From Cytophagaceae bacterium ABcell3 (lineage in GTDB: Bacteria > Bacteroidota > Bacteroidia > Cytophagales > Cytophagaceae), in contig CP133159.1 in the NCBI GenBank assembly GCA_030913385.1, forward strand, positions 3,680,584 to 3,744,583: 64,000 nt of DNA. Direction: 5' to 3'. Positions 1 to 64,000 of this stretch are shown here, piece after piece (within the stretch, counting starts at the first letter, position 1; every line of letters begins with the position of its first letter). The translations under genes and the position numbers were made by a program. The notes under the pieces are model-generated. The model searched no databases, was not told the origin of the DNA, and saw only the letters and a list, made by a program, of their open reading frames with translations.

Positions 1-1
1 T

Positions 2-1045
2 TACTTTATTGCCCTACTATGGGGTGGAGAAAACAGGCTAAAGGTAACCTTTAAGTTCTTTATATATACACTTGCAGGTAGCCTTATCATGCTAATGGCA
101 ATCATTTACATGTACCTTCAAACCCCAGGCTCTTTCCATATAGATGCCTTTTATGGGCTTTCAGGTACGATACCGGCAGGAGTTCAAGGCTTGCTGTTTT
201 GGGCATTTTTCGTAGCTTTTGCTATCAAAATGCCAATTTTCCCTTTCCACACTTGGCAACCTGACACATACACTACTGCTCCTATCCAAGGCACTATGCT
301 TATGGCAGGTATTATGCTAAAAATGGGTATCTATGGAGTAATCAGATGGTTGCTACCGGTAGTTCCGGCCGGCGTTGAAGCGTGGGCAACTACAGCCATT
401 GTATTAAGTGTAATCGGTATTATTTATGCATCGATCATCGCTATTAAACAAAAAGATTTTAAACGTCTTATAGCTTATGTTTCCATCGCACACGTTGGAT
501 TAATTTCTGCAGGAATTTTCACCAATACCATAGAAGGACTACAAGGAGGTATTATTCAAATGTTATCACACGGAATTACTGTTGTGGGAATGTTTTATAT
601 TATTGATCTCCTGTATGCAAGAACCAAGACCACAATGTTGGATAGCCTAGGTGGTATCAGGACACATGCTCCTGTTTTTGCATTTTTCTTTTTAGTAATT
701 CTGATGGCGAGTATTGCACTTCCATTGACTAGTGGCTTTGTTGGAGAGTTTCTTCTTTTTATCGGAATATTCCAGCATAACTATATTTTAGCAGGTATTG
801 CAGGCCTTACAATCATATTTGGTGCAGTCTATATGCTCTCTTCTTACCAAAAAATCATGTTAGGAGAAGACAGCAAATCAACTTCAGGCTTTCAGGATTT
901 AGTGCTTTCAGAGAAAGTAATTCTTGTTCCTGTCCTTATTGCTATTTTCTGGATAGGTCTTTACCCTAAAACATTCTTAGATGTTTCAGAACCTGCAGTA
1001 GCAAATCTATTAGAAACCATTAGAAATACTTATACCCTGAAATAA
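2..1045 (+). CDS. nuoM: NADH-quinone oxidoreductase subunit M, 5' truncated by window
   Basis: This is an antiporter-like proton-pumping subunit of the membrane arm of complex I. The reading frame is open from base 2, so the true start lies left of the window; about 347 residues of the C-terminal part are present. The visible N-terminal portion has the conserved WGG...FKFF...TLAG region of NuoM. Further on are an HTWQPD motif after a KMPIFPF segment, a KMGIYG lysine-containing helix and KRLIAYVSIAHVG, all family hallmarks carrying the conserved membrane lysines. Nearly the whole product is transmembrane helices. It is followed after 8 bases by nuoN on the same strand, so this is the tail of a nuo operon. 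A second, separate nuoM lies at 33333-35084. Confidence 0.93.
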   Translation, partial: YFIALLWGGENRLKVTFKFFIYTLAGSLIMLMAIIYMYLQTPGSFHIDAFYGLSGTIPAGVQGLLFWAFFVAFAIKMPIFPFHTWQPDTYTTAPIQGTMLMAGIMLKMGIYGVIRWLLPVVPAGVEAWATTAIVLSVIGIIYASIIAIKQKDFKRLIAYVSIAHVGLISAGIFTNTIEGLQGGIIQMLSHGITVVGMFYIIDLLYARTKTTMLDSLGGIRTHAPVFAFFFLVILMASIALPLTSGFVGEFLLFIGIFQHNYILAGIAGLTIIFGAVYMLSSYQKIMLGEDSKSTSGFQDLVLSEKVILVPVLIAIFWIGLYPKTFLDVSEPAVANLLETIRNTYTLK

Positions 1046-1053
1046 TATCCCGG

Positions 1054-2427
1054 ATGAAAGCATTAGTATTAGTTGCAATTTTAGGTATAGTTTCAATGAT
1101 GGCCGATATCTTCGGCTATAGGAAACATTTGTGGGGCCTTGCCCTTGGCGCTTTGGCTATTATAGCCGGTATTACATTTGTAATGGATTGGAACCAGTTC
1201 CAAACCTATTATGAAATGATGGAATATGATAATTATGCAGTAGCCTTTACCTGTCTTCTGCTCTTATTGACCATTGTATGGGTCTTCTTCTCAAAAGATC
1301 AATATAACAATGAATTTAATATGCCAGACCATTACGCCCTCATCTTCTTTTCCTTGGTGGGGGGAATTGTTTTGGTTTCGTTCAATCATTTAGCAATGTT
1401 GTTTATAGGAATTGAGATTCTTTCAATTCCATTATACATACTGGCAGGTAGTCGTAAAAACAACTTGGCATCTAATGAAGCCTCTCTAAAGTACTTCCTG
1501 ATGGGTGCATTTGCTACAGGTGTTATCCTGTTCGGTATGGCGCTTCTATATGGTGCTACGGGTTCTTTTAGACTGGACTTGATGGCTCAGTTTATCGAGG
1601 TCAACCAACATAACATGCCTGCTATTTTCTACACAGGCGTCATTATGGTAATGATCGGGCTGTGCTTTAAGGTTTCTGCCTTTCCATTTCACTTCTGGGC
1701 ACCAGATGTGTATGAAGGAGCACCGCTTTTTGTTACAGCATATATGGCGACAATTTCTAAAACTGCTGCCTTGGGTGCGTTTTACAGACTTTTCGAAAGC
1801 ACCTTTGCAGACATTAGCTACCAATGGTCAGTAGTACTTTCAGTTATAATAGTGCTCACCATTGTAATCGGTAACTTTACTGCTATTTACCAGAACAGTG
1901 TCAAAAGAATGTTGGCCTATTCAGGTATTGCCCAAGCAGGTTATATGTTGATGGCTATTTTGGTACTTAATGATATGGCCAGAAACTCGCTGCTCTTCTA
2001 TGCTGCATCTTATGGCCTAGCCACGCTTTGCGCATTCATTGTATTGTATCATGTAGCTAAAGTAAAAGGAAGCGAAACTTTTGAAAGCTTCAACTCATTG
2101 GGCAAAAGCCATCCATTGTTAGCGTTTATAATGACTGTGGCCATGCTTTCTCTAGCGGGTATTCCACCAGCAGTAGGTTTCTTTGCTAAGTTCTACTTAT
2201 TTGCGGCTGTTTTACAAGGTGGATATGAGTGGGTAGTATTTATAGCTATTATAGGCTCTATAATCAGTGTATACTATTATTTCCGCTTAATTATAGCTAT
2301 GTATGCCAAAGAAGCTGAAGTATTTAAGATTCAACTTAAACCATCGTATCAAACGCTTCTTGTCATATTAGCTGTTATTATTATTATCTTGGGAATTACC
2401 CCAGGACTTGTAATCAACATGATTTAA
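1054..2427 (+). CDS. nuoN: NADH-quinone oxidoreductase subunit N
   Basis: The 457-residue product is a polytopic membrane protein and proton-translocating subunit of complex I. Typical motifs are visible: GIEILSIPLYIL near residue 120, the lysine-bearing FKVSAFPFHFWAPDVYEGAP around residue 205, and SVKRMLAYSGIAQAGYM around 285. The length is normal for NuoN. It starts 8 bases after the nuoM stop and is the last gene of this nuo cluster in the window. A paralogue of 528 residues is encoded at 31804-33390 in the other nuo operon, so the genome has at least two nuoM-nuoN pairs. Confidence 0.95.
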   Translation: MKALVLVAILGIVSMMADIFGYRKHLWGLALGALAIIAGITFVMDWNQFQTYYEMMEYDNYAVAFTCLLLLLTIVWVFFSKDQYNNEFNMPDHYALIFFSLVGGIVLVSFNHLAMLFIGIEILSIPLYILAGSRKNNLASNEASLKYFLMGAFATGVILFGMALLYGATGSFRLDLMAQFIEVNQHNMPAIFYTGVIMVMIGLCFKVSAFPFHFWAPDVYEGAPLFVTAYMATISKTAALGAFYRLFESTFADISYQWSVVLSVIIVLTIVIGNFTAIYQNSVKRMLAYSGIAQAGYMLMAILVLNDMARNSLLFYAASYGLATLCAFIVLYHVAKVKGSETFESFNSLGKSHPLLAFIMTVAMLSLAGIPPAVGFFAKFYLFAAVLQGGYEWVVFIAIIGSIISVYYYFRLIIAMYAKEAEVFKIQLKPSYQTLLVILAVIIIILGITPGLVINMI

Positions 2428-2486
2428 TTCCAGATATTTATATTTGATCTTTCCCTAGTTCGTTATTGTACTAATACGAGCAAATG

Positions 2487-2515
2487 CTTTACCTTCCCTT
2501 ATGGGGAAGGTAAAG
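2487..2515 (+). terminator. Perfect 12-bp hairpin between nuoN and terC
   Basis: CTTTACCTTCCC and its exact complement flank a 5-base loop. It lies 60 bases after the nuoN stop and 28 bases before the terC start. There is no T tract after it, so it may be a weak terminator of the nuo operon or a leader hairpin of terC. A TATATTTG box at 2439-2446 resembles the Bacteroidota -7 element and would place the hairpin inside a terC leader. Confidence 0.35.
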
Positions 2516-2542
2516 TTGTAATAGAGGTAACCTCCGCATCAA

Positions 2543-3508
2543 ATGAATGAGATATATTTCTGGGTATTTTTTAACCTGTTTGTATTGGGCATGTTGGTTC
2601 TTGACCTATTTGTCCTTAACAGAAAAAGCCATGTAATGAAGGTAAAAGAAGCACTTTGGTGGAGTGCTTTCTGGGTTTCCTTGGCCATGGTCTTTAATGT
2701 TATTGTCTACTTTTGGAAAGGCCCTGAGCTGGCTTTACAGTTTCTGACAGGATACCTTATTGAAGAGTCTTTATCCGTAGACAACCTATTTGTCTTTATA
2801 CTCATATTCAAATATTTTCAGGTACCAGAAGCTTATCAACGAAAAGTACTTTTCTGGGGTATTATAGGCGCATTGGTACTTAGGGGAATATTTATAGCCG
2901 TAGGGGTGACTATTATTGCTAAATTTTCTGCTGCCATTTATATTTTAGGAGCTTTTCTTCTATATACAGGTATAAAAATGGCCTTTAGTAGCGACAAAGA
3001 AATCAACCCGGACAAAAACCCCGTTATCCGTTTTGCTAACCGCTACCTTAGAACTACCAAATCCTATGTCGGAGACAAGTTTTTTGTTAAACAGGGTAAG
3101 GTATGGTATGTAACCCCACTATTTATTGTAGTACTTGTGGTGGAGACCACTGACATAGTATTTGCCATAGATTCTATCCCTGCCATTTTAGGTGTAACAA
3201 GCGATCCTTTTATCGTATACACCTCCAATGTCTTTGCCCTACTTGGACTCAGGTCTTTGTTTTTTGCACTTTCAGGTATCATGAAGCTATTCCACTACCT
3301 CAATTATGGACTGGCATTAATTTTATCGTTTATCGGCTTAAAACTCATGACAGAGCACTTCTACCCCATCGACATGACCGTAGCCTTATTTATTGTCGCG
3401 GGAATTTTATTCGGTTCGGTGGTTTTGTCTATTCTTTTCCCAAAAGAAGAGGAAAAACCAAAGGAAGAAAGCAAGGAGGAAAAGAAAGAGATAGCCGATG
3501 AGGTGTAA
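2543..3508 (+). CDS. TerC/Alx-family integral membrane protein
   Basis: The 321-residue protein belongs to the TerC (Alx) family of inner-membrane proteins, which are linked to manganese efflux/homeostasis and tellurite resistance. It has about nine hydrophobic helices. The two family-defining acidic motifs are present: EESLSVDN at residues 74-81 and ETTDIVFAID at 201-210, which carry the intramembrane acidic residues thought to bind metal. The C-terminal 25 residues are a highly charged Lys/Glu tail. It stands alone on the plus strand after the nuo genes, with a hairpin-containing 115-base leader. The metal-export role is inferred from family membership. Family assignment is secure, substrate is not. 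Confidence 0.9.
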   Translation: MNEIYFWVFFNLFVLGMLVLDLFVLNRKSHVMKVKEALWWSAFWVSLAMVFNVIVYFWKGPELALQFLTGYLIEESLSVDNLFVFILIFKYFQVPEAYQRKVLFWGIIGALVLRGIFIAVGVTIIAKFSAAIYILGAFLLYTGIKMAFSSDKEINPDKNPVIRFANRYLRTTKSYVGDKFFVKQGKVWYVTPLFIVVLVVETTDIVFAIDSIPAILGVTSDPFIVYTSNVFALLGLRSLFFALSGIMKLFHYLNYGLALILSFIGLKLMTEHFYPIDMTVALFIVAGILFGSVVLSILFPKEEEKPKEESKEEKKEIADEV

Positions 3509-3614
3509 TTTCTACTCCTTTTCCCAGAGCACTTTTAGCTAGTTTCTCTAGGTGTAGCCCTTTTTAACGTATTCTTGAGATAATACCCTTCAGAAAGCCA
3601 ATGTTCTTCATTAA

Positions 3615-3781
3615 AACCTGAATCATGCGATAGATTCATCATGAGGAGCAAAACAACAATGAATCAGGATTTTGGGCCCACAAAGCATAGCAGCGCTATG
3701 GTTAAGACACAAATGTGAGCGAAGCGACTGATTTGAAGTTATTTTGCTACGTAATAGAAAGTTCTATGCATATTTCAGGTT
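3615..3781. repeat. 167-bp imperfect palindromic element
   Basis: The 402-base gap between the convergent terC and permease genes holds this element. Its ends AACCTGAA (3615-3622) and TTCAGGTT (3774-3781) are exact complements, and the next bases continue to pair (ATGCgATAGA with TCTATGCAT; AGCAAAA with TTTTGCT). The centre is CATAGC-AGC-GCTATG. The whole segment can fold into one long interrupted hairpin, as expected for a MITE or a REP-like intergenic element. No ORF is seen in it. No target duplication could be defined. Confidence 0.6.
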
Positions 3782-3813
3782 AAAGTGCTTTTCCATACCT
3801 CAAAGGTCATAAA

Positions 3814-3838
3814 AAAGCCCTCACTACAAGGGCTTTTC
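3814..3838. terminator. Bidirectional intrinsic terminator
   Basis: AAAAGCCCT and AGGGCTTTT form a perfect 9-bp stem around a 7-base loop, with an A run on one side and T-rich sequence on the other. It lies between convergent genes (terC on plus, the LolC/E-type permease on minus) and can serve both. Confidence 0.75.
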
Positions 3839-3910
3839 TCTTTTAAACGCTTTCGATATATCTCGCAAATGTTTCAATAAATCTACATTTTGACCATTTT
3901 TCAGCACACT

Positions 3911-5137
3911 TTAGTTAAACCTGATTGCATTAATAGGTCTTATTTTTGAAATAATAGTAGCAGGTATCAACAGTACCAAAGCTATTATTAAAAATGTAAG
4001 TACATTCAAGCCTATAATAATTCCCCAGTTCCACTCAATAGGCACAAATTCCATATAGTAATTTTCGACATCTAGCGGAATAATTTGGAAATAATACTGT
4101 AGTGCGCAAAGGGTAATTCCTATTATATTTCCCCAAAGCAGGCCTTTCCGTACTATAATCAATCCGTTATAGACAAATATCTTTTGAATCTGCTTATTGT
4201 CTGCACCCATAGATTTGAGTAGGCCTATCATATTGGTGCGCTCCATAATCATAATAAGGAGTGTTGAAACCATATTAAAGCAGGCAATAAAAAGAATGAG
4301 TGCCAGGAATATATAAACATTCCTGTTTAGGAGGGTTAACCAGTCAAATATCTGTATATACCTATCCGTAATCTTCTGGATTTGCATGTCAAAATCCATA
4401 TATTCAAACACATCGTCAGCAACTTCCTCCAGGCGGTCAAAATCATCAATAAATATTTCGTAGCCACCTACTTTTGTTTTAGGCCAATCGTTCAATTCTT
4501 GGTTTAAAGCAATATCTCCCAAAACAACTTGCTCGTCAAATTCTTCAAGCCCCGTTTCATATTTTCCTGCCACATGCAACCTTCTAAAGCGGGCACTTTG
4601 CCCACCTGCCTCAGCAAAAATAACCACTACAGAATCTCCAACCCCTAACTGCATGAGGTTACCAAGACGTCGGCTAATAATTATATCTCTGGAAGGCACA
4701 GAGTCTTTAAACTCTATAAACCTGCCCTCAACCATGTTTTGCTTAAACTTTGACAAATTGAAATCTGTCCCTACGCCTTTCACTACCACCCCCATAACAT
4801 CTTCCCGGGTACGCATAAGCCCAGCTTTGTGACTAAATACTTGTATATGCTCAATTCCATCGACAGAGTCTGGATATTGGTATAAATCGCTAAAAATGGT
4901 CAGAGGGGATTCATCATGTGCGTGACCGGCATCATACTTCGTCACCTGAAGGTGAGCGCCGAAACTAAATATCTTAGATTGAATGTTGTTTTGGAAACCT
5001 TCTAAAATAGCAAAAGCCAGTATCAACAGAGCCAAACCGACCGTTATACTGACAACGGCTATTCGGGAAACAAGAGAAGAGAAGTCTTTTCTTCCCCCAC
5101 CGGCAATTCTTTTTGATATAAAATAATAGAGATTCAA
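3911..5137 (-). CDS. FtsX/LolC-E-type ABC transporter permease
   Basis: The 408-residue membrane protein has the layout of lipoprotein-releasing (LolC/LolE) permeases. There is one N-terminal helix at about residues 22-45, a large periplasmic MacB-like core domain at about 50-265, and three C-terminal helices of the FtsX domain (about 275-400, including LIMIMERTNMIGLLKSMGA). In LolCDE systems such subunits, with a LolD ATPase, extract outer-membrane lipoproteins from the inner membrane. No ATPase gene is adjacent, which is common for these genes in Bacteroidota. Its start faces the NamZ-like lipoprotein gene across a 66-base divergent promoter region. LolC-type function is inferred; another FtsX/MacB-type export role is possible. 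Confidence 0.8.
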   Translation of the reverse strand: MNLYYFISKRIAGGGRKDFSSLVSRIAVVSITVGLALLILAFAILEGFQNNIQSKIFSFGAHLQVTKYDAGHAHDESPLTIFSDLYQYPDSVDGIEHIQVFSHKAGLMRTREDVMGVVVKGVGTDFNLSKFKQNMVEGRFIEFKDSVPSRDIIISRRLGNLMQLGVGDSVVVIFAEAGGQSARFRRLHVAGKYETGLEEFDEQVVLGDIALNQELNDWPKTKVGGYEIFIDDFDRLEEVADDVFEYMDFDMQIQKITDRYIQIFDWLTLLNRNVYIFLALILFIACFNMVSTLLIMIMERTNMIGLLKSMGADNKQIQKIFVYNGLIIVRKGLLWGNIIGITLCALQYYFQIIPLDVENYYMEFVPIEWNWGIIIGLNVLTFLIIALVLLIPATIISKIRPINAIRFN

Positions 5138-5146
5138 AATTTAAGG

Positions 5147-5154
5147 TATTTTTG
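5147..5154 (+). promoter_or_regulatory. Candidate Bacteroidota -7 box (TATTTTTG)
   Basis: The octamer fits TAnnTTTG, the -7 consensus of the Bacteroidota primary sigma factor. It lies 49 bases upstream of the NamZ-like gene in the divergent gap. No clear -33 TTG at the right distance was found, so it is only a candidate. Confidence 0.3.
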
Positions 5155-5203
5155 AGACATGAAGGTACAAAAATTGTTATAACTCAATAATGAAATTCGA
5201 AAT

Positions 5204-6433
5204 ATGAGTAAATTGTTCTTTTTAACATTATTTATGGCGGCGGCCACTATGCTTGCGGCAACCTCCTGTACAAACTCTAACGCCGGAAACACGTCACATA
5301 GCGAAGAGACTGCTATAATTATTTCGCAAGATAATGAAAAACCAGTAACAGGGGCAGAACAAATCGATGCCTATCTCCCCCATCTGAAAAATAAAAATGT
5401 TGCGCTGGCTGTAAACCACACTTCTATGGTAGGCCAAACACACCTGGCCGACACGCTTATTGAATTGGGAGTGAACGTAAAGACTATATTTTCACCAGAA
5501 CACGGGTTTCGCGGAACCGCAGACGCAGGCGAACTCATAAACAATGAAAAAGACGCCAAAACAGGACTGCCTGTTATTTCTCTTTATGGCAAGAACAAAA
5601 AGCCTTCCAAAGAGCATTTAGAAGGCATTGACATTGTAGTTTTTGATCTGCAAGATGTCGGAGCAAGGTTCTATACCTATATCAGTACCATGCACTATAT
5701 CATGGAAGCCTGTGCAGAACTCAACAAAGAGGTCCTTATACTGGACCGTCCTAATCCTAATGGTCACTATGTGGATGGCCCTGTTTTACAGCCAGAGCAC
5801 AAATCTTTTGTAGGTATACATCCTATACCAGTTGTTCATGGCCTAACTGTAGGCGAACTTGCTATGATGATCAATGGCGAAGGATGGCTGGCCAATGGTG
5901 TAAGGCCTGAAACAAAAATTATCACGGTAAAAAATTATACCCACTCCACACCATATTCATTACCCATTAAACCATCGCCTAACCTCCCCAACGACCTTTC
6001 GATAAAGCTATACCCTAGTTTATGCTTTTTCGAAGGAACTCCGATAAGCGTAGGCAGAGGCACGGATGCCCCTTTTCAAATTGCAGGTGCTCCTAATTCG
6101 GCTTTTGGCAACTTTACCTTTACCCCGGTAAGTATGGAAGGAGCTGCCAAAAACCCTATGTTTGAAAACAAGAAATGTTACGGAAGAGATTTTAGAACAG
6201 AAAAGGTAAAAGAAGGTTTAAACCTAGAGTACCTTATCTACTTTTATAATAAATCAGACAATAAGGAGAAGTTCTTCAACAGTTTCTTCGAAAAATTGGC
6301 AGGCACAAGCAAGCTGCGAAAGCAAATTACTGAAGGATGGAGCGAAGAAAAAATCAAGGAAAGCTGGAAAGAGGAACTTGAGGATTATAAAACTATCAGA
6401 AAAAAATATTTACTTTACCCAGATTTTGAGTAA
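5204..6433 (+). CDS. DUF1343 (NamZ-type exo-N-acetylmuramidase family) lipoprotein
   Basis: The 409-residue product begins with a lipoprotein signal peptide ending in the lipobox AATSC (Cys22), so it is probably anchored in the outer or inner membrane facing the periplasm. The rest is a DUF1343 domain: KNVALAVNHTS near residue 63, FSPEHGFRG, DLQDVGARFYTY, DRPNPNGHYVDGP and the glycine-rich SVGRGTDAPF near residue 285. DUF1343 includes NamZ, an exo-beta-N-acetylmuramidase of peptidoglycan recycling. A role in turnover of muropeptides is therefore inferred. It precedes fmt and folA on the same strand with a 20-base gap, so it may be cotranscribed with them. Confidence 0.85.
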   Translation: MSKLFFLTLFMAAATMLAATSCTNSNAGNTSHSEETAIIISQDNEKPVTGAEQIDAYLPHLKNKNVALAVNHTSMVGQTHLADTLIELGVNVKTIFSPEHGFRGTADAGELINNEKDAKTGLPVISLYGKNKKPSKEHLEGIDIVVFDLQDVGARFYTYISTMHYIMEACAELNKEVLILDRPNPNGHYVDGPVLQPEHKSFVGIHPIPVVHGLTVGELAMMINGEGWLANGVRPETKIITVKNYTHSTPYSLPIKPSPNLPNDLSIKLYPSLCFFEGTPISVGRGTDAPFQIAGAPNSAFGNFTFTPVSMEGAAKNPMFENKKCYGRDFRTEKVKEGLNLEYLIYFYNKSDNKEKFFNSFFEKLAGTSKLRKQITEGWSEEKIKESWKEELEDYKTIRKKYLLYPDFE

Positions 6434-6453
6434 AAGCATAAAAAAGTATCATT

Positions 6454-7392
6454 GTGAGGGAGATTAGAATAGTTTTTATGGGAACCCCAGAATTTGCGGT
6501 TCCCAGTTTAAAAATACTAAACGAGAGCAATTATAAAGTAGTAGCGGTTGTAACTGCACCTGACAAACCTGCAGGCAGAGGGTTAAAAGTAAAATCCTCA
6601 CCTGTAAAAGAGGAGGCGGAGAAGCACAGCATTCCGGTTTTACAGCCAGAAAAACTTAAAGATCCGCAGTTTTTGGAAGAACTACGCTCCTTCAATGCCA
6701 ACCTATTTGTAGTGGTAGCTTTCCGTATGCTCCCTGAGGTAGTGTGGGCAATGCCTGAGTACGGTACTTTTAACCTACACGCTTCACTTCTTCCTGCATA
6801 CCGCGGAGCTGCACCAATTAATTGGGCCATTATAAATGGAGAAAAAGAGACCGGCGTTACCACTTTCTTTCTACAGCATGAAATTGACACGGGAGATATA
6901 ATCATGCAGGAAAAAGAAAAAATATATGTGGAAGATAATGCAGAAACATTGTATGACCGCCTGAAGTTAAAAGGTGCTGAGCTCGTACTGAAAACTGTTT
7001 CTGCTATCAGTAACAACTCAGTCAACACCCAAAAACAGGCACCTGCCGAAAACACGCCTTTGGCTCCCAAAATATTCAGGGATACTTGTAAAATTAACTG
7101 GGACCAAAACTCTTTTGAAGTGGTCAATTTCATACGTGGCCTATCCCCCTACCCTGGAGCATGGACAGAACTTGATGGGAAAACCTGTAAAATTTTCAGA
7201 GCATCTATAGCCAACATTTCATCGGCAGAAAAGCCTGAAAATGCAGACTACTTAACTGATAATAAAAGCTATTTATATTTTTTCACCAAAAACGGAGCTT
7301 TGTCCATTGAAGAGATACAGCCTCAAGGAAAGAAAAGAATGCTTATTGATGAATTTTTAAGAGGAAACAAACTATGCTTATTTCAACAATAG
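6454..7392 (+). CDS. fmt: Methionyl-tRNA formyltransferase
   Basis: The 312-residue cytosolic enzyme transfers a formyl group from 10-formyl-tetrahydrofolate to initiator Met-tRNA. The start is GTG, which places the first beta strand (IRIVFMGTPEFA) at residue 4 as in other Fmt proteins; no upstream ATG fits. The N-terminal formyltransferase domain has the SLLP signature at residues 111-114 and the catalytic triad Asn107, His109 and Asp145. The C-terminal tRNA-binding domain (about 205-310) is present. Its last 19 bases overlap the folA start, so translation of the two folate-linked genes is likely coupled. Confidence 0.95.
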   Translation: MREIRIVFMGTPEFAVPSLKILNESNYKVVAVVTAPDKPAGRGLKVKSSPVKEEAEKHSIPVLQPEKLKDPQFLEELRSFNANLFVVVAFRMLPEVVWAMPEYGTFNLHASLLPAYRGAAPINWAIINGEKETGVTTFFLQHEIDTGDIIMQEKEKIYVEDNAETLYDRLKLKGAELVLKTVSAISNNSVNTQKQAPAENTPLAPKIFRDTCKINWDQNSFEVVNFIRGLSPYPGAWTELDGKTCKIFRASIANISSAEKPENADYLTDNKSYLYFFTKNGALSIEEIQPQGKKRMLIDEFLRGNKLCLFQQ

Positions 7393-7865
7393 TCGCAGTA
7401 TCTGAAAATAATGTTATTGGGAAGGACAACCAGCTAATCTGGCACCTGCCCAAAGACTTGAAGCATTTCAGGAATACAACCTTGGGTCATCATGTAATCA
7501 TGGGCCGCAAAACTTTTGAGTCCATGGGAAAGCCTCTACCAGGAAGGTTCAATATAGTCGTTACCCGAAACAGCAACTTCAAACCCGAAGGCTGTATAGT
7601 GACCGATTCTCCTGAAAAGGCATTGGATATAGCAAGAAAAGCAGGCGAAACAGAAGCATTCATAATTGGAGGATCCAGCTTATTCAACACCTATTTAGAC
7701 ACCGCTGACAAACTTTACCTAACAGAAGTTAAGGCCTCTTTTGATGGAGATGTCAAAATTAAAGATATAGATAAGTCTAAGTACAAGGTCACTTGTCACG
7801 AATCCCATCAACCGGACGAGAAACATAAGTACCCTTTTGATATTTTAACATTAGAGAAAGAGTAG
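7374..7865 (+). CDS. folA: Dihydrofolate reductase
   Basis: The 163-residue enzyme reduces dihydrofolate to tetrahydrofolate with NADPH. Family motifs are all visible: the N-terminal ISTIVAVSENNVIGKDNQL strand and Met20-loop region, Asp28 in the WHLPKDL motif as the active-site acid, the NADPH-binding GRKTFES at residues 44-50, and IIGGSSLF near residue 97. Length is typical. It overlaps the end of fmt by 19 bases in another frame, which argues for one transcript. No thymidylate synthase gene lies next to it, unlike many bacteria. Confidence 0.95.
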   Translation: MLISTIVAVSENNVIGKDNQLIWHLPKDLKHFRNTTLGHHVIMGRKTFESMGKPLPGRFNIVVTRNSNFKPEGCIVTDSPEKALDIARKAGETEAFIIGGSSLFNTYLDTADKLYLTEVKASFDGDVKIKDIDKSKYKVTCHESHQPDEKHKYPFDILTLEKE

Positions 7866-7909
7866 TAAGCTTAAACAAAGGCACCCGCTGCATTTAGAGT
7901 TGGAAAAAC

Positions 7910-7944
7910 GGCTTCTTTTCTTTAACAGAAGCCTTGACTTTGCT
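7910..7944 (+). terminator. Probable intrinsic terminator of the fmt-folA unit
   Basis: GGCTTCT (7910-7916) and AGAAGCC (7927-7933) form a 7-bp stem with a 10-base loop, followed by a T-rich stretch. It lies 45 bases after the folA stop and just before the insertion sequence. Confidence 0.5.
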
Positions 7945-7984
7945 TTTACCATGCATTAAATAGGGTCTGCTGAAAAACTCAAAT

Positions 7985-9535
7985 TTAACATATGTAAAAA
8001 ACCGGCCCTGAGCGCTCGCCAGGCCGGTTTTTTATTGTCATCCTTTCAAATACGTCTTTCAGACCCCGAATTATGTTAAAAATTGACTTATGCCATGCTG
8101 AAAAACTCAGAAAATAGAGTGCCTGCCTGGTCAATTTGACCAGGTTGAGCACCAGGATTATTGAGGCGATCCACGTTTGGCTGGTATTCTTAAGTCTGGC
8201 ACGGATACGGTTCATCCCATAGCTGTTTTTTGCTTGTCCAAACTTTCCTTCAACCGGATTCCTCTCTCCTGGACTTACGTGGTTTTCCACTGCCTTTGCG
8301 GATGGCCTGCCCAAAGGTTTGGCTGCCAGTTTTATTCCTTTTCCCTTCAACCACTTCCGGTTTTCACGGGTGCAGTAAATTTTGTCTGCCAGTACTTTGG
8401 CAGGATAAAAACCAAACCGTTTCCGATATTTTTCAACGTAATCAACAAGATGACTGCCCTCGTTAAAAGCCTCCCAGGACACAGTGTCCAGAAAGGAAAA
8501 ACCATCCACCATGCTAAGGTGGATCTTGGCTCCAAATTCAGTTTTGGCTCGTGACTTTCCCCGTACAATAGGTCGCACATGAGGCTGATGGATACTAACA
8601 ATCCGATCTGCTACATGGTGGCCCCGGTTCTTAAACATGCCAAGCTGTTGTTCATAAAGTGTCTGAATGACCCAGTATGACCGCTGTGTACGATGACACA
8701 AAGGAAAAACCTCAAAGCTGTCCAGCTGCTTTTCAATGGTCTTGAAGTTTCTTCTAAGGTATTGGAGCTGGGCTTTTATCCCTTTGCGAATTACTTTTCT
8801 TGATGGATTCTTGTTCTGGGCCACCTTCAGATAGGTTTTACGAGCTATTTTTCTGTAAGTCCTTGGTTTCTTCCCCTGGGTATTTTTACAATGAAGCTCA
8901 TCTATGATCTGTTGGGTGATTTCCCTTGCTTTGTTCAGCAGCCCCAAATCGGTTGGGTAAATGATATCTTGAGGACAGGCAGTTGCGTCAAAGATTGCCT
9001 CTCCTTTGTTAGACTCTTGCCCACTGGCAAAGGAAGGAGGGTCATTTTTTCCTTTCGTAGTTTTGTCAACTTTTTTTGGGGCTTTTTCCATGTAAAACTC
9101 ATGGATCCTTTCATTCATCGCATTGATAAGTTCCTGCCCCAACCGTTTTCTGATATCTACAAACAAAGATGGATCAAATGGAGGCTCCTTGATATAAGAA
9201 CTGTACCCCAGAAAGTATTGCAGATACATGTTTTCGGTAATCTGGGCAACTGTCTCACGATCATCCAGGTTGAGGATATGCTTGATGATCACCACTCCAA
9301 TCAGCACACGAGGGTTAAGCGCCGGTCTCCCTGTCTTTTTTGGAGGATTGCGTTTGTTGTAGAGATTGACAAGTTCATCCCATGGAATTTTGTTGCTGAG
9401 CAAAACCCACCGGTTGTTGGGGTCAAGCTGATTATGAAACGGTGTCTCGAAACCAATAATTGACAACTGGCTGGGACTTGAATATTCGCAGCGTGGTGCA
9501 CGCCTTTTAGGGGTCTTCTGCATATTTCTTTGCAC
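7985..9535 (-). CDS. IS1182/IS5-type DDE transposase
   Basis: The 516-residue protein begins with the DUF772-like N-terminal domain (GRPALNPRVLIGVVIIKHIL around residue 69, then NMYLQYFLGY). The catalytic DDE triad can be placed at Asp183 in IFDATACPQDI, Asp384 in KVLADKIYC and Glu429 in NPVEGKFGQAK. The last motif is typical of IS1182-like enzymes. A long Lys/Arg-rich linker separates the first two acids. The frame is intact. The last codons run through a strong hairpin that probably acts as the transcription terminator, so the C-terminal tail (about residues 500-516) is the least reliable part. Confidence 0.9.
   Translation of the reverse strand: MQRNMQKTPKRRAPRCEYSSPSQLSIIGFETPFHNQLDPNNRWVLLSNKIPWDELVNLYNKRNPPKKTGRPALNPRVLIGVVIIKHILNLDDRETVAQITENMYLQYFLGYSSYIKEPPFDPSLFVDIRKRLGQELINAMNERIHEFYMEKAPKKVDKTTKGKNDPPSFASGQESNKGEAIFDATACPQDIIYPTDLGLLNKAREITQQIIDELHCKNTQGKKPRTYRKIARKTYLKVAQNKNPSRKVIRKGIKAQLQYLRRNFKTIEKQLDSFEVFPLCHRTQRSYWVIQTLYEQQLGMFKNRGHHVADRIVSIHQPHVRPIVRGKSRAKTEFGAKIHLSMVDGFSFLDTVSWEAFNEGSHLVDYVEKYRKRFGFYPAKVLADKIYCTRENRKWLKGKGIKLAAKPLGRPSAKAVENHVSPGERNPVEGKFGQAKNSYGMNRIRARLKNTSQTWIASIILVLNLVKLTRQALYFLSFSAWHKSIFNIIRGLKDVFERMTIKNRPGERSGPVFYIC
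7996..8033 (-). terminator. Hairpin at the 3' end of the transposase gene
   Basis: AAAAAACCGGCC and GGCCGGTTTTTT are exact complements separated by 14 bases, a strong GC stem followed by a T run on the minus strand. It overlaps the last codons of the transposase, so it could end its transcript or shield the element from outside transcription. Confidence 0.6.
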
Positions 9536-9664
9536 TTGGACTCCCTCAAATTCATAAAAATAGTTCTAAAATCCTCTTAATGCCGCTATTTTTTATTTCT
9601 AAGCAGACCCTAAATACAATAGCTAAACACATTAAGAAAGTGTTTACTAAATGTTGAATAGGCA

Positions 9665-10396
9665 CTAAATTACTAACTCCAAGCCATCATGTGCTTTTTC
9701 TACCCCACTAACCTGGTATTCGATCATTTCATCTGCCATATGCGTAAGCAACAATCTCTTCACATTAAAGTCATTGAGATGCTCTTCTAGTTCTTTATAG
9801 TTTATATGGGCAGCCATCTTAAGTTCTACAAAGTTACATTCGCAAATAAATAAGTCCGCGCCTTCCGACAGAGGGATTAACTCATCTGTCCAACCGGTAT
9901 CACCAGAGTAAGCCAAAACTTTGCTACCAAAGGTCAACCTATAACCATGCGGATAAGTACCTTCTGAATGGACTACTGGATAAGGTTTAAAACCAACACC
10001 TTCCACTTCATATCCTTCATAAGTCTTGTATTCAATAAAATTGATATCAAAAGAATAAGAAGACCCTGGGTATAGCAGCTTAAACAATTCATGGGTTTTC
10101 TCTTCTATACCAGTAGGTCCCAGTATAGTCAAACCTTTCTCCCGTCCTGATTGAATAGAAGCATCCAGCAGAAAATAAGGCAATCCACCATAATGGTCTC
10201 CATGCAGATGAGAAATAAATATAACGTCCACATCATTAGAAGACACACCGGCACGTTTCATAGCTGGCAGAATTGTCGATCCGCAATCCAATAAAAAACC
10301 TTTACCGTTCCACTGGCTAAAAAAGCTTGTAGTAAACCTCCCTCCACTGGAAAAAGCATCTCCACACCCAATAACCTTTAACTTTACCTGATCCAT
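9665..10396 (-). CDS. MBL-fold metallohydrolase (RNase Z / phosphodiesterase-like)
   Basis: The 243-residue protein has the metallo-beta-lactamase fold. The zinc motif HLHGDH is at residues 63-68; further ligands fit the His in PVVHSEGT, the Asp in YSGDTGW and the His in LLTHMADEM near the end. The N-terminal strand (KLKVIGCGDAF) and the motif order match the ElaC/RNase Z and PhnP-type branch. No tRNA-specific exosite arm is obvious, so I do not call it RNase Z. It could be a cyclic-nucleotide or phosphonate-type phosphodiesterase. It stands alone between the IS element and the Hsp20-like gene. Confidence 0.8.
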   Translation of the reverse strand: MDQVKLKVIGCGDAFSSGGRFTTSFFSQWNGKGFLLDCGSTILPAMKRAGVSSNDVDVIFISHLHGDHYGGLPYFLLDASIQSGREKGLTILGPTGIEEKTHELFKLLYPGSSYSFDINFIEYKTYEGYEVEGVGFKPYPVVHSEGTYPHGYRLTFGSKVLAYSGDTGWTDELIPLSEGADLFICECNFVELKMAAHINYKELEEHLNDFNVKRLLLTHMADEMIEYQVSGVEKAHDGLELVI

Positions 10397-10595
10397 AAAC
10401 TTAAATAGAAAAAGAGAATCGGATACCTAATCAAACCTGTTAACCACCCGATCCTCGCTTGTTTTAACCAAGACTTTGCAATAAGTTTCGTCATGAGTGG
10501 TATATGCAAATAAAACCAGGAGCACTTAAGCTGCAAGGCATTACATTAGTCCTTAAATTACCACATAAACTGAAGCCCTACTTGCAACGCTCAAG

Positions 10596-10994
10596 TTATA
10601 TATTTTTTACCTCAATTATTCTGTTAAGATTACTTCTACTAGTTTTGAACGGAAGAATAATTCTTAAACGCTCATCCTCATTTATCGCTTCAATATTATC
10701 AAAGTCAATAAACGAAGGCAACTCAAATGCTTTCACAAACATGGGTACACTGAACAACTCTATCTCACTTACAGTATCATCTTTTAGTGTTGAAAATATA
10801 GTCAACTGATTATAGTTCAACATAATTTTGAAAGAGTTAGGATCAACTGTAGGAGCATTTACTTCTAATATAATGCTATTTTCATTTTCGACCATATCAA
10901 AGTAAGTTGCAGCAACCCCTCCGTTGATAGAGTTCAGCAAGTTAGCCTGATTGCCGAAAACTTCCAGCAGTTCTTTATTTTTTAGTAGATTCAT
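10596..10994 (-). CDS. Small Hsp20/alpha-crystallin-like protein
   Basis: The start at 10994 was chosen because a strong AGGAGG ribosome-binding site lies 6 bases upstream; a longer frame reaching 11135 adds a Cys-rich, basic segment unlike the rest. The 132-residue product has the features of an alpha-crystallin domain: the strand VSEIELFSVPMFVKAFELP, then a VDxxNIEA-like segment and LRIILPFK, close to the FxRxFxLPxxVD...I.A...GxLxIxLP pattern of small heat-shock proteins. The N-terminus is short, and the usual IxI C-terminal anchor is weak (RIIEVKNI). A chaperone role is inferred. It is a divergent member, so confidence is moderate. Confidence 0.6.
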   Translation of the reverse strand: MNLLKNKELLEVFGNQANLLNSINGGVAATYFDMVENENSIILEVNAPTVDPNSFKIMLNYNQLTIFSTLKDDTVSEIELFSVPMFVKAFELPSFIDFDNIEAINEDERLRIILPFKTSRSNLNRIIEVKNI

Positions 10995-11258
10995 ATAGCC
11001 TCCTCTCGTTAAATCTTTCTTATAATTGTAACAAAAGAAAAGCCAAAGAAATTTACAACCGGGCATAGTGCAATTACAGCACCTTCTAAAAGTCATTTTG
11101 ACAGCTTTCACCCTTACAATATGCCATTTTTTCATATTTACCTATCCGTTCAGTTGCCTCACTATATAATGCCATACTTCCAGTGTCAATCAGAAAGTAA
11201 CTTTTTGCTGCAAGACTTTGTTTTAATAAGAAAGAGTTAAAATAAAGGAAAGTGGGTT

Positions 11259-11930
11259 ATGGAAAAAAAACTGTTGAATAAAAATGTTGCCGTCCTTGTC
11301 TTGGATGGTTTTGAAGAAATAGAATTAACAGACCCGGTACAAGTATTAGTAGAAGCCGGAGCCAAAGTTTTTATCATTTCAGAAGGTTTTAAAGTAAAAG
11401 CTTGGAACAAGGGATTTTGGAGCAAAGAGTATGCAGTGGACATCCAGCTTGATGACGCTAATCCAGAAACCTTTAACGCATTGCTACTTCCAGGCGGGGT
11501 AATGAACCCAGACAAGCTTAGAATGAATCAAAAAGCTGTCGATTTTGTAAAGTATTTTGTTCAAAACAAAATGCCTATTGGCGCAATCTGCCATGGTCCT
11601 TGGACACTTATAGAAACAGGACTGATGAAAGGCCGTAAGTTAACGTCCTACCCATCTATTAAAACAGACTTAATTAATGCTGGGGCAAACTGGACAGATG
11701 CTGAAGTGGTCGTAGACCAAGGTTTAGTGACCAGTCGTAAGCCGGCGGACCTGAAAGCTTTCAACAATAAAATTCTTGAAGAGTTTGCAGAAGGGCCTCA
11801 TATCAGAGATGTTGAACGTGGCCCTATTCGGCGGGAAAAAGATATCCCTACCTATGCAGGCAACAATAGTTTGAACGAAAACATAGACGACCGCAACTGG
11901 GGAGTAGACAAACCAAGTGATTATGAGTAA
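11259..11930 (+). CDS. PfpI/DJ-1-family class I glutamine amidotransferase-like protein
   Basis: The 223-residue protein belongs to the DJ-1/PfpI superfamily. The nucleophile elbow AICHGPW places the reactive cysteine at residue 111 followed by His112, and the conserved acidic residue lies in the DGFEEIE motif near residues 17-22. Members act as proteases, deglycases or stress proteins; which activity applies cannot be told from the sequence. A Cys-to-other change is not present, so it is probably active. About 40 extra C-terminal residues, rich in Arg/Asn/Asp (DVERGPIRREKDIP), follow the usual 170-185-residue core. It ends at a strong terminator. Confidence 0.85.
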   Translation: MEKKLLNKNVAVLVLDGFEEIELTDPVQVLVEAGAKVFIISEGFKVKAWNKGFWSKEYAVDIQLDDANPETFNALLLPGGVMNPDKLRMNQKAVDFVKYFVQNKMPIGAICHGPWTLIETGLMKGRKLTSYPSIKTDLINAGANWTDAEVVVDQGLVTSRKPADLKAFNNKILEEFAEGPHIRDVERGPIRREKDIPTYAGNNSLNENIDDRNWGVDKPSDYE

Positions 11931-11960
11931 AAAAAGCCGGCACTTTTGCCGGTTTTTTTT
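11931..11960 (+). terminator. Intrinsic terminator after the PfpI-like gene
   Basis: CCGGCA and TGCCGG form a GC-rich stem (extended by G-T and A-T pairs) with a CTTT loop, followed by eight T residues. It begins directly after the stop codon. Confidence 0.85.
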
Positions 11961-12018
11961 ATGCATGGCAGATGATTTTTTTCTAACTTTAACAATCAAA
12001 CAATAAAAACCCTTTGCC

Positions 12019-14154
12019 GTGCACACGAAAGAGTCTGTTTTAAAAGATATTTTTGGATATAATTCTTTTCGCCCCTTACAGGAGGATATTATCAACCATG
12101 TTTTGTCAGGAAATGACGCGCTGGTTCTTATGCCTACCGGCGGTGGAAAGTCTCTATGTTTCCAGATACCTGCGCTTGTTATGGACGGCATATGTGTAGT
12201 TATCTCCCCACTGATATCTTTGATGAAGGACCAGACAGAGCAGTTGAACAACTGCGGTGTAAAGTCTGCCTTTATAAACAGCAGCATGTCCTATCAAGAG
12301 GTAAGAGACGCCAAAGAAGCCTGCATCTCAGGAACGCTTAAACTTCTTTATGTTTCTCCAGAAAAAATATTCAGCGATGGCTTTATTGATTTTCTAAAAA
12401 AGCTAAAAATAAACCTTTTTGCTATAGATGAGGCCCACTGCGTATCGTTTTGGGGGCATGACTTTCGACCAGAATATACTAAACTAAAAGAGCTTAAAGA
12501 AGCATTTCCTTCAGTACCACTCATAGCTTTAACAGCCACCGCAGACAAGCTGACCCGAAAAGATATACTTGACCAATTGGGGCTTCCAGAGGCTAAGGTT
12601 TTTATCACTTCTTTTGACCGCCCTAATATTTCGTTGAGTGTTTCTCCGGGCAACCGCAGGCTTGAGAAAATTCTCAATTTTCTTAACGGTCACAAAAATG
12701 AATCTGGCATTATCTACTGCCTCAGTAGAAAAGCAACGGAAAAAGTGGCCGAAAACCTGCGCAATCATGGCCTGAACGCCGAAGCCTACCATGCCGGTTT
12801 AAACTCTCAAATCCGTAGCGATATCCAAGAGCGGTTTATTAAAGACGATATAGAAATCGTATGTGCAACCATCGCCTTTGGCATGGGCATCAACAAGCCG
12901 AATGTACGTTGGGTAATCCATTATAACCTACCTAAAAATGTAGAAAACTTTTATCAAGAAATTGGCCGTGCCGGCAGAGATGGCTTACCTTCTGACACCT
13001 TGCTCTTCTATAGTCATGGAGATATGATTACCCATATGACTATGTTGGCAGAAGCAAGTGACGAAAGAAAAAAACTTCAGGAGGCGAAACTGAAGCGGAT
13101 GATGCAATATGCAGAAACGCCAGTTTGTCGCAGAAGGATTCTCTTAAGCTACTTTAATGAAGAAACCACGACCGATTGCGGCAACTGTGATGTTTGCAGA
13201 AACCCTAGAAAATTGGTCGATGCTACTATTCCAGCCATGAAAGCTTTAAGTGCAATTGCCAGAACTGGAGAAAAAGTAGGTATTGGTCTGCTAACAGACA
13301 TCCTAAGGGGAAGCCATAACCGTAACATCATTTCTAAAGGCTATGACAAGATTAAGACTTTTGGTGCCGGGAAAGACCTGAAAACTGAAGAGTGGCATGA
13401 TTACCTTCAGCAAATGCTCAATGCTGGTATTGTAGACATCGCCTATGATGAGAACCATGTACTTAAACTCAACAACACCAGTTGGAAGGTGCTAAAAGAA
13501 AACTTACCAGTAAAGCTCGTAAAACTTTCAGACCAAGGGTTTGCCAAAACCACCAAGCATGAGCCTGTAAAATCTGCCAATGCTTTACTTTATGACGAAC
13601 TCTTTGAAAGGCTAAGAAAATTACGAAAAGAGCTTGCAGACAATCAAAACGTTCCTGCTTATATCGTATTCAGTGATGTCACCTTAAAAGAAATGGCTGA
13701 GCAAAAACCCTCCACACCAGACGACTTGTTGGAAATAACAGGAGTGGGAAAACAAAAATTCAACTTATACGGCGATTATTTTCTACATGAAATTCAGACT
13801 TTTATCAAAGAGCATTCTGAAAAAGGCAAAAAAATAAAAGGTTCTACGTACGTGGAAACTTTTAATCTTTACAAAGAAGGTTTGTCTATGGAAGAAATAG
13901 CAAAAGAAAGAAACCTTAATATTATAACCATTGCCTCACATTTGGTATATCTATATGAAAAAGGTCATGCCATTAACCTAAAAAAATACATTACCCAAGA
14001 AGAGATTGAGAAAATCAAAAAGGCTGTTGAAGCCACAACAGGTAATTACAAAGAAGCCAAACCGATATTTGAATACTTCAATGGCGAAATAAATTATGAC
14101 AAAATCAGAATTGCCCTTGCCCTTTTGAAGAAGGAAAGCTTGGTAAAAGAATAA
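12019..14154 (+). CDS. recQ: ATP-dependent DNA helicase RecQ
   Basis: The 711-residue superfamily 2 helicase unwinds DNA 3'-5' in recombination and replication-fork repair. A GTG start gives the usual short N-terminus before the FRPLQ motif 0 (residues 17-21). Walker A is at 39-46 (PTGGGKS) and the DEAH box at 137-140. The RQC zinc-binding cysteines are visible at CRRRILLSYF...CGNCDVC, followed by a winged helix. An HRDC domain spans about 525-595. A C-terminal helix-turn-helix region (about 610-705, TYVETFNLYKEGLSMEEIA...) matches the helicase HTH domain often added to Bacteroidota RecQ. The stop lies 3 bases from the stop of the convergent glycosyltransferase gene. Confidence 0.95.
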   Translation: MHTKESVLKDIFGYNSFRPLQEDIINHVLSGNDALVLMPTGGGKSLCFQIPALVMDGICVVISPLISLMKDQTEQLNNCGVKSAFINSSMSYQEVRDAKEACISGTLKLLYVSPEKIFSDGFIDFLKKLKINLFAIDEAHCVSFWGHDFRPEYTKLKELKEAFPSVPLIALTATADKLTRKDILDQLGLPEAKVFITSFDRPNISLSVSPGNRRLEKILNFLNGHKNESGIIYCLSRKATEKVAENLRNHGLNAEAYHAGLNSQIRSDIQERFIKDDIEIVCATIAFGMGINKPNVRWVIHYNLPKNVENFYQEIGRAGRDGLPSDTLLFYSHGDMITHMTMLAEASDERKKLQEAKLKRMMQYAETPVCRRRILLSYFNEETTTDCGNCDVCRNPRKLVDATIPAMKALSAIARTGEKVGIGLLTDILRGSHNRNIISKGYDKIKTFGAGKDLKTEEWHDYLQQMLNAGIVDIAYDENHVLKLNNTSWKVLKENLPVKLVKLSDQGFAKTTKHEPVKSANALLYDELFERLRKLRKELADNQNVPAYIVFSDVTLKEMAEQKPSTPDDLLEITGVGKQKFNLYGDYFLHEIQTFIKEHSEKGKKIKGSTYVETFNLYKEGLSMEEIAKERNLNIITIASHLVYLYEKGHAINLKKYITQEEIEKIKKAVEATTGNYKEAKPIFEYFNGEINYDKIRIALALLKKESLVKE

Positions 14155-14157
14155 AAG

Positions 14158-15153
14158 CTAGACCCCTAAGCTTTCCCTGAAAATTTCTTTTAATCCGGCT
14201 TTGTCTGATACCAAGTAATCATCTTTTCTTGGATTGTTTATGGTAATCATTTCACCGATATATCCTGCCAGAAACAGTTGAACCCCAATAATAATGGCTA
14301 CCAAAGCCAAATAGAACCAGGTATTGTTCACAACATCCCTACCCAATGTACCTCTAGATACATTGACCAGTTTCTCTACAAGCAGGTAAACGCTGGTAAT
14401 AAGACCGAACAAAAAAGAAATAAAACCTAAGGTGCCAAAAAAGTGCATAGGGCGCTTCTTAAACTTAGACACGAAGGTTATGGACAACAAATCAAGAAAA
14501 CCATAAATAAACCTTTCCATTCCAAACTTGGTTTCTCCATACTTCCTGGCCTGGTGCTGCACTACCTTTTCTCCTATACGGTTAAATCCATGCCATTTGG
14601 CTATAACAGGTATGTAACGGTGCATTTCGCCATACAGGTCAATACTTTTTACCACTTTCCGGTTATAGGCCTTTAAACCACAGTTAAAATCATGAAGTTT
14701 AATTCCTGCTATTTTACTGGTAACGTAATTGAAAACCTTAGTAGGAATAGTTTTAGAGATTGGATCATACCTTTTTTTCTTCCAGCCAGAAACCAGATCA
14801 TAGTTATCCTCCTTAATCATCTTAAAAAGCTCTGGAATTTCATCTGGAGAATCCTGTAGGTCTGCATCCATTGTTATAATAACATCGCCTTTGCAAATCC
14901 TAAAACCCATATGCAATGCAGCAGATTTCCCGTAGTTCCTATTGAACTTTATGCCTTTTACGTCAGGGTTTCTTCTATTAAGCTCTTTAATAATTGACCA
15001 TGAATTGTCCCTACTCCCATCATCTACAAAAATAATTTCATAGCTGAAGCCATGTTCATCCATGACATTGCCTATCCAGGCAGCTAATTCAGGGAGTGAT
15101 TCTTCTTCATCAAGTAAAGGTATAATTACTGAAATATCCAGCTTCTCAGCCAT
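14158..15153 (-). CDS. Family 2 glycosyltransferase (dolichyl/undecaprenyl-phosphate sugar synthase type)
   Basis: The 331-residue protein has an N-terminal GT-A domain. It shows the VVIPLLDEEESL-type first strand, VDDGSRDNS at residues 43-51 and the metal-binding DAD at 96-98 followed by LQDSPDEIPE. Two hydrophobic helices at about 235-258 and 272-298 anchor the C-terminus. This layout is that of DPM1/ArnC/GtrB-like enzymes, which load a sugar onto a polyprenyl phosphate at the inner membrane. The donor sugar cannot be told. It is the last gene of a minus-strand unit with the inactive dihydroorotase homologue (11-base gap) and the BatA-like gene. Confidence 0.88.
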   Translation of the reverse strand: MAEKLDISVIIPLLDEEESLPELAAWIGNVMDEHGFSYEIIFVDDGSRDNSWSIIKELNRRNPDVKGIKFNRNYGKSAALHMGFRICKGDVIITMDADLQDSPDEIPELFKMIKEDNYDLVSGWKKKRYDPISKTIPTKVFNYVTSKIAGIKLHDFNCGLKAYNRKVVKSIDLYGEMHRYIPVIAKWHGFNRIGEKVVQHQARKYGETKFGMERFIYGFLDLLSITFVSKFKKRPMHFFGTLGFISFLFGLITSVYLLVEKLVNVSRGTLGRDVVNNTWFYLALVAIIIGVQLFLAGYIGEMITINNPRKDDYLVSDKAGLKEIFRESLGV

Positions 15154-15164
15154 AAAAGTTTGTT

Positions 15165-16439
15165 TTACAAAAAATTCTCATTTACAAAGTATCTGCCTTT
15201 ATTAAAAACAGCTACTGCATGTCCTTTCAATTTCTTTCCCACAAAGGGAGAGTTTGCCGATTTAGACTTAATATGTTTCTTACCAAACTCCCACTCAGCA
15301 TCTGCATTGAAAACAGTTAGGTTAGCAGGAGCCCCTTCTGCAATGTCAGGAATAGGCAAACCTAAAATTTTTCTTGGTGCCAAGGCTATTTTGTCAATAA
15401 TATCTTCTACACTTAAAGTTTTGTTCCAAGTATTAACAACAGCAAAAGCAGTTTCTAACCCGATCATTCCAAACTCTGCCAAGTCAAACTCCAAAAACTT
15501 GCTTTCAATATCCTGTGGGCTATGGTCAGAAACAATAACATCAATAGTATTATTATCTATTGCTTTCCAAAAAGCCTTAATATCTGAAGCAGTCCTAAGT
15601 GGAGGGTTAACCTTAAGGTTAGTGTCAAAAGAACTAAGTTCTGCATCTGACAAAGCCAATTGATAGGCTGCAATGTCACAAGTAACCTGAAGCCCTTTCT
15701 TCTTGGCGGCCTTGATTAGCTCCAGAGACACAGGGCTGGAAACATGCGCAAAGTGAATTTTACCACCTGCATATTCCAAAATTCTTAAATCCCTTTCCAC
15801 CATCAACTCTTCTGCAAGTTTGGGTAGCCCTTTCAAGCCAAGACGGGTACTTACTTTACCCTCGTTCATTTGCCCCGAATGAGACAACAATTTGTCTTCG
15901 GCATGATTGATCAGTAATCCATTAAACTTTTGAAGGTACTGTAATGTTTTCAGCAACACATCAGAATGCCACACAGGCTTAGTACCGTCGGAGAAAGCAA
16001 CTGCCCCTTCGTGGTGAAGGTCAATCATTTCAGACAACTCCTCTCCCTTCAGGTTTAAGGTTACCGCAGCCACTGGGTATACATCAACAAGCGCTTTTTC
16101 AGCTTTCGTCTTCACATAAGCCAGCACATCTTTGGTGTGAATAGGTGGGTTGGTGTCAGGCATGGCAGCAATACCAGTAAAACCACCAGAAGCAGCTGCA
16201 TTTGTCACTGTAGTAAGGTCTTCTTTATGTTCGTTACCAGGATCGCCGGTAAAAACACGCATATCAAACCATCCAGCGGAAACTTTAAGGTTGTTTCCTT
16301 CTACTACTTTATCTGCTTCTATGTTACCCTCATCTGTAATTTGCTTTATGATACCATCCTCTATAAGAATGTTTTTAATAGTCTTGTTTAAACTGTTGCC
16401 CGGGGCAATGATTTCAGCAGATCTAATAAGAATCTTCAT
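15165..16439 (-). CDS. Dihydroorotase homologue lacking the HxH metal motif (PyrC'-like)
   Basis: The 424-residue protein is clearly a class I dihydroorotase by overall sequence: GDPGNEHKEDL, GGFTGIAAMPDTNPP, the NHAED and AHVSS segments, and SDHSPQ near residue 312. Yet the DxHxH metal motif that binds zinc is replaced by D59-M-R-V-F63, and the substrate arginine that normally follows (HLR) is a Gly. The family's pseudo-enzyme branch (PyrC' of Pseudomonas) has lost the same site and acts as a structural partner of aspartate carbamoyltransferase. I therefore infer a non-catalytic or altered role. It is sandwiched between the BatA-like gene (3-base gap) and a glycosyltransferase in one operon. 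Confidence 0.85.
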   Translation of the reverse strand: MKILIRSAEIIAPGNSLNKTIKNILIEDGIIKQITDEGNIEADKVVEGNNLKVSAGWFDMRVFTGDPGNEHKEDLTTVTNAAASGGFTGIAAMPDTNPPIHTKDVLAYVKTKAEKALVDVYPVAAVTLNLKGEELSEMIDLHHEGAVAFSDGTKPVWHSDVLLKTLQYLQKFNGLLINHAEDKLLSHSGQMNEGKVSTRLGLKGLPKLAEELMVERDLRILEYAGGKIHFAHVSSPVSLELIKAAKKKGLQVTCDIAAYQLALSDAELSSFDTNLKVNPPLRTASDIKAFWKAIDNNTIDVIVSDHSPQDIESKFLEFDLAEFGMIGLETAFAVVNTWNKTLSVEDIIDKIALAPRKILGLPIPDIAEGAPANLTVFNADAEWEFGKKHIKSKSANSPFVGKKLKGHAVAVFNKGRYFVNENFL

Positions 16440-16442
16440 AAA

Positions 16443-18464
16443 TTATAAAAATCGAATAAGAAGTATTTCCGTAAGCAGGAAAATCAGGCATAAAATTATA
16501 AAATATTTCCATAGCGGAGTACCCACAGACGCTTTTTTAAACGTTTCTAAAAATTCTTCACTACTGTTTATGTCATAAATTTTCACATTCTCACTGTTAC
16601 TAAACAGCTTAGAAAGTTCTTCGGCAGAATAAAAATCCATAAGAGATTCTTTCTTTCCGTAATTTAATGCTACATACCCAGCTTTTTCACCTGAGGAAGA
16701 TTCTAAAGTATATATACCAGCGTCCATTTCATCTCTAGGCAACTCCAAAAACAGGTTACTTCCGCTTAACCGCTGTGCAGGAATAAGCTCAGCAACTTCA
16801 TTCCTCAATTTAAAAACTTGATTTTTAGCTTGTTGACCTACGTCCAAAACAAATGTTGGTTCTTGAAAGCTGTAAGCCAAACGCTCAGACTTATTCAGGC
16901 TGTTCATTGCAATTTTATACATTACCGGAACAAAAACTGCATGACGTGCCATATTGGTATAAGCTTGGTGCAGAGGAGCTCCAAATAAGTAAACACTACC
17001 TTCCGAAGATTCGAACTGCCCTAAATAGGACTTATTGTTGCGCGTGCGTAGCAAAGTATTGCCCCGGCCAGTCCATGTAACCACCGGTTTCGCATAGGGC
17101 ATGGTGATCTTCTCATCATCCTTTTCAAAAACATTCCGAAAGAAAGGATCTTTGTAATCAGGGGGAGTCAGTTCATACATGCTGTTATCAGCAGCAGTAT
17201 CAGCTTTTGTATAAGAGACAGCAGGAAGTTTTAGCTGTGCGAACAGGTTTGAATAACTGTCCTTATTGACTCCGGCTGAGGGGAATATTGTCAAACTTCC
17301 ACCCTTTGCTACAAACTCCTGAAGCGTAGAAATTAAAGAATTAGGCAAATCCTTCAACCCGTCTAGAACAACCACATCCATACCTTCAATGGCAGAATAA
17401 TTAATTTGCCCCACTTGCTCTGATACAAAATCAAAAAGCTTAGGGTTACTAAATACTGCGGGAACATATTTCTGAGACTCCTCATAAACATGCATGACCC
17501 TTATACCCCGGGTCGGGTTCAAGACAAAATGGTATTCATTATCAAAAGAAACAGGGTGATCTTCGAAAACAATCCTGCCCTTTACAGGCTGGTTTTCGGA
17601 AATATTAAAAGTAAAGGTGGTGGTAACAGAAGAAGCCGCAGGAATGTCAACCTCGGTAGAACTCACCTGCAAGTCATCTAACATCAGCTTAACCAATACA
17701 CTTTTGGCATCTCCTTTCCCATCATTGAATAGCTTTAAAGTAATCTCATTATTTTCCCCTGTTTTAATAAAAGGGGTAGATATCCATAATGAGTCTACAA
17801 ATATATTTGAAACATCTTTGTTCTGGATTGGTACCATGAAGTAATTAACAGCGGTATCTGCCACAAAATTTTCCAAAGCCCCTGCCGTACTTTTTTGAAA
17901 ATCTGAAAACAGAAAAACAGAACTTCCCGGCTGGGGATCCAGCCTTTTACTTACACTTTCAAAATCTCGGTAAACAGGAGAAAAAGTAACTTCTGACAAC
18001 CTTTCAGCAAGCTTATTCTTATTTCTATGAAACTGGTCTCTCCCCTCAAAGTCATTGGTAATCACTTTATACTTCACTTCTGCCCCAAGGTTTTGGCTCA
18101 ATTGTTGCACAGACTTAACTGCAATATCCAAGGCTTTTTCTTCATTAAGCTCGTTTTCCATACTAAAGCTGTTGTCGAGGTATACAGAGACATCTTCCAT
18201 AGAATCTGTTAAACCTTCTTCTTCGGCAGGAAAATAAGGCTGAGCAAAAGCCAACACGATAAAAACAATGAAAAATATCCTGGCGAAAAGAATGAGCCAG
18301 TGTTTTAATTTAAGCTTTGAACTGTTAACATCTTTAACATGCCGTAGAAAAGCTACGTTGCTAAAAAGTACTTTTCTCGGCTTTTGGAAATTAAACAAAT
18401 GTATGATGACAGGTATACTTACAGCTGCCAAACCCCATAAAACCTGTGGATATATAAAATTCAT
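16443..18464 (-). CDS. BatA-like protein with N-terminal double membrane anchor and VWA domain
   Basis: The 673-residue protein starts with the double-transmembrane BatA domain (residues 5-24 and 55-75, including the FNFQKPRKVLFSNVAFL linker). A von Willebrand A-like domain follows, with a metal-ion MIDAS motif DNSFS at 97-101. The middle part has beta-rich, Ig-like and glutamine-amidotransferase-like segments. A last helix lies at about 653-672. Proteins of this type in Bacteroidota are linked to aerotolerance (Bat) loci, but no MoxR or other Bat gene is adjacent, so the exact role is unknown. It is first in the unit with the dihydroorotase homologue and GT2 gene. Confidence 0.85.
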   Translation of the reverse strand: MNFIYPQVLWGLAAVSIPVIIHLFNFQKPRKVLFSNVAFLRHVKDVNSSKLKLKHWLILFARIFFIVFIVLAFAQPYFPAEEEGLTDSMEDVSVYLDNSFSMENELNEEKALDIAVKSVQQLSQNLGAEVKYKVITNDFEGRDQFHRNKNKLAERLSEVTFSPVYRDFESVSKRLDPQPGSSVFLFSDFQKSTAGALENFVADTAVNYFMVPIQNKDVSNIFVDSLWISTPFIKTGENNEITLKLFNDGKGDAKSVLVKLMLDDLQVSSTEVDIPAASSVTTTFTFNISENQPVKGRIVFEDHPVSFDNEYHFVLNPTRGIRVMHVYEESQKYVPAVFSNPKLFDFVSEQVGQINYSAIEGMDVVVLDGLKDLPNSLISTLQEFVAKGGSLTIFPSAGVNKDSYSNLFAQLKLPAVSYTKADTAADNSMYELTPPDYKDPFFRNVFEKDDEKITMPYAKPVVTWTGRGNTLLRTRNNKSYLGQFESSEGSVYLFGAPLHQAYTNMARHAVFVPVMYKIAMNSLNKSERLAYSFQEPTFVLDVGQQAKNQVFKLRNEVAELIPAQRLSGSNLFLELPRDEMDAGIYTLESSSGEKAGYVALNYGKKESLMDFYSAEELSKLFSNSENVKIYDINSSEEFLETFKKASVGTPLWKYFIILCLIFLLTEILLIRFL

Positions 18465-18649
18465 TTGAAACTATACGGTTGTATTACAAAAAAACGCAAA
18501 ACAAGCTTAATTATTAACTGTTCATGTAACTAATTGGCAAATAAATTAAAACATTTAATAGATTACAATCATGACTTAAATTAAAAAAATAACGAACACT
18601 TTCTCTACACCTTAAAATAATCCAATATTTTCAAGTACATTTTTTATTA

Positions 18650-18657
18650 TATTTTTG
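18650..18657 (+). promoter_or_regulatory. Candidate -7 box (TATTTTTG) for the secreted protein gene
   Basis: The octamer matches TAnnTTTG and lies 24 bases before the ATG at 18682, giving a short leader. The surrounding 217-base gap (18465-18681) is very AT-rich and holds nothing else I can identify. Confidence 0.35.
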
Positions 18658-18681
18658 TAGATTTGTATCAAAGTTAAAGCT

Positions 18682-19173
18682 ATGAGAACATTACTTTTTC
18701 TATTAACCTTCATTTTCTTCCAGACATCTGCCCAAGACTTTAAAAATTCCTCTTGGGGGGACACACCCGAAGATGTTCTAAAAAATGAAAAAGACCTTGT
18801 TTTCTTAGGCAAAGAGTCACTAGACCGAAACCTTACAGGGTTGACCTTTGTAGAAGATGGCTCCGAAGGTATCTACTATACCCATACTTACCTTTTTTAT
18901 AATGAAAAGTTTTATGGTGTACGTACCAAAAGGTCATACCTAGACGGAGACAATACATTTTACAAAGCCTTAAATGATTATAATCAGAAACTAGAATCCT
19001 ATAAAGAAAGTTATGAAAAATTCATAAAAGAAAAGGCCAAACAAGAAGGGTATGAAATGAAAGCTTTCCAGATTAAACTGCCCGAAAGAACCCTATATGT
19101 AAGCTTGAAGAAAGAAGAAGATGATTTTTTTATAATGGAAAGTACTTTTTCTAACAACGAAGGATATCATTAA
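18682..19173 (+). CDS. Hypothetical secreted protein
   Basis: The 163-residue product has a clear signal peptide (MRTLLFLLTFIFFQTSAQ) with a cleavage site after about residue 18, so it should be exported. The mature part opens with DFKNSSWGDTPEDVLKNE, a pattern (short exported proteins starting with an FxxSxWGxSxxEV motif) frequent among unassigned Bacteroidota periplasmic proteins. A Lys/Glu-rich stretch of probable helix spans about 100-130. I do not recognise a domain. The stop codon is immediately followed by a MITE, whose AAAT duplication overlaps the stop codon. Confidence 0.75.
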   Translation: MRTLLFLLTFIFFQTSAQDFKNSSWGDTPEDVLKNEKDLVFLGKESLDRNLTGLTFVEDGSEGIYYTHTYLFYNEKFYGVRTKRSYLDGDNTFYKALNDYNQKLESYKESYEKFIKEKAKQEGYEMKAFQIKLPERTLYVSLKKEEDDFFIMESTFSNNEGYH

Positions 19174-19175
19174 AT

Positions 19176-19430
19176 AGGGCCTGCTGAAAAAGTCACAAGT
19201 GTGCAAGATACGCATGGCCTTACATGAAGACGTATTGGAATACTTCGAATGTAAGGCCATAAAGTAGATTGTGCGCTTGTGGCTATCCCAAAAAAGTATT
19301 GGATTAAAAGTTTCTCAATTTATTGTGCACGGAAAAATAAGAAATAACCGAAAAAACCTTGCACCTATACCTCCTATTTTTCATACAAATATATACAGAT
19401 CAATATTTTGGGAGTTTTTCAGCGCGCCCT
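19176..19430. mobile_element. 255-bp MITE related to the IS at 7962-9611
   Basis: The element has imperfect terminal inverted repeats: AGGGCCTGCTGAAAAAGTC at the left and, read inward from the right, AGGGCGCGCTGAAAAACTCC. The IS at 7962 begins AGGGTCTGCTGAAAAACTC, so the ends belong to the same family. AAAT lies directly outside both ends (19172-19175 and 19431-19434). The interior has no gene and contains an exact 12-bp inverted repeat (19214-19225 with 19249-19260). Removing the element plus one AAAT joins the upstream stop codon directly to a perfect terminator. It is thus a non-autonomous element probably moved by the IS transposase. Confidence 0.8.
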
Positions 19431-19468
19431 AAATAAAAAGAGGCTGCAATGACAGCCTCTTTTTATTT
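19431..19468. terminator. Perfect 16-bp bidirectional terminator
   Basis: Bases 19431-19446 and 19453-19468 are exact complements around a 6-base loop, with A-rich and T-rich flanks. It ends the minus-strand glutamate dehydrogenase transcript and, before the MITE inserted, probably also the plus-strand secreted-protein gene. Confidence 0.9.
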
Positions 19469-19489
19469 ATTAAAGTATAGTTTTTAGCT

Positions 19490-20911
19490 TTATGGGAATA
19501 TTCCCAACACCTGGTAGCTAATGCCTACTTTCTCAATTGCACTATAAAATGCAGCTGTACGCAAATCGTTAATTTTAGGAACCCTGTTACTTACATTTCT
19601 TATCTCATTATAAGCAAGTATCATTGTATCTTCCAGTCCAGACCTTACCAAATCAATTTCATCGGCTCCTTTAACAATAAAGGCTTTTTCTGTTGCACTG
19701 ATAGACTTACCAGTAAACTGCTCTACTGTCTCTATAATTTTCTTGTTGGTGACTTCTTCAGCCCTTTTTCCCATACGGCCAAACCTAACATTTGAGAGGT
19801 TCTTAAGCCATTCGAAATATGACACTGTAACACCCCCGGCATTGAGATAGATATCAGGAATAATCAATCTATTACCAGCCAAAAGAATTTCTTCAGCCTC
19901 TTTGGTAACCGGACCATTAGCAGCTTCAGCAATTACTTTGGCTTTGATTTTACCTGCATTACCGCTATGGATCTGGTTCTCTAAAGCAGCAGGAATCAAA
20001 ATATCACAATCCAACTCTAAGACCTCTAAATTATTTTCGATGTTTTTCGCTCCTGGAAAATTAAGGATTGACCCTGTATCTTTCCTATGCTTAAAAACAG
20101 CTTCGATATCCATACCGTCAGGATTGTAGATTCCTCCTTCATATTCTGCTATCCCTACTATTACTGCGCCTTCCTGCTGACAGAACACGCCTGAATTGTA
20201 TCCCACGTTTCCCAGACCTTGAATAATGACTCTTTTACCAGACATGCCAGTAGGCAGCCCTATCCTTTTCATATCTTCCGTATGTTCCAAGGCCTCTCTA
20301 ATGCCATAAAACACTCCTAAACCAGTAGCTTCTGCCCTGCCCCTGATACCGCCTTGTCCAATTGGCTTACCAGTTACACAACCCAAAGCATCTGTTTCTC
20401 CATATTTTATAGTCATATAGGTATCGGCAATCCATGCCATTTCCCTGCTACTAGTTCCATAGTCAGGGGCAGGAACATCCATGCCTGGTCCAATCAAGTT
20501 CTTTTTGATAAGCTCTGTGGCAAACCTTCTAGTTACCTTTTCGAGCGTACGTTCTGTATGGTTTCTCGGACTGATCTTTACCCCACCTTTGGCACCACCA
20601 AATGGCACATCTACTACTGCACATTTAAAAGTCATTAAGGTGGCTAAGGCTTTCACCTCATCCTCGTCAACATGTATACTGTATCTGATACCTCCTTTCG
20701 TAGGCATTTTATGGTGGCTATGTTGAGCACGAATACCTTCTACAACCACATAATCCCCATCAATTTCTACAGGAAACTGAACCTTATAGACACTATTACA
20801 AACTTTTATTTGATGTAAAAGACCTTTATCTATATTAGTAAAGGCGGCGGCTTTGTCAAAGTAAGACAAAACATCACCATAAAACTTTGCTCCTTCAGCT
20901 ACATTGCTCAT
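19490..20911 (-). CDS. gdhA: Glutamate dehydrogenase (Glu/Leu/Phe/Val family)
   Basis: The 473-residue enzyme interconverts glutamate and 2-oxoglutarate plus ammonia. Substrate-binding lysine is in PTKGGIRYS (Lys72), with a second in [10 protein letters not shown] (Lys96) and the catalytic lysine in FGGAKGGVK (Lys108). The Rossmann dinucleotide motif GLGNVG follows near residue 233. A 473-residue length is slightly longer than the 410-450 usual for NAD-type forms because of insertions around residues 330-390. NAD versus NADP preference cannot be assigned. It lies downstream of the ebo cluster on the same strand, 84 bases from eboF, and has its own terminator. Confidence 0.93.
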
Positions 20912-20995
20912 AAATACTCTAAAATTAATACGTTTAAAAATTCCTGAACTAAAAACAGGCTTGAACCTGCAAATTTTATTCCGATTATACGAATA

Positions 20996-22366
20996 TTATT
21001 GCAGATGTTTCAGGATTATATCAAAAATACTTTCAGCAGAAACCATTTTCTCAGAAAGATGTTCTTTTTGCGAACTAATCACTACAGGATAATACTTTTG
21101 ATCTTCTGGGATTCTACCGTGAGATCCTTTTACCAATTCTGGTTTTAACGGGATGACATCCATTAAAGAACGGAAGCCCATTTTCTTTTTTGCAAGCTTG
21201 CTTGCCACTTCCAAGGTAGGAAACTTCAAATCCGGATCTATGAACATTTCTACAGGATCATAACCAGGCTTTCGGTGAATGTCTACGGTTCTAGCAAAAT
21301 CAGGTGCATGATCATCATCTAACCAATAATAATAGGTAAACCAAGAGCGGGAATCAGCAACAACAATAAAGTCACCTGCCCTATCATGAATGCAGTTGTA
21401 TTTCATTCTTTCATCCCCCGCCAATACATCTCCAACCCCTTCTATATTTGCCAACAATTGCTTCACCTCATCCTTCACAGAATTATCATTGACATACACA
21501 TGAGCCACCTGATGGTCTGCCACAGCAAAGGCTTTGCTGGCACCAGCATCTAAAAGCTCCCTGCCTTGCTCCTCCCGCACAGTGATAAGCCCTTTTTCCC
21601 TAAGCACCCTATTTATTGCAACAGGTCGATCTACAGGGCTGATCCCATATTCTGATAGAATCAGCACATCGGTTCCATGCTGCTCGAAGTAAGTAGTCAG
21701 ATACTGTACTAAATCATCTATTTCTTTTAACTCTTTGGATATATTCTCTTCGTCAGGCCCGAATTTTTGAAGACAGTAGTCCAAATGCGGCAAATACACC
21801 AAAGAGAGGTCGGATTTGTAAAGCCGGTCTACATAAATAGCCGACTCCGCTATCCAGCGACTAGACTTGATACCGGCTTTGGGTCCCCAAAAGTTAAATA
21901 GAGGAAAAGTACCCAAAGCTTTTTGAAGCTTGTCCCTAAGGCCTGCTGGCTGAGTATAAATATCAGGGATTTTTCTACCATCTGCGGGGTATTGAGGCCG
22001 TGGCGTTGCTGAAAAATCCGCAGAGGAGTACATGTTATACCACCAAAAAAGGTTTGCACAGGTAAATTCAGGATGCTCTTTACGCACAACATCCCAAATT
22101 CTTGGCGTTTTTACCAGTTTATCAGATTGCTTCCAAAACTTAATTTCACACTCATCTTTAAAATACCAACCATTCCCCACTATACCATGCTCGTCAGGGG
22201 ACTTGCCTGTAAGATAAGTGGTCTGAGCGCTGCAAGTAACTGCCGGAAAAGCAGGTTTTATATAACTAAGAGCCCCTTGCTCAATTCTTGATTTAATAAA
22301 AGGGGTATTTTTTCCAATAATTGAATTACTAAGTCCTACAATATTTAGAACTGCAAGTTTACGCAT
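20996..22366 (-). CDS. eboF: EboF-like nucleotide pyrophosphatase/phosphodiesterase-family protein
   Basis: The 456-residue protein belongs to the alkaline-phosphatase superfamily. The nucleophile region is PAVTCSAQTTYLTG near residue 42, and metal-site segments SEYGISP and VADHQVAHVY follow. The family includes type I phosphodiesterases and nucleotide pyrophosphatases. It is the last gene of the six-gene ebo set and overlaps eboE by 8 bases. In ebo clusters this protein is thought to process or release a phosphorylated or prenyl-linked precursor; here that is inferred from gene order. No signal peptide is seen. Confidence 0.88.
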   Translation of the reverse strand: MRKLAVLNIVGLSNSIIGKNTPFIKSRIEQGALSYIKPAFPAVTCSAQTTYLTGKSPDEHGIVGNGWYFKDECEIKFWKQSDKLVKTPRIWDVVRKEHPEFTCANLFWWYNMYSSADFSATPRPQYPADGRKIPDIYTQPAGLRDKLQKALGTFPLFNFWGPKAGIKSSRWIAESAIYVDRLYKSDLSLVYLPHLDYCLQKFGPDEENISKELKEIDDLVQYLTTYFEQHGTDVLILSEYGISPVDRPVAINRVLREKGLITVREEQGRELLDAGASKAFAVADHQVAHVYVNDNSVKDEVKQLLANIEGVGDVLAGDERMKYNCIHDRAGDFIVVADSRSWFTYYYWLDDDHAPDFARTVDIHRKPGYDPVEMFIDPDLKFPTLEVASKLAKKKMGFRSLMDVIPLKPELVKGSHGRIPEDQKYYPVVISSQKEHLSEKMVSAESIFDIILKHLQ

Positions 22367-23582
22367 TTACCTTTTCTTTTTTTCCTGTCAACTGTTTTTC
22401 TACCCATTGTAGCTCTTTCAGAATCATTTCATCAATATCAGGGCGGATATCTTCCGGTAACACATCCCTGGTATATGTCTCTACCTCTAAATGGTCACAA
22501 ATTCTATATTTTTTACAAAGGCACAATGTATCTAAAATGTATTTTCGGGTGGAACCAAACCTCTTGTAGCTTTCTGTAAAGACAGGGACATGAAAGTGTA
22601 CCCTCCACTCTTCAGCTTCAGGATCCATAATAGCCTCCATTGCCAATGGGAGATCGGGGTATTTTTCTAACTTGCCTCTATTATTTTTTACCACTACCTG
22701 ATGAAGATAAACCGGATCAGCAAAAGCTTTAAGGTCTACCAACAACTGCTTTCGCTCGTTTATTTGAGGGAGCTTGATATGTAAAGCAGAGCTGATCTGG
22801 ACTTTTCCTATTTTTATACCATGACTTTTCAATTTCCTAAATGTATCCCTAGGTTCTTCATAAGCCAAGGCAAAATGGCACACATCAAAACAGACCCGGA
22901 TGTGATCTTTAATTATTTCTTCGGCTTTTCTTCCGCTACAACCTTCTTTTTGTAAAGTCTTGACACCATGTTTTAGCAAGTACTTTTCAAAAAATAGCAC
23001 CAGCTCATGAGAATTCTCTATTAAACCATCAGGTTCAGGCTCAATAGCTATATGAACTTTTTTGCCAGTATCTAAATAAATATTATAAAGTTCGGAAGCG
23101 ACTAAAGCCATATTTTCAGCACCTTGTACCAGCACCTTGTTTTGTTCAGGACGCAAAAACCAAAGCCGGTAAGAAACGGGCGAGGTTGAGATACTACCTT
23201 CAGTATCTTCAGGCAAAAGAGCAGCCAGAATTCTTGCAAGGCGGAGGGTATAGTTTACCCTCTTCTGAGAAGTCCAGTCTGGCTTATGAACTAAGTCTTT
23301 TACTTCTTTCCGGTGAAACTCCCCATATGGGAACCCATTGATAGTAAAAACATATAAATTATTGTTTAACAACCACTGACGGAACTCCTTTAAATTATTA
23401 TGAAGCAATAGCTCTTCACTAGCCCTGCCTGACAGCCTTAGCCCTATACCAAAAGGTTTAGCAATCGCAATTTTTCCTGCAATCGCTAGTGTATGTTGTT
23501 TAAGTTTGGCAAATGTTTCATCCCACGAATCTGCAGGATGAACATTTGAACAATATGACAAGTGGCAACTACCTACTTTCAT
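22359..23582 (-). CDS. eboE: EboE-like metabolite-traffic protein (TIM-barrel)
   Basis: The 407-residue protein starts with SCHLSYCSNVHPADSW and contains HxAIEPEPDG and CFDVCHFALAYEEP, typical of EboE and of xylose-isomerase-like TIM barrels with metal-binding His/Glu/Asp residues. Several conserved histidines (LHQVV, FHVPVF) fit a metal site. It overlaps eboD by 4 bases and eboF by 8 bases, which points to coupled translation. Substrate is unknown; published work on ebo clusters links them to export or transport of prenylated or indole-type precursors. Confidence 0.88.
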   Translation of the reverse strand: MKVGSCHLSYCSNVHPADSWDETFAKLKQHTLAIAGKIAIAKPFGIGLRLSGRASEELLLHNNLKEFRQWLLNNNLYVFTINGFPYGEFHRKEVKDLVHKPDWTSQKRVNYTLRLARILAALLPEDTEGSISTSPVSYRLWFLRPEQNKVLVQGAENMALVASELYNIYLDTGKKVHIAIEPEPDGLIENSHELVLFFEKYLLKHGVKTLQKEGCSGRKAEEIIKDHIRVCFDVCHFALAYEEPRDTFRKLKSHGIKIGKVQISSALHIKLPQINERKQLLVDLKAFADPVYLHQVVVKNNRGKLEKYPDLPLAMEAIMDPEAEEWRVHFHVPVFTESYKRFGSTRKYILDTLCLCKKYRICDHLEVETYTRDVLPEDIRPDIDEMILKELQWVEKQLTGKKEKVNA

Positions 23583-24760
23583 ATCTGACAGATTAAGTTT
23601 CCTGAATAAACCATTTCAAAGTCCATCAGCACTTCCATCGCTTTCATCACCTTCCTTTTATCTATGTGGTGAACTTCTTTACCTTTTCCTATTTCTTCCA
23701 ACAGCATTACTGTTAGTTGACCGCCCAAGTGCTCTCTAAATTCTTCCAGGCCTTCCATAAGTTCACTATGGCCGATTTCGCACTCCATTTCAGAATAAAA
23801 AAGCTGAAATCCTAAACGCTTTAGCAACAACAAGATCTTTTGCCAGCTTTCCTCGTCAAGCATGTTATCCAACATAGAGTAAGTACAGTCAAGCGCAAGG
23901 CCAGCGGCAACAGCTTCTCCATGTTTGATATTGTTATTGCTCAACTGCTCAAGTTTATGGGCAGCCCAGTGCCCAAAGTCCAATGGACGGGAAGAACCCA
24001 ATTCAAATGGATCTCCGCTAGCTATATGGTCCATGTGGAGTTCTGCACAGCGATAAATCAGGATTTTAATGATTTCAGGATCCCTGTTTATCAACCTGTC
24101 ACAATTGGCTTCTATAAACCTATAAAAATCAACATCTTTTAACAATGCTACTTTTATAGCTTCGGATATACCTGCCCTGAAATCCCTCTCTTCTAGGCTT
24201 TCCAAAAACATCAGGTCGTTTACTACAGCTGTTGGCGGGCAAAACGTCCCTAAAAAATTCTTTTTGCCGTAGGCGTTGATACCATTCTTTACCCCAACCC
24301 CAGAATCATTTTGAGAAAGTACAGTAGTAGGTATCCTAATAAGTTTGATTCCACGATGCGCTATAGATGCGGCAAAACCAGCCATATCCAAAACCGCGCC
24401 CCCGCCTATTACAGCAAGGTAGGAATGACGGCAAAGTCCGTTGGCCTCAATCCTGTCTAACACCTTATCAAGAATGTTTTTATTATTTTTGGCTACTTCT
24501 CCCCCTTCTACAATTAAGGGCTGGCCTACCAGTGTGGCCTTAGGCTTACGGATATTAAAATATTTCATTATGTTACCTTCCAGCAATGGATGGCTCTGGG
24601 TAACACTTCTATCAATAACAAAAAGTATTTTACTTTCTTCTTTTTCGCCACAACCCGAAAGAACATCCAAAAAAAGTCTGTTTTCTGGGTGAAACAGGTT
24701 ATAAGTAAAATGAACTTTATGTGTATAGAATACGGAAAAATGTTGCTGTATACAATTCAT
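23579..24760 (-). CDS. eboD: EboD-like sugar-phosphate cyclase (3-dehydroquinate synthase homologue)
   Basis: The 393-residue protein has the 3-dehydroquinate synthase fold. Visible motifs are VIGGGAVLDMAGFAASIAHRG (NAD-binding), RIPTTVLSQNDSGVGVKNGIN, and FGHWAAHKLE with KHGEAVAAG, which carry the zinc histidines and a catalytic lysine. It differs from aroB in having a longer N-terminus and in its ebo setting, so a cyclisation of another sugar phosphate is more likely than shikimate synthesis. It is the first gene of the second ebo transcription block: a 33-bp motif identical in 31 of 33 bases to one upstream of eboA precedes it. Confidence 0.88.
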   Translation of the reverse strand: MNCIQQHFSVFYTHKVHFTYNLFHPENRLFLDVLSGCGEKEESKILFVIDRSVTQSHPLLEGNIMKYFNIRKPKATLVGQPLIVEGGEVAKNNKNILDKVLDRIEANGLCRHSYLAVIGGGAVLDMAGFAASIAHRGIKLIRIPTTVLSQNDSGVGVKNGINAYGKKNFLGTFCPPTAVVNDLMFLESLEERDFRAGISEAIKVALLKDVDFYRFIEANCDRLINRDPEIIKILIYRCAELHMDHIASGDPFELGSSRPLDFGHWAAHKLEQLSNNNIKHGEAVAAGLALDCTYSMLDNMLDEESWQKILLLLKRLGFQLFYSEMECEIGHSELMEGLEEFREHLGGQLTVMLLEEIGKGKEVHHIDKRKVMKAMEVLMDFEMVYSGNLICQI

Positions 24761-24775
24761 AGTTGTGAGAAATTT

Positions 24776-24808
24776 CTATAAATAATCCATTTATGGATAA
24801 ATTGTTTA
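24776..24808 (-). promoter_or_regulatory. 33-bp motif upstream of eboD, repeated upstream of eboA
   Basis: This segment differs from the one at 27569-27601 at only two of 33 positions. Both lie just upstream of a minus-strand ebo gene (15 bases from eboD, 31 bases from eboA) and in the same orientation. The copy here contains the palindrome ATCCAT-AA-ATGGAT. Such conservation outside coding DNA suggests a shared promoter or operator for the two ebo blocks. A canonical -33/-7 pair was not clear. Confidence 0.6.
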
Positions 24809-24818
24809 CCAATTTTTT

Positions 24819-25733
24819 TCAAGTGACGGCAAAAAGCTTGCTTATCAGAAAAGAAAGAGGAAGTAAACTCAGGATAGCAAGCGAAATTTCCCAACCAGAA
24901 TACACGGAAGCCAAACAGGCATTAAGGATAATCAAGGAAATTACACCAAACTTTACTGCCTGCTGCACATTTCCAGGACTTGGTTTGGCTATGGCTTTTA
25001 CTAAAGGTCCTAAAACGAATAAAGCTAAGAGTGCTAGAAATATCCATGAAAAAGAAAGGGTTCCATATTGCACAGAGAGCCATCCCAAAAATATAATAAC
25101 CGAACAGAACAATGCCAATGCTGCATACAGTGCCGTATAATTCCCACCCTTGACTTCTTCTCTACTTACTAAGGTTACCGAAAAGATATAAACCAAAGGA
25201 ATCAAAGCAATATAGTAGATCTCAGCAACAACAGCCGGTACCACTACTACCCCTAACATAAGGTTTAAGCTACGGCACATGCCCATATTGATAGGCCCTA
25301 TCAATGCATAGTGTTTGCCCCAGCCATCATAAAGTAAAGCAAATAGAGCAATACACAAAGCCAGCACACCACACCAAATATTGACCATCAAAGCAAACAC
25401 AACACCGAGCAATAACAGTGCCGCTCCTAAAATACCTGCATTCAACAAAGGCACCTTACCGGAAGGAATTGGCCTTTCCGGCCGTTCCTTAAGGTCTATT
25501 TTATAATCAAAAACATCATTAAAAACTACTCCACCGGCATATAGACATGCAGTAGCTAACAACAACCATACAGGAGGAAAAAAAGGCATTCCCCCTGAGG
25601 CCAATGTAGCGGCTATAGAATATCCTGCCGTAACATCAGCCATGGCTGTTATTACATTGGCCGGGCGAGTTAGTCGCAAATAGGCCAGAAATACGGTAAA
25701 ATGTAGTTTATTTGATAATAATGTCTGATTCAT
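24819..25733 (-). CDS. eboC: EboC-like UbiA-family prenyltransferase
   Basis: The 304-residue protein has about eight to nine membrane helices and the UbiA-family magnesium motif NDVFDYKID at residues 72-80, followed by ERPERPIPSG. The second acidic motif is present as YDGWGKHYALIG near residue 143 in a weaker form. UbiA enzymes transfer a prenyl group to an aromatic or other acceptor in the membrane. In ebo clusters this is EboC, probably making a prenylated carrier. It overlaps eboB by 26 bases and is the last gene of the eboABC block. Confidence 0.9.
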   Translation of the reverse strand: MNQTLLSNKLHFTVFLAYLRLTRPANVITAMADVTAGYSIAATLASGGMPFFPPVWLLLATACLYAGGVVFNDVFDYKIDLKERPERPIPSGKVPLLNAGILGAALLLLGVVFALMVNIWCGVLALCIALFALLYDGWGKHYALIGPINMGMCRSLNLMLGVVVVPAVVAEIYYIALIPLVYIFSVTLVSREEVKGGNYTALYAALALFCSVIIFLGWLSVQYGTLSFSWIFLALLALFVLGPLVKAIAKPSPGNVQQAVKFGVISLIILNACLASVYSGWEISLAILSLLPLSFLISKLFAVT

Positions 25734-26634
25734 TATCCTGCTCTAAGTTTTGAGGTACCTGTCCTCTTAAGACAGAGTTTCCGTTATATTTTTGTGTCTG
25801 GTCTGCTGTTTCGGCTTTTAGCCAATCGTTTTCATTGAATTGCCCGCTTTGGCCAAAAGCGTCCAAGGCATTTTGGTAACAAACCAGCTCAACATGCTCT
25901 TTGGGTATGCCCCTATCCAACATAAGTTTTGCAGTTTTAGGCACTGCCAACGGATCGCTCATACCCCAGTCTGCTGAGCTATTAACCATAATCCGCTCTG
26001 CGCCAAACTTCCTCACGACCTCAACCATCCGCTCATTTCCCATTTTAGTTTTGGGGTAGATTGTAAACCCTGCCCAAAACCCTCTGTCAAGAACCGACTT
26101 AGCGGTTTCTTCATTATTGTGGTCAATGATGACAAGGTGAGGAGGAATCCCATGTTCTTCACAAACATCCATACTTTTAATGGTGCCCGCTTTCTTATCC
26201 CTATGAGGCGTATGCACCTGAACAGGCAAGCCCAACTCCTTAGCAAGCTCTAGCTGAAGTCTAAAAAACTTATCTTCAGCCTTTGTTTGGTCGTCATAAC
26301 CAATTTCGCCTATGCCCACTACGCCTTCTTTGCAGGCATACAAAGGCAACAGTTCCATCACCTGTTCTGCCAAAGGTTCATTATTAGCCTCTTTGGAGTT
26401 TAGCCCCATTGTACAGTAATGCTTAATTCCAAATTGACTGGCTCTAAACCTTTCCCAACCGACCAGGCTACTATAATAATCTTTAAAGCTTCCCACCTCC
26501 GTTCTCGGCTGCCCTAACCAGAAAGCAGGTTCAATAACAGCTACAACACCAGCCTTTCTCATATTCTCATAATCATCGGTGGTGCGGGAAGACATGTGGA
26601 TGTGCGGATCAATTATTTTCATTTGAGGGTTCAT
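25708..26634 (-). CDS. eboB: EboB-like TatD-family metal-dependent hydrolase
   Basis: The 308-residue protein is an amidohydrolase-superfamily TIM barrel. The metal-binding HxH is in IIDPHIHMSS near residue 12; further conserved segments are GIGEIGYDDQTKAEDKFFR, VQVHTPHRDKK, DHNNEET, and NSSADWGMSDP, giving the Glu, His and Asp ligands of TatD-type enzymes. It is the eboB position of the cluster, 12 bases downstream of eboA and overlapping eboC by 26 bases. Substrate is unknown. Confidence 0.88.
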   Translation of the reverse strand: MNPQMKIIDPHIHMSSRTTDDYENMRKAGVVAVIEPAFWLGQPRTEVGSFKDYYSSLVGWERFRASQFGIKHYCTMGLNSKEANNEPLAEQVMELLPLYACKEGVVGIGEIGYDDQTKAEDKFFRLQLELAKELGLPVQVHTPHRDKKAGTIKSMDVCEEHGIPPHLVIIDHNNEETAKSVLDRGFWAGFTIYPKTKMGNERMVEVVRKFGAERIMVNSSADWGMSDPLAVPKTAKLMLDRGIPKEHVELVCYQNALDAFGQSGQFNENDWLKAETADQTQKYNGNSVLRGQVPQNLEQDNESDIIIK

Positions 26635-26646
26635 AAGATTCGTATT

Positions 26647-27537
26647 TTAAGGTTGCAGTTCTTCAAATTCTTCGGCATATAATTGTCGAGAAAAAATATC
26701 CCAATTGAGCTTACCACGTTCTATGGCATCACAAAGCTTCATATCCTTCTCAAGCAGTTGCCGGGCTTCAGGCAATGTAGACTGGGCACAAGCAAGTGCT
26801 GCGGCAATACGGTCGTCAGAGTTGTGTGAATGGTATAGTTTATAAAGGTCTTCAAATACCTTGAGGTCTAAAAATGGCCCTACCAGCCTCCAGAGTTCAG
26901 GGTTAACAGACCGGCCAGCCGCCCATCGCTCATGTGCAAAATCGACCAGCATACGAGCAAGCGCTGAATTAGCACGTTCGTCCAACCCTTTAATCCTATA
27001 TAAAGGCGACCCTATAAAGAATGCCTTTAACACCAGCTGGTTCCAAGCGGATTCATCCATCTGCTGCTGAGGGAAAGGATTGTCTAGCGCTACAGCTTCA
27101 AATACCCCTTTAATATTGCTCCTAATCCCCTCTGTAGCTTGGAATCTAAACTTATGCGGGTGAGGCAATAAAGGGAGGGCTTTATATAAAGCAATTTGTT
27201 CCTCCATATCAGCAGTTGAAAAAAGTTTAGATAACACAGCATGGTAATGGCTTTCGTCGTGTGAAGGATAAGAAACCAACATCAGCCACCTCGATATCGT
27301 ATCCACAGTTAGGTGCTGCCACTCAATACCAGTCCCTAACATCTTAAGCACTTTAGTCTGCTCCGCCGATATTGTCAATGTTTTCTTCCCAACCATTCTG
27401 GGCGCTGAGCTAAAAGAGAAAAAAAGGTCTTTTTCTTTACCTTTTTCCAATAATGCCATTTTAGCGTTTAACCATTCACTTGCATCATCAGAAAGATGCT
27501 CTGACAAAAGATGATATATTACTGTAGATAATCGCAT
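26647..27537 (-). CDS. eboA: EboA-domain protein
   Basis: The 296-residue protein is mainly helical and matches EboA, which has no known fold-based function. The conserved core appears as SRWLMLVSYPSHDE, LYKALPLLPHPHKF and ATEGIRSNIKGVFEAVALDNPFP, the last being typical of the family. It is the first gene of the block eboA-eboB-eboC. A 33-bp motif shared with eboD lies 31 bases upstream. No signal peptide or membrane helix is seen, so it is probably cytosolic. Confidence 0.85.
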   Translation of the reverse strand: MRLSTVIYHLLSEHLSDDASEWLNAKMALLEKGKEKDLFFSFSSAPRMVGKKTLTISAEQTKVLKMLGTGIEWQHLTVDTISRWLMLVSYPSHDESHYHAVLSKLFSTADMEEQIALYKALPLLPHPHKFRFQATEGIRSNIKGVFEAVALDNPFPQQQMDESAWNQLVLKAFFIGSPLYRIKGLDERANSALARMLVDFAHERWAAGRSVNPELWRLVGPFLDLKVFEDLYKLYHSHNSDDRIAAALACAQSTLPEARQLLEKDMKLCDAIERGKLNWDIFSRQLYAEEFEELQP

Positions 27538-27568
27538 ATGAATTATAAAGAGGGTTGGTCAATTTTCC

Positions 27569-27601
27569 CTATAAATAATCCATTTAAGCATAAATTGTTT
27601 A
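27569..27601 (-). promoter_or_regulatory. 33-bp motif upstream of eboA, repeated upstream of eboD
   Basis: This is the second copy of the motif described at 24776-24808, with two mismatches. Beyond the 33 bases the flanks diverge, so the identity is not due to a longer duplication. It is likely the promoter or operator of eboABC. Confidence 0.6.
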
Positions 27602-27848
27602 AAAAAACAGGATACTATAATTAACTTGCTCAACGGGTATTGACTGAAGCTAGAGGCAATCCATATTTCTCACATTGACCCCGTCATATATGAATAGCTA
27701 CTTTAAATATGTTTGTTGGATTTTATGCTTATCATGCTTAAGTACTTGTACTATTGATAAAAATAAATAAGGTTACCCATTTAGGTATCTTATGTTTTAT
27801 TAGCTTACATAAGCTCGTTTAGTTACTTTTTGCCTCGCCGGCAGGGCC

Positions 27849-27893
27849 TTACTTTTTTTCTTAGACAAAAAAAGTAAGCAAAAAAGTCAAGGC
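27849..27893. repeat. Hairpin and dispersed-repeat remnant upstream of the ISL3-type element
   Basis: The 503 bases from eboA to the insertion sequence contain no gene I can support. This segment has an exact 11-bp hairpin (27849-27859 with 27867-27877) and then GCAAAAAAGTCAAGGC (27878-27893), which recurs exactly at 29902-29917. Sequences of this type and the following roughly 140 bases resemble an intergenic repeat I associate with Bacteroidota genomes, from memory. The repeat reaches the left edge of the element. Confidence 0.45.
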
Positions 27894-28095
27894 CTGTGAT
27901 GAAATTTGCTAAACTTTATAACCATTACGCTAAAAAATTTGAAACTCACCCTCCTTGCGTCGGGCTCAAACAGCAAATTTTTTGGCCGCTTCATGCTTAT
28001 AAAGTTCTTAACGCAATTTCATCAATGGCCACCTTATTATGGCTCACACGTAAAAGTTGGGGAGTTTTGGTTTGATTTGTTAATTTTAAGGCAAG

Positions 28096-28482
28096 ATGAA
28101 AGAAAATATTATTGCCCCTTTTTTGCCGGAAGGCATACTAGATTTTTTTGAAATAGAAGCTGTAATAGAGCTATGTGACCTGAACAGCAAAAGATCCTTT
28201 TATAAAATCAACCTCATTGAGCAGAACCGGCTATTAGGAAAACATAATCCTGAAGAGTACGAGTCTAAAGGTTTTTATGAACCTAAAATTGTGCAAGATT
28301 TCCCTATAAGGGGAAAAGCCGTTTATCTTGAATTTAAGCGACGAAGGTGGAGGCATAAAACATGCAAGAACAAAATAGTTTACAATGACTATTCATTTGT
28401 AGCTGAAGGCTCTAAAATCACTCAAGAGCTTTCAGATTTTTTAAAAGGTACAGGTCGAGACCCGCGAAGATACCATTGGTAA
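28096..28482 (+). CDS. ISL3-type transposase N-terminal ORF (ISAon1-like)
   Basis: The 128-residue product is the N-terminal region of an ISL3-type transposase. It includes IRGKAVYLEFKRRRWRHKTCKNK, a basic strand like that leading into the zinc-binding and HTH region of these enzymes, and ends at ITQELSDFLKG. Only one of the usual cysteines remains in this segment. The catalytic half follows in a different frame. In ISAon1-like elements two separate genes are normal, so this is not proof of decay. Confidence 0.75.
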   Translation: MKENIIAPFLPEGILDFFEIEAVIELCDLNSKRSFYKINLIEQNRLLGKHNPEEYESKGFYEPKIVQDFPIRGKAVYLEFKRRRWRHKTCKNKIVYNDYSFVAEGSKITQELSDFLKGTGRDPRRYHW

Positions 28483-28513
28483 CATTGGCAGCTATTATGA
28501 GGTCAAAGGGGAT

Positions 28514-29434
28514 TTGTTGAGGAGGCACTATAAGAAGAAAAGCAGTGGGTTTAAGCAGTGGGAACAAAAAGAGCATGCAGAAGACTATTTGGTCTTTCCG
28601 GACAATATCGGAGAGCATCTCAGTATAGACGAAGTTGCACTGTCAAAAGGAGAGTTGTACACTTTTATTACCAATAAAAACGGGAGAGGCAAAAGAGGCT
28701 CTTTGGTAGCTTCTGTAAAAGGCACATTGTCGGCAAATATCATACAAGTTCTGGAGAAAATCCCTCTGGAACAAAGGAATAAAGTAAAGGAAGTAACCCT
28801 TGACATGGCAAAAAACATGGAGTCATCCGCAAGAACATGTTTCCCCATGGCAAATTTGGTTACAGACCGCTTTCATGTAGTAAGGCTGGCCCTGGAGGCT
28901 CTACAACATATAAGGGTCAATCAAAGATGGGTTGAACTGGATATGGAAAACAAGGCTATCGAAGCTGCCAAAAAGAATGGCGTTAGGTATAAAGCACCCT
29001 TATTGCCCAATGGGGACACCCCAAAGCAACTTTTGGCCCGCTGCAGGTATGTCTTTGCCAAAAAGAAAGCTGATTGGACTCAAAGCCAAGAGCAGAGAGC
29101 CAACATAGCTTTTGAAAATTATCCAGACCTCAAAAAAGCTTATGACCATGTTCTTGAGTTTAGGCTAATATATGAAAGCAACACAAAAATTTCCGCTGAA
29201 AAAAAGTTTAATGAATGGATCAATAAAACTCATGAGATGGAAATTAAAGAATTTTTAACGGTAGCAAATACAGTAAGCAACCATATGAGCAATATTCTAA
29301 ACTTCTTTGACAATAGATCTACCAATGCAAATGCGGAATCTTTTAATTCAAAAATAAAGCTCTTCAGGGCAAACTTAAGAGGCGTTGTAGATACCAGGTT
29401 TTTCTTGTTCAGGCTCTCTAAGCTTTTTGCTTAA
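28514..29434 (+). CDS. ISL3-type transposase catalytic ORF (ISAon1-like)
   Basis: The 306-residue product is the catalytic part. Conserved motifs are LSIDEVALSKGELYT (first Asp), EVTLDMAKNM, VTDRFHVVRLALEALQ (second Asp) and NANAESFNSKIK (the Glu), in the usual ISL3 order. The frame is open upstream from 28445, so the true start could be earlier, for example at a non-ATG codon near 28475; the TTG at 28514 is just one choice, with AAAGGGG upstream. Relative to the first ORF it is in the +1 frame. The transposase may still be made by coupling or frameshifting. Confidence 0.8.
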   Translation: MLRRHYKKKSSGFKQWEQKEHAEDYLVFPDNIGEHLSIDEVALSKGELYTFITNKNGRGKRGSLVASVKGTLSANIIQVLEKIPLEQRNKVKEVTLDMAKNMESSARTCFPMANLVTDRFHVVRLALEALQHIRVNQRWVELDMENKAIEAAKKNGVRYKAPLLPNGDTPKQLLARCRYVFAKKKADWTQSQEQRANIAFENYPDLKKAYDHVLEFRLIYESNTKISAEKKFNEWINKTHEMEIKEFLTVANTVSNHMSNILNFFDNRSTNANAESFNSKIKLFRANLRGVVDTRFFLFRLSKLFA

Positions 29435-29552
29435 ATCCCCAGAAAAATACGGTGACCCCTTATTATCTAAGAATGGCACACACAGCCATTTAATGAAGAC
29501 CCCGTTTAAAGCAATTGACATACAAAAAACTTATTACTTCCTAGAGTCTTAA

Positions 29553-29930
29553 ACGGGTAATCCTATCAACAAAATCATAGGCACCTACGAGATTGATAAG
29601 TTTGTTGTCAGAGATAAAAATGTCAGCATAAAGGTATTTCCTTTGTTGGTACTAAAACCTAATATGACATTTGAGTTAAGAGATTATGAAAAGTTTGAAA
29701 AGGTAAGCGGTAAGTGGAGAGTTATTAAAAATAAAGGAGGAGAAGTCTCTATAGAGTTTAAATATCTAAACAAAATAGCCACAGGCACACTTAGGGAAAG
29801 TATTTTTTACTTTTCCTATCCTAAGGATTTCTACTCAGGGAAGTTTGAACATTTGCTTTATGTTAAGACAACCAAAAAAAGTAGACAAATGAACCCTAGG
29901 AGCAAAAAAGTCAAGGCTAATAAGCCCTGA
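29553..29930 (+). pseudogene. 5'-truncated remnant of an unknown gene
   Basis: The frame is open from 29553 to the TGA at 29928-29930 and reads as a plausible beta-rich protein (KIIGTYEIDKFVV, KPNMTFELRDY, GKWRVIKNKGG, YFSYPKDFYSGKF), similar in style to lipocalin-like or uncharacterised Bacteroidota lipoproteins. There is no ATG before residue 38 and no signal peptide, so the 5' part has been lost or is out of frame. The last 18 codons run into repeat DNA and the terminator of the PurF-like gene. The stretch 29467-29552 between the IS and this frame holds only a 9-bp inverted repeat (CCCGTTTAA with TTAAACGGG). Confidence 0.5.
29904..29930 (-). terminator. Intrinsic terminator overlapping the PurF-like stop codon
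   Basis: On the minus strand TCAGGGCT and AGCCTTGA form an 8-bp stem (one G-T pair) with a 4-base loop, followed by a run of six T. The hairpin includes the stop codon at 29917-29919. Confidence 0.7.
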
Positions 29931-31788
29931 CTCCTTTCCCTTCCATAAAAAACATAAACGACTTATTCACAACTCTGTTACCGCCATGTGTTGGGTAATC
30001 GCCGGTAAAATACCAATCACCTAGATGGCTTGGACACGCTTTGTGCAAATTATCAATGGTCTGGAAAACCACTTTTACCTCAGCGTTACAACCTTCAGGG
30101 GTTACAATTTCGGCTATTTTGTCCGAAACCTGCTCATAGGTAAATGGCTTATACAAATCTTTTACATGGTTTACCATATTTCCACCAAGTATTTGTATGC
30201 TTTCCTTACACTTTTCATAGACCTCTTCAAGAAGATAGTCCATATTATTATCTTTTATTAGCTCTATCACAGCACGGAAAGCTACAAAATCTTTCATTTT
30301 AGACATATCTATTCCATAGCAGTCTGGAAAACGGATTTGCGGTGCTGAGGAAACCACAACAATCTTCTTAGGATGAAGTTTGTCAAGCATCTTAATGATA
30401 CTCTTTTCAAGGGTAGTTCCCCTCACAATAGAGTCGTCCATTACGACTATAGTGTCTGTATTTTTTTTGATTACCTCGTAAGTGGTATCGTAAAGGTGGG
30501 CAACAAACTCATCTCTCTGAGCATCCGAAGTAATAAAAGACCTGATTTTGGTGTCTTTGATAACCAGCTTTTCAACCCGTGGGGTATAAGAAAGTACTTT
30601 TTCAAGATCATCTCCCTGAAGCTTACCTTCCTGTATTATTTTTTTACGATATTGTACTAGATAGTTCTCCATCCCGGACATCATACCGAGAAAAGAAGTT
30701 TCAGCCGTATTAGGGATATAGCTAAAAACTGCATTTTCGAGGTCATAATCTATAGACTCAAGCACCTGAGGACATAGTAATTTACCTAGGTTTTGGCGTT
30801 CTGCATATATGTTTGGGTCAGAACCTCTTGAGAAATATATCCTTTCAAAGCTACAAGCTTTCTTCTCGAGTTTATCAATAAATTGCTTTTGGCTATAGTT
30901 GCCGTGCTTATCAATAATAAGCGCATGAGCAGGCTCTATTTCTTTTATCTGCTCGTAGTCTATATTAAAAGCAGTTTTTATGGCTGGTTTTTCAGAAGCT
31001 ACCACCACTACTTCATCGTCTGCATAATAGTAGGCAGGACGCACACCAGCAGGATCTCTGGCAATGAAAGCTGCTCCGTGACCGGTAAGTCCCATCATAG
31101 AATAGCCACCATCAAAATCTTTACAAGAGCGCATCAATACCCTCTGTAAGTCAAGCTCGTCTTCTATTATGTCGGAAATTTCTTTATTAGAATATTTATT
31201 GTTGTACTTGTCAAAAATCAACTGGTTTTCCTCGTCTAGGAAATGACCTATTTTTTCAAGTACCGTAACTGTGTCTGTCTTTTCCTTTGGATGTTGTCCT
31301 AGCTCAACAAGCCTATTAAAAAGCTCATCGACATTGGTCATATTAAAATTACCTGCTAAGACCATGTTTCTGCTACGCCAGTTATTTTGTCTCAGAAACG
31401 GATGACAAGTCTCGATGTCATTACCGCCATGCGTACCATACCTAAGATGCCCCACCATAATCTCGCCAGTAAAGGGAACATTCTCCATCAACCAATCTGC
31501 ATCAAGGTACTTATCCTTATTTTCCCTGATTACCTTTTTGAATTTTTTATTAATCTTATTGAAAATAACAGATATAGGCTGGGGGTCAATAGACCTGTAC
31601 CTGCTAATATACTTTTTACCTTCAGGCACTCCAATTTTAATAGTAGCTACCCCCGCCCCGTCTTGGCCGCGGTTGTGCTGTTTTTCCATCAGGATGTACA
31701 GTTTGTTAATTCCGTACAAAGGGGTTCCATATTTTTCGATATAATATGAATATGGTTTTCTTAATCTGATTAAGGCTATGCCACACAT
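29917..31788 (-). CDS. Amidophosphoribosyltransferase-like protein (long PurF paralogue)
   Basis: The 623-residue protein starts MCGIALIRL, placing the catalytic N-terminal cysteine of an Ntn-type glutaminase at residue 2 after Met removal. Conserved glutaminase motifs are EKQHNRGQDGAG, GHLRYGTHG and LAGNFN. The C-terminal phosphoribosyltransferase domain has the PRPP loop VVMDDSIVRGTT at about residue 450. It is about 120 residues longer than usual PurF, with inserts in the glutaminase domain and a C-terminal tail ending in THGGNRVVNKSFMFF. It is a Bacteroidota-type paralogue and may or may not make phosphoribosylamine. It lies 15 bases after nuoN, so it can be read from the nuo operon. Confidence 0.85.
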   Translation of the reverse strand: MCGIALIRLRKPYSYYIEKYGTPLYGINKLYILMEKQHNRGQDGAGVATIKIGVPEGKKYISRYRSIDPQPISVIFNKINKKFKKVIRENKDKYLDADWLMENVPFTGEIMVGHLRYGTHGGNDIETCHPFLRQNNWRSRNMVLAGNFNMTNVDELFNRLVELGQHPKEKTDTVTVLEKIGHFLDEENQLIFDKYNNKYSNKEISDIIEDELDLQRVLMRSCKDFDGGYSMMGLTGHGAAFIARDPAGVRPAYYYADDEVVVVASEKPAIKTAFNIDYEQIKEIEPAHALIIDKHGNYSQKQFIDKLEKKACSFERIYFSRGSDPNIYAERQNLGKLLCPQVLESIDYDLENAVFSYIPNTAETSFLGMMSGMENYLVQYRKKIIQEGKLQGDDLEKVLSYTPRVEKLVIKDTKIRSFITSDAQRDEFVAHLYDTTYEVIKKNTDTIVVMDDSIVRGTTLEKSIIKMLDKLHPKKIVVVSSAPQIRFPDCYGIDMSKMKDFVAFRAVIELIKDNNMDYLLEEVYEKCKESIQILGGNMVNHVKDLYKPFTYEQVSDKIAEIVTPEGCNAEVKVVFQTIDNLHKACPSHLGDWYFTGDYPTHGGNRVVNKSFMFFMEGKGVRAY

Positions 31789-31803
31789 ATAAAGGGTTGT
31801 ATA

Positions 31804-33390
31804 TTAAAGATGGAAATTTAGTAACTCAATAAAGTTCATCAGCCAATCTGGCTTGAAGAATAAGATCAGAACAGGCAATGCCACAATTACAAGAAAGGCA
31901 TAATTTCCTACACCTGGTATAGTCTCATTGTTATTATTATCACCTTTTCTAAAGTACATAAGGTACGGAATTTTCAAGTAATAATAAAGAGATATGACTG
32001 TATTTAATAATCCAAAGATTAGCAAAAACAACATTATACCTGAAGTATCAGTACCGACTCCCTCCCACACAGAGGAAAACAAAAGCAATTTAGCCGTAAA
32101 TCCTGCTGTCGGTGGTAGCCCTGTCAATGCAATAAGTACAATGACAAAAATAACGCCTGCAAATGGGATTTTATATCCTAATCCACGGTAATTCCTTACA
32201 TCAGTAGAACCTGTAATACCTGATAAAAACTCAACCATGAAAAATGCTGCTGAGTTCATAAATACATAAACAGAAAGATAGAACACTATACTATTGAAAG
32301 CCAGTTCGCTACCAACAGATAATCCTGCCAGTAAAAATCCGGCATGAGCTATAGAGGAATACGCCAATAAGCGCTTCACATCCGTTTGCTTCAATGCTGC
32401 AAAGTTTCCAATGGCTATAGTAAAAATAGCAAGTATGGCAACATAGTAGTTCCAATTTTGCACAACAACTTCACTGGCCCCAAAAACGGCATTAAGTAAA
32501 GGGATAAGGATAAAAAGTACCGCAAAACCTGCTGCTTTAGGTGCTGAAGAAAGCCAAGCGATAACCGGAATAGGTGCTCCTTCATATACATCAGGAACCC
32601 AAATATGAAAAGGAAAAGCTGCAACTTTAAATAAAAGGCCACTTAAAAATAACATGGTAGCTAATAAAAGTAACCAACCATCTACCAAAATTAAGCGCTC
32701 AATGAAGTTTTCGTGATAGAGATTCAGGGTACCTGTCATGCCATATAAAAACGATATCCCATACAGCATTAATGCTGACGAGACGATACCATATATAAAA
32801 TATTTAATACCTGATTCTGCTCCCTTACGGTCTGCAATTATTGCTACAAGAATATAAGAAGCAATAGAAACCAACTCTAATGACAGATACAACATCAGCA
32901 AATTGGAGGACATTACCACTAGGTTAAGCCCTATTACGGAAGCTATAAGAACTAAAAAATACTCATAACGGACTTCCGACGCTTTTTTATAAAAAGAGGA
33001 AAGGGATGTAAACAAAACAATGATAAAAGCAGCACCTAGAAACAGAAACTTAAAATAAACAGCCATAGCTGAAAACCTCAGCATACCATTGAAAAGAAAG
33101 GTTTCTGTTTCTAACCCGTATTTCCACTGCTCAACTAAGAAAGGTATTGTCGCAGCAAGCCCCGCAAGAGTAATGTAGGTGCTAAGGTTGTTCTTCGACT
33201 TGAAAATCAATCCCACCAATACCAATACAATAAATAAAGCAGAAAGAAGCACCTCTGGCAAAAACAACGCTGTGCTACGAAGCACATCTTGAAGTCTATG
33301 ATATAATATGTCTGCCGGAAAGTCCAAAGTATCTATCTGGTTATGTCCTGTATTACTTCTAGGTTTTGTGTACCATTGACATTTATCCAA
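31804..33390 (-). CDS. nuoN: NADH-quinone oxidoreductase subunit N (second copy)
   Basis: The product is a proton-pumping subunit of complex I with about fourteen helices. Motifs include SLELVSIASYILVAI, FKVAAFPFHIWVPDVYEGAPIPV with the key lysine, and DVKRLLAYSSIAHAGFLL. The ATG at 33390 gives 528 residues but overlaps nuoM by 58 bases and adds a hydrophilic, unconserved head; a TTG at 33325-33327, just after the nuoM stop, would give a protein starting LDFPADILYHRLQDV, which fits better. The gene is the last nuo gene of the operon nuoHIJKLMN. Confidence 0.93.
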   Translation of the reverse strand: MDKCQWYTKPRSNTGHNQIDTLDFPADILYHRLQDVLRSTALFLPEVLLSALFIVLVLVGLIFKSKNNLSTYITLAGLAATIPFLVEQWKYGLETETFLFNGMLRFSAMAVYFKFLFLGAAFIIVLFTSLSSFYKKASEVRYEYFLVLIASVIGLNLVVMSSNLLMLYLSLELVSIASYILVAIIADRKGAESGIKYFIYGIVSSALMLYGISFLYGMTGTLNLYHENFIERLILVDGWLLLLATMLFLSGLLFKVAAFPFHIWVPDVYEGAPIPVIAWLSSAPKAAGFAVLFILIPLLNAVFGASEVVVQNWNYYVAILAIFTIAIGNFAALKQTDVKRLLAYSSIAHAGFLLAGLSVGSELAFNSIVFYLSVYVFMNSAAFFMVEFLSGITGSTDVRNYRGLGYKIPFAGVIFVIVLIALTGLPPTAGFTAKLLLFSSVWEGVGTDTSGIMLFLLIFGLLNTVISLYYYLKIPYLMYFRKGDNNNNETIPGVGNYAFLVIVALPVLILFFKPDWLMNFIELLNFHL

Positions 33391-35084
33391 TCTACCAGTT
33401 TGGCAGATGATGCAGACATCAGGTCAAACAAAACGCCAGGAAAGAGTCCGAAGAATATAGCCAAGAGCACCAAAGGTATAGTCATTGTCAGTTCTCTAGC
33501 ACCTAAATCTTTAAGGTTGTTATACCATAAATCCCCGCCTTTAGTCCAGAACTTACCGAAAAACATCCTCTGTAAAGCCCATAAGTAATAGGTAGCGCCA
33601 ATAACAATGCCTAGAGAAGCCACAATTACCATCCAATAAGGCAAAAGCAAGTTGTAAGAGGGAGACCTAAATGCTCCTAGTAAAATAAACAATTCGCCAA
33701 TGAAGCCAGAGAAACCAGGCAAACCCAATGAAGCAAAAAAGCCCACGGTTACCACAGTCGTATACACCGGCATTTTAGAGGCAAGCCCACGGTAGCTCCC
33801 AATCATTCTATCCGATGTCCTATCATAAATTACACCAACGATAAGGAACAGCAACGATGAAATAATACCATGGCTAAACATCTGGAAAATACTTCCATTA
33901 ATTCCTTCTACAGTTACAGACGCCATGCCTAGTAAAACAAAGCCCATGTGAGAGACTGAGGAATAGGCTATCATTTTCTTCAAGTCCTGCATCGCTAAGG
34001 CATTGAATGCGCCATATATTATGGAAATAACACCAAGTAAACCTATAAACCAAGCGAAATGAATAGCTCCTTCAGGGAACATGCTATAAGCCGTCCTCAA
34101 AATGCCATAAGACCCTATTTTCAGAAGCACTCCCGCCAAAATTACAGAAACAGGTGTTGGCGCCTCTACGTGTGCATCTGGAAGCCAGGTATGCACCGGC
34201 ACGGCTGGCAGTTTAATTGCGAAACCGATAAAAAGTGCCAAAAACGCAACCAACCTAGGTGCCATCCCAAATAAGTCATAGCTGTTCATAAGAGACAGCA
34301 CAGAACCAGGAATAAAGTTCCGCTGATCCATCATATGAAGCATATTAAAGGAGTGTACAATATTTGCAGAGGCTATTTCATTTACCGCAAGCATTCTATG
34401 CACTTCTGATAAAATGCTAGGGGTTACAGCCGCTTCTGTTTCGGCTAACCCTGCCATAACAGCCGTAGCAGATGGGTCTACTACAGAGAACACTAATGCA
34501 ATAATAACTACCAGAATAAATATGGAGCCAAACAGGGTATATAAAAAGAATTTTATAGACGCATACTCTCTACCTGGGCCACCCCATAAACCTATCAAGA
34601 AATACATAGGGAGCAACATGAGCTCAAAAAACAAGTAGAAAAGAAAAAAGTCCAAGGCCATGAAACATCCCATGATGGATGCGCTCAAAATAAGGTACAG
34701 TGCATAATACCCTTTCTGGTTACTGGTAATTTTCCATGAAGCAATCGCACCAACAAGCATTACCAAAGCCGAAAGCAGTACCATGGGCATACTCAACCCG
34801 TCCAAGCCTAGAAAGTAGTCAATCTTAATATGGCCTAAACTTCCTAAAGACATGTTAATCCAGTCAAGCTTTTCGGTAAACTGAAAATCAGCCACTATTC
34901 CCGCCTTTGCATCCTCTCCTGTTTGGTAGTTTCTCCAAACAAAAAGGCACACAACAAGCTGAGCAAATGCTGAAAAAGCATTGATATACTTGTACAAATG
35001 CCCTTTTCCAGAAGGAATCAGTAAAACCAGCAGTAATCCCAGAACAGGAATAAGAATAAGTATAGAAAGAAGGCCCGGTAACAT
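33333..35084 (-). CDS. nuoM: NADH-quinone oxidoreductase subunit M (second copy)
   Basis: The 583-residue product is an antiporter-like subunit of complex I. Recognisable are the FFLFYLFFELMLLPMYFLIG helix, HTWLPDAHVEAPTPVSVILAGVLLKIGSYG with its lysine, and DLKKMIAYSSVSHMGFVLLG. It is longer than most NuoM (about 500-510) because of an insert around residues 205-265 (AVTPSILSEVHRMLAVNEIA...), a hydrophilic loop between helices. It is 56 bases downstream of nuoL. The partial copy at 1-1045 is only distantly similar, so the two clusters did not arise by a recent duplication. Confidence 0.95.
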   Translation of the reverse strand: MLPGLLSILILIPVLGLLLVLLIPSGKGHLYKYINAFSAFAQLVVCLFVWRNYQTGEDAKAGIVADFQFTEKLDWINMSLGSLGHIKIDYFLGLDGLSMPMVLLSALVMLVGAIASWKITSNQKGYYALYLILSASIMGCFMALDFFLFYLFFELMLLPMYFLIGLWGGPGREYASIKFFLYTLFGSIFILVVIIALVFSVVDPSATAVMAGLAETEAAVTPSILSEVHRMLAVNEIASANIVHSFNMLHMMDQRNFIPGSVLSLMNSYDLFGMAPRLVAFLALFIGFAIKLPAVPVHTWLPDAHVEAPTPVSVILAGVLLKIGSYGILRTAYSMFPEGAIHFAWFIGLLGVISIIYGAFNALAMQDLKKMIAYSSVSHMGFVLLGMASVTVEGINGSIFQMFSHGIISSLLFLIVGVIYDRTSDRMIGSYRGLASKMPVYTTVVTVGFFASLGLPGFSGFIGELFILLGAFRSPSYNLLLPYWMVIVASLGIVIGATYYLWALQRMFFGKFWTKGGDLWYNNLKDLGARELTMTIPLVLLAIFFGLFPGVLFDLMSASSAKLVDWINVNGTQNLEVIQDITR

Positions 35085-35140
35085 TTAATATATTAGGCTG
35101 TTGAATATGTTGCGCAAAAGTATAATTTTATGTGCTAAAA

Positions 35141-37267
35141 TTAAATTATCAGTAATAATATAAATAATGACACAAGTAATATTGTAAAGAGTAAATACCC
35201 TTGAATGCTTCCTGTTTGAGTCGATCGGAAAAACCTTCCTAAAGCCATAGAAGCTTTTCCTGAGAGGTTTACCACCCCATCAACTACATGTTTATCTATA
35301 AAAGCAATAATATATGCCAAGGCTACCATAAGAAATCCCCAACCGTTTATAATCCCGTCAATAATCTTTTTATCAGTAAAAGCCGATATGCGTGCAACAG
35401 CCATTCCCCCTTTGACCATCGTATGATAATAAAAGGCATCCATATGCCAATTATTATAAAGCAATTTACCAGCAAATGACCGTTCAGAAAGAAATGTAAC
35501 CCTTACTTTTCTTTTGGCGTGTACTTCCAAAGGTTTATACCGATACCAGGCCAATACAATACCTAATGCTGCTGAAACAAGTGCAATTACCATCACCCAT
35601 AGAGGTACGACATCGTGTATGCCAGCATCTTGTATATGGTGAATGGTCTGAACAGGAGCTTCTAACCACCCAAGCAGCCAGACATCTGTGTTGCTAAAGG
35701 GGTTTACAGTAAAAGCAAAGGCTGTAGATAGCACAGCAAGAACTATCAATGGTACTTTTATTTTACTGCTCATATGGACAGCAGTAGAAAAAGCTTTTTC
35801 CGCTTCTGGAATTTTAATGCCTAACTTAAACTTCCCTCCAAATACAATCAACAGTTGCCTTACCATATAAAAGGCTGTAATAAATACCGTAAGAAAGCCC
35901 AAAACCGGCACAATGTAATTTATGCCACTTTCCTGTCCATAGATAACAGCCCAGTTCCAGCTAGCCTCTAAAATGGCATCTTTTGACAAAAAACCAGAAA
36001 AGAAAGGGATACCAATGAGTGATAAAGCAGAAATCAAATAAGTATAAAACACCAGCGGCAGCTTTTTGTATAATCCGCCCATCAAACGCATGTCTTGGCT
36101 GTCAAAGTCTGTATAATCACCTTTGGCAAAAAGATGATGTTTTACTTCATGCATAGCATGTATAACCGCCCCAGCAGACAAAAAAAGACAAGCCTTAAAA
36201 AAAGCATGGGTAAATAAGTGAAATAAAGAAGCTTCATAAGCCTGCACCCCCATACCCATGACCATGTAGCCTAGTTGAGATATTGTAGAGTATGCAAGCA
36301 CTTTTTTGATATCATTCTGCATCAAAGCTGGAACAGCTCCAACAAAAGCGGTGATTGCGCCTGTATACGCTATTACTGTCAATGCATCTATATTAAGAAA
36401 AACAAAGGTCTTTGCCAGCAGGTATATTCCCGCAGCAACCATTGTGGCAGCGTGAATTAACGCTGATACAGGAGTAGGTCCTTCCATAGCATGCGGAAGC
36501 CAGATTTGTAAAGGAAACTGAGCAGACTTGCCTACGCAGCCCATAAAAATCCCAAGTCCGGCCAAGGTCATGAACAAAGTTTCTCGGTCAAAGCCGCTTC
36601 CTTCTTGAAGGACAAGAGCATTTATATGGCTTATTTCAAAAGTACCAAACACACTGAACAATGCCAGAATGCCAAGCATGAAACCTGTGTCACCTATTCT
36701 GTTAAATAGAAAGGCTTTTTTGCTTGCTTTTATAGCAGACTCTTTGTCAAACCAAAACCCGATGAGCAAATAAGAAGAGAACCCGACAAGCTCCCAAAAA
36801 ATGAATGTAATAAGTAAGTTATCGGAAAGGAGAATGCCAAGCATGGAAAAAGTAAAGATCCCCAAATAAGGGTAATATCTGCCATAGTTTCTCTTTCCAT
36901 GCATATACTCCATACTATATACATGCACTAATGTGGAAATAAGAGTAACCATAGCCATTAACAAGGCTACAAAACGGTCTACAAGAATACTGACAGAGAA
37001 CCACCACGATTTACCTTCGAAGACAAAAGAAAACCAAGGCAAACGCATTGTATGGGAAGAACCATCAACTGTTAAGTATACCAAGTAAAGAGAAAGAAGA
37101 AAACTAAACCCTAGTATAGAAGCTCCCAGCCAATCCCCTTTTCCAGGCAGTTTTTTAGCAAAGAAAAAAAGCACTAGGAAAGACAAAAATGGGAGGAACA
37201 AAACAACTACCGCCAAGGCTGTAACTGTATCAGGGTAAACAAAATTATGTAACAAATCCTCTTTCAC
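35141..37267 (-). CDS. nuoL: NADH-quinone oxidoreductase subunit L
   Basis: The 708-residue product is the distal antiporter-like subunit with the long lateral helix. Motifs include FIFWELVGFSSYLLIGFW, the HAMEGPTPVSALIHAATMVAAGIYLL segment, and DIKKVLAYSTISQLGYMVMG with conserved lysines. The C-terminal half has the lateral helix region (about 590-690) and ends in a hydrophobic anchor. It starts 7 bases after the nuoK stop, so translation may be coupled. Confidence 0.95.
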   Translation of the reverse strand: MKEDLLHNFVYPDTVTALAVVVLFLPFLSFLVLFFFAKKLPGKGDWLGASILGFSFLLSLYLVYLTVDGSSHTMRLPWFSFVFEGKSWWFSVSILVDRFVALLMAMVTLISTLVHVYSMEYMHGKRNYGRYYPYLGIFTFSMLGILLSDNLLITFIFWELVGFSSYLLIGFWFDKESAIKASKKAFLFNRIGDTGFMLGILALFSVFGTFEISHINALVLQEGSGFDRETLFMTLAGLGIFMGCVGKSAQFPLQIWLPHAMEGPTPVSALIHAATMVAAGIYLLAKTFVFLNIDALTVIAYTGAITAFVGAVPALMQNDIKKVLAYSTISQLGYMVMGMGVQAYEASLFHLFTHAFFKACLFLSAGAVIHAMHEVKHHLFAKGDYTDFDSQDMRLMGGLYKKLPLVFYTYLISALSLIGIPFFSGFLSKDAILEASWNWAVIYGQESGINYIVPVLGFLTVFITAFYMVRQLLIVFGGKFKLGIKIPEAEKAFSTAVHMSSKIKVPLIVLAVLSTAFAFTVNPFSNTDVWLLGWLEAPVQTIHHIQDAGIHDVVPLWVMVIALVSAALGIVLAWYRYKPLEVHAKRKVRVTFLSERSFAGKLLYNNWHMDAFYYHTMVKGGMAVARISAFTDKKIIDGIINGWGFLMVALAYIIAFIDKHVVDGVVNLSGKASMALGRFFRSTQTGSIQGYLLFTILLVSLFILLLII

Positions 37268-37274
37268 TTGATCA

Positions 37275-37580
37275 TCAGTTTTTCATCCTATCTGCCACAT
37301 TAGGGTCAGGTGATTTCAGGTGTTCAAAAACTTTAAGAATAATGGCCAGGCCAACGGCAGCTTCCGCAGCAGCAATGACCATGACAAAAAGCGTCAGGAA
37401 CTGTCCCTGAAGTAATACTGGATCATACCTGCTAAAGGCAATCAGGTTAATATTGGCAGCATTAAGCATCAATTCGACCCCGATCAGCATCATAACAGCA
37501 TGCCTTCGCGTTAGCACAACGATAAGCCCTGAGCAGAAAAGCACAGCGCTTACTAAAAGAAAAACCTGGATATCACCCAT
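37275..37580 (-). CDS. nuoK: NADH-quinone oxidoreductase subunit K
   Basis: The 101-residue, three-helix protein matches NuoK. It has the conserved glutamates in the membrane: GVELMLNAANINL near residue 33 and VMVIAAAEAAVGLAI near residue 68, both required for proton transfer in the family. Length is normal. It lies 29 bases downstream of nuoJ. Confidence 0.95.
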   Translation of the reverse strand: MGDIQVFLLVSAVLFCSGLIVVLTRRHAVMMLIGVELMLNAANINLIAFSRYDPVLLQGQFLTLFVMVIAAAEAAVGLAIILKVFEHLKSPDPNVADRMKN

Positions 37581-37609
37581 TTTTAACTATATATCATCTA
37601 CTTAAGCCA

Positions 37610-38143
37610 CTACTCCTGTCGCACTTTTCCCGCTGCAATATAGGCAGCGCCAATTAATGCTATCAGTAGTAAAACTGCCGCCACCTCAAAAGGCAGCAAG
37701 TAGGTGGTCATAAGATTTTTACCAATGGTCTGAACGGTGCTGTCTACAACTACCTGATCTGTTTCCCTTGCCTGCACCACCCAATCAAGAGCCGCAAAAT
37801 TAGTTCTAATAATACCCAAAACCAATATTATGAAGACAAGTATAACAGCCCCAGCACTTATATAAGGATATCGCAAAGGAATTTTCAAGGCTTCATTTCC
37901 ATAAACCCGTCTTGATATCATAATACCAAACATAATAAGCACCAGTGTCCCACCTACATAAATGACTATTTGAGTCAATGCGATAAAATCTGCACCGGCA
38001 AAAACGTATAAGGCAGCCACCCCTAGAAGTGTCCCTAAAAGGGCAAATGCTGCATTCAACACATTATTGCTAAATACTATATAGATTGAAAAACCTACTG
38101 TCACAAAGACAAATACATAAAGTAATATATCTGCAGGAATCAT
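37610..38143 (-). CDS. nuoJ: NADH-quinone oxidoreductase subunit J
   Basis: The 177-residue product has five hydrophobic helices and NuoJ features: AAFALLGTLLGVAALYVFAGADFIALTQIVIYVGG near residue 30, with the central pi-bulge helix (IVIYVGGTLVLIMFGIMI). A short soluble loop (TDQVVVDSTVQTIGKNL) precedes the last helix. Its first four bases overlap the end of nuoI (38140-38143), an ATGA-type stop-start arrangement. Confidence 0.94.
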   Translation of the reverse strand: MIPADILLYVFVFVTVGFSIYIVFSNNVLNAAFALLGTLLGVAALYVFAGADFIALTQIVIYVGGTLVLIMFGIMISRRVYGNEALKIPLRYPYISAGAVILVFIILVLGIIRTNFAALDWVVQARETDQVVVDSTVQTIGKNLMTTYLLPFEVAAVLLLIALIGAAYIAAGKVRQE

Positions 38144-39648
38144 TGATCGTCGTCTTTTCTTTTTTTAGGGATAATAGGCTTCATGATCGGCTTTGCACTT
38201 TTCTTCTTGGCCTCACTTGCTTCATCCGTGTCCTTTTTCTGCCCATCAGAAACATCATCGTTCTTTGCCTCAGGTCTTTTCATGACCGGCTTTGGCAAAG
38301 ACTTTCCTGAACCTTCCGCTTTATTTTCACCTTCCTCTTTCTTCGGCTTCATGACCGGTTTCATCACAGGCTTTGGCGCCGGCTTGGATTCCCCTTCTGA
38401 TGATTTTGGTTTCATCACAGGTTTCATGACCGGCTTCGGCAAAGACTTTCCTGAACCTTCGGTTTTATTTTCACCATCCGCTTTCTTCGGCTTCATGACC
38501 GGTTTCATCACAGGCTTTGGCGCAGGTTTGGACTCCCCTTCTGATGATTTTGGTTTCATCACAGGTTTCATGACCGGCTTCGGCAAAGACTTTCCTGAAC
38601 CTTCGGTTTTATTTTCACCATCCGCTTTCTTCGGCTTCATGACCGGTTTCATCACAGGCTTTGGCGCAGGTTTGGACTCCCCTTCTGATGATTTTGGTTT
38701 CATCACAGGTTTCATGACCGGCTTCGGCAAAGACTTTCCTGAACCTTCGGTTTTATTTTCACCATCCGCTTTCTTCGGCTTCATGACCGGTTTCATCACA
38801 GGTTTCGGTGCCGGTTTGGACTCCCCTTCTGATGATTTCGGTTTCATCACGGGCTTTATGACCGGTTTGGCAGAAGGTTTATCGGCCTTTTTCTCATCAC
38901 CCTGTTTTGTTGAAGGTTTTACTACTGGTTTTATAACCGGCTTGGTAGCTGACGGTTTTTTCTCTCCCTGAGCAGGTTTAATAACAGGCTTAGCCCCCGT
39001 TTCTTTCTTGGCTCCTGGAATGGATGGTTTAGCAACAGGTTTAGGCGGAGCAGCGGGCTTACTGGCAGCAGCTTTGGCAGCTTTTTTCTCAGCCATTTGC
39101 ACCTCGTATGCCTTTTTCTTTTCTTCTGACTCTTCAGGCGACAAGTTGCTATAGTGATACACCATATTCCGCACATCAAACTCACTATAATCATAGGTTT
39201 TGGTCATAGTAAGGCACTCCGTAGGACATACTGTTGTACATAAACCACAGTAACAACATTTTGCCATGTCTATATCAAACTTGGCCGCATATAACCTCTT
39301 AGTCGTTCCATCAGAAGTTTTTCCGATTTCCTCTGTAGATTTGATTGGATCAATATCTATGCAATCTACAGGGCAAATTTTTGCACAAAGGTCACAGACA
39401 ATGCAATCGTCAATTTCATTGTGCAGCCGATAACGGCCATTGTCTGGAATAGGGAATGATTCAAAAGGGTATTGAAGGGTAAACACGCCTTCTCCCTGCG
39501 AAAAGTACTCTTTTTCTTGCAGGCCTATCTGACGGCGCTTATGCCTAGCATTCCATAGATGTCGAAAGGTAATTTTCAATCCTCCCCATAAGGAAGTAAT
39601 CCCTTCCAAAATATCTCCAAAATATGTATTATTAGCTCCTTTACTCAT
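38140..39648 (-). CDS. nuoI: NADH-quinone oxidoreductase subunit I with long repetitive Lys/Pro-rich tail
   Basis: The first about 185 residues are a normal NuoI: two [4Fe-4S] motifs, CIVCDLCAKICPVDC around residue 83 and CCYCGLCTTVCPTEC around residue 131. This electron-transfer subunit links the peripheral and membrane arms of complex I. After it comes about 315 residues with no fold, rich in Lys, Pro, Val, Met, Glu and Ser. They include four near-identical 48-residue repeats (KPVMKPVMKP...) encoded at 38293-38868. NuoI proteins are usually 160-200 residues, so the tail is very unusual. The frame and stop are intact and overlap nuoJ by 4 bases. The tail is likely exposed to the cytoplasm, since the C-terminus of NuoI lies on that side. 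Confidence 0.92.
   Translation of the reverse strand: MSKGANNTYFGDILEGITSLWGGLKITFRHLWNARHKRRQIGLQEKEYFSQGEGVFTLQYPFESFPIPDNGRYRLHNEIDDCIVCDLCAKICPVDCIDIDPIKSTEEIGKTSDGTTKRLYAAKFDIDMAKCCYCGLCTTVCPTECLTMTKTYDYSEFDVRNMVYHYSNLSPEESEEKKKAYEVQMAEKKAAKAAASKPAAPPKPVAKPSIPGAKKETGAKPVIKPAQGEKKPSATKPVIKPVVKPSTKQGDEKKADKPSAKPVIKPVMKPKSSEGESKPAPKPVMKPVMKPKKADGENKTEGSGKSLPKPVMKPVMKPKSSEGESKPAPKPVMKPVMKPKKADGENKTEGSGKSLPKPVMKPVMKPKSSEGESKPAPKPVMKPVMKPKKADGENKTEGSGKSLPKPVMKPVMKPKSSEGESKPAPKPVMKPVMKPKKEEGENKAEGSGKSLPKPVMKRPEAKNDDVSDGQKKDTDEASEAKKKSAKPIMKPIIPKKRKDDDQ
38293..38868 (-). repeat. Four 144-bp tandem repeats in nuoI
   Basis: The 576-bp block encodes four 48-residue units, each built of two KPVMKPVMKP motifs separated by KSSEGESKPAP and followed by KKADGENKTEGSGKSLP. 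The middle two units are nearly identical in DNA; the outer two differ by a few substitutions (KPVIKP in the first, KKEEGENKAEG in the last). Near-identity points to recent expansion by slippage or recombination, so copy number may vary between strains. Confidence 0.95.
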
Positions 39649-39730
39649 TTATTCACGTTGCATTTAACACACAACATAGTTTATCAACTGATTAACCATA
39701 GAAAAGATTGTCAGCTTTTACCATGTCGAA

Positions 39731-40813
39731 CTACACCATCCACAACCTCCACACACCCGAAATGAACAATAAAATCAGTGCTGCCGGTGTAAGCACTTTC
39801 CAGCACAAGTACATCAATTGGTCTACACGAAGCCTCGGGTAAGTCCAACGGGACATCATTTGCAAAAATATTATTCCCAAACTTTTAATTATTAACCAAA
39901 ATGCTCCCCAAAGATTGCCTGCCAAAGTACCTGGCGCCCCACTGGTCCATTCTGCAAGTTTAAGAGGACCAATATTAGGAAGAACGGTATTCCACCCTCC
40001 CAAAAACAACACTACGCCAAGCATGGCTACCAACAACATTAAAGCATATTCAGCCAAAAACAACAAGGCAAATCTAAACCCTGAATACTCTGTATGGTAT
40101 CCTGACACCAGTTCGGATTCTGCTTCGGGCAAATCAAATGGAGCACGGTTGCATTCGGCCAAGGAGGCTATAAAGAAAATCACATAAACGGGAATCAAAA
40201 TTGGCGCCCGAAAGATGTTCCAAGAAAGAAAACCTCCTACATTGCTTACGTCAATACCAAGGGCGCTAATACCAAACAGCCAAGTAGTTTCCTCACTCCA
40301 AATACCTTGCAGAACACTTAGTTCCTGCAGGTTCATCGTTTGGCTGATCATGACAGCCGAAAGGATGCTTAGACCTAGTGGAATTTCATAAGATATTACT
40401 TGAGCAATTGCTCTTAGAGACCCTAATACTGCATACTTACTACCGGATCCCCAACCGGCCATAATCAGTCCAATAATATCTAAAGATACTATGGCCAACA
40501 AGTAAAAAACACCCGTTTCTATTCCAGAACCTAGTATATCAGTAGTAAGGGGGATAACAGCAAACCCTGCAAAGACCGAAGCAAAAATAAGCATTGGAGC
40601 CATGCGAAACATCCTGCTTTCTGCTCCTGAAGGACGAACGTCCTCTTTTAAAAAAAGTTTCAGGATATCAGCTACGGTTTGCAACAACCCTCTATAACCT
40701 ACTTCCATAGGCCCATAACGGTCTTGGATGTACGCCGACACCTTGCGTTCTGCATAAACAGCAGCCAATGCAAACAATAAAATAAGTGGCAAGAAAACCA
40801 GAAAAGCGAGCAT
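39731..40813 (-). CDS. nuoH: NADH-quinone oxidoreductase subunit H
   Basis: The 360-residue product is the quinone-chamber membrane subunit. Motifs include AERKVSAYIQDRYGP, TVADILKLFLKED, VIPLTTD-like loop region and ECNRAPFDLPEAESELVSGYHTEYSG near residue 220, which carries acidic residues at the quinone site. Eight hydrophobic helices are present. It is the first gene of this nuo operon, with 82 bases to nuoI. The genes for nuoA-G are not upstream; a divergent BON-domain gene starts 156 bases away. Confidence 0.95.
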   Translation of the reverse strand: MLAFLVFLPLILLFALAAVYAERKVSAYIQDRYGPMEVGYRGLLQTVADILKLFLKEDVRPSGAESRMFRMAPMLIFASVFAGFAVIPLTTDILGSGIETGVFYLLAIVSLDIIGLIMAGWGSGSKYAVLGSLRAIAQVISYEIPLGLSILSAVMISQTMNLQELSVLQGIWSEETTWLFGISALGIDVSNVGGFLSWNIFRAPILIPVYVIFFIASLAECNRAPFDLPEAESELVSGYHTEYSGFRFALLFLAEYALMLLVAMLGVVLFLGGWNTVLPNIGPLKLAEWTSGAPGTLAGNLWGAFWLIIKSLGIIFLQMMSRWTYPRLRVDQLMYLCWKVLTPAALILLFISGVWRLWMV

Positions 40814-40969
40814 TATTCTAAGTTTATGCCAAAGTTAAATTTTATTAAAGAAATATACTAAGGAAGATGGCAATACTTGTATAAATGTACTTATGAAGTT
40901 ACTCATGCGCAATATCAAACAATACGATATTAAATATGTTGGCTATCAAAAGACCATCAACATTGACAT

Positions 40970-41641
40970 ATGGAAACACTGCAGAAAGAATTGATAGATG
41001 ATGTTAAAGACCACATTGCTTGGGACAATAGGATCAACTCAGACAATATACAAGTAGATATGGCCAATGACCATACGGTCATCTTGAAAGGATCCGCTCC
41101 AAGTCTTTATGACAAAGTAACCGCTGAATTTGATGCTTATTCTGTTCCAGGGGTTAATGAAATAATCAATCAAATAGAAATAGCGCCATTAGAGGTAGAG
41201 TCTTTGTCGGACAATGAAATAAAAACCGCACTACAAACTATCTTCCAATGGGATGCTAGGTTAACCCCGGCTGATATACATATAGAAGTAAATGACGGCG
41301 TGGTAAAGTTAACAGGATCTGTGGGCGCTTATTGGGAAAAAAACATTGCGGTTAACCATACCCATAATATGGCAGGGGTAAAAGGTATTGTTGACCATAT
41401 GACAGTAGTACCGACCCTGGATGTTTTAGATGAAGATATAGCCAACGACATCAGAAGGGCCTTGCAGCGAAAAAGGATTATAGAAAATGACAACATCACA
41501 GTAGAAACAGTTAACAATATAGTTACTTTAAGAGGGCAAGTTCCTACGGTCATGGCCAAACAAAAGGCAGAAGAAGTGGCCGCACATACCAAAGGGGTAA
41601 AAGATGTTAGCAATAAGCTAGTGATCAAACCTAATTTTTAG
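40970..41641 (+). CDS. Protein with three BON domains
   Basis: The 223-residue protein consists of three consecutive BON domains (about residues 5-73, 80-148 and 152-222). Each has the alpha-beta pattern with a conserved Gly-containing VxLxG motif (VILKGSAP, VKLTGSVG, VTLRGQVP), and each is followed by GVxxV/I (PGVNEI, AGVKGI, KGVKDV). BON domains bind phospholipids or act in osmotic-shock and membrane-protection proteins such as OsmY. There is no signal peptide, so it would be cytosolic unless exported otherwise. It is transcribed divergently from nuoH. Confidence 0.9.
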   Translation: METLQKELIDDVKDHIAWDNRINSDNIQVDMANDHTVILKGSAPSLYDKVTAEFDAYSVPGVNEIINQIEIAPLEVESLSDNEIKTALQTIFQWDARLTPADIHIEVNDGVVKLTGSVGAYWEKNIAVNHTHNMAGVKGIVDHMTVVPTLDVLDEDIANDIRRALQRKRIIENDNITVETVNNIVTLRGQVPTVMAKQKAEEVAAHTKGVKDVSNKLVIKPNF

Positions 41642-41681
41642 TTCTCAAAAACTTAACACGGTTTTCAACGAGACGTAAGGC

Positions 41682-41723
41682 AAGGCAATGCATCCGGCTA
41701 AATTTTCGGGTGCATTCCTTTTT
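41682..41723 (+). terminator. Intrinsic terminator after the BON gene
   Basis: AAGGCAATGCATCCG (41682-41696) pairs with CGGGTGCATTCCTT (41707-41720) with one bulge and a wobble, followed by T residues. It lies 41 bases after the stop codon. Confidence 0.7.
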
Positions 41724-42014
41724 ATTAAAAGTGCTGATTTATTGAAACTTTGCTCCAAATGACGAAATTTACGCATAAATTCAGGTAAAAAAACCACCTT
41801 TTTCATTATAAAGACTACTCCTACGCCCATTTTTTATCAAAAATTGCCTTTTCCGCGAACAAAACTGGACTTTAAAAGGTTTATGTGTTACCTTTAAGAA
41901 AATATAATTCACGGGAGAAAATAGATCTTACTCATAAAAGATCACTCGACCGACTAATAAAATTAAATTTTATAGGTACAAAAAAAAGTTTACCACCAAG
42001 GCTAAACCGTATTT
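41724..42014. other. Intergenic segment before the carbamoyl/amide operon
   Basis: After the BON terminator, about 290 AT-rich bases lead to the operon at 42015. I found no gene with normal coding character and no exact TAnnTTTG box. The operon promoter should lie here but could not be placed. Confidence 0.5.
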
Positions 42015-42497
42015 TTGGACTCCTTTAAGTACACAAAATATTACCATATTCTTCGCTGCATAATAGGCCTTGCCTTTTTTGTTATTACCCCAAATACGCC
42101 TTTATTTTCCAGCTCGAATACTCCTTCTTTTGATGGGGACCTGACCCAATATTCCAATGATGGTCATATCAGGATAAGCTGGGAGGCTCAGAAAGCAGAA
42201 AACAGTGAATTTCAATTTGAACTTCAACGTTCAGAAAAAGAAGATTTTTCTGATGCAACCATTATATACAAAGGGCCTGAAACCGCTACATTTACCTCAG
42301 GGCTTTCTAATGGCACTTACTTTTTTAGAATACGAACCAACAATAATAACAATACCTCTCAATGGTCAGAACCTATGCAACTGATTGTAGAACACCACAG
42401 TCTAAACAAAGCCTTATGGCTTGCTGCTTTGGGTGCCACCGTCGTTCTGGCTACTGTAGCAGTAATAGTTACAGGTAATAGAAAACAAGAACATTGA
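42015..42497 (+). CDS. Single-pass membrane protein with an FnIII-like domain
   Basis: The start is TTG at 42015; no ATG exists before the conserved part and an in-frame stop lies 12 bases upstream. The 160-residue product has an N-terminal hydrophobic signal or anchor (about residues 13-31), then an FnIII-like beta sandwich at about 40-127 (GHIRISWEAQ, FELQRSE, GTYFFRIRTN, SQWSEPMQLIV), then a helix at about 134-153 and a short basic tail. It would be mainly periplasmic and anchored at the C-terminal helix. It opens the seven-gene cluster and its stop overlaps the start of the symporter gene (TTGA). Function is unknown. Confidence 0.7.
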   Translation: MDSFKYTKYYHILRCIIGLAFFVITPNTPLFSSSNTPSFDGDLTQYSNDGHIRISWEAQKAENSEFQFELQRSEKEDFSDATIIYKGPETATFTSGLSNGTYFFRIRTNNNNNTSQWSEPMQLIVEHHSLNKALWLAALGATVVLATVAVIVTGNRKQEH

Positions 42498-43951
42498 ACA
42501 ATCCTACTGCAATAATATCGTCTCAAACAGGATGGATCCTGCTTGCTATTCTAAGTGTCATTTGGGTAGCCTTGGGAGTGTATTGGGGAAAGAAAGCCAA
42601 AAACATGGATGGCTTTATGCTTGCAGGCAGGAATGTCGGACTTGCTTTCGGTGCGGCCACAGCCATGGCTACCTGGGTAACGTCCAATACAACCATGCTT
42701 GCGCCACAATTTGCCCTTGAGCTTGGGGTTTGGGGTATGGTCGCCTATTGTACAGCCTCTGCCGGACTTTTTCTTTTCGCTCCTTTGGCTCGGCGCATAA
42801 GGAAGTTAATGCCTAATGGATACACCAGTGGTGATTTTATACGCCTAAGGTATGGCAAACGCACTTGGATCCTGTTTTTGACCATTTCAATATTTTATGG
42901 TTTCACCTGGCTAGTTAGCATGGGCATGGCCGGAGGCATTTTAATGAATGCACTAGCAGGCATCCCCTACCGCACCGGGATGTCCATCATCCTATTGGTA
43001 TGCGTCCTGTACACCTTATTCGGAGGACTTTATGCTGTAATAGGTACAGACTTCATTCAAAGCTTGATCATTTTAGCAGGTATCGTTGTAGTAGGTGCTG
43101 CAGTACTGGTCAATGTAGACTTCAATACAGTATACTCTAATTTGGAGACAGAACGACCTGAATTGATAAACATGCTCCTTCCGGCTGCAATAATGTCCGT
43201 TTTCAACAACCTGCTCTTCGGCATTGGTGAAATATTCCACAGCAACGTATGGTGGAGCCGGGCTTTTGCCATGCGAAAAGGCATTGGTCAAAAAGCATAT
43301 AACCTTGCTGGTTTTTTCTGGCTACCTGTCCCAATTGCAGCAGGCTTTATAGCCCTTACCAGCGGCGCCTTGGGCATTAACATTACTAGCCCAGACATGA
43401 CCGGCCCCTTGGTTTCAGCTCACATACTGGGAAGCACAGGAGCGATTTTGGTTTTTGCGGTATTCTTCTGCTCGCTTGCATCAAGTATAGACAGTTTATT
43501 AGCCGCAACATCGGATCTGATAACAGAAGACATCTATAAAAAAATGATTAACCCTAATGCTGGCGAAAAGCGCCTAAAAAGGGTTTCTGCGTGTATCATT
43601 ACCGGTCTTGGCGTCCTTGCATGGCTGGTTTGCCTTCCACGTATAGGTACATTGGCAACGGTACTCTTCTTTGCCGGGCCTATGGTCGGAAGTACAATTT
43701 GGCCGATTTTGACAGGCCTTTATTGGAAAAAAGCTAACTGGCAAGGTGCCTTCTGGGGAATGCTGACCGGAACTATCTCTGGTTTAATTGTGTATTTTGA
43801 AATTGGCTGGTATGCCGCCTCTTTAACTGGAGCACTTGTCTCCATGGTTATCACAATTATATTTTCTTTACTAAAACCTAGTAATTTTCAATGGAAACTT
43901 CTAAAAGAACAAGCACATGTTGTGCACAAAGAAGCTCATGTAAAAAACTAA
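42494..43951 (+). CDS. Sodium:solute symporter family transporter
   Basis: The 485-residue protein has about 13 membrane helices and the LeuT-fold SSS family signature: GLAFGAATAMATWVTSNT in the first helices and SLASSIDSLLAATSDLITEDIY near residue 330. It starts with TTG at 42494, overlapping the previous stop codon, so translation is coupled. The substrate is not recognisable from sequence. Because it sits in an operon with carbamoyl-transfer and amide-hydrolysing enzymes, it probably brings in their substrate (an amino acid, ureido or amide compound). A tiny membrane peptide gene follows after 18 bases. Confidence 0.9.
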   Translation: MNNPTAIISSQTGWILLAILSVIWVALGVYWGKKAKNMDGFMLAGRNVGLAFGAATAMATWVTSNTTMLAPQFALELGVWGMVAYCTASAGLFLFAPLARRIRKLMPNGYTSGDFIRLRYGKRTWILFLTISIFYGFTWLVSMGMAGGILMNALAGIPYRTGMSIILLVCVLYTLFGGLYAVIGTDFIQSLIILAGIVVVGAAVLVNVDFNTVYSNLETERPELINMLLPAAIMSVFNNLLFGIGEIFHSNVWWSRAFAMRKGIGQKAYNLAGFFWLPVPIAAGFIALTSGALGINITSPDMTGPLVSAHILGSTGAILVFAVFFCSLASSIDSLLAATSDLITEDIYKKMINPNAGEKRLKRVSACIITGLGVLAWLVCLPRIGTLATVLFFAGPMVGSTIWPILTGLYWKKANWQGAFWGMLTGTISGLIVYFEIGWYAASLTGALVSMVITIIFSLLKPSNFQWKLLKEQAHVVHKEAHVKN

Positions 43952-43969
43952 TATTGACCAATAATATAA

Positions 43970-44095
43970 ATGTTGAAATTTTCAGAATCCTTTCTTGAAA
44001 TACTTATACAAGGTTCCTTAGGATTGATTACGATCACCGTAGTAACCTTGATATTTTTAGTAGTAAAGGATATTAAAAACAAAGAATTATGGTAA
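43970..44095 (+). CDS. 41-residue single-helix membrane peptide
   Basis: A 41-codon frame starts with ATG 18 bases after the symporter stop and ends with TAA at 44093-44095, overlapping the ATG of the next gene at 44089. The peptide reads as a short polar head, a hydrophobic helix (about residues 13-32, LIQGSLGLITITVVTLIFLV) and a Lys-rich tail. This is the layout of small accessory subunits of transporters, and the placing directly behind the SSS gene fits. No family can be named. The overlap with the downstream ATG and the good hydrophobic pattern support it being real. Confidence 0.6.
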   Translation: MLKFSESFLEILIQGSLGLITITVVTLIFLVVKDIKNKELW

Positions 44096-45201
44096 TAGGA
44101 AAATTTGAAAAATCAGACAGGATTAATCTGGAAGACAGCCCGATTGAAAACTGTGACGGATTTTACCCGGATCCAGAAAAATTAATCAACAAAAAACCAA
44201 TCAACCTAGACATTCTTAAAAAACTGACAGGACAATCTGTTCTTTCTGTTCATCAGTTTGACAAGGAGCTTGTTCTAGAAATATGCAAATTTGCAGCACT
44301 TCTTGAAACTACTGAAATAGCCAGCAGCCACCCATTAGATGGAAAGATAGTGATCACTGCTTTTTTTGAACCAAGCACCAGGACCAGGCTTTCTTTTGAA
44401 AGTGCGGTACTAAGGCTTGACGGAAAAATCATCAGTATCCACGAAGGCAAGACCACCGGAGCGGCCAAAGGTGAATCCCTTAGCGATATTGGTGAAATGT
44501 TCAATGCCTACGGCGACATTGTTGTCATGCGCCATACAGAAACTGAAGCCGTAAACGAAATCCTCCAAAACCTAAGACTGCCTTTGATTAACGCAGGAAA
44601 CGGTAGTGGTGAACACCCAACCCAAGCATTGGCCGACTGGTTTGCCATTTTAAAATGGAAGCCTCAATTAGCTGAGAAACTAAAAGAGGAAGACAAAATC
44701 CACTTAGGGATATTAGGAACGCCAGGTTCTATGAGGGCAGTAAACAGCTTCTTAAGAATGTCCCTACTGTTCAATGATGGCATTAAAAAGATTTCTATCA
44801 TTTCTGAAATGGCAGACCCGCTAGGAGAAGAACTGCAAGAGCAGCTAGAAAAGTCTGGCATAGAATACTACATCACCAATGATATCAATGATGTTGTGTC
44901 TGACCTCGATGTGATTTACATGAATTCTATTGCGTTCCTCGGCGATAGCTATAAATCTCTTGACAGCCGCTTTAAGCTAAATCAAGAAACAAAACTTAAA
45001 GAAAATGCTGTGGTGCTACACCCGTTGGCCCGTTTGGATGAACTTGATCCTAACTTGGACAGCACTACACACAACCTTTATTTTACGCAGGCACATGGTG
45101 CGGTATTTATCAGGCAAGCGTTGTTCATTTCTATCTTGAACCGCTTTGACAAGCTACCGAAAGACCAAATACCTGTATGTAATTCAAAAAATTCTAAATA
45201 A
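44089..45201 (+). CDS. Aspartate-carbamoyltransferase-like enzyme (altered amino-acid-binding loop)
   Basis: The 370-residue protein belongs to the carbamoyltransferase family. The carbamoyl-phosphate site is intact: FEPSTRTRLSF near residue 93, the lysine in GKTTGAAKGESLSD, MRHTE, and GEHPTQALADW. HPLARLDELD near the end matches the ATCase HPLPRVDEI motif. The second-substrate loop, which in E. coli ATCase is TRVQKER with Arg229 and Gln231 holding aspartate, here reads NSIAFLGDSY, so the amine acceptor may not be aspartate. A roughly 50-residue N-terminal extension is also atypical. It starts inside the preceding micro-gene and is 12 bases from the AsnB-like gene. Confidence 0.88.
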   Translation: MVIGKFEKSDRINLEDSPIENCDGFYPDPEKLINKKPINLDILKKLTGQSVLSVHQFDKELVLEICKFAALLETTEIASSHPLDGKIVITAFFEPSTRTRLSFESAVLRLDGKIISIHEGKTTGAAKGESLSDIGEMFNAYGDIVVMRHTETEAVNEILQNLRLPLINAGNGSGEHPTQALADWFAILKWKPQLAEKLKEEDKIHLGILGTPGSMRAVNSFLRMSLLFNDGIKKISIISEMADPLGEELQEQLEKSGIEYYITNDINDVVSDLDVIYMNSIAFLGDSYKSLDSRFKLNQETKLKENAVVLHPLARLDELDPNLDSTTHNLYFTQAHGAVFIRQALFISILNRFDKLPKDQIPVCNSKNSK

Positions 45202-45213
45202 AAATAAAAAGAT

Positions 45214-47181
45214 ATGTGCGGAATAGCCGGATACTGGAAGGCCACTTCTCTTGCAGACAATGCAAAGGATACTCTTAAAAACATGACTGAAACCCTCTAT
45301 CACAGAGGACCCGATGGATATGGATTTCATATAGATAAGGAAGAAGGGCTTGCCATGGGGCATGCCAGACTTTCTATTATTGATATGGAAACGGGAAGAC
45401 AGCCACTTTACGGTCAAAGCAAAAACCAGGTTTTGACTGTAAACGGAGAGTTTTACGACTATAAAAGGATAAGAACAAACTTACGCCTAGAAGGTTTTAG
45501 TTTCACAACCAAATCAGATAGTGAAATAGCCCTTCCCCTATACAAAAAACATGGGTTGGACTTTATAAACCAACTTCGTGGAGAATTTGCCGTTGCGCTT
45601 TATGATAAAGAAAGGCAACAGCTTGTACTGGCAAGAGACAGGTTTGGGATCAAGCCTCTTTTCTACCATATTTCAGACAAAGGCGTATATTATGGCTCTG
45701 AAGTAAAGTCTTTATTTGCTAACCCTGAAGTTCCTGGAGCATTTGATGCTAAAGCTTTGATACACCAACTGATGCACACGATGGTACCTGGAACCAGTGC
45801 CTACAAAGGTATCCATGCCATAAAGCCAGGGCACATGATTATCATCAGCAAAAAAGGAGATAGCTTTGACGTAAAAGAAAGAAAATATTGGGATATGGAC
45901 TTCCCAGAAGACAGCCAAAGAGAAGACAAAGGCGAGGCGTTTTACGTCAAACAGGTGCAGGAGAAGCTAATGGAAGCCGTTTCTTTTAGGCTAGAAGCAG
46001 ACGTGCCGGTAGGATGCTACCTTTCTGGTGGTATAGATAGCTGCTCTATGTTAGGACTGGCATCTTCTATTCAACAGTCTCCTGTTAAAGCTTTCACCAT
46101 TAGCTTTGACAACAAGGACTATGACGAGGCTGCTATTGCCAAAGAGATGGCAGATAGAACCAAAGCTGACCAAGAACAGATCAATTTGACAGCCAGTGAG
46201 CTTTATGGCGACAACTATGTCAAAACCCTATGGCACGCAGAAAGAACTTTCTACAACACCTTAGGTGTGGCGAAATACTGTATGAGTAAGCGTGTAAATG
46301 AGTGTGGATATAGGGTTGTTGTAACGGGAGAAGGTTCGGATGAGCTTTTTGGAGGATATCCTTTCTTCAAAAAGGACATGTTCCTGCATGTTTACCCTGA
46401 ACACGAAGTAGAGGCGCTGCGCAAACAAATGGAAGCCAGCAACAGCTTGTTCAAAGGTGCTATTTTGGCAGAAAACCCAAGACGCCACCAAGCAATGGAA
46501 GACATTGTAGGTTTTACCCCTTCATGGATTCAGCCGTGGATGCATACTTTAGAACTAGCCTCTCCACTCCTTTCGGATGATGTACTGCACGAAACTGAAG
46601 GGTACGATCCTATTGCAGCTATTGCCGAAACTTTTGATAGCAAGCAATTGAAAGGACGCCATGTGCTGGACAAAGTACAATACACTTGGATAAAAACCAT
46701 GCTGGAAGGTCAAATCCTGAACTGGGGTGGCGATAGAGTAGATATGGCAAACTCCATGGAATCTCGCCCTGCTTTCCTTGACCACCACGTAGCAGAAGCT
46801 GCACGAAACATCCCTCCACATTACAGGGTGAAAGGCAACATTGAAAAATACGTTCTGAGAGAAGCAATGAAAAACATTCTTCCTGAGGTATTGTATAAAA
46901 GAGAGAAATTTGCTTTTATGGCCCCTCCGGGACATACCGAAAAGAAAAAGCAAAATGCACTGCAAAACCTAGTTGACCAATTCTTGAATGAGGACATTGT
47001 AAGGGAAGCTGGTTTGTTGGATGCACAAAGAGTAACAAAGTTCTTAAAAGACTATAATGAAGACAAAGATCCTGTATCTTTGATTCGTAAAGATGCGCTT
47101 CTAAACCATTTGATCGGTGTGCATGTCTTGCACAGCCACTTTATAGCAGGAAGAAAAGAATCTTTGGCTTCATTAGCATAA
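45214..47181 (+). CDS. AsnB-type glutamine-hydrolysing amidotransferase
   Basis: The 655-residue protein has an N-terminal class II glutaminase domain starting MCGIAGYW, with Cys2 as nucleophile and HRGPDG. The ATP-pyrophosphatase synthetase domain has the PP-loop SGGIDS near residue 274 and GEGSDELFGGYP. Glutamine amide nitrogen is transferred to an AMP-activated carboxylate. The length is at the long end of the AsnB family. In this operon the acceptor may be an N-carbamoyl or other modified amino acid rather than free aspartate, which is inference. Gaps to neighbours are 12 and 13 bases. Confidence 0.9.
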   Translation: MCGIAGYWKATSLADNAKDTLKNMTETLYHRGPDGYGFHIDKEEGLAMGHARLSIIDMETGRQPLYGQSKNQVLTVNGEFYDYKRIRTNLRLEGFSFTTKSDSEIALPLYKKHGLDFINQLRGEFAVALYDKERQQLVLARDRFGIKPLFYHISDKGVYYGSEVKSLFANPEVPGAFDAKALIHQLMHTMVPGTSAYKGIHAIKPGHMIIISKKGDSFDVKERKYWDMDFPEDSQREDKGEAFYVKQVQEKLMEAVSFRLEADVPVGCYLSGGIDSCSMLGLASSIQQSPVKAFTISFDNKDYDEAAIAKEMADRTKADQEQINLTASELYGDNYVKTLWHAERTFYNTLGVAKYCMSKRVNECGYRVVVTGEGSDELFGGYPFFKKDMFLHVYPEHEVEALRKQMEASNSLFKGAILAENPRRHQAMEDIVGFTPSWIQPWMHTLELASPLLSDDVLHETEGYDPIAAIAETFDSKQLKGRHVLDKVQYTWIKTMLEGQILNWGGDRVDMANSMESRPAFLDHHVAEAARNIPPHYRVKGNIEKYVLREAMKNILPEVLYKREKFAFMAPPGHTEKKKQNALQNLVDQFLNEDIVREAGLLDAQRVTKFLKDYNEDKDPVSLIRKDALLNHLIGVHVLHSHFIAGRKESLASLA

Positions 47182-47194
47182 AAATAGATAAACT

Positions 47195-48436
47195 ATGCGG
47201 GAAAAATTGAGGATAAATTCTAAAAGATTATGGGACAATCTCTATGAGCTTTCAGAAATTGGGAAACAAAAAGATGGGGGTATTTACCGCATGGCTTTTT
47301 CACCTGCTGATATGGAAGCAAGAGATTGGCTATGTCAGAAAATAAAAAAAGCAGGCTTGGAGAACTTTCAGGATGGGGCGTTAAATGTTTATGGCAAACT
47401 CCCTGTCCAAGACAGTTCCATCCCTTCTGTTATTACAGGGTCACATATAGACACAGTACCAAACGCAGGAGCTCTTGATGGGGCTCTTGGCGTTATTGTC
47501 GCTTTGGAATGCTTGCAGGTCATCAAGGAAAATAATGTTGCCCATAAATACCCACTCGAACTGGTCGCTTTTAGTGATGAGGAAGGCCGCTTTGGCCCCA
47601 TGTTCGGCTCTAAAAGCTTTATTGGCGACATGACTCCTGGAAATCTTTTAGAAAGTACAGACCTAAAAAACAACAAACTAATTGATGTACTGACTAATTT
47701 AGGCTATGACCCAAACAAGGCATTAGAGGCTGCCAGAGACCCTAAAACTATTAAATACTACCTTGAACTCCATATTGAGCAAGGACCAGTTCTCGATTCG
47801 ACTAATAAAGAAGTTGGCGTAGTATCAGACATAACAGGATTGTTTAAGTGGCAAGTAACGCTTTCAGGATCAGCAAACCATGCGGGCACCACACCTATGG
47901 ACATGCGTAATGATGCTTTTATGGGCTTGGCAGACTTTGCTCATGAAATTCCTAGGATAATAGAAGAAAACGGGAGCGAACATTCAAGAATGACTATTGG
48001 TATGGTGCAACTTTATCCAGGATCTGCCAATACCATACCTGAAAAGGTAAGGTTTTCCATGGATGTAAGAGATGTATCTGAAGAGGTAATGCATGAGCTA
48101 AAAAATGCTTCCAGAAAAGTACTATCAGCCATAGCACGCCGAAAAAAGCTAATGTTCGACTTTGAAGAAATCAACTGGATTTCTCCGGTCAGTTGCGAGC
48201 CTGTATTGAAAGCGTGCATTAAAGAACAAGCCGAAAACCTTGGACTGAACTATCACATAATGCCTAGTGGAGCAGCTCACGATGCTCAAATGGTTGCCAA
48301 AATAGCACCGGCAGCCATGATTTTTGTACCTAGTAAAGCAGGTATCAGCCACTCCATGCACGAATGGACCGACTGGCGGGATATTGAAGCTGGAGCAAAC
48401 TTAATGCTGCAAACATTGTTAAAACTTACAGAATAA
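47195..48436 (+). CDS. M20-type N-carbamoyl-amino-acid hydrolase (hydantoinase/carbamoylase family)
   Basis: The 413-residue enzyme has the two-metal M20 site: GSHIDTVPNAGALDG (His and bridging Asp), SDEEGRF (Glu pair), ELHIEQGPVLD and the C-terminal SHSMHEW. The lid domain has SGSANHAGTTPMDMRNDA with the conserved His. Family members hydrolyse the carbamoyl group of N-carbamoyl amino acids or allantoate, releasing ammonia and CO2. It follows the AsnB-like gene by 13 bases and precedes the isochorismatase-type gene by 11 bases. It is cytosolic; no signal peptide. Confidence 0.9.
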   Translation: MREKLRINSKRLWDNLYELSEIGKQKDGGIYRMAFSPADMEARDWLCQKIKKAGLENFQDGALNVYGKLPVQDSSIPSVITGSHIDTVPNAGALDGALGVIVALECLQVIKENNVAHKYPLELVAFSDEEGRFGPMFGSKSFIGDMTPGNLLESTDLKNNKLIDVLTNLGYDPNKALEAARDPKTIKYYLELHIEQGPVLDSTNKEVGVVSDITGLFKWQVTLSGSANHAGTTPMDMRNDAFMGLADFAHEIPRIIEENGSEHSRMTIGMVQLYPGSANTIPEKVRFSMDVRDVSEEVMHELKNASRKVLSAIARRKKLMFDFEEINWISPVSCEPVLKACIKEQAENLGLNYHIMPSGAAHDAQMVAKIAPAAMIFVPSKAGISHSMHEWTDWRDIEAGANLMLQTLLKLTE

Positions 48437-48447
48437 TTTTTTAGAAC

Positions 48448-49191
48448 ATGAAAGATATTGACAAATACGAAAAAGGGAAACACCTTGATCCACTGAGAGA
48501 GTACTACCATGACATGGTAGCAGACAGCAAAGAGCGAAAGCAAAACCTGATCGGAAAAAATGTAGCCCTTTTAGTGATTGACATGCAATATTTAGACGCA
48601 GCAAAAGGCTATGGTGTCTTTAAAGACATTACTTCTTCTGGTATTCCTTGGGAACAACAAGAATACTATTTCAATACACTAAACGACTATGTAATTCCTA
48701 ATATCCAGAAGCTCCAAAAGCTTTTCAGGGATAATGAATGTGAGGTTATACATACCCGTATCCAAAGCCTAACCAAAGACGGAAGAGATAGAAGCAATGG
48801 CCACAAAAGGCTGGGCTTGCTTGCGGCGCCAGGGTCTAAAGAAGCTGAGTTCTTGCCTGAAATAGCCCCTATTGAAGATGAGATAGTAATTAACAAAACG
48901 GCAAGCGGTGTTTTTTCTTCCACTAACTTACATTATGTGTTAACCAATATGGGTATTACAGAGCTTGTAGTTTGTGGCGTTTATACCAATGAATGTGTGG
49001 AAACTACCGTTCGTGATGCCTGCGACCTTGGTTATTTAGTTAGTCTAGTTGATGATGCTTGCACTACTGTTACACCTGAACTGCACAATGCTTCCTTAAC
49101 CACTTTGCGCAACCGTTATGCAGAGATTACAAGCACTGAAGAAACTATCAAAAGATTTAATATTGTTAATATTTTAACTTCAAATACTTAA
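48448..49191 (+). CDS. Isochorismatase-family cysteine hydrolase
   Basis: The 247-residue protein has the catalytic triad of the cysteine hydrolase family: Asp in ALLVIDMQ, Lys in VINKTASGVF and Cys in VCGVYTNECVETTVRDA. The family includes N-carbamoylsarcosine amidase, biuret hydrolase and ureidoacrylate amidohydrolase, all acting on amides or ureido groups. It has about 40 extra N-terminal residues (KHLDPLREYYHDMVADSKERK) compared with short members. It is the last gene of the seven-gene operon, and with the M20 carbamoylase gives two hydrolases for carbamoyl or amide bonds in one unit. Confidence 0.88.
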   Translation: MKDIDKYEKGKHLDPLREYYHDMVADSKERKQNLIGKNVALLVIDMQYLDAAKGYGVFKDITSSGIPWEQQEYYFNTLNDYVIPNIQKLQKLFRDNECEVIHTRIQSLTKDGRDRSNGHKRLGLLAAPGSKEAEFLPEIAPIEDEIVINKTASGVFSSTNLHYVLTNMGITELVVCGVYTNECVETTVRDACDLGYLVSLVDDACTTVTPELHNASLTTLRNRYAEITSTEETIKRFNIVNILTSNT

Positions 49192-49207
49192 TTGACAAAA
49201 AAAATTT

Positions 49208-49215
49208 TACTTTTG
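49208..49215 (+). promoter_or_regulatory. Candidate -7 box (TACTTTTG) for the bestrophin gene
   Basis: The octamer matches TAnnTTTG and lies about 95 bases before the ATG at 49310, in the only gap between the carbamoyl/amide operon and the bestrophin gene. A TTGAC at 49192-49196 is too close for a standard -33 element. Confidence 0.3.
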
Positions 49216-49309
49216 GGGGTTAATTTTACTTAAAGCCCTTTTTAATATTAGCTTTTAGAGAGGGTGATTTGAACAATATTTTTCACGAAGTTTTTACTAG
49301 TTTTTTATA

Positions 49310-50215
49310 ATGCTTTTAAAAAGAGGAATTCCTTTTAAATACATCTTTCGTAAAATACGAAAAGAAGTAATTTTTTTCTTAACCTACGGACTATTAATCT
49401 ATACAGTAAAACCATACATTACCATATATTTTGACATAGACTTACCCTTGACTATTCCGGTCATTTTAGGTACTGCAATCTCCCTTCTGCTGGGTTTTAG
49501 AACAGACCACGCTTATGACCGTTGGTGGGAAGCTAGAAAAATATGGGGGGCTATTGTAAACGACTCTAGGAACCTAATCCGTCAACTGATAACTTTTACT
49601 AATGAAAATGATCCTGAAAGCAGGGCGCTATTAAGAAGTATAGCCATAAGGCAAATCGCTTGGTGTTACTCATTGGGCAATGCACTTAGGGGCACTGACC
49701 AGAAAGACGTTTTGCAAAAGTACCTTTCGGATCACGAAGCTCAATCAGCCAACCTTCAAGACAATACCCCAAATGCCCTGTTGCAGTTTCACGCTTATGA
49801 CCTGAAAGAACTATTGAACAAAGGACACATTAACCCTTTTCAGCAAGTACAAATTGAAGCTACAATTTCTAGGCTTTGCGATAGCATGGGTATGTGCGAA
49901 AGGATTAAAAATACCATTTTCCCAGAAACCTATAGCATGTTTATACACTTCTTTATCTATTTATTTATTATGCTCCTACCAATAGGGCTTGTTGATCATT
50001 ATGGTCTTTGGACAGTTCCTATTGTAGTGCTAATAGCTGCTTCATTTTTCCTTATTGAGAAGACAGCCATTGTACTTCAAGACCCTTTCGAGAACTTACC
50101 TACAGACACGAATATGACAACCATTGCAAGGAATATTGAAATAAATATTAGGCAGATGACTCATGATCCTGAGGTACCGCCAAAAATTAAACCGGAGAAG
50201 TTTTTTTCCATGTAA
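49310..50215 (+). CDS. Bestrophin-family (UPF0187) chloride-channel-like protein
   Basis: The 301-residue protein matches bacterial bestrophins. Family hallmarks are LGTAISLLLGFRTDHAYDRWWEARKIWGAIVNDSRNL (residues about 60-95), MGMCERIKNTIFPETYSMFIHFFIYLF near residue 195, and the C-terminal QDPFENLPTDTNMT. About four membrane segments are expected. Prokaryotic bestrophins form pentameric ion channels in the inner membrane. Single gene, facing the convergent murI gene with a 10-base gap and no clear terminator between them. Confidence 0.92.
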   Translation: MLLKRGIPFKYIFRKIRKEVIFFLTYGLLIYTVKPYITIYFDIDLPLTIPVILGTAISLLLGFRTDHAYDRWWEARKIWGAIVNDSRNLIRQLITFTNENDPESRALLRSIAIRQIAWCYSLGNALRGTDQKDVLQKYLSDHEAQSANLQDNTPNALLQFHAYDLKELLNKGHINPFQQVQIEATISRLCDSMGMCERIKNTIFPETYSMFIHFFIYLFIMLLPIGLVDHYGLWTVPIVVLIAASFFLIEKTAIVLQDPFENLPTDTNMTTIARNIEINIRQMTHDPEVPPKIKPEKFFSM

Positions 50216-50225
50216 AAGGCGGTTG

Positions 50226-51035
50226 TTACTCCCATAAGGGGTAATGTTCCAGATTCAGGTCCTCCATAAAGAACATACGTGCAGACTCTGCAAATGAGTG
50301 CGTATAGTCTGACACATAAAATTTACTTTCTGGAGGCAATCCTGAATTGTTAAGCAAATCGTTATCCTTGAGGAACGAAAGAAGCGTCTCTGCCACAATA
50401 TCAGACGAATCCAGTACTTCTACTTTCTTTTGATAATAACGCTCGATCTGCGTTTTAATTAAGGGGTAATGGGTACATCCCAGAATCAAAGCTTCTATGC
50501 CTTCTAAACGCCGGTCTTGAAGATAGGTTTGGATAATTTCTTCACTGATGCGGTTATTGCAAAAGCCCTCTTCTATCATTGGGGCCAACAGAGGGGTAGC
50601 AAGTGCTTTGAAGTTAATGTCATTGCCAAGTTTATCAATTTTTTTCTGATATGCGTTACTTCCTACTGTTTTTTTAGTACCTATCAGTCCTACTGCTTTA
50701 CCTGCATAATGCTTACTACAATAGTCTATTACAGGGTCTATGACATTAATTACCTCAGCCTTGCTTCCGACATACTCTTTGACCAAACGGTAGGCAGCAG
50801 AAGAGGCGGAGTTACACGCTATTAAAATAACTTTACAATTATGCCTTAGTAAAATATCACAAATTTTAACTGCATAAGCCTGAATTGCGGCTGTTGATTT
50901 ATCGCCATACGGATGGTGGGCTGTATCGCCAAAATATACGAAACTTTCGCCAGGCAATATTTTGCGAACGGCATGTGCCACAGTAAGCCCACCTATACCG
51001 CTATCAAAAAAACCAATGGCTCGTGTATTGTTCAT
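50226..51035 (-). CDS. murI: Glutamate racemase
   Basis: The 269-residue enzyme makes D-glutamate for peptidoglycan. The two catalytic cysteines are Cys74 in IACNSASS and Cys187 in LGCTHYPL. The N-terminal FFDSGIGGLTV and DTAHHPYGDK motifs are typical. Length fits the family. It is a single gene between the bestrophin and response-regulator genes. Confidence 0.96.
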   Translation of the reverse strand: MNNTRAIGFFDSGIGGLTVAHAVRKILPGESFVYFGDTAHHPYGDKSTAAIQAYAVKICDILLRHNCKVILIACNSASSAAYRLVKEYVGSKAEVINVIDPVIDYCSKHYAGKAVGLIGTKKTVGSNAYQKKIDKLGNDINFKALATPLLAPMIEEGFCNNRISEEIIQTYLQDRRLEGIEALILGCTHYPLIKTQIERYYQKKVEVLDSSDIVAETLLSFLKDNDLLNNSGLPPESKFYVSDYTHSFAESARMFFMEDLNLEHYPLWE

Positions 51036-51147
51036 ATCTACTGAACTTTTAGTAACAATGAAAGTTATGTATTTTCTTGATTAAATATTAATTTTCTGAT
51101 AAAAATTATATAATATTGGTATAGAAATAAAAAATTTTAAAGATAGG

Positions 51148-51561
51148 ATGTCGAATAAAATTCTCAAGAATGTTCTGTTGGTTGATGATGATAGTATCAA
51201 TAACTATATCAATGAACGCTTATTGAAAAAAATGAACATATGCGAAAACATTAAAGTACTATTGAATGGAGAAGAGGCTATAAAACATATAGAACAAGAG
51301 ATTGCCCAAGATAACTCCTATACCCCTGACTTAATCCTTCTGGACATAAACATGCCTGTTATGGATGGTTTTGAGTTTATGGAAGCATTTAAAAAATTGG
51401 ATCTTGAAAAGAAGGAAAAAGTGGTAATAATAATGCTCACGACCTCTACCAACCCAGGAGATATGGACCGAGTTAAACACTCTATTGCCTCTGATTTTAT
51501 CAATAAACCGCTAACTGAAGATAAAATATCAGGTATTTTGAATAAATACCTTCAAGTATAA
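51148..51561 (+). CDS. Single-domain response regulator
   Basis: The 137-residue protein is a CheY-like receiver with no output domain. Acidic pocket residues are Asp13-15 in LLVDDDS, the phosphoacceptor is Asp66 in LLDINMP, the switch Thr is in IMLTTST and the conserved lysine is Lys120 in INKPLTE. Such stand-alone receivers in Bacteroidota often act in phosphorelays with hybrid kinases, but no kinase gene is adjacent. A bidirectional terminator follows. Confidence 0.92.
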   Translation: MSNKILKNVLLVDDDSINNYINERLLKKMNICENIKVLLNGEEAIKHIEQEIAQDNSYTPDLILLDINMPVMDGFEFMEAFKKLDLEKKEKVVIIMLTTSTNPGDMDRVKHSIASDFINKPLTEDKISGILNKYLQV

Positions 51562-51595
51562 AGATTCTCCTAAAAATTAATTTGGGTTAAAAAAA

Positions 51596-51623
51596 AGAGA
51601 ACTGCTATATAAAGCAGTTCTCT
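51596..51623. terminator. Bidirectional intrinsic terminator
   Basis: AGAGAACTGCT and AGCAGTTCTCT form a perfect 11-bp stem with a 6-base loop and A-rich flanks on the left. It serves the plus-strand response regulator and the convergent OmpA-type gene. Confidence 0.85.
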
Positions 51624-51649
51624 TCCTAAAAAAACTTCTACTTTAGATT

Positions 51650-52618
51650 TTATTCGTAAATAATATTCATTTCTACCCTTCTATTTAACTTACGCCCCTC
51701 TGCTGTATCATTGGTAGCTTTGGGTTTAGATTCTCCAAAACCATCGGTAGATATACGGTGTTCTTTCACACCTTTTTGAGCAAGGTATCTCTTTACCGAC
51801 TTAGCCCTATTTTGAGAAAGGATTAAGTTTGCCTCATCATCACCCACATTGTCAGTATGCCCTTCTAAGTGCAATTTATAGTGAGGATTGTTGACCAACA
51901 CCTTGGCTAGCTCATCTAGGGAGCTGAAAGAAGATGCTACGATAATATCTTTCCCGGATTCAAAAAGAAGGTTTTCGAAGGCTTTCTTCAATGCTTCTTT
52001 TTCTTCAGGTTTAATCTCTGGGCATCCACGGTTTTCTGCTGTTCCAGGAGTATTTGGACACAGGTCATCATAATCACTTACCCCATCTCCATCGCTATCA
52101 ATAAAAGGTGGCGGGCAACCATTATAGCGCGCTATCCCAGGTTCATCTGGACACTCATCTTCAGAGTCAGGAATACCATCGCCATCTGTATCTGGACACC
52201 CATGGAACTTCTTCAAACCCGCTACATCCGGGCAACGGTCTTTATTATCAGGAATGCCATCACCATCACGGTCTCCCCATGGACATCCTTTATTTTCTTT
52301 TGGTCCTGGCTCATCTATACAATCATCTTCATAGTCATAGACACCGTCAAAGTCCGTATCTACAGGACATCCAAAAGGCGTAACAGGAACCCCTTTGGGT
52401 GAATTGGGGCATTTATCCCTTTTGTCGGGAACACCGTCGCCATCGCTGTCCTTGTCTGTCCATCTGATGGTATATGCTTCCTTTTTAGCCTTTTTATACT
52501 TTCGTTGTTTTTTCGCAAGTTTTTTAGTTTGCTTTCGGTTCTGGCCCAAAACATCGTTGGCAGATACAACTAAAAGAAAAATAAATAAAAAAGAAATACA
52601 TCTGTAGTAGTGCAGCAT
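51650..52618 (-). CDS. OmpA-family outer-membrane protein with thrombospondin type 3 repeats
   Basis: The ATG at 52618 was chosen because it starts directly at a signal peptide (MLHYYRCISFLFIFLLVVSA); an in-frame TTG at 52678 would add 20 residues with no such feature. The 322-residue product then has a basic linker, five calcium-binding-type repeats (DSDGDGVPD, DTDFDGVYD, DRDGDGIPD, DTDGDGIPD, DSDGDGVSD, each followed by DxC), and a C-terminal OmpA peptidoglycan-binding domain (LEGHTDNVGDDEANLILSQNRA, DGFGES). There is no N-terminal beta-barrel, so it is probably a periplasmic or outer-membrane-linked protein that holds peptidoglycan. Confidence 0.92.
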   Translation of the reverse strand: MLHYYRCISFLFIFLLVVSANDVLGQNRKQTKKLAKKQRKYKKAKKEAYTIRWTDKDSDGDGVPDKRDKCPNSPKGVPVTPFGCPVDTDFDGVYDYEDDCIDEPGPKENKGCPWGDRDGDGIPDNKDRCPDVAGLKKFHGCPDTDGDGIPDSEDECPDEPGIARYNGCPPPFIDSDGDGVSDYDDLCPNTPGTAENRGCPEIKPEEKEALKKAFENLLFESGKDIIVASSFSSLDELAKVLVNNPHYKLHLEGHTDNVGDDEANLILSQNRAKSVKRYLAQKGVKEHRISTDGFGESKPKATNDTAEGRKLNRRVEMNIIYE

Positions 52619-52695
52619 CAGCAATAAATTTGGTAATTGAAGAAATCTTATACCCTTACATTTAAGTGGGGCAAACAATGATTTCTTATACGCAA

Positions 52696-52724
52696 AACGG
52701 CCAGAGGGGTTCCCTCTGGCCGTT
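52696..52724 (-). terminator. Strong hairpin after valS
   Basis: AACGGCCAGAGGG and CCCTCTGGCCGTT form a perfect 13-bp GC-rich stem with a 3-base loop, followed by TTGC on the minus strand. It ends the metF-valS unit, 33 bases after the valS stop. Confidence 0.75.
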
Positions 52725-52757
52725 AATGATGCTCATTATTAAAGTTTCTTTGATAAG

Positions 52758-55391
52758 TTAACCTGCTAGCTGAGAAAGGCTTTCTTCCAAGGCTTTTATT
52801 TTTGCCTCAGCATCTGCTTTTTTCTTCATTTCGTTCTCCACAACTTGTTTAGGAGCGCCATTTACAAACTTTTCATTGCTAAGTTTCTTGGACACACTAG
52901 CTAAAAAACCTTTGGTATATTCCAGGTCTTTGGTTATTCGCTCCCGCTCTTTTTCAGGATCTACCCCTCCCGCTATTGGCACAAAGAACTCATCAGATTT
53001 AATTACAAAACCTGCGGCACCCTCTGGACCTGCATCAACAGCATTGACTTCTGAAACAACCGCTAATTTTGAAATTATCTTCCCATACTTATCTAGCCAA
53101 TTTCCATTAGGAGACTTGTAATGCAATTCAAGTTCAAAGTTACGTGCAATCTGTCTGGAGTTTCTGATATTACGGATATTGGCTACCACTTCCAGAACCT
53201 TGTCCATTTCCTGAAGAAATACAGTGTTAATCTCTTGCGCTTTAGGCCACTCTGCCACTACAATACACTCATTTGCCTCTCTTTCTTTAATTTCATGCCA
53301 CAACTCTTCGGTAATGAATGGCATAAACGGATGAAGAAGCTTCAACAGCTTTTCGAAAGTTTGCAAGGTCGCCCTATAAGTATGTCCATCGATAGGCTTT
53401 TCAAAATCAGGTTTGACCATCTCCAGATACCAAGAGCAGAAATCGTCCCATACGAGCTTATAAGTACTCATTAAGGCATCAGACAGGCGGAACTTGCCGT
53501 AATGCTCTTCTATTTCAAGGATAACTTGGTCTACCCTTGCATTGATCCATTCAATGGCGTGCTGGTTAGCACCGTCAAGACTTTCATCTACCTCCCAACC
53601 ACTGATCAACCGGTAGGCATTCCAGATTTTATTGCTAAAATTCCATCCCTGCTCACATAGTTTGATATCAAAAAGCAAATCATTTCCCGCTGGCGAACTC
53701 AACAACATACCTACCCTGACACCGTCTGCTCCATATTGGTCAATTAAGTCAAGCGGATCTGGAGAGTTACCCAGAGATTTTGACATTTTTCTTCCCTGAG
53801 CATCACGGACTATGCCAGTTAAATAGACGTTTTTGAAAGGCTTTGCTTTTTTGTACTCATACCCAGCCATAATCATTCTTGCCACCCAGAAAAACAATAT
53901 TTCAGGAGCAGTAACCAAGGTATCTGTTGGGTAGTAATATTTTATATCTTCATTATCAGGCTTATTTAAGCCATCAAACACTGTAATAGGCCACAACCAA
54001 GAACTAAACCAGGTATCTAACACATCTTCATCCTGCCTCAACTCCTCTGGTTTTACCGCTTTACCCTCACTTTTAAACAAAGCAACTGCTTCTTCTACGG
54101 TTTCAGCCACCACATAGCTACCGTCAGACATATACCATGCAGGAATTCGGTGCCCCCACCATAACTGACGAGAAATACACCAATCTTTGATATTTTCAAT
54201 CCAATGCCTATAAGTATTTTTAAACTTTGAAGGATAAAGGGTAATTTCATCGCTCATTACTGCATCAAGCACTTCAGGGTTAGCCTCCATGAATTTTTTC
54301 ATGTTCACAAACCACTGAGCAGACAGACGTGGTTCTATTACAGCGTCCGTTCTTTCTGAATACCCTACATTATTGCGTATATCTTCAACCTTATCAAGAA
54401 TACCAGCCTCTTGTAAGTCCTTGCTAATTTGCTTCCTGACAACAAACCTATCCATTCCTACATAAAGCCGTGCTTTTTCACTAAGCGTACCATCTTCATT
54501 AAGGATATCGACAAATTCAAGGTTATGCTTCTGGCCAAGATTATAGTCATTTACATCATGGCATGGAGTAACCTTTAAACACCCGGTGCCAAACTCCACA
54601 TCTACATATTCATCAAAAATGACAGGGATAGAACGGTTAATCAAAGGCACTATGACCTTTTTGCCCTGCAGCTTCTTATATCTGTCATCATTAGGGTTAA
54701 CACAAACAGCGGTATCTCCAAGTATAGTTTCTGGCCTCGTAGTGGCAATTGTAATAAAATCATCCTCCCCTTCTACCTTATATTTTAGGTAATAGAGCTT
54801 AGAGTTCACTTCTTTATGGATCACCTCTTCGTCAGAAAGGGCTGTCTTTCCCTGAGGGTCCCAGTTAACCATTCTCACCCCCTTATAAATAAATCCTTTT
54901 TTATAAAGATCTATAAAGACTTTAATGACAGAGTCCGACATAGCGGGTTCCATGGTAAAGCGTGTTCTTTCCCAATCACAAGAAGCTCCAAGCTTTTTTA
55001 ATTGATCAAGGATAATTCCTCCATACTTCTCTTTCCATTCCCAAGCGTGTTTAAGGAAGTCATCCCTGGAAAGGTCACTTTTCTTGATACCCTTCTCACG
55101 GAGCATAGCAACAACTTTTGCTTCTGTAGCAATAGAGGCATGATCTGTTCCAGGCACCCAACAGGCTTCTTTGCCTTCCATTCTTGCTTTTCTGATCAAA
55201 ACATCTTGAATGGTGTTGTTAAGCATGTGTCCCATATGCAACACACCAGTTACATTGGGCGGAGGGATAACTATGGTATAAGGTTCTTTATCAGGGTTAG
55301 GTTTGGAGCGGAAAAAGCCTTTTTCATTCCAGTATCCATACCATTTCTTCTCAGCTTCTTTAGGGTTATATTTTTTTTCTGGTAATGCCAT
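52758..55391 (-). CDS. valS: Valyl-tRNA synthetase
   Basis: The 877-residue class I synthetase charges tRNA-Val. The HIGH signature is HMGH in [16 protein letters not shown] near residue 52 and the KMSKS loop is [17 protein letters not shown] near residue 535. An editing (CP1) domain occupies about 190-350 ([13 protein letters not shown]). The anticodon-binding domain and a C-terminal coiled coil (about 815-877) follow. It lies 19 bases downstream of metF on the same strand. Confidence 0.96.
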
Positions 55392-55410
55392 TTACGTTTT
55401 TCCTTTACTT

Positions 55411-56364
55411 TTAAAATAATTCTGCAGCTATTTTCTTAACCGATTGCGACTTACCCATAGAGTAATAATGCAAGCAAGGCACACCAAACTCTATTAGCTC
55501 TTTGGATTGTTGAATAGACCACTCCACACCGATCTGTTTCACCTGGTCAGGAGACTTGCACTTCAGCACAGCTTCTGAAAGCTCCTCTGGGATGTCTATA
55601 TGAAAAATAGCAGGTAAAACAGTAAGTTGACGTGCAGTGGTAAGCGGTTTAAGCCCTGGAATTATAGGCATGGTTATGCCGTTTTCTCTACACTTCTTTA
55701 CAAAGTCAAAAAACTTACTATTATCAAAAAACATTTGTGTAACCACATAGTCTGCACCCAAGTCCTGCTTCATTTTCAGGTAGTTCAAGTCCATAGTAAG
55801 ATTAGGGGCTTCATAATGCTTTTCCGGATAACCCGCCACACCAATGCAGAAATCAGAAGGCTTAGGAGCCAAAAGATCTTCATCAAGATACTTGCCATTA
55901 TTCATGTTAGTAACCTGCTGAATAAGTTCTGTGGCATAACGGTGACCATTAGGATCTGGAATAAAAGTCGACTCGGTTTTTATATTATCGCCCCTTAATG
56001 CAAGCACATTGTCTATCCCTAAAAAGTTGAGGTCTATCAATGCATTTTCTGTTTCTTCCCTAGAAAATCCGCCACAAATAATATGAGGAACAGCATCTAC
56101 GTGATATTTATTCATAATAGCGGCGCATATACCAACAGTACCAGGCCTTTTCCTAATAGTCCGCTTCTCCAGTAGACCGTTTTCTCTAGTTTTGTAAACG
56201 AACTCCTCTCTGTGATAAGTAACATCTATAAAAGGAGGCTTAAACTCCATTAAAGGATCTATTGCATCAAAAAGGGATTTAATATCTTCTCCTTTTAGAG
56301 GAGGCAAAATCTCAAAAGAAAACAATGTCTTTTGTGCATTTTTTAAATGTTCGGTTATTTTCAT
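55411..56364 (-). CDS. metF: 5,10-methylenetetrahydrofolate reductase
   Basis: The 317-residue FAD enzyme makes 5-methyl-tetrahydrofolate, the methyl donor for MetH. Motifs: FSFEILPPLKGED with the conserved Glu near residue 18, VTYHREE, and the FAD-binding LALRGDN near residue 138. FIPGLKPLTTARQL is the usual C-terminal motif (here IIPGLKP). Length is normal. Upstream is a possible -7 box (56395-56402). metH is encoded about 2 kb further on the same strand, with its own SAM riboswitch. Confidence 0.95.
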   Translation of the reverse strand: MKITEHLKNAQKTLFSFEILPPLKGEDIKSLFDAIDPLMEFKPPFIDVTYHREEFVYKTRENGLLEKRTIRKRPGTVGICAAIMNKYHVDAVPHIICGGFSREETENALIDLNFLGIDNVLALRGDNIKTESTFIPDPNGHRYATELIQQVTNMNNGKYLDEDLLAPKPSDFCIGVAGYPEKHYEAPNLTMDLNYLKMKQDLGADYVVTQMFFDNSKFFDFVKKCRENGITMPIIPGLKPLTTARQLTVLPAIFHIDIPEELSEAVLKCKSPDQVKQIGVEWSIQQSKELIEFGVPCLHYYSMGKSQSVKKIAAELF

Positions 56365-56394
56365 TCCTCTCAGTTAGGTCAATAAGCAAGTGTG

Positions 56395-56402
56395 CAAAAA
56401 TA
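56395..56402 (-). promoter_or_regulatory. Candidate -7 box (TATTTTTG) for metF-valS
   Basis: On the minus strand this octamer fits TAnnTTTG and lies 30 bases before the metF ATG. No clear -33 element was identified. Confidence 0.35.
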
Positions 56403-56787
56403 GTTGATTTTATAGTAATATTAAAGTAAACCCGGAATATACATTGGCGCTTTTGTCAACTAGTAAATTAACTTCAAACCAGATGCTTTACCCATAGGTC
56501 GGGAGGCTAAAATTCCTACTTGTTTCTCCCCTATCATGACCATGCCGTTGCTACTTTTTCAAAACAATTACAGACCACCACAAACAACGTTACATAAAAA
56601 TTGTATTTATCAACAAAAACAAAACAACAACAAACTCAATTTCAATTAATTAAAAACACAAACCAATTAAAAACATAGAATTTTCCATGTAATAAAAAAC
56701 ACCAATGAACCAAATAGAAATACCAACAGTTGTGAATGTAGAAGGATGTAAAAATAGAGGTTGTTAAATTAAACGAGAGAGATAGAT
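56403..56787. other. AT-rich intergenic region between metF and the acidic protein gene
   Basis: No gene is supported here. Two tiny frames exist (27 codons on the minus strand at 56460-56543; 20 codons on the plus strand at 56705-56767) but neither has other support. The last 200 bases before 56788 are very A-rich, as in a long 5' leader, and GAGAGAGATAG just before the ATG may help ribosome binding. Confidence 0.5.
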
Positions 56788-57360
56788 ATGAGATACCTAA
56801 TTGCATTAATTTTCGCATTTTCCGTAACAGCAGCAGGAGCACAAACAACTCCTCAGGATCAAGATCAAGATCAAAGAAACGGAAACGGCACATACGAGCA
56901 AAGAGGTCAGCAGGAAGACTTCGGCATGGAAGATGAGCGCGACATGGATCAGCAAAGAGGTCAGCAAGAAGATGAACTCAGAGGTGAACATAGAGCATAT
57001 GGCGCTGAATTCGAAGATCCTTCCACTATATATATGAGTGAGGATGAAAACCTAAAGATCAACGAAACTGAAGATGGCGAGGTTGTAATCCAGTACAAGC
57101 AGGAAGGTTTTGATAAGCAAGAAGCTGAAGGCAGAACTGAAGGTTATGGCCTTGAAGAAGGTGAAGCTAGAGGCGAAGCCAGAGATGCTGAAGAAGACGA
57201 AGCCAGAGCTGAAGAGGAAGAGTTTGACACTGTATTTGAGAGCGAAGATGAGAATGTCACTGTAATGGAAAATGAAGATGGTGACCTTAAAATCAAATAC
57301 AGCCAAGAAGATGCTGGTCTTGAGGAAGAAGACGATAACAACAATAACAACAATAACTAA
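56788..57360 (+). CDS. Secreted, highly acidic protein with internal duplication
   Basis: The 190-residue product starts with a signal peptide (about residues 1-19, ending AAGAQ). The mature part is dominated by Glu, Asp, Gln, Arg and Gly with almost no hydrophobic core. Two repeats can be aligned: SEDENLKINETEDGEVVIQYKQE (about residue 77) and SEDENVTVMENEDGDLKIKYSQE (about residue 149), each about 23 residues and separated by an Arg/Glu-rich linker. It ends in seven or more Asn. No family is recognised. It may bind cations or act as a sticky surface or matrix protein. A strong terminator follows. Confidence 0.75.
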   Translation: MRYLIALIFAFSVTAAGAQTTPQDQDQDQRNGNGTYEQRGQQEDFGMEDERDMDQQRGQQEDELRGEHRAYGAEFEDPSTIYMSEDENLKINETEDGEVVIQYKQEGFDKQEAEGRTEGYGLEEGEARGEARDAEEDEARAEEEEFDTVFESEDENVTVMENEDGDLKIKYSQEDAGLEEEDDNNNNNNN

Positions 57361-57389
57361 TCTGAACTGCTAGTTTAAGTTCATCAAAA

Positions 57390-57418
57390 GAGCCACCCGC
57401 AAGGTGGTTCTTTTTTTT
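57390..57418 (+). terminator. Intrinsic terminator after the acidic protein gene
   Basis: GAGCCACC and GGTGGTTC form an 8-bp stem (one G-T pair) with a 5-base loop followed by eight T residues. Confidence 0.85.
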
Positions 57419-57658
57419 AAACAATCTTTTTTCTAACGGAGTTAACTTAGTAAAACCATCTGGTTATGCTAATGTTATGAATAATGAGCATCCAAACCTG
57501 ATTGATAGTTAAGCAAACGCATATACGACAAAACATCCAAACAGTAAAAAACAAGCTTAACAAAATCATTTTGAAAGAAATACTACTAAAAAGATACAAG
57601 AAACTTTAGTATCTTTTGGAACATTATTAAAAGGATCAAAATTTTAAAAGAATTAGTT

Positions 57659-57907
57659 ATGACAAAATCAGGAAAATTTTTCACAGGATTTCTTATAGGT
57701 GTAGCTGCGGGAACAATAGCTGGAATTCTTTTAGCTCCTGACAATGGAAAAAGCACCAGAACAAATATTTCCAGTAAGACCAATCAGTTTAAAGATGATG
57801 TCAATAACACTGTACAAAAAAGCCTAGACAAAATATCTGCTGTTAGAGAGTCTGCTTTTACCTTGGTCAATAAATATGGCAATGAAGTAAAAGGGCAAGC
57901 AAATTAA
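57659..57907 (+). CDS. YtxH-domain protein
   Basis: The 82-residue protein has an N-terminal glycine-rich hydrophobic segment (FFTGFLIGVAAGTIAGILLAPDNG) followed by a helical, Lys/Asp-rich tail, the pattern of YtxH proteins. These small proteins are linked to the general stress response in several bacteria and are thought to be membrane-associated; function is not established. A second YtxH gene follows after 81 bases. Confidence 0.85.
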   Translation: MTKSGKFFTGFLIGVAAGTIAGILLAPDNGKSTRTNISSKTNQFKDDVNNTVQKSLDKISAVRESAFTLVNKYGNEVKGQAN

Positions 57908-57988
57908 TATAGCTTTGCTAAACATTTAGGCATTTTTAAGCTTAAAGACTATATAGAATTTTTGTGTAACTTTTAATTATTAGAACCA

Positions 57989-58249
57989 ATGGCTAGTTCT
58001 GGAAAATACTTATTAATAGGAATGGCGGCTGGTGCCGTAGCTGGATTGTTATTAGCTCCAGATAAAGGAGAGAATACCAGAAAAGTTTTAAAAGACAAGT
58101 TTAACCAATCTGCGCAAGACATAGGACCTGAAATCCAGCATTTCTCTAAACAGGTAAACACCTTATTAGATAAAGTCAATGCTTTTATGCAGGAATATAA
58201 AGAGGCAAAGTCCTCCCAGATGGTATCAGAGTCCCAACCTAACCAATAA
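57989..58249 (+). CDS. YtxH-domain protein (second copy)
   Basis: The 86-residue protein shares the YtxH pattern with its neighbour (LLIGMAAGAVAGLLLAPDKGENTRK) but its tail differs. The pair may have arisen by an old tandem duplication. It has its own spacing from the first copy and ends before a strong hairpin shared with metH on the other strand. Confidence 0.85.
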   Translation: MASSGKYLLIGMAAGAVAGLLLAPDKGENTRKVLKDKFNQSAQDIGPEIQHFSKQVNTLLDKVNAFMQEYKEAKSSQMVSESQPNQ

Positions 58250-58321
58250 GGCCTAAACTTAAACCTGGATTGTGCATTAGAGAATTATTGGTTATTTGCG
58301 GAACCTTTGTGCTAAAAAGAA

Positions 58322-58356
58322 AAATGTCCGGTTTGATTGATACAAACCGGACATTT
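58322..58356. terminator. Perfect 14-bp bidirectional hairpin between YtxH and metH
   Basis: AAATGTCCGGTTTG and CAAACCGGACATTT are exact complements around a 7-base loop. It starts 3 bases after the metH stop and also serves the plus-strand YtxH gene. Confidence 0.85.
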
Positions 58357-58359
58357 GTT

Positions 58360-61300
58360 TTATATATCATAACTTAAATTCGGCGCTAGCCACTTTTCAA
58401 CTTCCTCTACCGTCATATTTTTTCTTACGGCATAATCTTCTACTTGATCTTTTTCTATTTTGCCCAAGCCAAAGTATTTTGAACTAGGGTGTGCAAAATA
58501 CATTCCGCTTACCGAAGATGCAGGATACATAGCCAGACTTTCCGTAAGCTTAATCCCTGTACGTCCTTCACAATCCAACAGCCTAAACAGCATAGTCTTC
58601 TCTGTATGGTCAGGGCAAGCTGGATAACCTGGTGCTGGCCTTATACCTTTATAAGCTTCTTTAATTAATGACTCGTTGTCCAACTGCTCATCTGGAGCAT
58701 AACCCCAGTACATTCTACGAACTTTCTCATGCATACATTCAGCAAAAGCTTCCGCCAAACGATCAGCCAAAGCTTTTACCATAATCGAATTATAATCGTC
58801 ATGATCTTTTTCATATTTTTCTACCAAAGGCTCAATGCCTAAGCCCGCAGTTACCGCAAAAAAACCGATATAGTCATCGACATTGGCTTCTGCCGGTGCT
58901 ATAAAGTCTGACAAGGCTATATTGGGAATACCTTTGCCCTTTTGCCCTTGCTGTCTAAGGGTGTGCAATACCTCGATGGTCGTACTCCTATCTTCTTTAT
59001 AAACCTCCACAGTTTTTCCTTCTTGGCTTATGGTTTCGGTGCTAAAGCCATGCAGTGCTATATCATCATCTCCTAAACGAGAGGCAGGATAAAAACCGAT
59101 AACACCATTGGCACTAAGCAGTTTTTTATCAATGATTTCGTCTAGCATTTTAACGGCATCTTCATAAAGCTTCTGCGCCTCTGTTCCTACATAAGGGTCA
59201 TCAAATATTTTTGGGAACTTCCCCCTTAGCTCCCAGGTCTGGAAGAAAGGAGTCCAGTCTATATATTTTTTCAACTCCTCCAGAGGGTAGTCTTCAAAAT
59301 ATTTATTTCCTAAAAAAGTAGGTTTGGTAACTGTTTTCTCATCCCAATGCAGTTTTGCCTTATTAGCACGTGCATCAGCGATACTGAGGTAGTTTTTATC
59401 CTTTTTTCTACCTGCATGATCCTCACGCGCTTTTGCATATTCCTCTTTAACCTGCTTCAAGTAATCTTGGCCTGTTTCTTTTTGTAATAGATTACCGGCC
59501 ACTGGCACACTTCTGGAAGCATCCAATACGTGAACAACAGCACCCGAATAATGCGGGTCAATTTTAACTGCCGTATGAATCCTGGAGGTAGTAGCTCCCC
59601 CAATGAGCAGAGGCATCTTAAAACCTTCACGCTCCATTTCTTTCGCCACATTCACCATTTCATCCAAAGATGGAGTAATAAGTCCGCTCAGGCCTATAAT
59701 GTCCACCTGATGTTCTTTGGCCGCTTCAAGGATTTTCTCAGTAGGAACCATTACACCCAAATCAATAATCTCATAATTATTGCACCCAAGCACCACACCT
59801 ACAATATTTTTCCCAATATCGTGCACATCACCTTTTACAGTTGCTAGTAATATTTTACCGGCATTTTCTCCTGTATCACCCGACTTGAGTTTTTCCGCTT
59901 CGATAAAAGGGAGCAAGTAAGCAACGGCTTTTTTCATTACCCTTGCACTTTTTACTACCTGAGGGAGAAACATTTTACCTTCACCAAACAAATCACCGAC
60001 GATGTTCATCCCAGCCATCAAAGGCCCTTCAATTACCTCAAGCGGTTTATCATAGTTCTGGCGAGCTTCTTCAATATCTTCATCTATATAATCTATAACC
60101 CCCTTAATAAGGGCATGAGACAGACGGTCTTCTACCGGCTGTTTACGCCAGGTTTCATCTTTAACAGCGGTTTTACCTTTATTCTTTACCTTTTCAGCCA
60201 TTTCCAGCATCCGCTCAGTAGCATCAGGGCGTCTGTTCAGCAAAACATCCTCTACATGTTCCAATAGGTCTTTAGGAATGTTCTCATAGATCTCAATCAT
60301 TCCGGCATTTACGATACCCATATCCAGGCCAGCTTTTATGGCATGGTATAGAAAAGCAGAGTGCATGGCTTCTCTGACCACATCGTTACCACGGAAAGAA
60401 AAAGATATATTACTTACCCCTCCACTCACCTTTGCGCCAGGTAAGTTTTCTTTGATCCATTTAACAGCATTGATAAAGTCTACAGCATAATTATTATGCT
60501 CATCAATACCGGTGGCAACCGTCAAAATATTAGGGTCAAAAATAATGTCTTCAGCAGGAAAGCCAATTTCCTGGGTCAAGATATCGTATGCTCTTTTACA
60601 AATCTCAATTCTTCTTTGGTAATTATCAGCCTGCCCAGTCTCATCAAAAGCCATTACCACCACAGCGGCACCATATTTCCTCACCTTTTTGGCATACTCC
60701 CTAAACTTCTCCTCCCCTTCTTTAAGGCTTATGGAGTTAACAATACCTTTACCCTGTATACATTTCAAACCCGCTTCTATGACCGACCATTTAGAAGAGT
60801 CCACCATAATAGGCAGTTTGGAGATATCAGGCTCAGAAGCAATAAGGTTAAGAAACTCTGTCATTACAGCTTCTGACTCAAGCATTCCCTCATCCATATT
60901 AACATCGATCACCTGGGCACCACCCTCTACCTGATGTCTGGCAACGGCCAACGCTTCTTCATAATCTCCAGCTTTGATAAGCCTGGCAAACATCCGGGAA
61001 CCAGTAACATTGGTACGTTCGCCAATATTGACAAAATTAGATCCTGGAAAAACTTTCAAAGGCTCCAGTCCACTTAACCTTAGTGCAGCTTGCTTTTCAG
61101 GCAATACCCTCGGTTCATACTTTTCAGCCAAATCTGCAATGGCTTTAATGTGTTCAGGCTTGGTACCACAACAACCACCGATTATATTTATAAGCCCCTC
61201 CTGCAAAAACTCCTCTACCACAGAAGCCATCTCCTCCGGACTTTCGTCGTATTCCCCAAACTCATTGGGAAGCCCTGCATTAGGGTGTGCACTTACATTG

Positions 61301-62091
61301 AAATTACATTCTGCAGAAAGGCTTTTTAAGTGGGGTCTCAACTGTTTTGCACCAAGCGCACAGTTAAACCCGATACTTAACAGGGGAAGGTGGGAAATAG
61401 AATATAAAAAAGCTTCCACAGTTTGTCCAGACAGTGTTCTTCCACTGGCATCTGTTATAGTTCCTGAAACCATCACAGGGAGACGCTTGCCACTATCCTC
61501 AAAATAATCTTCTATAGCATATAGCGCGGCTTTACAGTTTAGCGTATCAAAAACTGTCTCTACCAGCAATAGGTGAACGCCCCCTTCTGCTAATCCTTTA
61601 ACCTGCTCATAATAGGCCTCTACTAGTTGGTCAAAAGTTACAGCCCTATATCCAGGGTTGTTAACATCTGGCGAAAGCGAAGCCGTTCGGTTGGTTGGCC
61701 CTATAGAACCAGCCACAAACCTAGGCTTATGAGGTTCTTTTTCAGTAAACTCATCAGCTACTTCCCTAGCAATTCTTGCTGATTCATAATTCAGTTCATA
61801 TACCAATGACTCCATGTGGTAATCAGCCATGGCAATAGAAGTAGAACTAAAAGTATTAGTTTCAACAATATCCGCACCTGCAGCAAAATACTTAGCATGT
61901 ATTGTGCTAATAATATCAGGTCTGGTTATTGACAAAAGGTCGTTATTTCCCTTTAGGTCGCCTGGATGATCCTTAAACCTATTGCTTCGAAAATCTTCTT
62001 CCCCCAACTTATAGTCTTGGATCATGGTACCCATAGCTCCATCCAATACCAATATTCTTTTCTTAAGAATTTCTTCTATATCAAATTTCAT
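58360..62091 (-). CDS. metH: Cobalamin-dependent methionine synthase
   Basis: The 1243-residue enzyme methylates homocysteine from methyl-tetrahydrofolate through cobalamin. Domains in order: homocysteine-binding barrel with the zinc GGCCG motif near residue 308 (about 1-330); pterin-binding barrel (about 345-620, [13 protein letters not shown]); cap and cobalamin-binding domain with [11 protein letters not shown] near residue 760; and AdoMet activation domain (about 910-1230, with [15 protein letters not shown]). It is full length. A SAM-I riboswitch lies upstream, which fits repression when methionine/SAM is ample. Confidence 0.97.
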
Positions 62092-62194
62092 TAACTGAAT
62101 TTTAGGTTAAATCAAGTACAAGTTATTAATCATCAAAAAATATTGATGTGTTCAGGTAAAGAAAACAGGGGAAGGTCAGAAAGGTTAGACATTC

Positions 62195-62292
62195 GTTATC
62201 TTTCTTCGGCATTATCCGAAGTGGGAATTAGCACCTTATATGAGGTTGCTAAGATTTCACAGGGCCCAGTCCCTCCATCTTTCCTGATAAGA
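62195..62292 (-). promoter_or_regulatory. SAM-I (S-box) riboswitch upstream of metH
   Basis: On the minus strand the leader contains the S-box core: TTATC...GGAGGGACTGG, then GTGAAATCTTAGCAACC, AAGGTGCTAATTCC, a P4 hairpin CTTCGG-ATAATG-CCGAAG, and AGATAA, which pairs with the first TTATC to close P1. The order and spacing match SAM-I. It begins 201 bases and ends 104 bases before the metH ATG. No obvious terminator follows P1; the only hairpin is CATCAA/TTGATG without a T run, so control may be at translation. Bases 62293-62466, the rest of the 375-base gap, hold promoters that I could not place for metH and the divergent ppx gene. Confidence 0.88.
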
Positions 62293-62466
62293 TGTTGCAA
62301 AATAAGGTTAATTTAACTTCTTAACCAAGATCTTTATTAAAAAGAAACGTGTATTAGGACTCCTAAATTTATTTTAGATAAATAATTTATGCTTAAAAAT
62401 TCCAGAAAATACTTTATTTTTATGCCTTGGTACATAAGAAATTTTCCCTTTTAAAAATTAGGAACT

Positions 62467-63402
62467 TTGAAATTAGGCGCAGTAGATATTGGTTCAAATG
62501 CGATAAGAATCCAAATAACCAAAGTATTAAGGTATAACGAAGTGCTCTCATTTAAAAAACTTGAGTATGTTCGTTTCCCCCTCCGTTTAGGCCATGACGT
62601 GTTCAAGTATGGAGAGATAAGTGCAGAGAAAGAGGCGAAGTTTATAAAGCTGATCCAGACATTTAAAAATTTCCTGGAGCTGTACGAAGTAGATGATTTT
62701 GTGATATGTGCTACCTCGGCTATGCGCGAAGCCAAAAATGGATCCGATATAGCTTATAAGGTTAGAGAACTTTTAGGTGTCTCCATTGAAATTATAGAAG
62801 GCGACCTGGAAGCGGAGCTGATCAACAAAGTACTTTACAATGAGCTTGATGAAAACAAAAGCTATATACACATAGATGTGGGCGGGGGGAGTACTGAGCT
62901 CAACATCTATGAAAACAAAAAGAAAATGGCTTCCCGCTCATTTAAAATAGGTTCTGTTCGGCTTCTAAACGGCACTGTAAATCCTGAAGAATGGGACCAC
63001 ATGAAAAACTGGGTAGAACAAAATATCAAAAACCTGCCGAGACCTGTGGTGGCCATAGGTACCGGCGGAAATATCGGTAAGATCTATGACGTGGCCAAAT
63101 TGAACCAGCCCAAAGACAAAAAGCACTTTATATCTCTCGAAAGAATTGGGAAAGTCAAAGATTTCATCTCTTCCTACGACTACGAAGAGCGTATACATGT
63201 TCTCATGTTAAACCCTGACAGGGCAGATGTCATATTGCCAGCCTCTGATATTTACATGAAAGTGATGAAGTGGGCAAAAGCAACGAAAATGTTTGTTCCT
63301 GAAGTAGGTTTAAAAGATGGACTTATGCTTATGCTTTATGAAAAGCACAAAGATAAAGTAGAGGACACCAATTTCGTTACTGTAAATAAATACCAGAAAT
63401 GA
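62467..63402 (+). CDS. Ppx/GppA-family exopolyphosphatase-like phosphatase
   Basis: The 311-residue protein starts with TTG so that the first actin-fold strand (GAVDIGSNAIRIQI) begins near residue 4, as in this family. Other phosphate-binding motifs are ATSAMREAKNG, DVGGGSTEL near residue 140 and IGTGGNIGKI. It is shorter than full Ppx (no C-terminal HD part), like the short exopolyphosphatases of Bacteroidota. It hydrolyses polyphosphate or pppGpp by family inference. It overlaps the heme oxygenase gene by 4 bases. Confidence 0.88.
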   Translation: MKLGAVDIGSNAIRIQITKVLRYNEVLSFKKLEYVRFPLRLGHDVFKYGEISAEKEAKFIKLIQTFKNFLELYEVDDFVICATSAMREAKNGSDIAYKVRELLGVSIEIIEGDLEAELINKVLYNELDENKSYIHIDVGGGSTELNIYENKKKMASRSFKIGSVRLLNGTVNPEEWDHMKNWVEQNIKNLPRPVVAIGTGGNIGKIYDVAKLNQPKDKKHFISLERIGKVKDFISSYDYEERIHVLMLNPDRADVILPASDIYMKVMKWAKATKMFVPEVGLKDGLMLMLYEKHKDKVEDTNFVTVNKYQK

Positions 63403-63968
63403 TCTTAGAAAGACTAAAAAAAGAAACAGCCGAAAACCACCGATTGGTAGAAGAAAGCGGTTTAATGTCGCCAGTAACAAGTGATGATTTTACACAGGAA
63501 CAATATGTTCATATTCTAAAAAAGTTTTACGGTTACTTTAACCCACTCGAAAAACAGGTTGAAAGCCACCACGCCATTCTGGACAAATACCTACCAGACC
63601 TTTCTCAAAGAAGAAAAACCGACCTCATTTTAAAAGATCTAGAAACCTTATCTACACCTGAAAACCCAATACTTTGCGAAAAACTTCCTCCTGTAGAAAA
63701 TCTAAATCAAGCATTCGGTTGTTTATATGTTATGGAAGGCTCTACGTTGGGGGGAACGGTAATTTCTAAAAACATCAACAAAACCCTAGGGTTGACCAAT
63801 GAACGTGGATGTTCTTTTTTCCACGGTTACGGTTCACAAACAGGAAGCAAGTGGAAAGCCTTTAGAGAAGCATTAACTTCTTATTGCGATAATGGAGGTA
63901 ATGAAGATGAAATAGTTAATAGTGCAAACGAAACATTTAACAAATTCAGAGACTGGATAACTTTATGA
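63399..63968 (+). CDS. Biliverdin-forming heme oxygenase (BphO type)
   Basis: The 189-residue protein has the heme oxygenase fold: proximal His14 in ETAENHRLVEE, GCLYVMEGSTLGGTVISK (distal glycine helix) and FFHGYGSQTGSKWKAF, which matches bacteriophytochrome-linked heme oxygenases. It opens heme to biliverdin, the phytochrome chromophore. It overlaps ppx by 4 bases (ATGA) and the next gene by 4 bases (ATGA), so it is translated as part of one operon. Confidence 0.92.
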   Translation: MILERLKKETAENHRLVEESGLMSPVTSDDFTQEQYVHILKKFYGYFNPLEKQVESHHAILDKYLPDLSQRRKTDLILKDLETLSTPENPILCEKLPPVENLNQAFGCLYVMEGSTLGGTVISKNINKTLGLTNERGCSFFHGYGSQTGSKWKAFREALTSYCDNGGNEDEIVNSANETFNKFRDWITL

Positions 63969-64000
63969 ATGGAAACAAAGAGTCGGCGTCGGAGAACTGT
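63965..64000 (+). CDS. Start of a probable bacteriophytochrome, truncated by window end
   Basis: Only 12 codons are visible, beginning with the ATG that overlaps the heme oxygenase stop (ATGA): MNGNKESASENC. Bacteriophytochromes bind biliverdin through a cysteine about 10-25 residues from the start, and their genes typically follow the heme oxygenase gene, so this Cys12 could be that residue. The identification rests on position and this cysteine only. Confidence 0.45.
   Translation, partial: MNGNKESASENC

Follow-up and report, generated by a model that had tools for sequence, protein, structure and literature searches.

A group of seven genes of Cytophagaceae bacterium ABcell3, all located on the plus strand at positions 42015–49191 of the window (the whole stretch of 64,000 nucleotides analysed here), is proposed to make, import and recycle an uncharged N-carbamoyl amino acid amide, whose most likely role is that of a compatible solute. 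The probability of this reading is put at roughly one half. In this scheme, for which we infer the substrates, the order of the steps, the accessory roles and the osmotic role, an ATCase-like enzyme would carbamoylate the alpha-amino group of a free amino acid whose side chain is neutral, with carbamoyl phosphate as the donor, and an AsnB-like enzyme would convert the alpha-carboxyl into an amide with ATP and glutamine. An SSS symporter, together with an FnIII-like protein and a 41-residue peptide, would carry out the Na+-driven uptake or recapture of the solute. When the solute is no longer needed, an isochorismatase-type enzyme would strip the amide and an M20 enzyme the carbamoyl group, giving back the amino acid. 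A sequence-only reading of this DNA had proposed a dedicated pathway for an N-carbamoyl or ureido compound. The dedication of the set holds, given its linkage in two phyla and an ATCase-like protein that is apparently not PyrB; the substrates are put forward conditionally.

Layout and conservation of the gene cluster

Calling of the open reading frames in the window gave seven genes that follow one another with a 4-base overlap, an 18-base gap, a 7-base overlap, and gaps of 12, 13, and 11 bases, in agreement with the sequence-only reading of seven plus-strand genes with gaps of 18 bases or less and two overlaps. Ahead of the operon lies a gap of 373 bases with a terminator-like hairpin (41687–41716, plus strand), a weak signal in a region that holds 9 terminator-like sites against a shuffle mean of 6.8. 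A 118-base gap and then a bestrophin-like gene follow the operon.

The genes for the FnIII-like protein, the symporter, the peptide, the ATCase-like enzyme, and the AsnB-like enzyme form a block of this order at 24 loci of Bacteroidota and Verrucomicrobiota, the window being one of them and the order at the 23 other loci being read as far as the contigs extend. At two of them (L024 and L025), one extra gene separates the ATCase-like from the AsnB-like gene. The same gene order at 23 further loci is more than chance would give and disfavours a fortuitous operon. Scattered homologues, which would have spoken against the sequence-only reading, were not what was found: linkage is kept across two phyla. 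The pairwise identities of the core proteins covary (Spearman coefficients of 0.89 for ATCase-like and SSS, 0.82 for ATCase-like and AsnB-like, and 0.86 for FnIII-like and SSS), and those of the peptide are weakly correlated with the identities of the M20 (0.05) and isochorismatase-type (0.13) proteins over 28 pairs. The two hydrolase genes are adjacent to the core as a pair at 9 of the 24 loci and are not adjacent at the remaining 15, several of whose contigs end within or soon after the AsnB-like gene. A search of 15 genomes that lack the adjacent pair turned up no isochorismatase-type orthologue at another place; among the genomes of the named loci one was found in 5 of 20, each time adjoining the cluster, and in the class sample the window's own genome was the one with an orthologue (1/395). 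The conserved core comprises five genes and not seven, with the hydrolase pair as an optional part, a correction to the seven-gene set of the sequence-only reading.

An orthologue occurs in 2 of the 395 genomes of the class, the window's own included, and in 1 of 395 in the phylum sample, again the window's own, a patchy spread in Bacteroidota. A MarR gene lies upstream, in the same direction, at 6 of the 24 cluster loci, and no match for it was found in the window. Among the hosts are Chitinophaga japonensis, Sphingobacterium and 'Sphingobacterium stercoripullorum'; we take it that the hosts are not all marine, some presumably coming from soil or gut. The non-marine hosts, the 15 loci without the adjacent hydrolase pair, the weak correlations of the peptide and the MarR gene, co-directional and with no match in the window, count against the proposed solute pathway. 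The patchy occurrence and the presumed soil or gut hosts would agree with the same doubly capped, or otherwise carbamoylated and amidated, compound serving as a nitrogen store, a signal or a specialised metabolite, and the recycling enzymes would suit a reserve. We nevertheless find such a role rather improbable, since the seven genes include no NRPS or PKS, and both the Na+-coupled symporter and the marine gene block reported in PMC4016543 suit an osmolyte better.

The carbamoyltransferase and the amidotransferase

The ATCase-like carbamoyltransferase, or pseudo-ATCase (44089–45201, 370 aa), matches OTCace_N (4e-36) and OTCace (2e-13) and carries the motifs STRT, HPTQ, HPLA, and SIA, the first two of which fit the carbamoyltransferase superfamily. 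Its best equivalog model is aspartate carbamoyltransferase (PyrB, TIGR00670), for which it stays below the cut-off (191.1 vs 236.95 bits), and its predicted structure (mean pLDDT 76.7) matches ATCases, with TM-scores by target length of 0.74–0.87 among the 50 matches listed. S52-R56, K84, R105, H134, Q137, and R167 are kept in all 21 aligned rows, as is HPLA, and SIA is found in 20 of them (SIT in one). On the contrary, R229 is replaced by S and Q231 by A (T in one) in 21 of 21, which leaves the RxQ(xER) motif of the 240s loop absent. The position of E. coli S80 is G in every row, beside a gap and perhaps as an effect of the alignment. In aspartate binding, R167 and K84 anchor the alpha-carboxyl, while R229 and Q231, of the RxQ(xER) motif, anchor the beta-carboxyl (PMC4581275). 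Because the first two residues are kept and the last two lost, one expects an acceptor that has an alpha-carboxyl but lacks a carboxyl on its side chain; no residue fixes that side chain. As judged from these residues, the protein would not be PyrB nor be built for aspartate, whose use is unlikely, and one of the findings named beforehand as fatal to the sequence-only reading, the use of L-aspartate, is made improbable to that extent. The other, that this were the only genomic PyrB, is excluded: elsewhere the same genome has a PyrB-like gene that carries the RxQ motif, as well as another PF02729 gene. The parallel drawn earlier with VioL is a poor one, because the enzyme that makes beta-ureidoalanine belongs to the OTCase branch (PMC4581275) and the best-scoring models and folds for the present protein are those of ATCases.

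The AsnB-like glutamine-dependent amidotransferase (45214–47181, 655 aa) matches Asn_synthase and GATase (3e-84) and exceeds the asparagine synthase cut-off of TIGR01536 (433 vs 267.1 bits), but not that of the AsnO model TIGR03104 (299.3 vs 570.1 bits). Its orthologues retain Cys1, SGGxDS, and E348/D351. The Thr-Thr-Ile-Arg (TTIR) segment of E. coli AsnB, which we take to have a role in substrate binding, is replaced by NTLG both in the window protein and in 20 of the 20 orthologues that have letters at these positions (L037 and L038 were left out of the comparison and L023 is cut); a literature search on the role of TTIR in AsnB found nothing. On this segment, the protein would not qualify as an asparagine synthetase in the strict sense. 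The best equivalogs of the two enzymes, aspartate carbamoyltransferase below its cut-off and asparagine synthase above it, are what one would expect of housekeeping duplicates, an extra PyrB and an extra asparagine synthetase brought together by chance. This is highly improbable in view of the other PyrB-like and PF02729 genes, the loss of R229 and Q231 throughout, and the linkage in two phyla.

Transport, hydrolysis and the direction of the proposed pathway

The symporter (42494–43951, 485 aa, TTG start) matches SSF (PF00474; E 1e-35, 123.6 bits vs a cut-off of 22.8) and falls below the NCBIfam superfamily cut-off of TIGR00813 (160 vs 184). It is found at 24 of 24 loci, cut by the contig edge at two (L026 and L027), and the positions of PutP S340/T341 are S/S in 23 of 23 aligned rows. 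Its sequence points to the SSS family and would not predict the solute. The FnIII-like small membrane protein (42015–42497, 160 aa, TTG start), present at 22 of the 24 loci with the remaining two contigs beginning inside the symporter gene, has hydrophobic segments at both termini as read from its sequence, and a homologue in one other genome (G418) is 40% identical. Its assignment to FnIII is weak (fn3, 21.9 bits vs a cut-off of 25), the best match being the Ig-like model Kre9_KNH (24.2 vs 24.6 bits). The protein probably serves the transporter as an accessory component. The single-TM peptide (43970–44095, 41 aa) had no family match in the profile search; a similar peptide lies between the symporter and ATCase-like genes at all 23 other loci, with a tail D(I/L/Y)(K/R)x(K/G)x(L/I/V)W read in 16 distinct sequences. 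Its stop overlaps the start of the ATCase-like gene, and the overlapping ATGG start may account for part of the conservation of the final Trp.

The M20 protein (47195–48436, 413 aa), an N-carbamoyl-L-amino acid hydrolase of the HyuC/LCar type, scores 395 bits against the TIGR01879 cut-off of 204 (8 orthologues, 339–392), also passes the NF006771 cut-off and was aligned with 3n5f. The best equivalog model of all 9 M20 proteins is the N-carbamyl-L-glutamate amidohydrolase ErtE, whose cut-off of 520 bits is not reached (374 bits in the window, 358–389 in the 8 orthologues). Two other loci have in its place a protein of about 970 residues, half of which is of the carbamoylase M20 type and stays below the model cut-offs. 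The isochorismatase-type Cys amidohydrolase (48448–49191, 247 aa) matches PF00857 (4e-38, 131.7 bits vs a cut-off of 27), and its IDxQ, NKTxSG, and NECVETT segments, presumably the ones with the catalytic Asp, Lys, and Cys, are invariant in 9 rows; an alpha-amide hydrolase activity is proposed for it. Both hydrolase chemistries reverse the two proposed caps and are counted in favour of a capping pathway.

An operon that holds a symporter together with two hydrolases would also suit a scavenging route, in which an imported ureido or amide compound is converted and hydrolysed for nitrogen and phosphorolysis by the ATCase-like enzyme yields carbamoyl phosphate; catabolic carbamoyltransferases do exist (PMC4581275). 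This is unlikely: such a breakdown route has no use for amidation, and the ATP-consuming AsnB-like enzyme belongs to the constant core while the hydrolase pair is not seen beside 15 of the 24 loci. A carbamate kinase match over the cut-off was found in 0 of the 24 cluster genomes (2 of 14 in the control), 8 of the 24 having weak matches below it. Of the two options of the sequence-only reading, synthesis with recycling fits better than uptake with conversion, because the constant part is made up of the two enzymes that use up ATP or carbamoyl phosphate and the optional part of the hydrolases, and because of the lack of kinase matches over the cut-off.

Among NCBIfam subfamilies, the M20 protein fits best to the one named allantoate amidohydrolase, whose cut-off it passes, and the pseudo-ATCase Rxyl_2847 has ureidoglycine carbamoyltransferase activity (PMC4016543). 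Both would be in keeping with a ureide (allantoate) route, as would the subgroup numbers printed in that paper, which place the window motifs in the Rubrobacter subgroup. Such a route is very unlikely, since the ureidoglycine carbamoyltransferase (UGTCase) has H(T/S)LP and S258 (PMC4581275) where the window protein has HPLA and SIA, allantoinase is not among the seven genes, no carbamate kinase match exceeds the cut-off in the cluster genomes, and the AsnB-like enzyme would have no role. The UGTCase of Rubrobacter xylanophilus lies, like the window enzyme, in the ATCase branch without RxQ motif, and adjoins allantoinase and carbamate kinase genes in a context of catabolic direction, unlike the cluster (PMC4016543); it also differs in the HxLP motif (PMC4581275).

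Comparison with known systems

The gene set itself is already known in part; the new claim concerns the pathway. A marine block of pseudo-ATCase, Na+ symporter, 'asparaginase', and HyuC was described, with no function proposed in the available part of the text, in Rhodopirellula baltica, Nitrosococcus oceani, Synechococcus WH 8102, and Kangiella koreensis (Barba et al. 2013, PMC4016543). HPLA and SIA of the window match row 1 of its Table 1 (HPLA and AIA/AIS/SIA), whereas the marine set is numbered subgroup 3 in the text; we think that the row numbers are permuted. The block has a 'putative asparaginase' where the window has AsnB, and the available description, on which the likeness rests, makes no mention of an FnIII-like protein, a peptide or an isochorismatase. 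If the present reading is true, a function is proposed for a block left unassigned in 2013, and proteins whose best models bear the names of an aspartate carbamoyltransferase, an asparagine synthase, and an allantoate amidohydrolase become one testable pathway; with four expressible enzymes, the claim is quick to test.

The carbamoyl compound of E. marismortui, a compound and not a gene set, has the same double capping as proposed for the enzyme pair. It is reported from this one organism (PMC3857566), and another source adds other purple sulfur bacteria. There it ranks among the minor solutes, and the Raman spectra showed no signal that might have come from it (PMC3857566), two points that count against the osmolyte reading. 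A literature search for the synthesis of a doubly capped ureido-amide solute found no genes; if the proposal is right, the operon would provide candidates for such a little-known salt-protecting compound.

A precedent is the operon for N-acetylglutaminylglutamine amide (NAGGN; asnO-ngg, PA3459–PA3461), an osmotic operon repressed by the MarR protein PA3458, in which the AsnB-like AsnO amidates an N-capped glutamine dipeptide (PMC8070244). Both systems combine an N-capping enzyme with AsnB-like amidation of the carboxyl end, the NAGGN solute being made from glutamine, as an N-carbamoyl-glutamine-amide of the window pathway would be, and both include hydrolases (in NAGGN, one called glutamyl aminopeptidase). 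A MarR gene is near both, divergent in NAGGN and co-directional at the 6 cluster loci. The window AsnB-like protein, in contrast, is not an AsnO equivalog, no symporter is among the three NAGGN genes described in the part of the source available, and the N-cap there is an acetyl group, added by a GNAT enzyme, which links the two glutamines as well (PMC8070244). The comparison suggests that, if the proposal is true, carbamoyl transfer can serve as an N-cap in parallel to the acetylation of NAGGN.

Organization and distribution of the operon

The seven genes lie on the plus strand at 42015-49191 of the window; two neighbouring pairs overlap, and the remaining gaps measure 11 to 18 bases, in agreement with the sequence-only reading. 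Its family assignments were confirmed for five genes (the SSS symporter, the ATCase-like enzyme, the AsnB-like amidotransferase, the M20 carbamoylase and the isochorismatase-type hydrolase); that of the FnIII-like membrane protein is weak, and the 41-residue peptide belongs to no family. A BON-domain gene precedes the operon at a distance of 373 bases, a gap containing a terminator-like hairpin (41687-41716) of a kind hardly more frequent than in shuffled sequence, and a bestrophin-like gene follows after 118 bases. Between 41600 and 49500, sigma-70-type promoter-like sites are not more numerous than in shuffles, and the Bacteroidetes-type promoter pattern, which is likewise no more frequent than in shuffles, does not occur near the operon. 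The flanks (39731-41641 and 49310-52678) contain ordinary-looking neighbours, including the BON-domain and bestrophin-like proteins; the flanking ORFs we take to be NADH dehydrogenase subunit H-like (minus strand), glutamate racemase-like, response-regulator-like and OmpA-like.

Orthologues of the ATCase-like enzyme are scarce among the relatives of this bacterium, whose genome consists of a single contig of 5.1 Mb. Among 395 genomes of the class, only the window's and G418, with a protein 77% identical, carry one; twelve pass an E-value of 1e-40, but for ten of these the identity is 33-35%, the level seen with ordinary PyrB. The window's own gene is the only orthologue in 59 near genomes (at 1e-40) and the only match in 395 genomes of the phylum (at 1e-60), and within the family of G418 (13 genomes) G418 alone has an orthologue. 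These four samples count against a wide spread. A scan of named genomes, queried with two short peptide patterns from the C-terminal half of a two-sequence alignment and therefore seeing close relatives only, returned 20 loci, by their titles 19 from Bacteroidota and one from Verrucomicrobiota, with G418 represented by its contig L035. A 21-sequence profile then matched 4 of 288 genomes in the phylum of locus L039, three of them new, and all seven genes are present at each of the four loci of this Verrucomicrobiota search. In the tree of the ATCase-like enzyme, the four Verrucomicrobiota rows are grouped with full support, and most deeper forks are without resolution. For the ATCase-like protein, all 38 records from the plasmid collection are below 60% identity (at most 38% among the 20 matches listed). 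Viral contigs gave no match. Counting the window, there are 24 loci, and each keeps the order FnIII-like protein, symporter, peptide, ATCase-like and AsnB-like enzyme within the limits of its contig (L026 and L027 start inside the symporter gene; AsnB is cut by the contig end in L023 and L030); at L024 and L025, a gene for a protein of about 970 residues stands between the last two. The gene set is real and conserved, and it has been partly noticed before.

Transfer, amidation and transport

The sequence-only reading had set against its own proposal the case in which the ATCase-like enzyme is the genome's only PyrB and uses L-aspartate. The first part of this is ruled out by two further PF02729 genes, one presumably pyrB, beside pyrR, and the other presumably a transcarbamylase amid arginine-type genes. 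When 21 ATCase-like rows (three Verrucomicrobiota rows left out) are aligned with E. coli PyrB, S52 to R56, K84, R105, H134, Q137 and R167 are kept; R229 is replaced by Ser and Q231 by Ala (Thr in one row), and S80 is aligned with Gly beside an alignment gap. The motif at L057, another of the related loci, reads NSIAFLGDS. The loop of the genome's own PyrB is visibly shifted in the alignment, its sequence being VLRIQLER, with R and Q present. The predicted structure of the ATCase-like enzyme (mean pLDDT 76.7, below 50 for loop residues 281-286) has the ATCase fold. Judging from the residue pattern and this fold, the expected acceptor is an alpha-amino acid whose side chain bears no carboxylate.

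In the AsnB-like enzyme, all the glutaminase and ATP-site residues checked are kept. The Thr-Thr-Ile-Arg segment of the E. coli enzyme, which we take to bind aspartate, reads Asn-Thr-Leu-Gly both in the window's protein and in 20 of the 20 orthologues with letters there (L037 and L038 were left out by a selection on MCGI, and L023 is cut). Four other AsnB-like genes are present in the window's genome, none with NTLG and one with a gap at the segment; a search of the literature on AsnB substrate residues found no paper on Thr-Thr-Ile-Arg.

Regarding transport, S340 and T341 of PutP, presumably its sodium site, are aligned with Ser and Ser in all 23 symporter rows (22% identity to PutP). The FnIII-like protein covaries with the symporter (Spearman 0.86), as would fit an accessory part. 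The short peptide covaries less, the values being 0.53-0.63 for the rest of the core, 0.05 for the M20 protein and 0.13 for the isochorismatase-type hydrolase, and its final Trp may be held in part by the overlapping start codon.

Hydrolases and direction of the pathway

The carbamoylase and isochorismatase-type pair adjoins the cluster at 9 of the 24 loci, downstream on the same strand in the window, L021, L022, L032, L057 and L058, and on the opposite strand at L031, L039 and L056. Isochorismatase-type orthologues (E-value 1e-20 or better) occur in 5 of the 20 genomes of the named loci, every match lying beside the cluster, and at 1e-30 the only match among the 395 class genomes is the window's own; the pair belongs to the cluster. 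For all nine M20 proteins the best equivalog model is N-carbamyl-L-glutamate amidohydrolase, with scores short of its cut-off that two subfamily models equal approximately or exceed.

The hydrolase pair is absent from the two loci with the intervening gene (L024:9566-12478 and L025:9579-12476); a fragment of such a gene is also found on the minus strand at the end of L027 (3541-4182). The second half of the gene's product is a divergent carbamoylase-type M20 protein (best scores 127 and 131 bits, below the model cut-offs). The N-terminal half, of about 385 residues, has Cys51, His155 and Asp176 (L025 numbering) common to the L024 and L025 copies; it gave one chance-level match in Pfam and nothing else there or in the PDB, and its predicted structure (pLDDT 35) is too low for use. 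Plasmids yielded no match to the protein. It might unite amide hydrolase and carbamoylase activities in a single chain. A carbamoylase appears to have joined the cluster in two forms, as a separate M20 gene and within this protein.

Relatives of the isochorismatase-type hydrolase, 39-46% identical in the three examined, are carried by plasmids of Sinorhizobium, Klebsiella and Shinella (L059, L060 and L061), with N-formylglutamate amidohydrolase, a glutamine-synthetase-family protein, a MurR/RpiR regulator and an aminotransferase as neighbours; one of the three also has a short M20-family gene. The features listed there, in an incomplete gene table, include no carbamoyltransferase. These sets possibly represent another N-acyl amino acid amide route.

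As for direction, carbamate kinase (TIGR00746) scores above its cut-off in none of the 24 cluster genomes, against 2 of 14 controls; 8 of the 24 have weak matches only, as do other controls. This makes it improbable that carbamoyl phosphate serves to gain ATP. The ATCase-like and AsnB-like enzymes, which consume energy, form the constant core and the hydrolases are optional; such a pattern favours synthesis and recycling over scavenging. We infer such a pathway, with an N-carbamoyl amino acid amide, most likely a compatible solute, as its product, with moderate confidence; N-carbamoyl-glutamine amide as the actual compound is a bold but testable guess.

Comparison with known systems

The motifs HPLA and SIA of the ATCase-like enzyme agree with row 1 of Table 1 in the description of pseudo-ATCases by Barba et al. 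(2013; PMC4016543). If the numbers are taken as printed, row 1 would be the Rubrobacter group, and the text gives the marine group as 3; the row numbers of the subgroups seem at odds with the text and the Figure 5 legend. Taking row 1 as the Rubrobacter group would suggest a carboxamide-accepting pocket shared with ureidoglycine carbamoyltransferase, a candidate rejected since the R. xylanophilus residues, T298 of H(T/S)LP and S258 (PMC4581275), do not fit. Row 1 is more probably the marine group, because row 2 agrees with the Rubrobacter residues and row 3 with the single-species group. If this holds, a related block spans about five phyla, counting the species named for it under the phyla to which we take them to belong. 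This marine block is reported to include a "putative asparaginase" in place of the AsnB-like enzyme, and the sections of PMC4016543 covered here propose no function for it ("seawater milieu?").

In the open-licence literature, no paper was found on synthesis genes of the carbamoyl compound, nor, one unrelated match aside, on this gene set. A precedent is N-acetylglutaminylglutamine amide (NAGGN), for which PMC8070244 describes an AsnB-like enzyme that amidates an N-capped dipeptide under osmotic stress; a GNAT enzyme is encoded alongside, as is a peptidase, and a MarR repressor controls the genes. At six of the present loci (L020, L024, L030, L032, L035 and L036), the FnIII-like gene is preceded by a co-directional MarR-family regulator gene; a profile built from these six genes and searched in the 23 loci and the whole window had no match in the latter. 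The seven-gene set would be the natural counterpart of the NAGGN genes for a carbamoyl-capped product.
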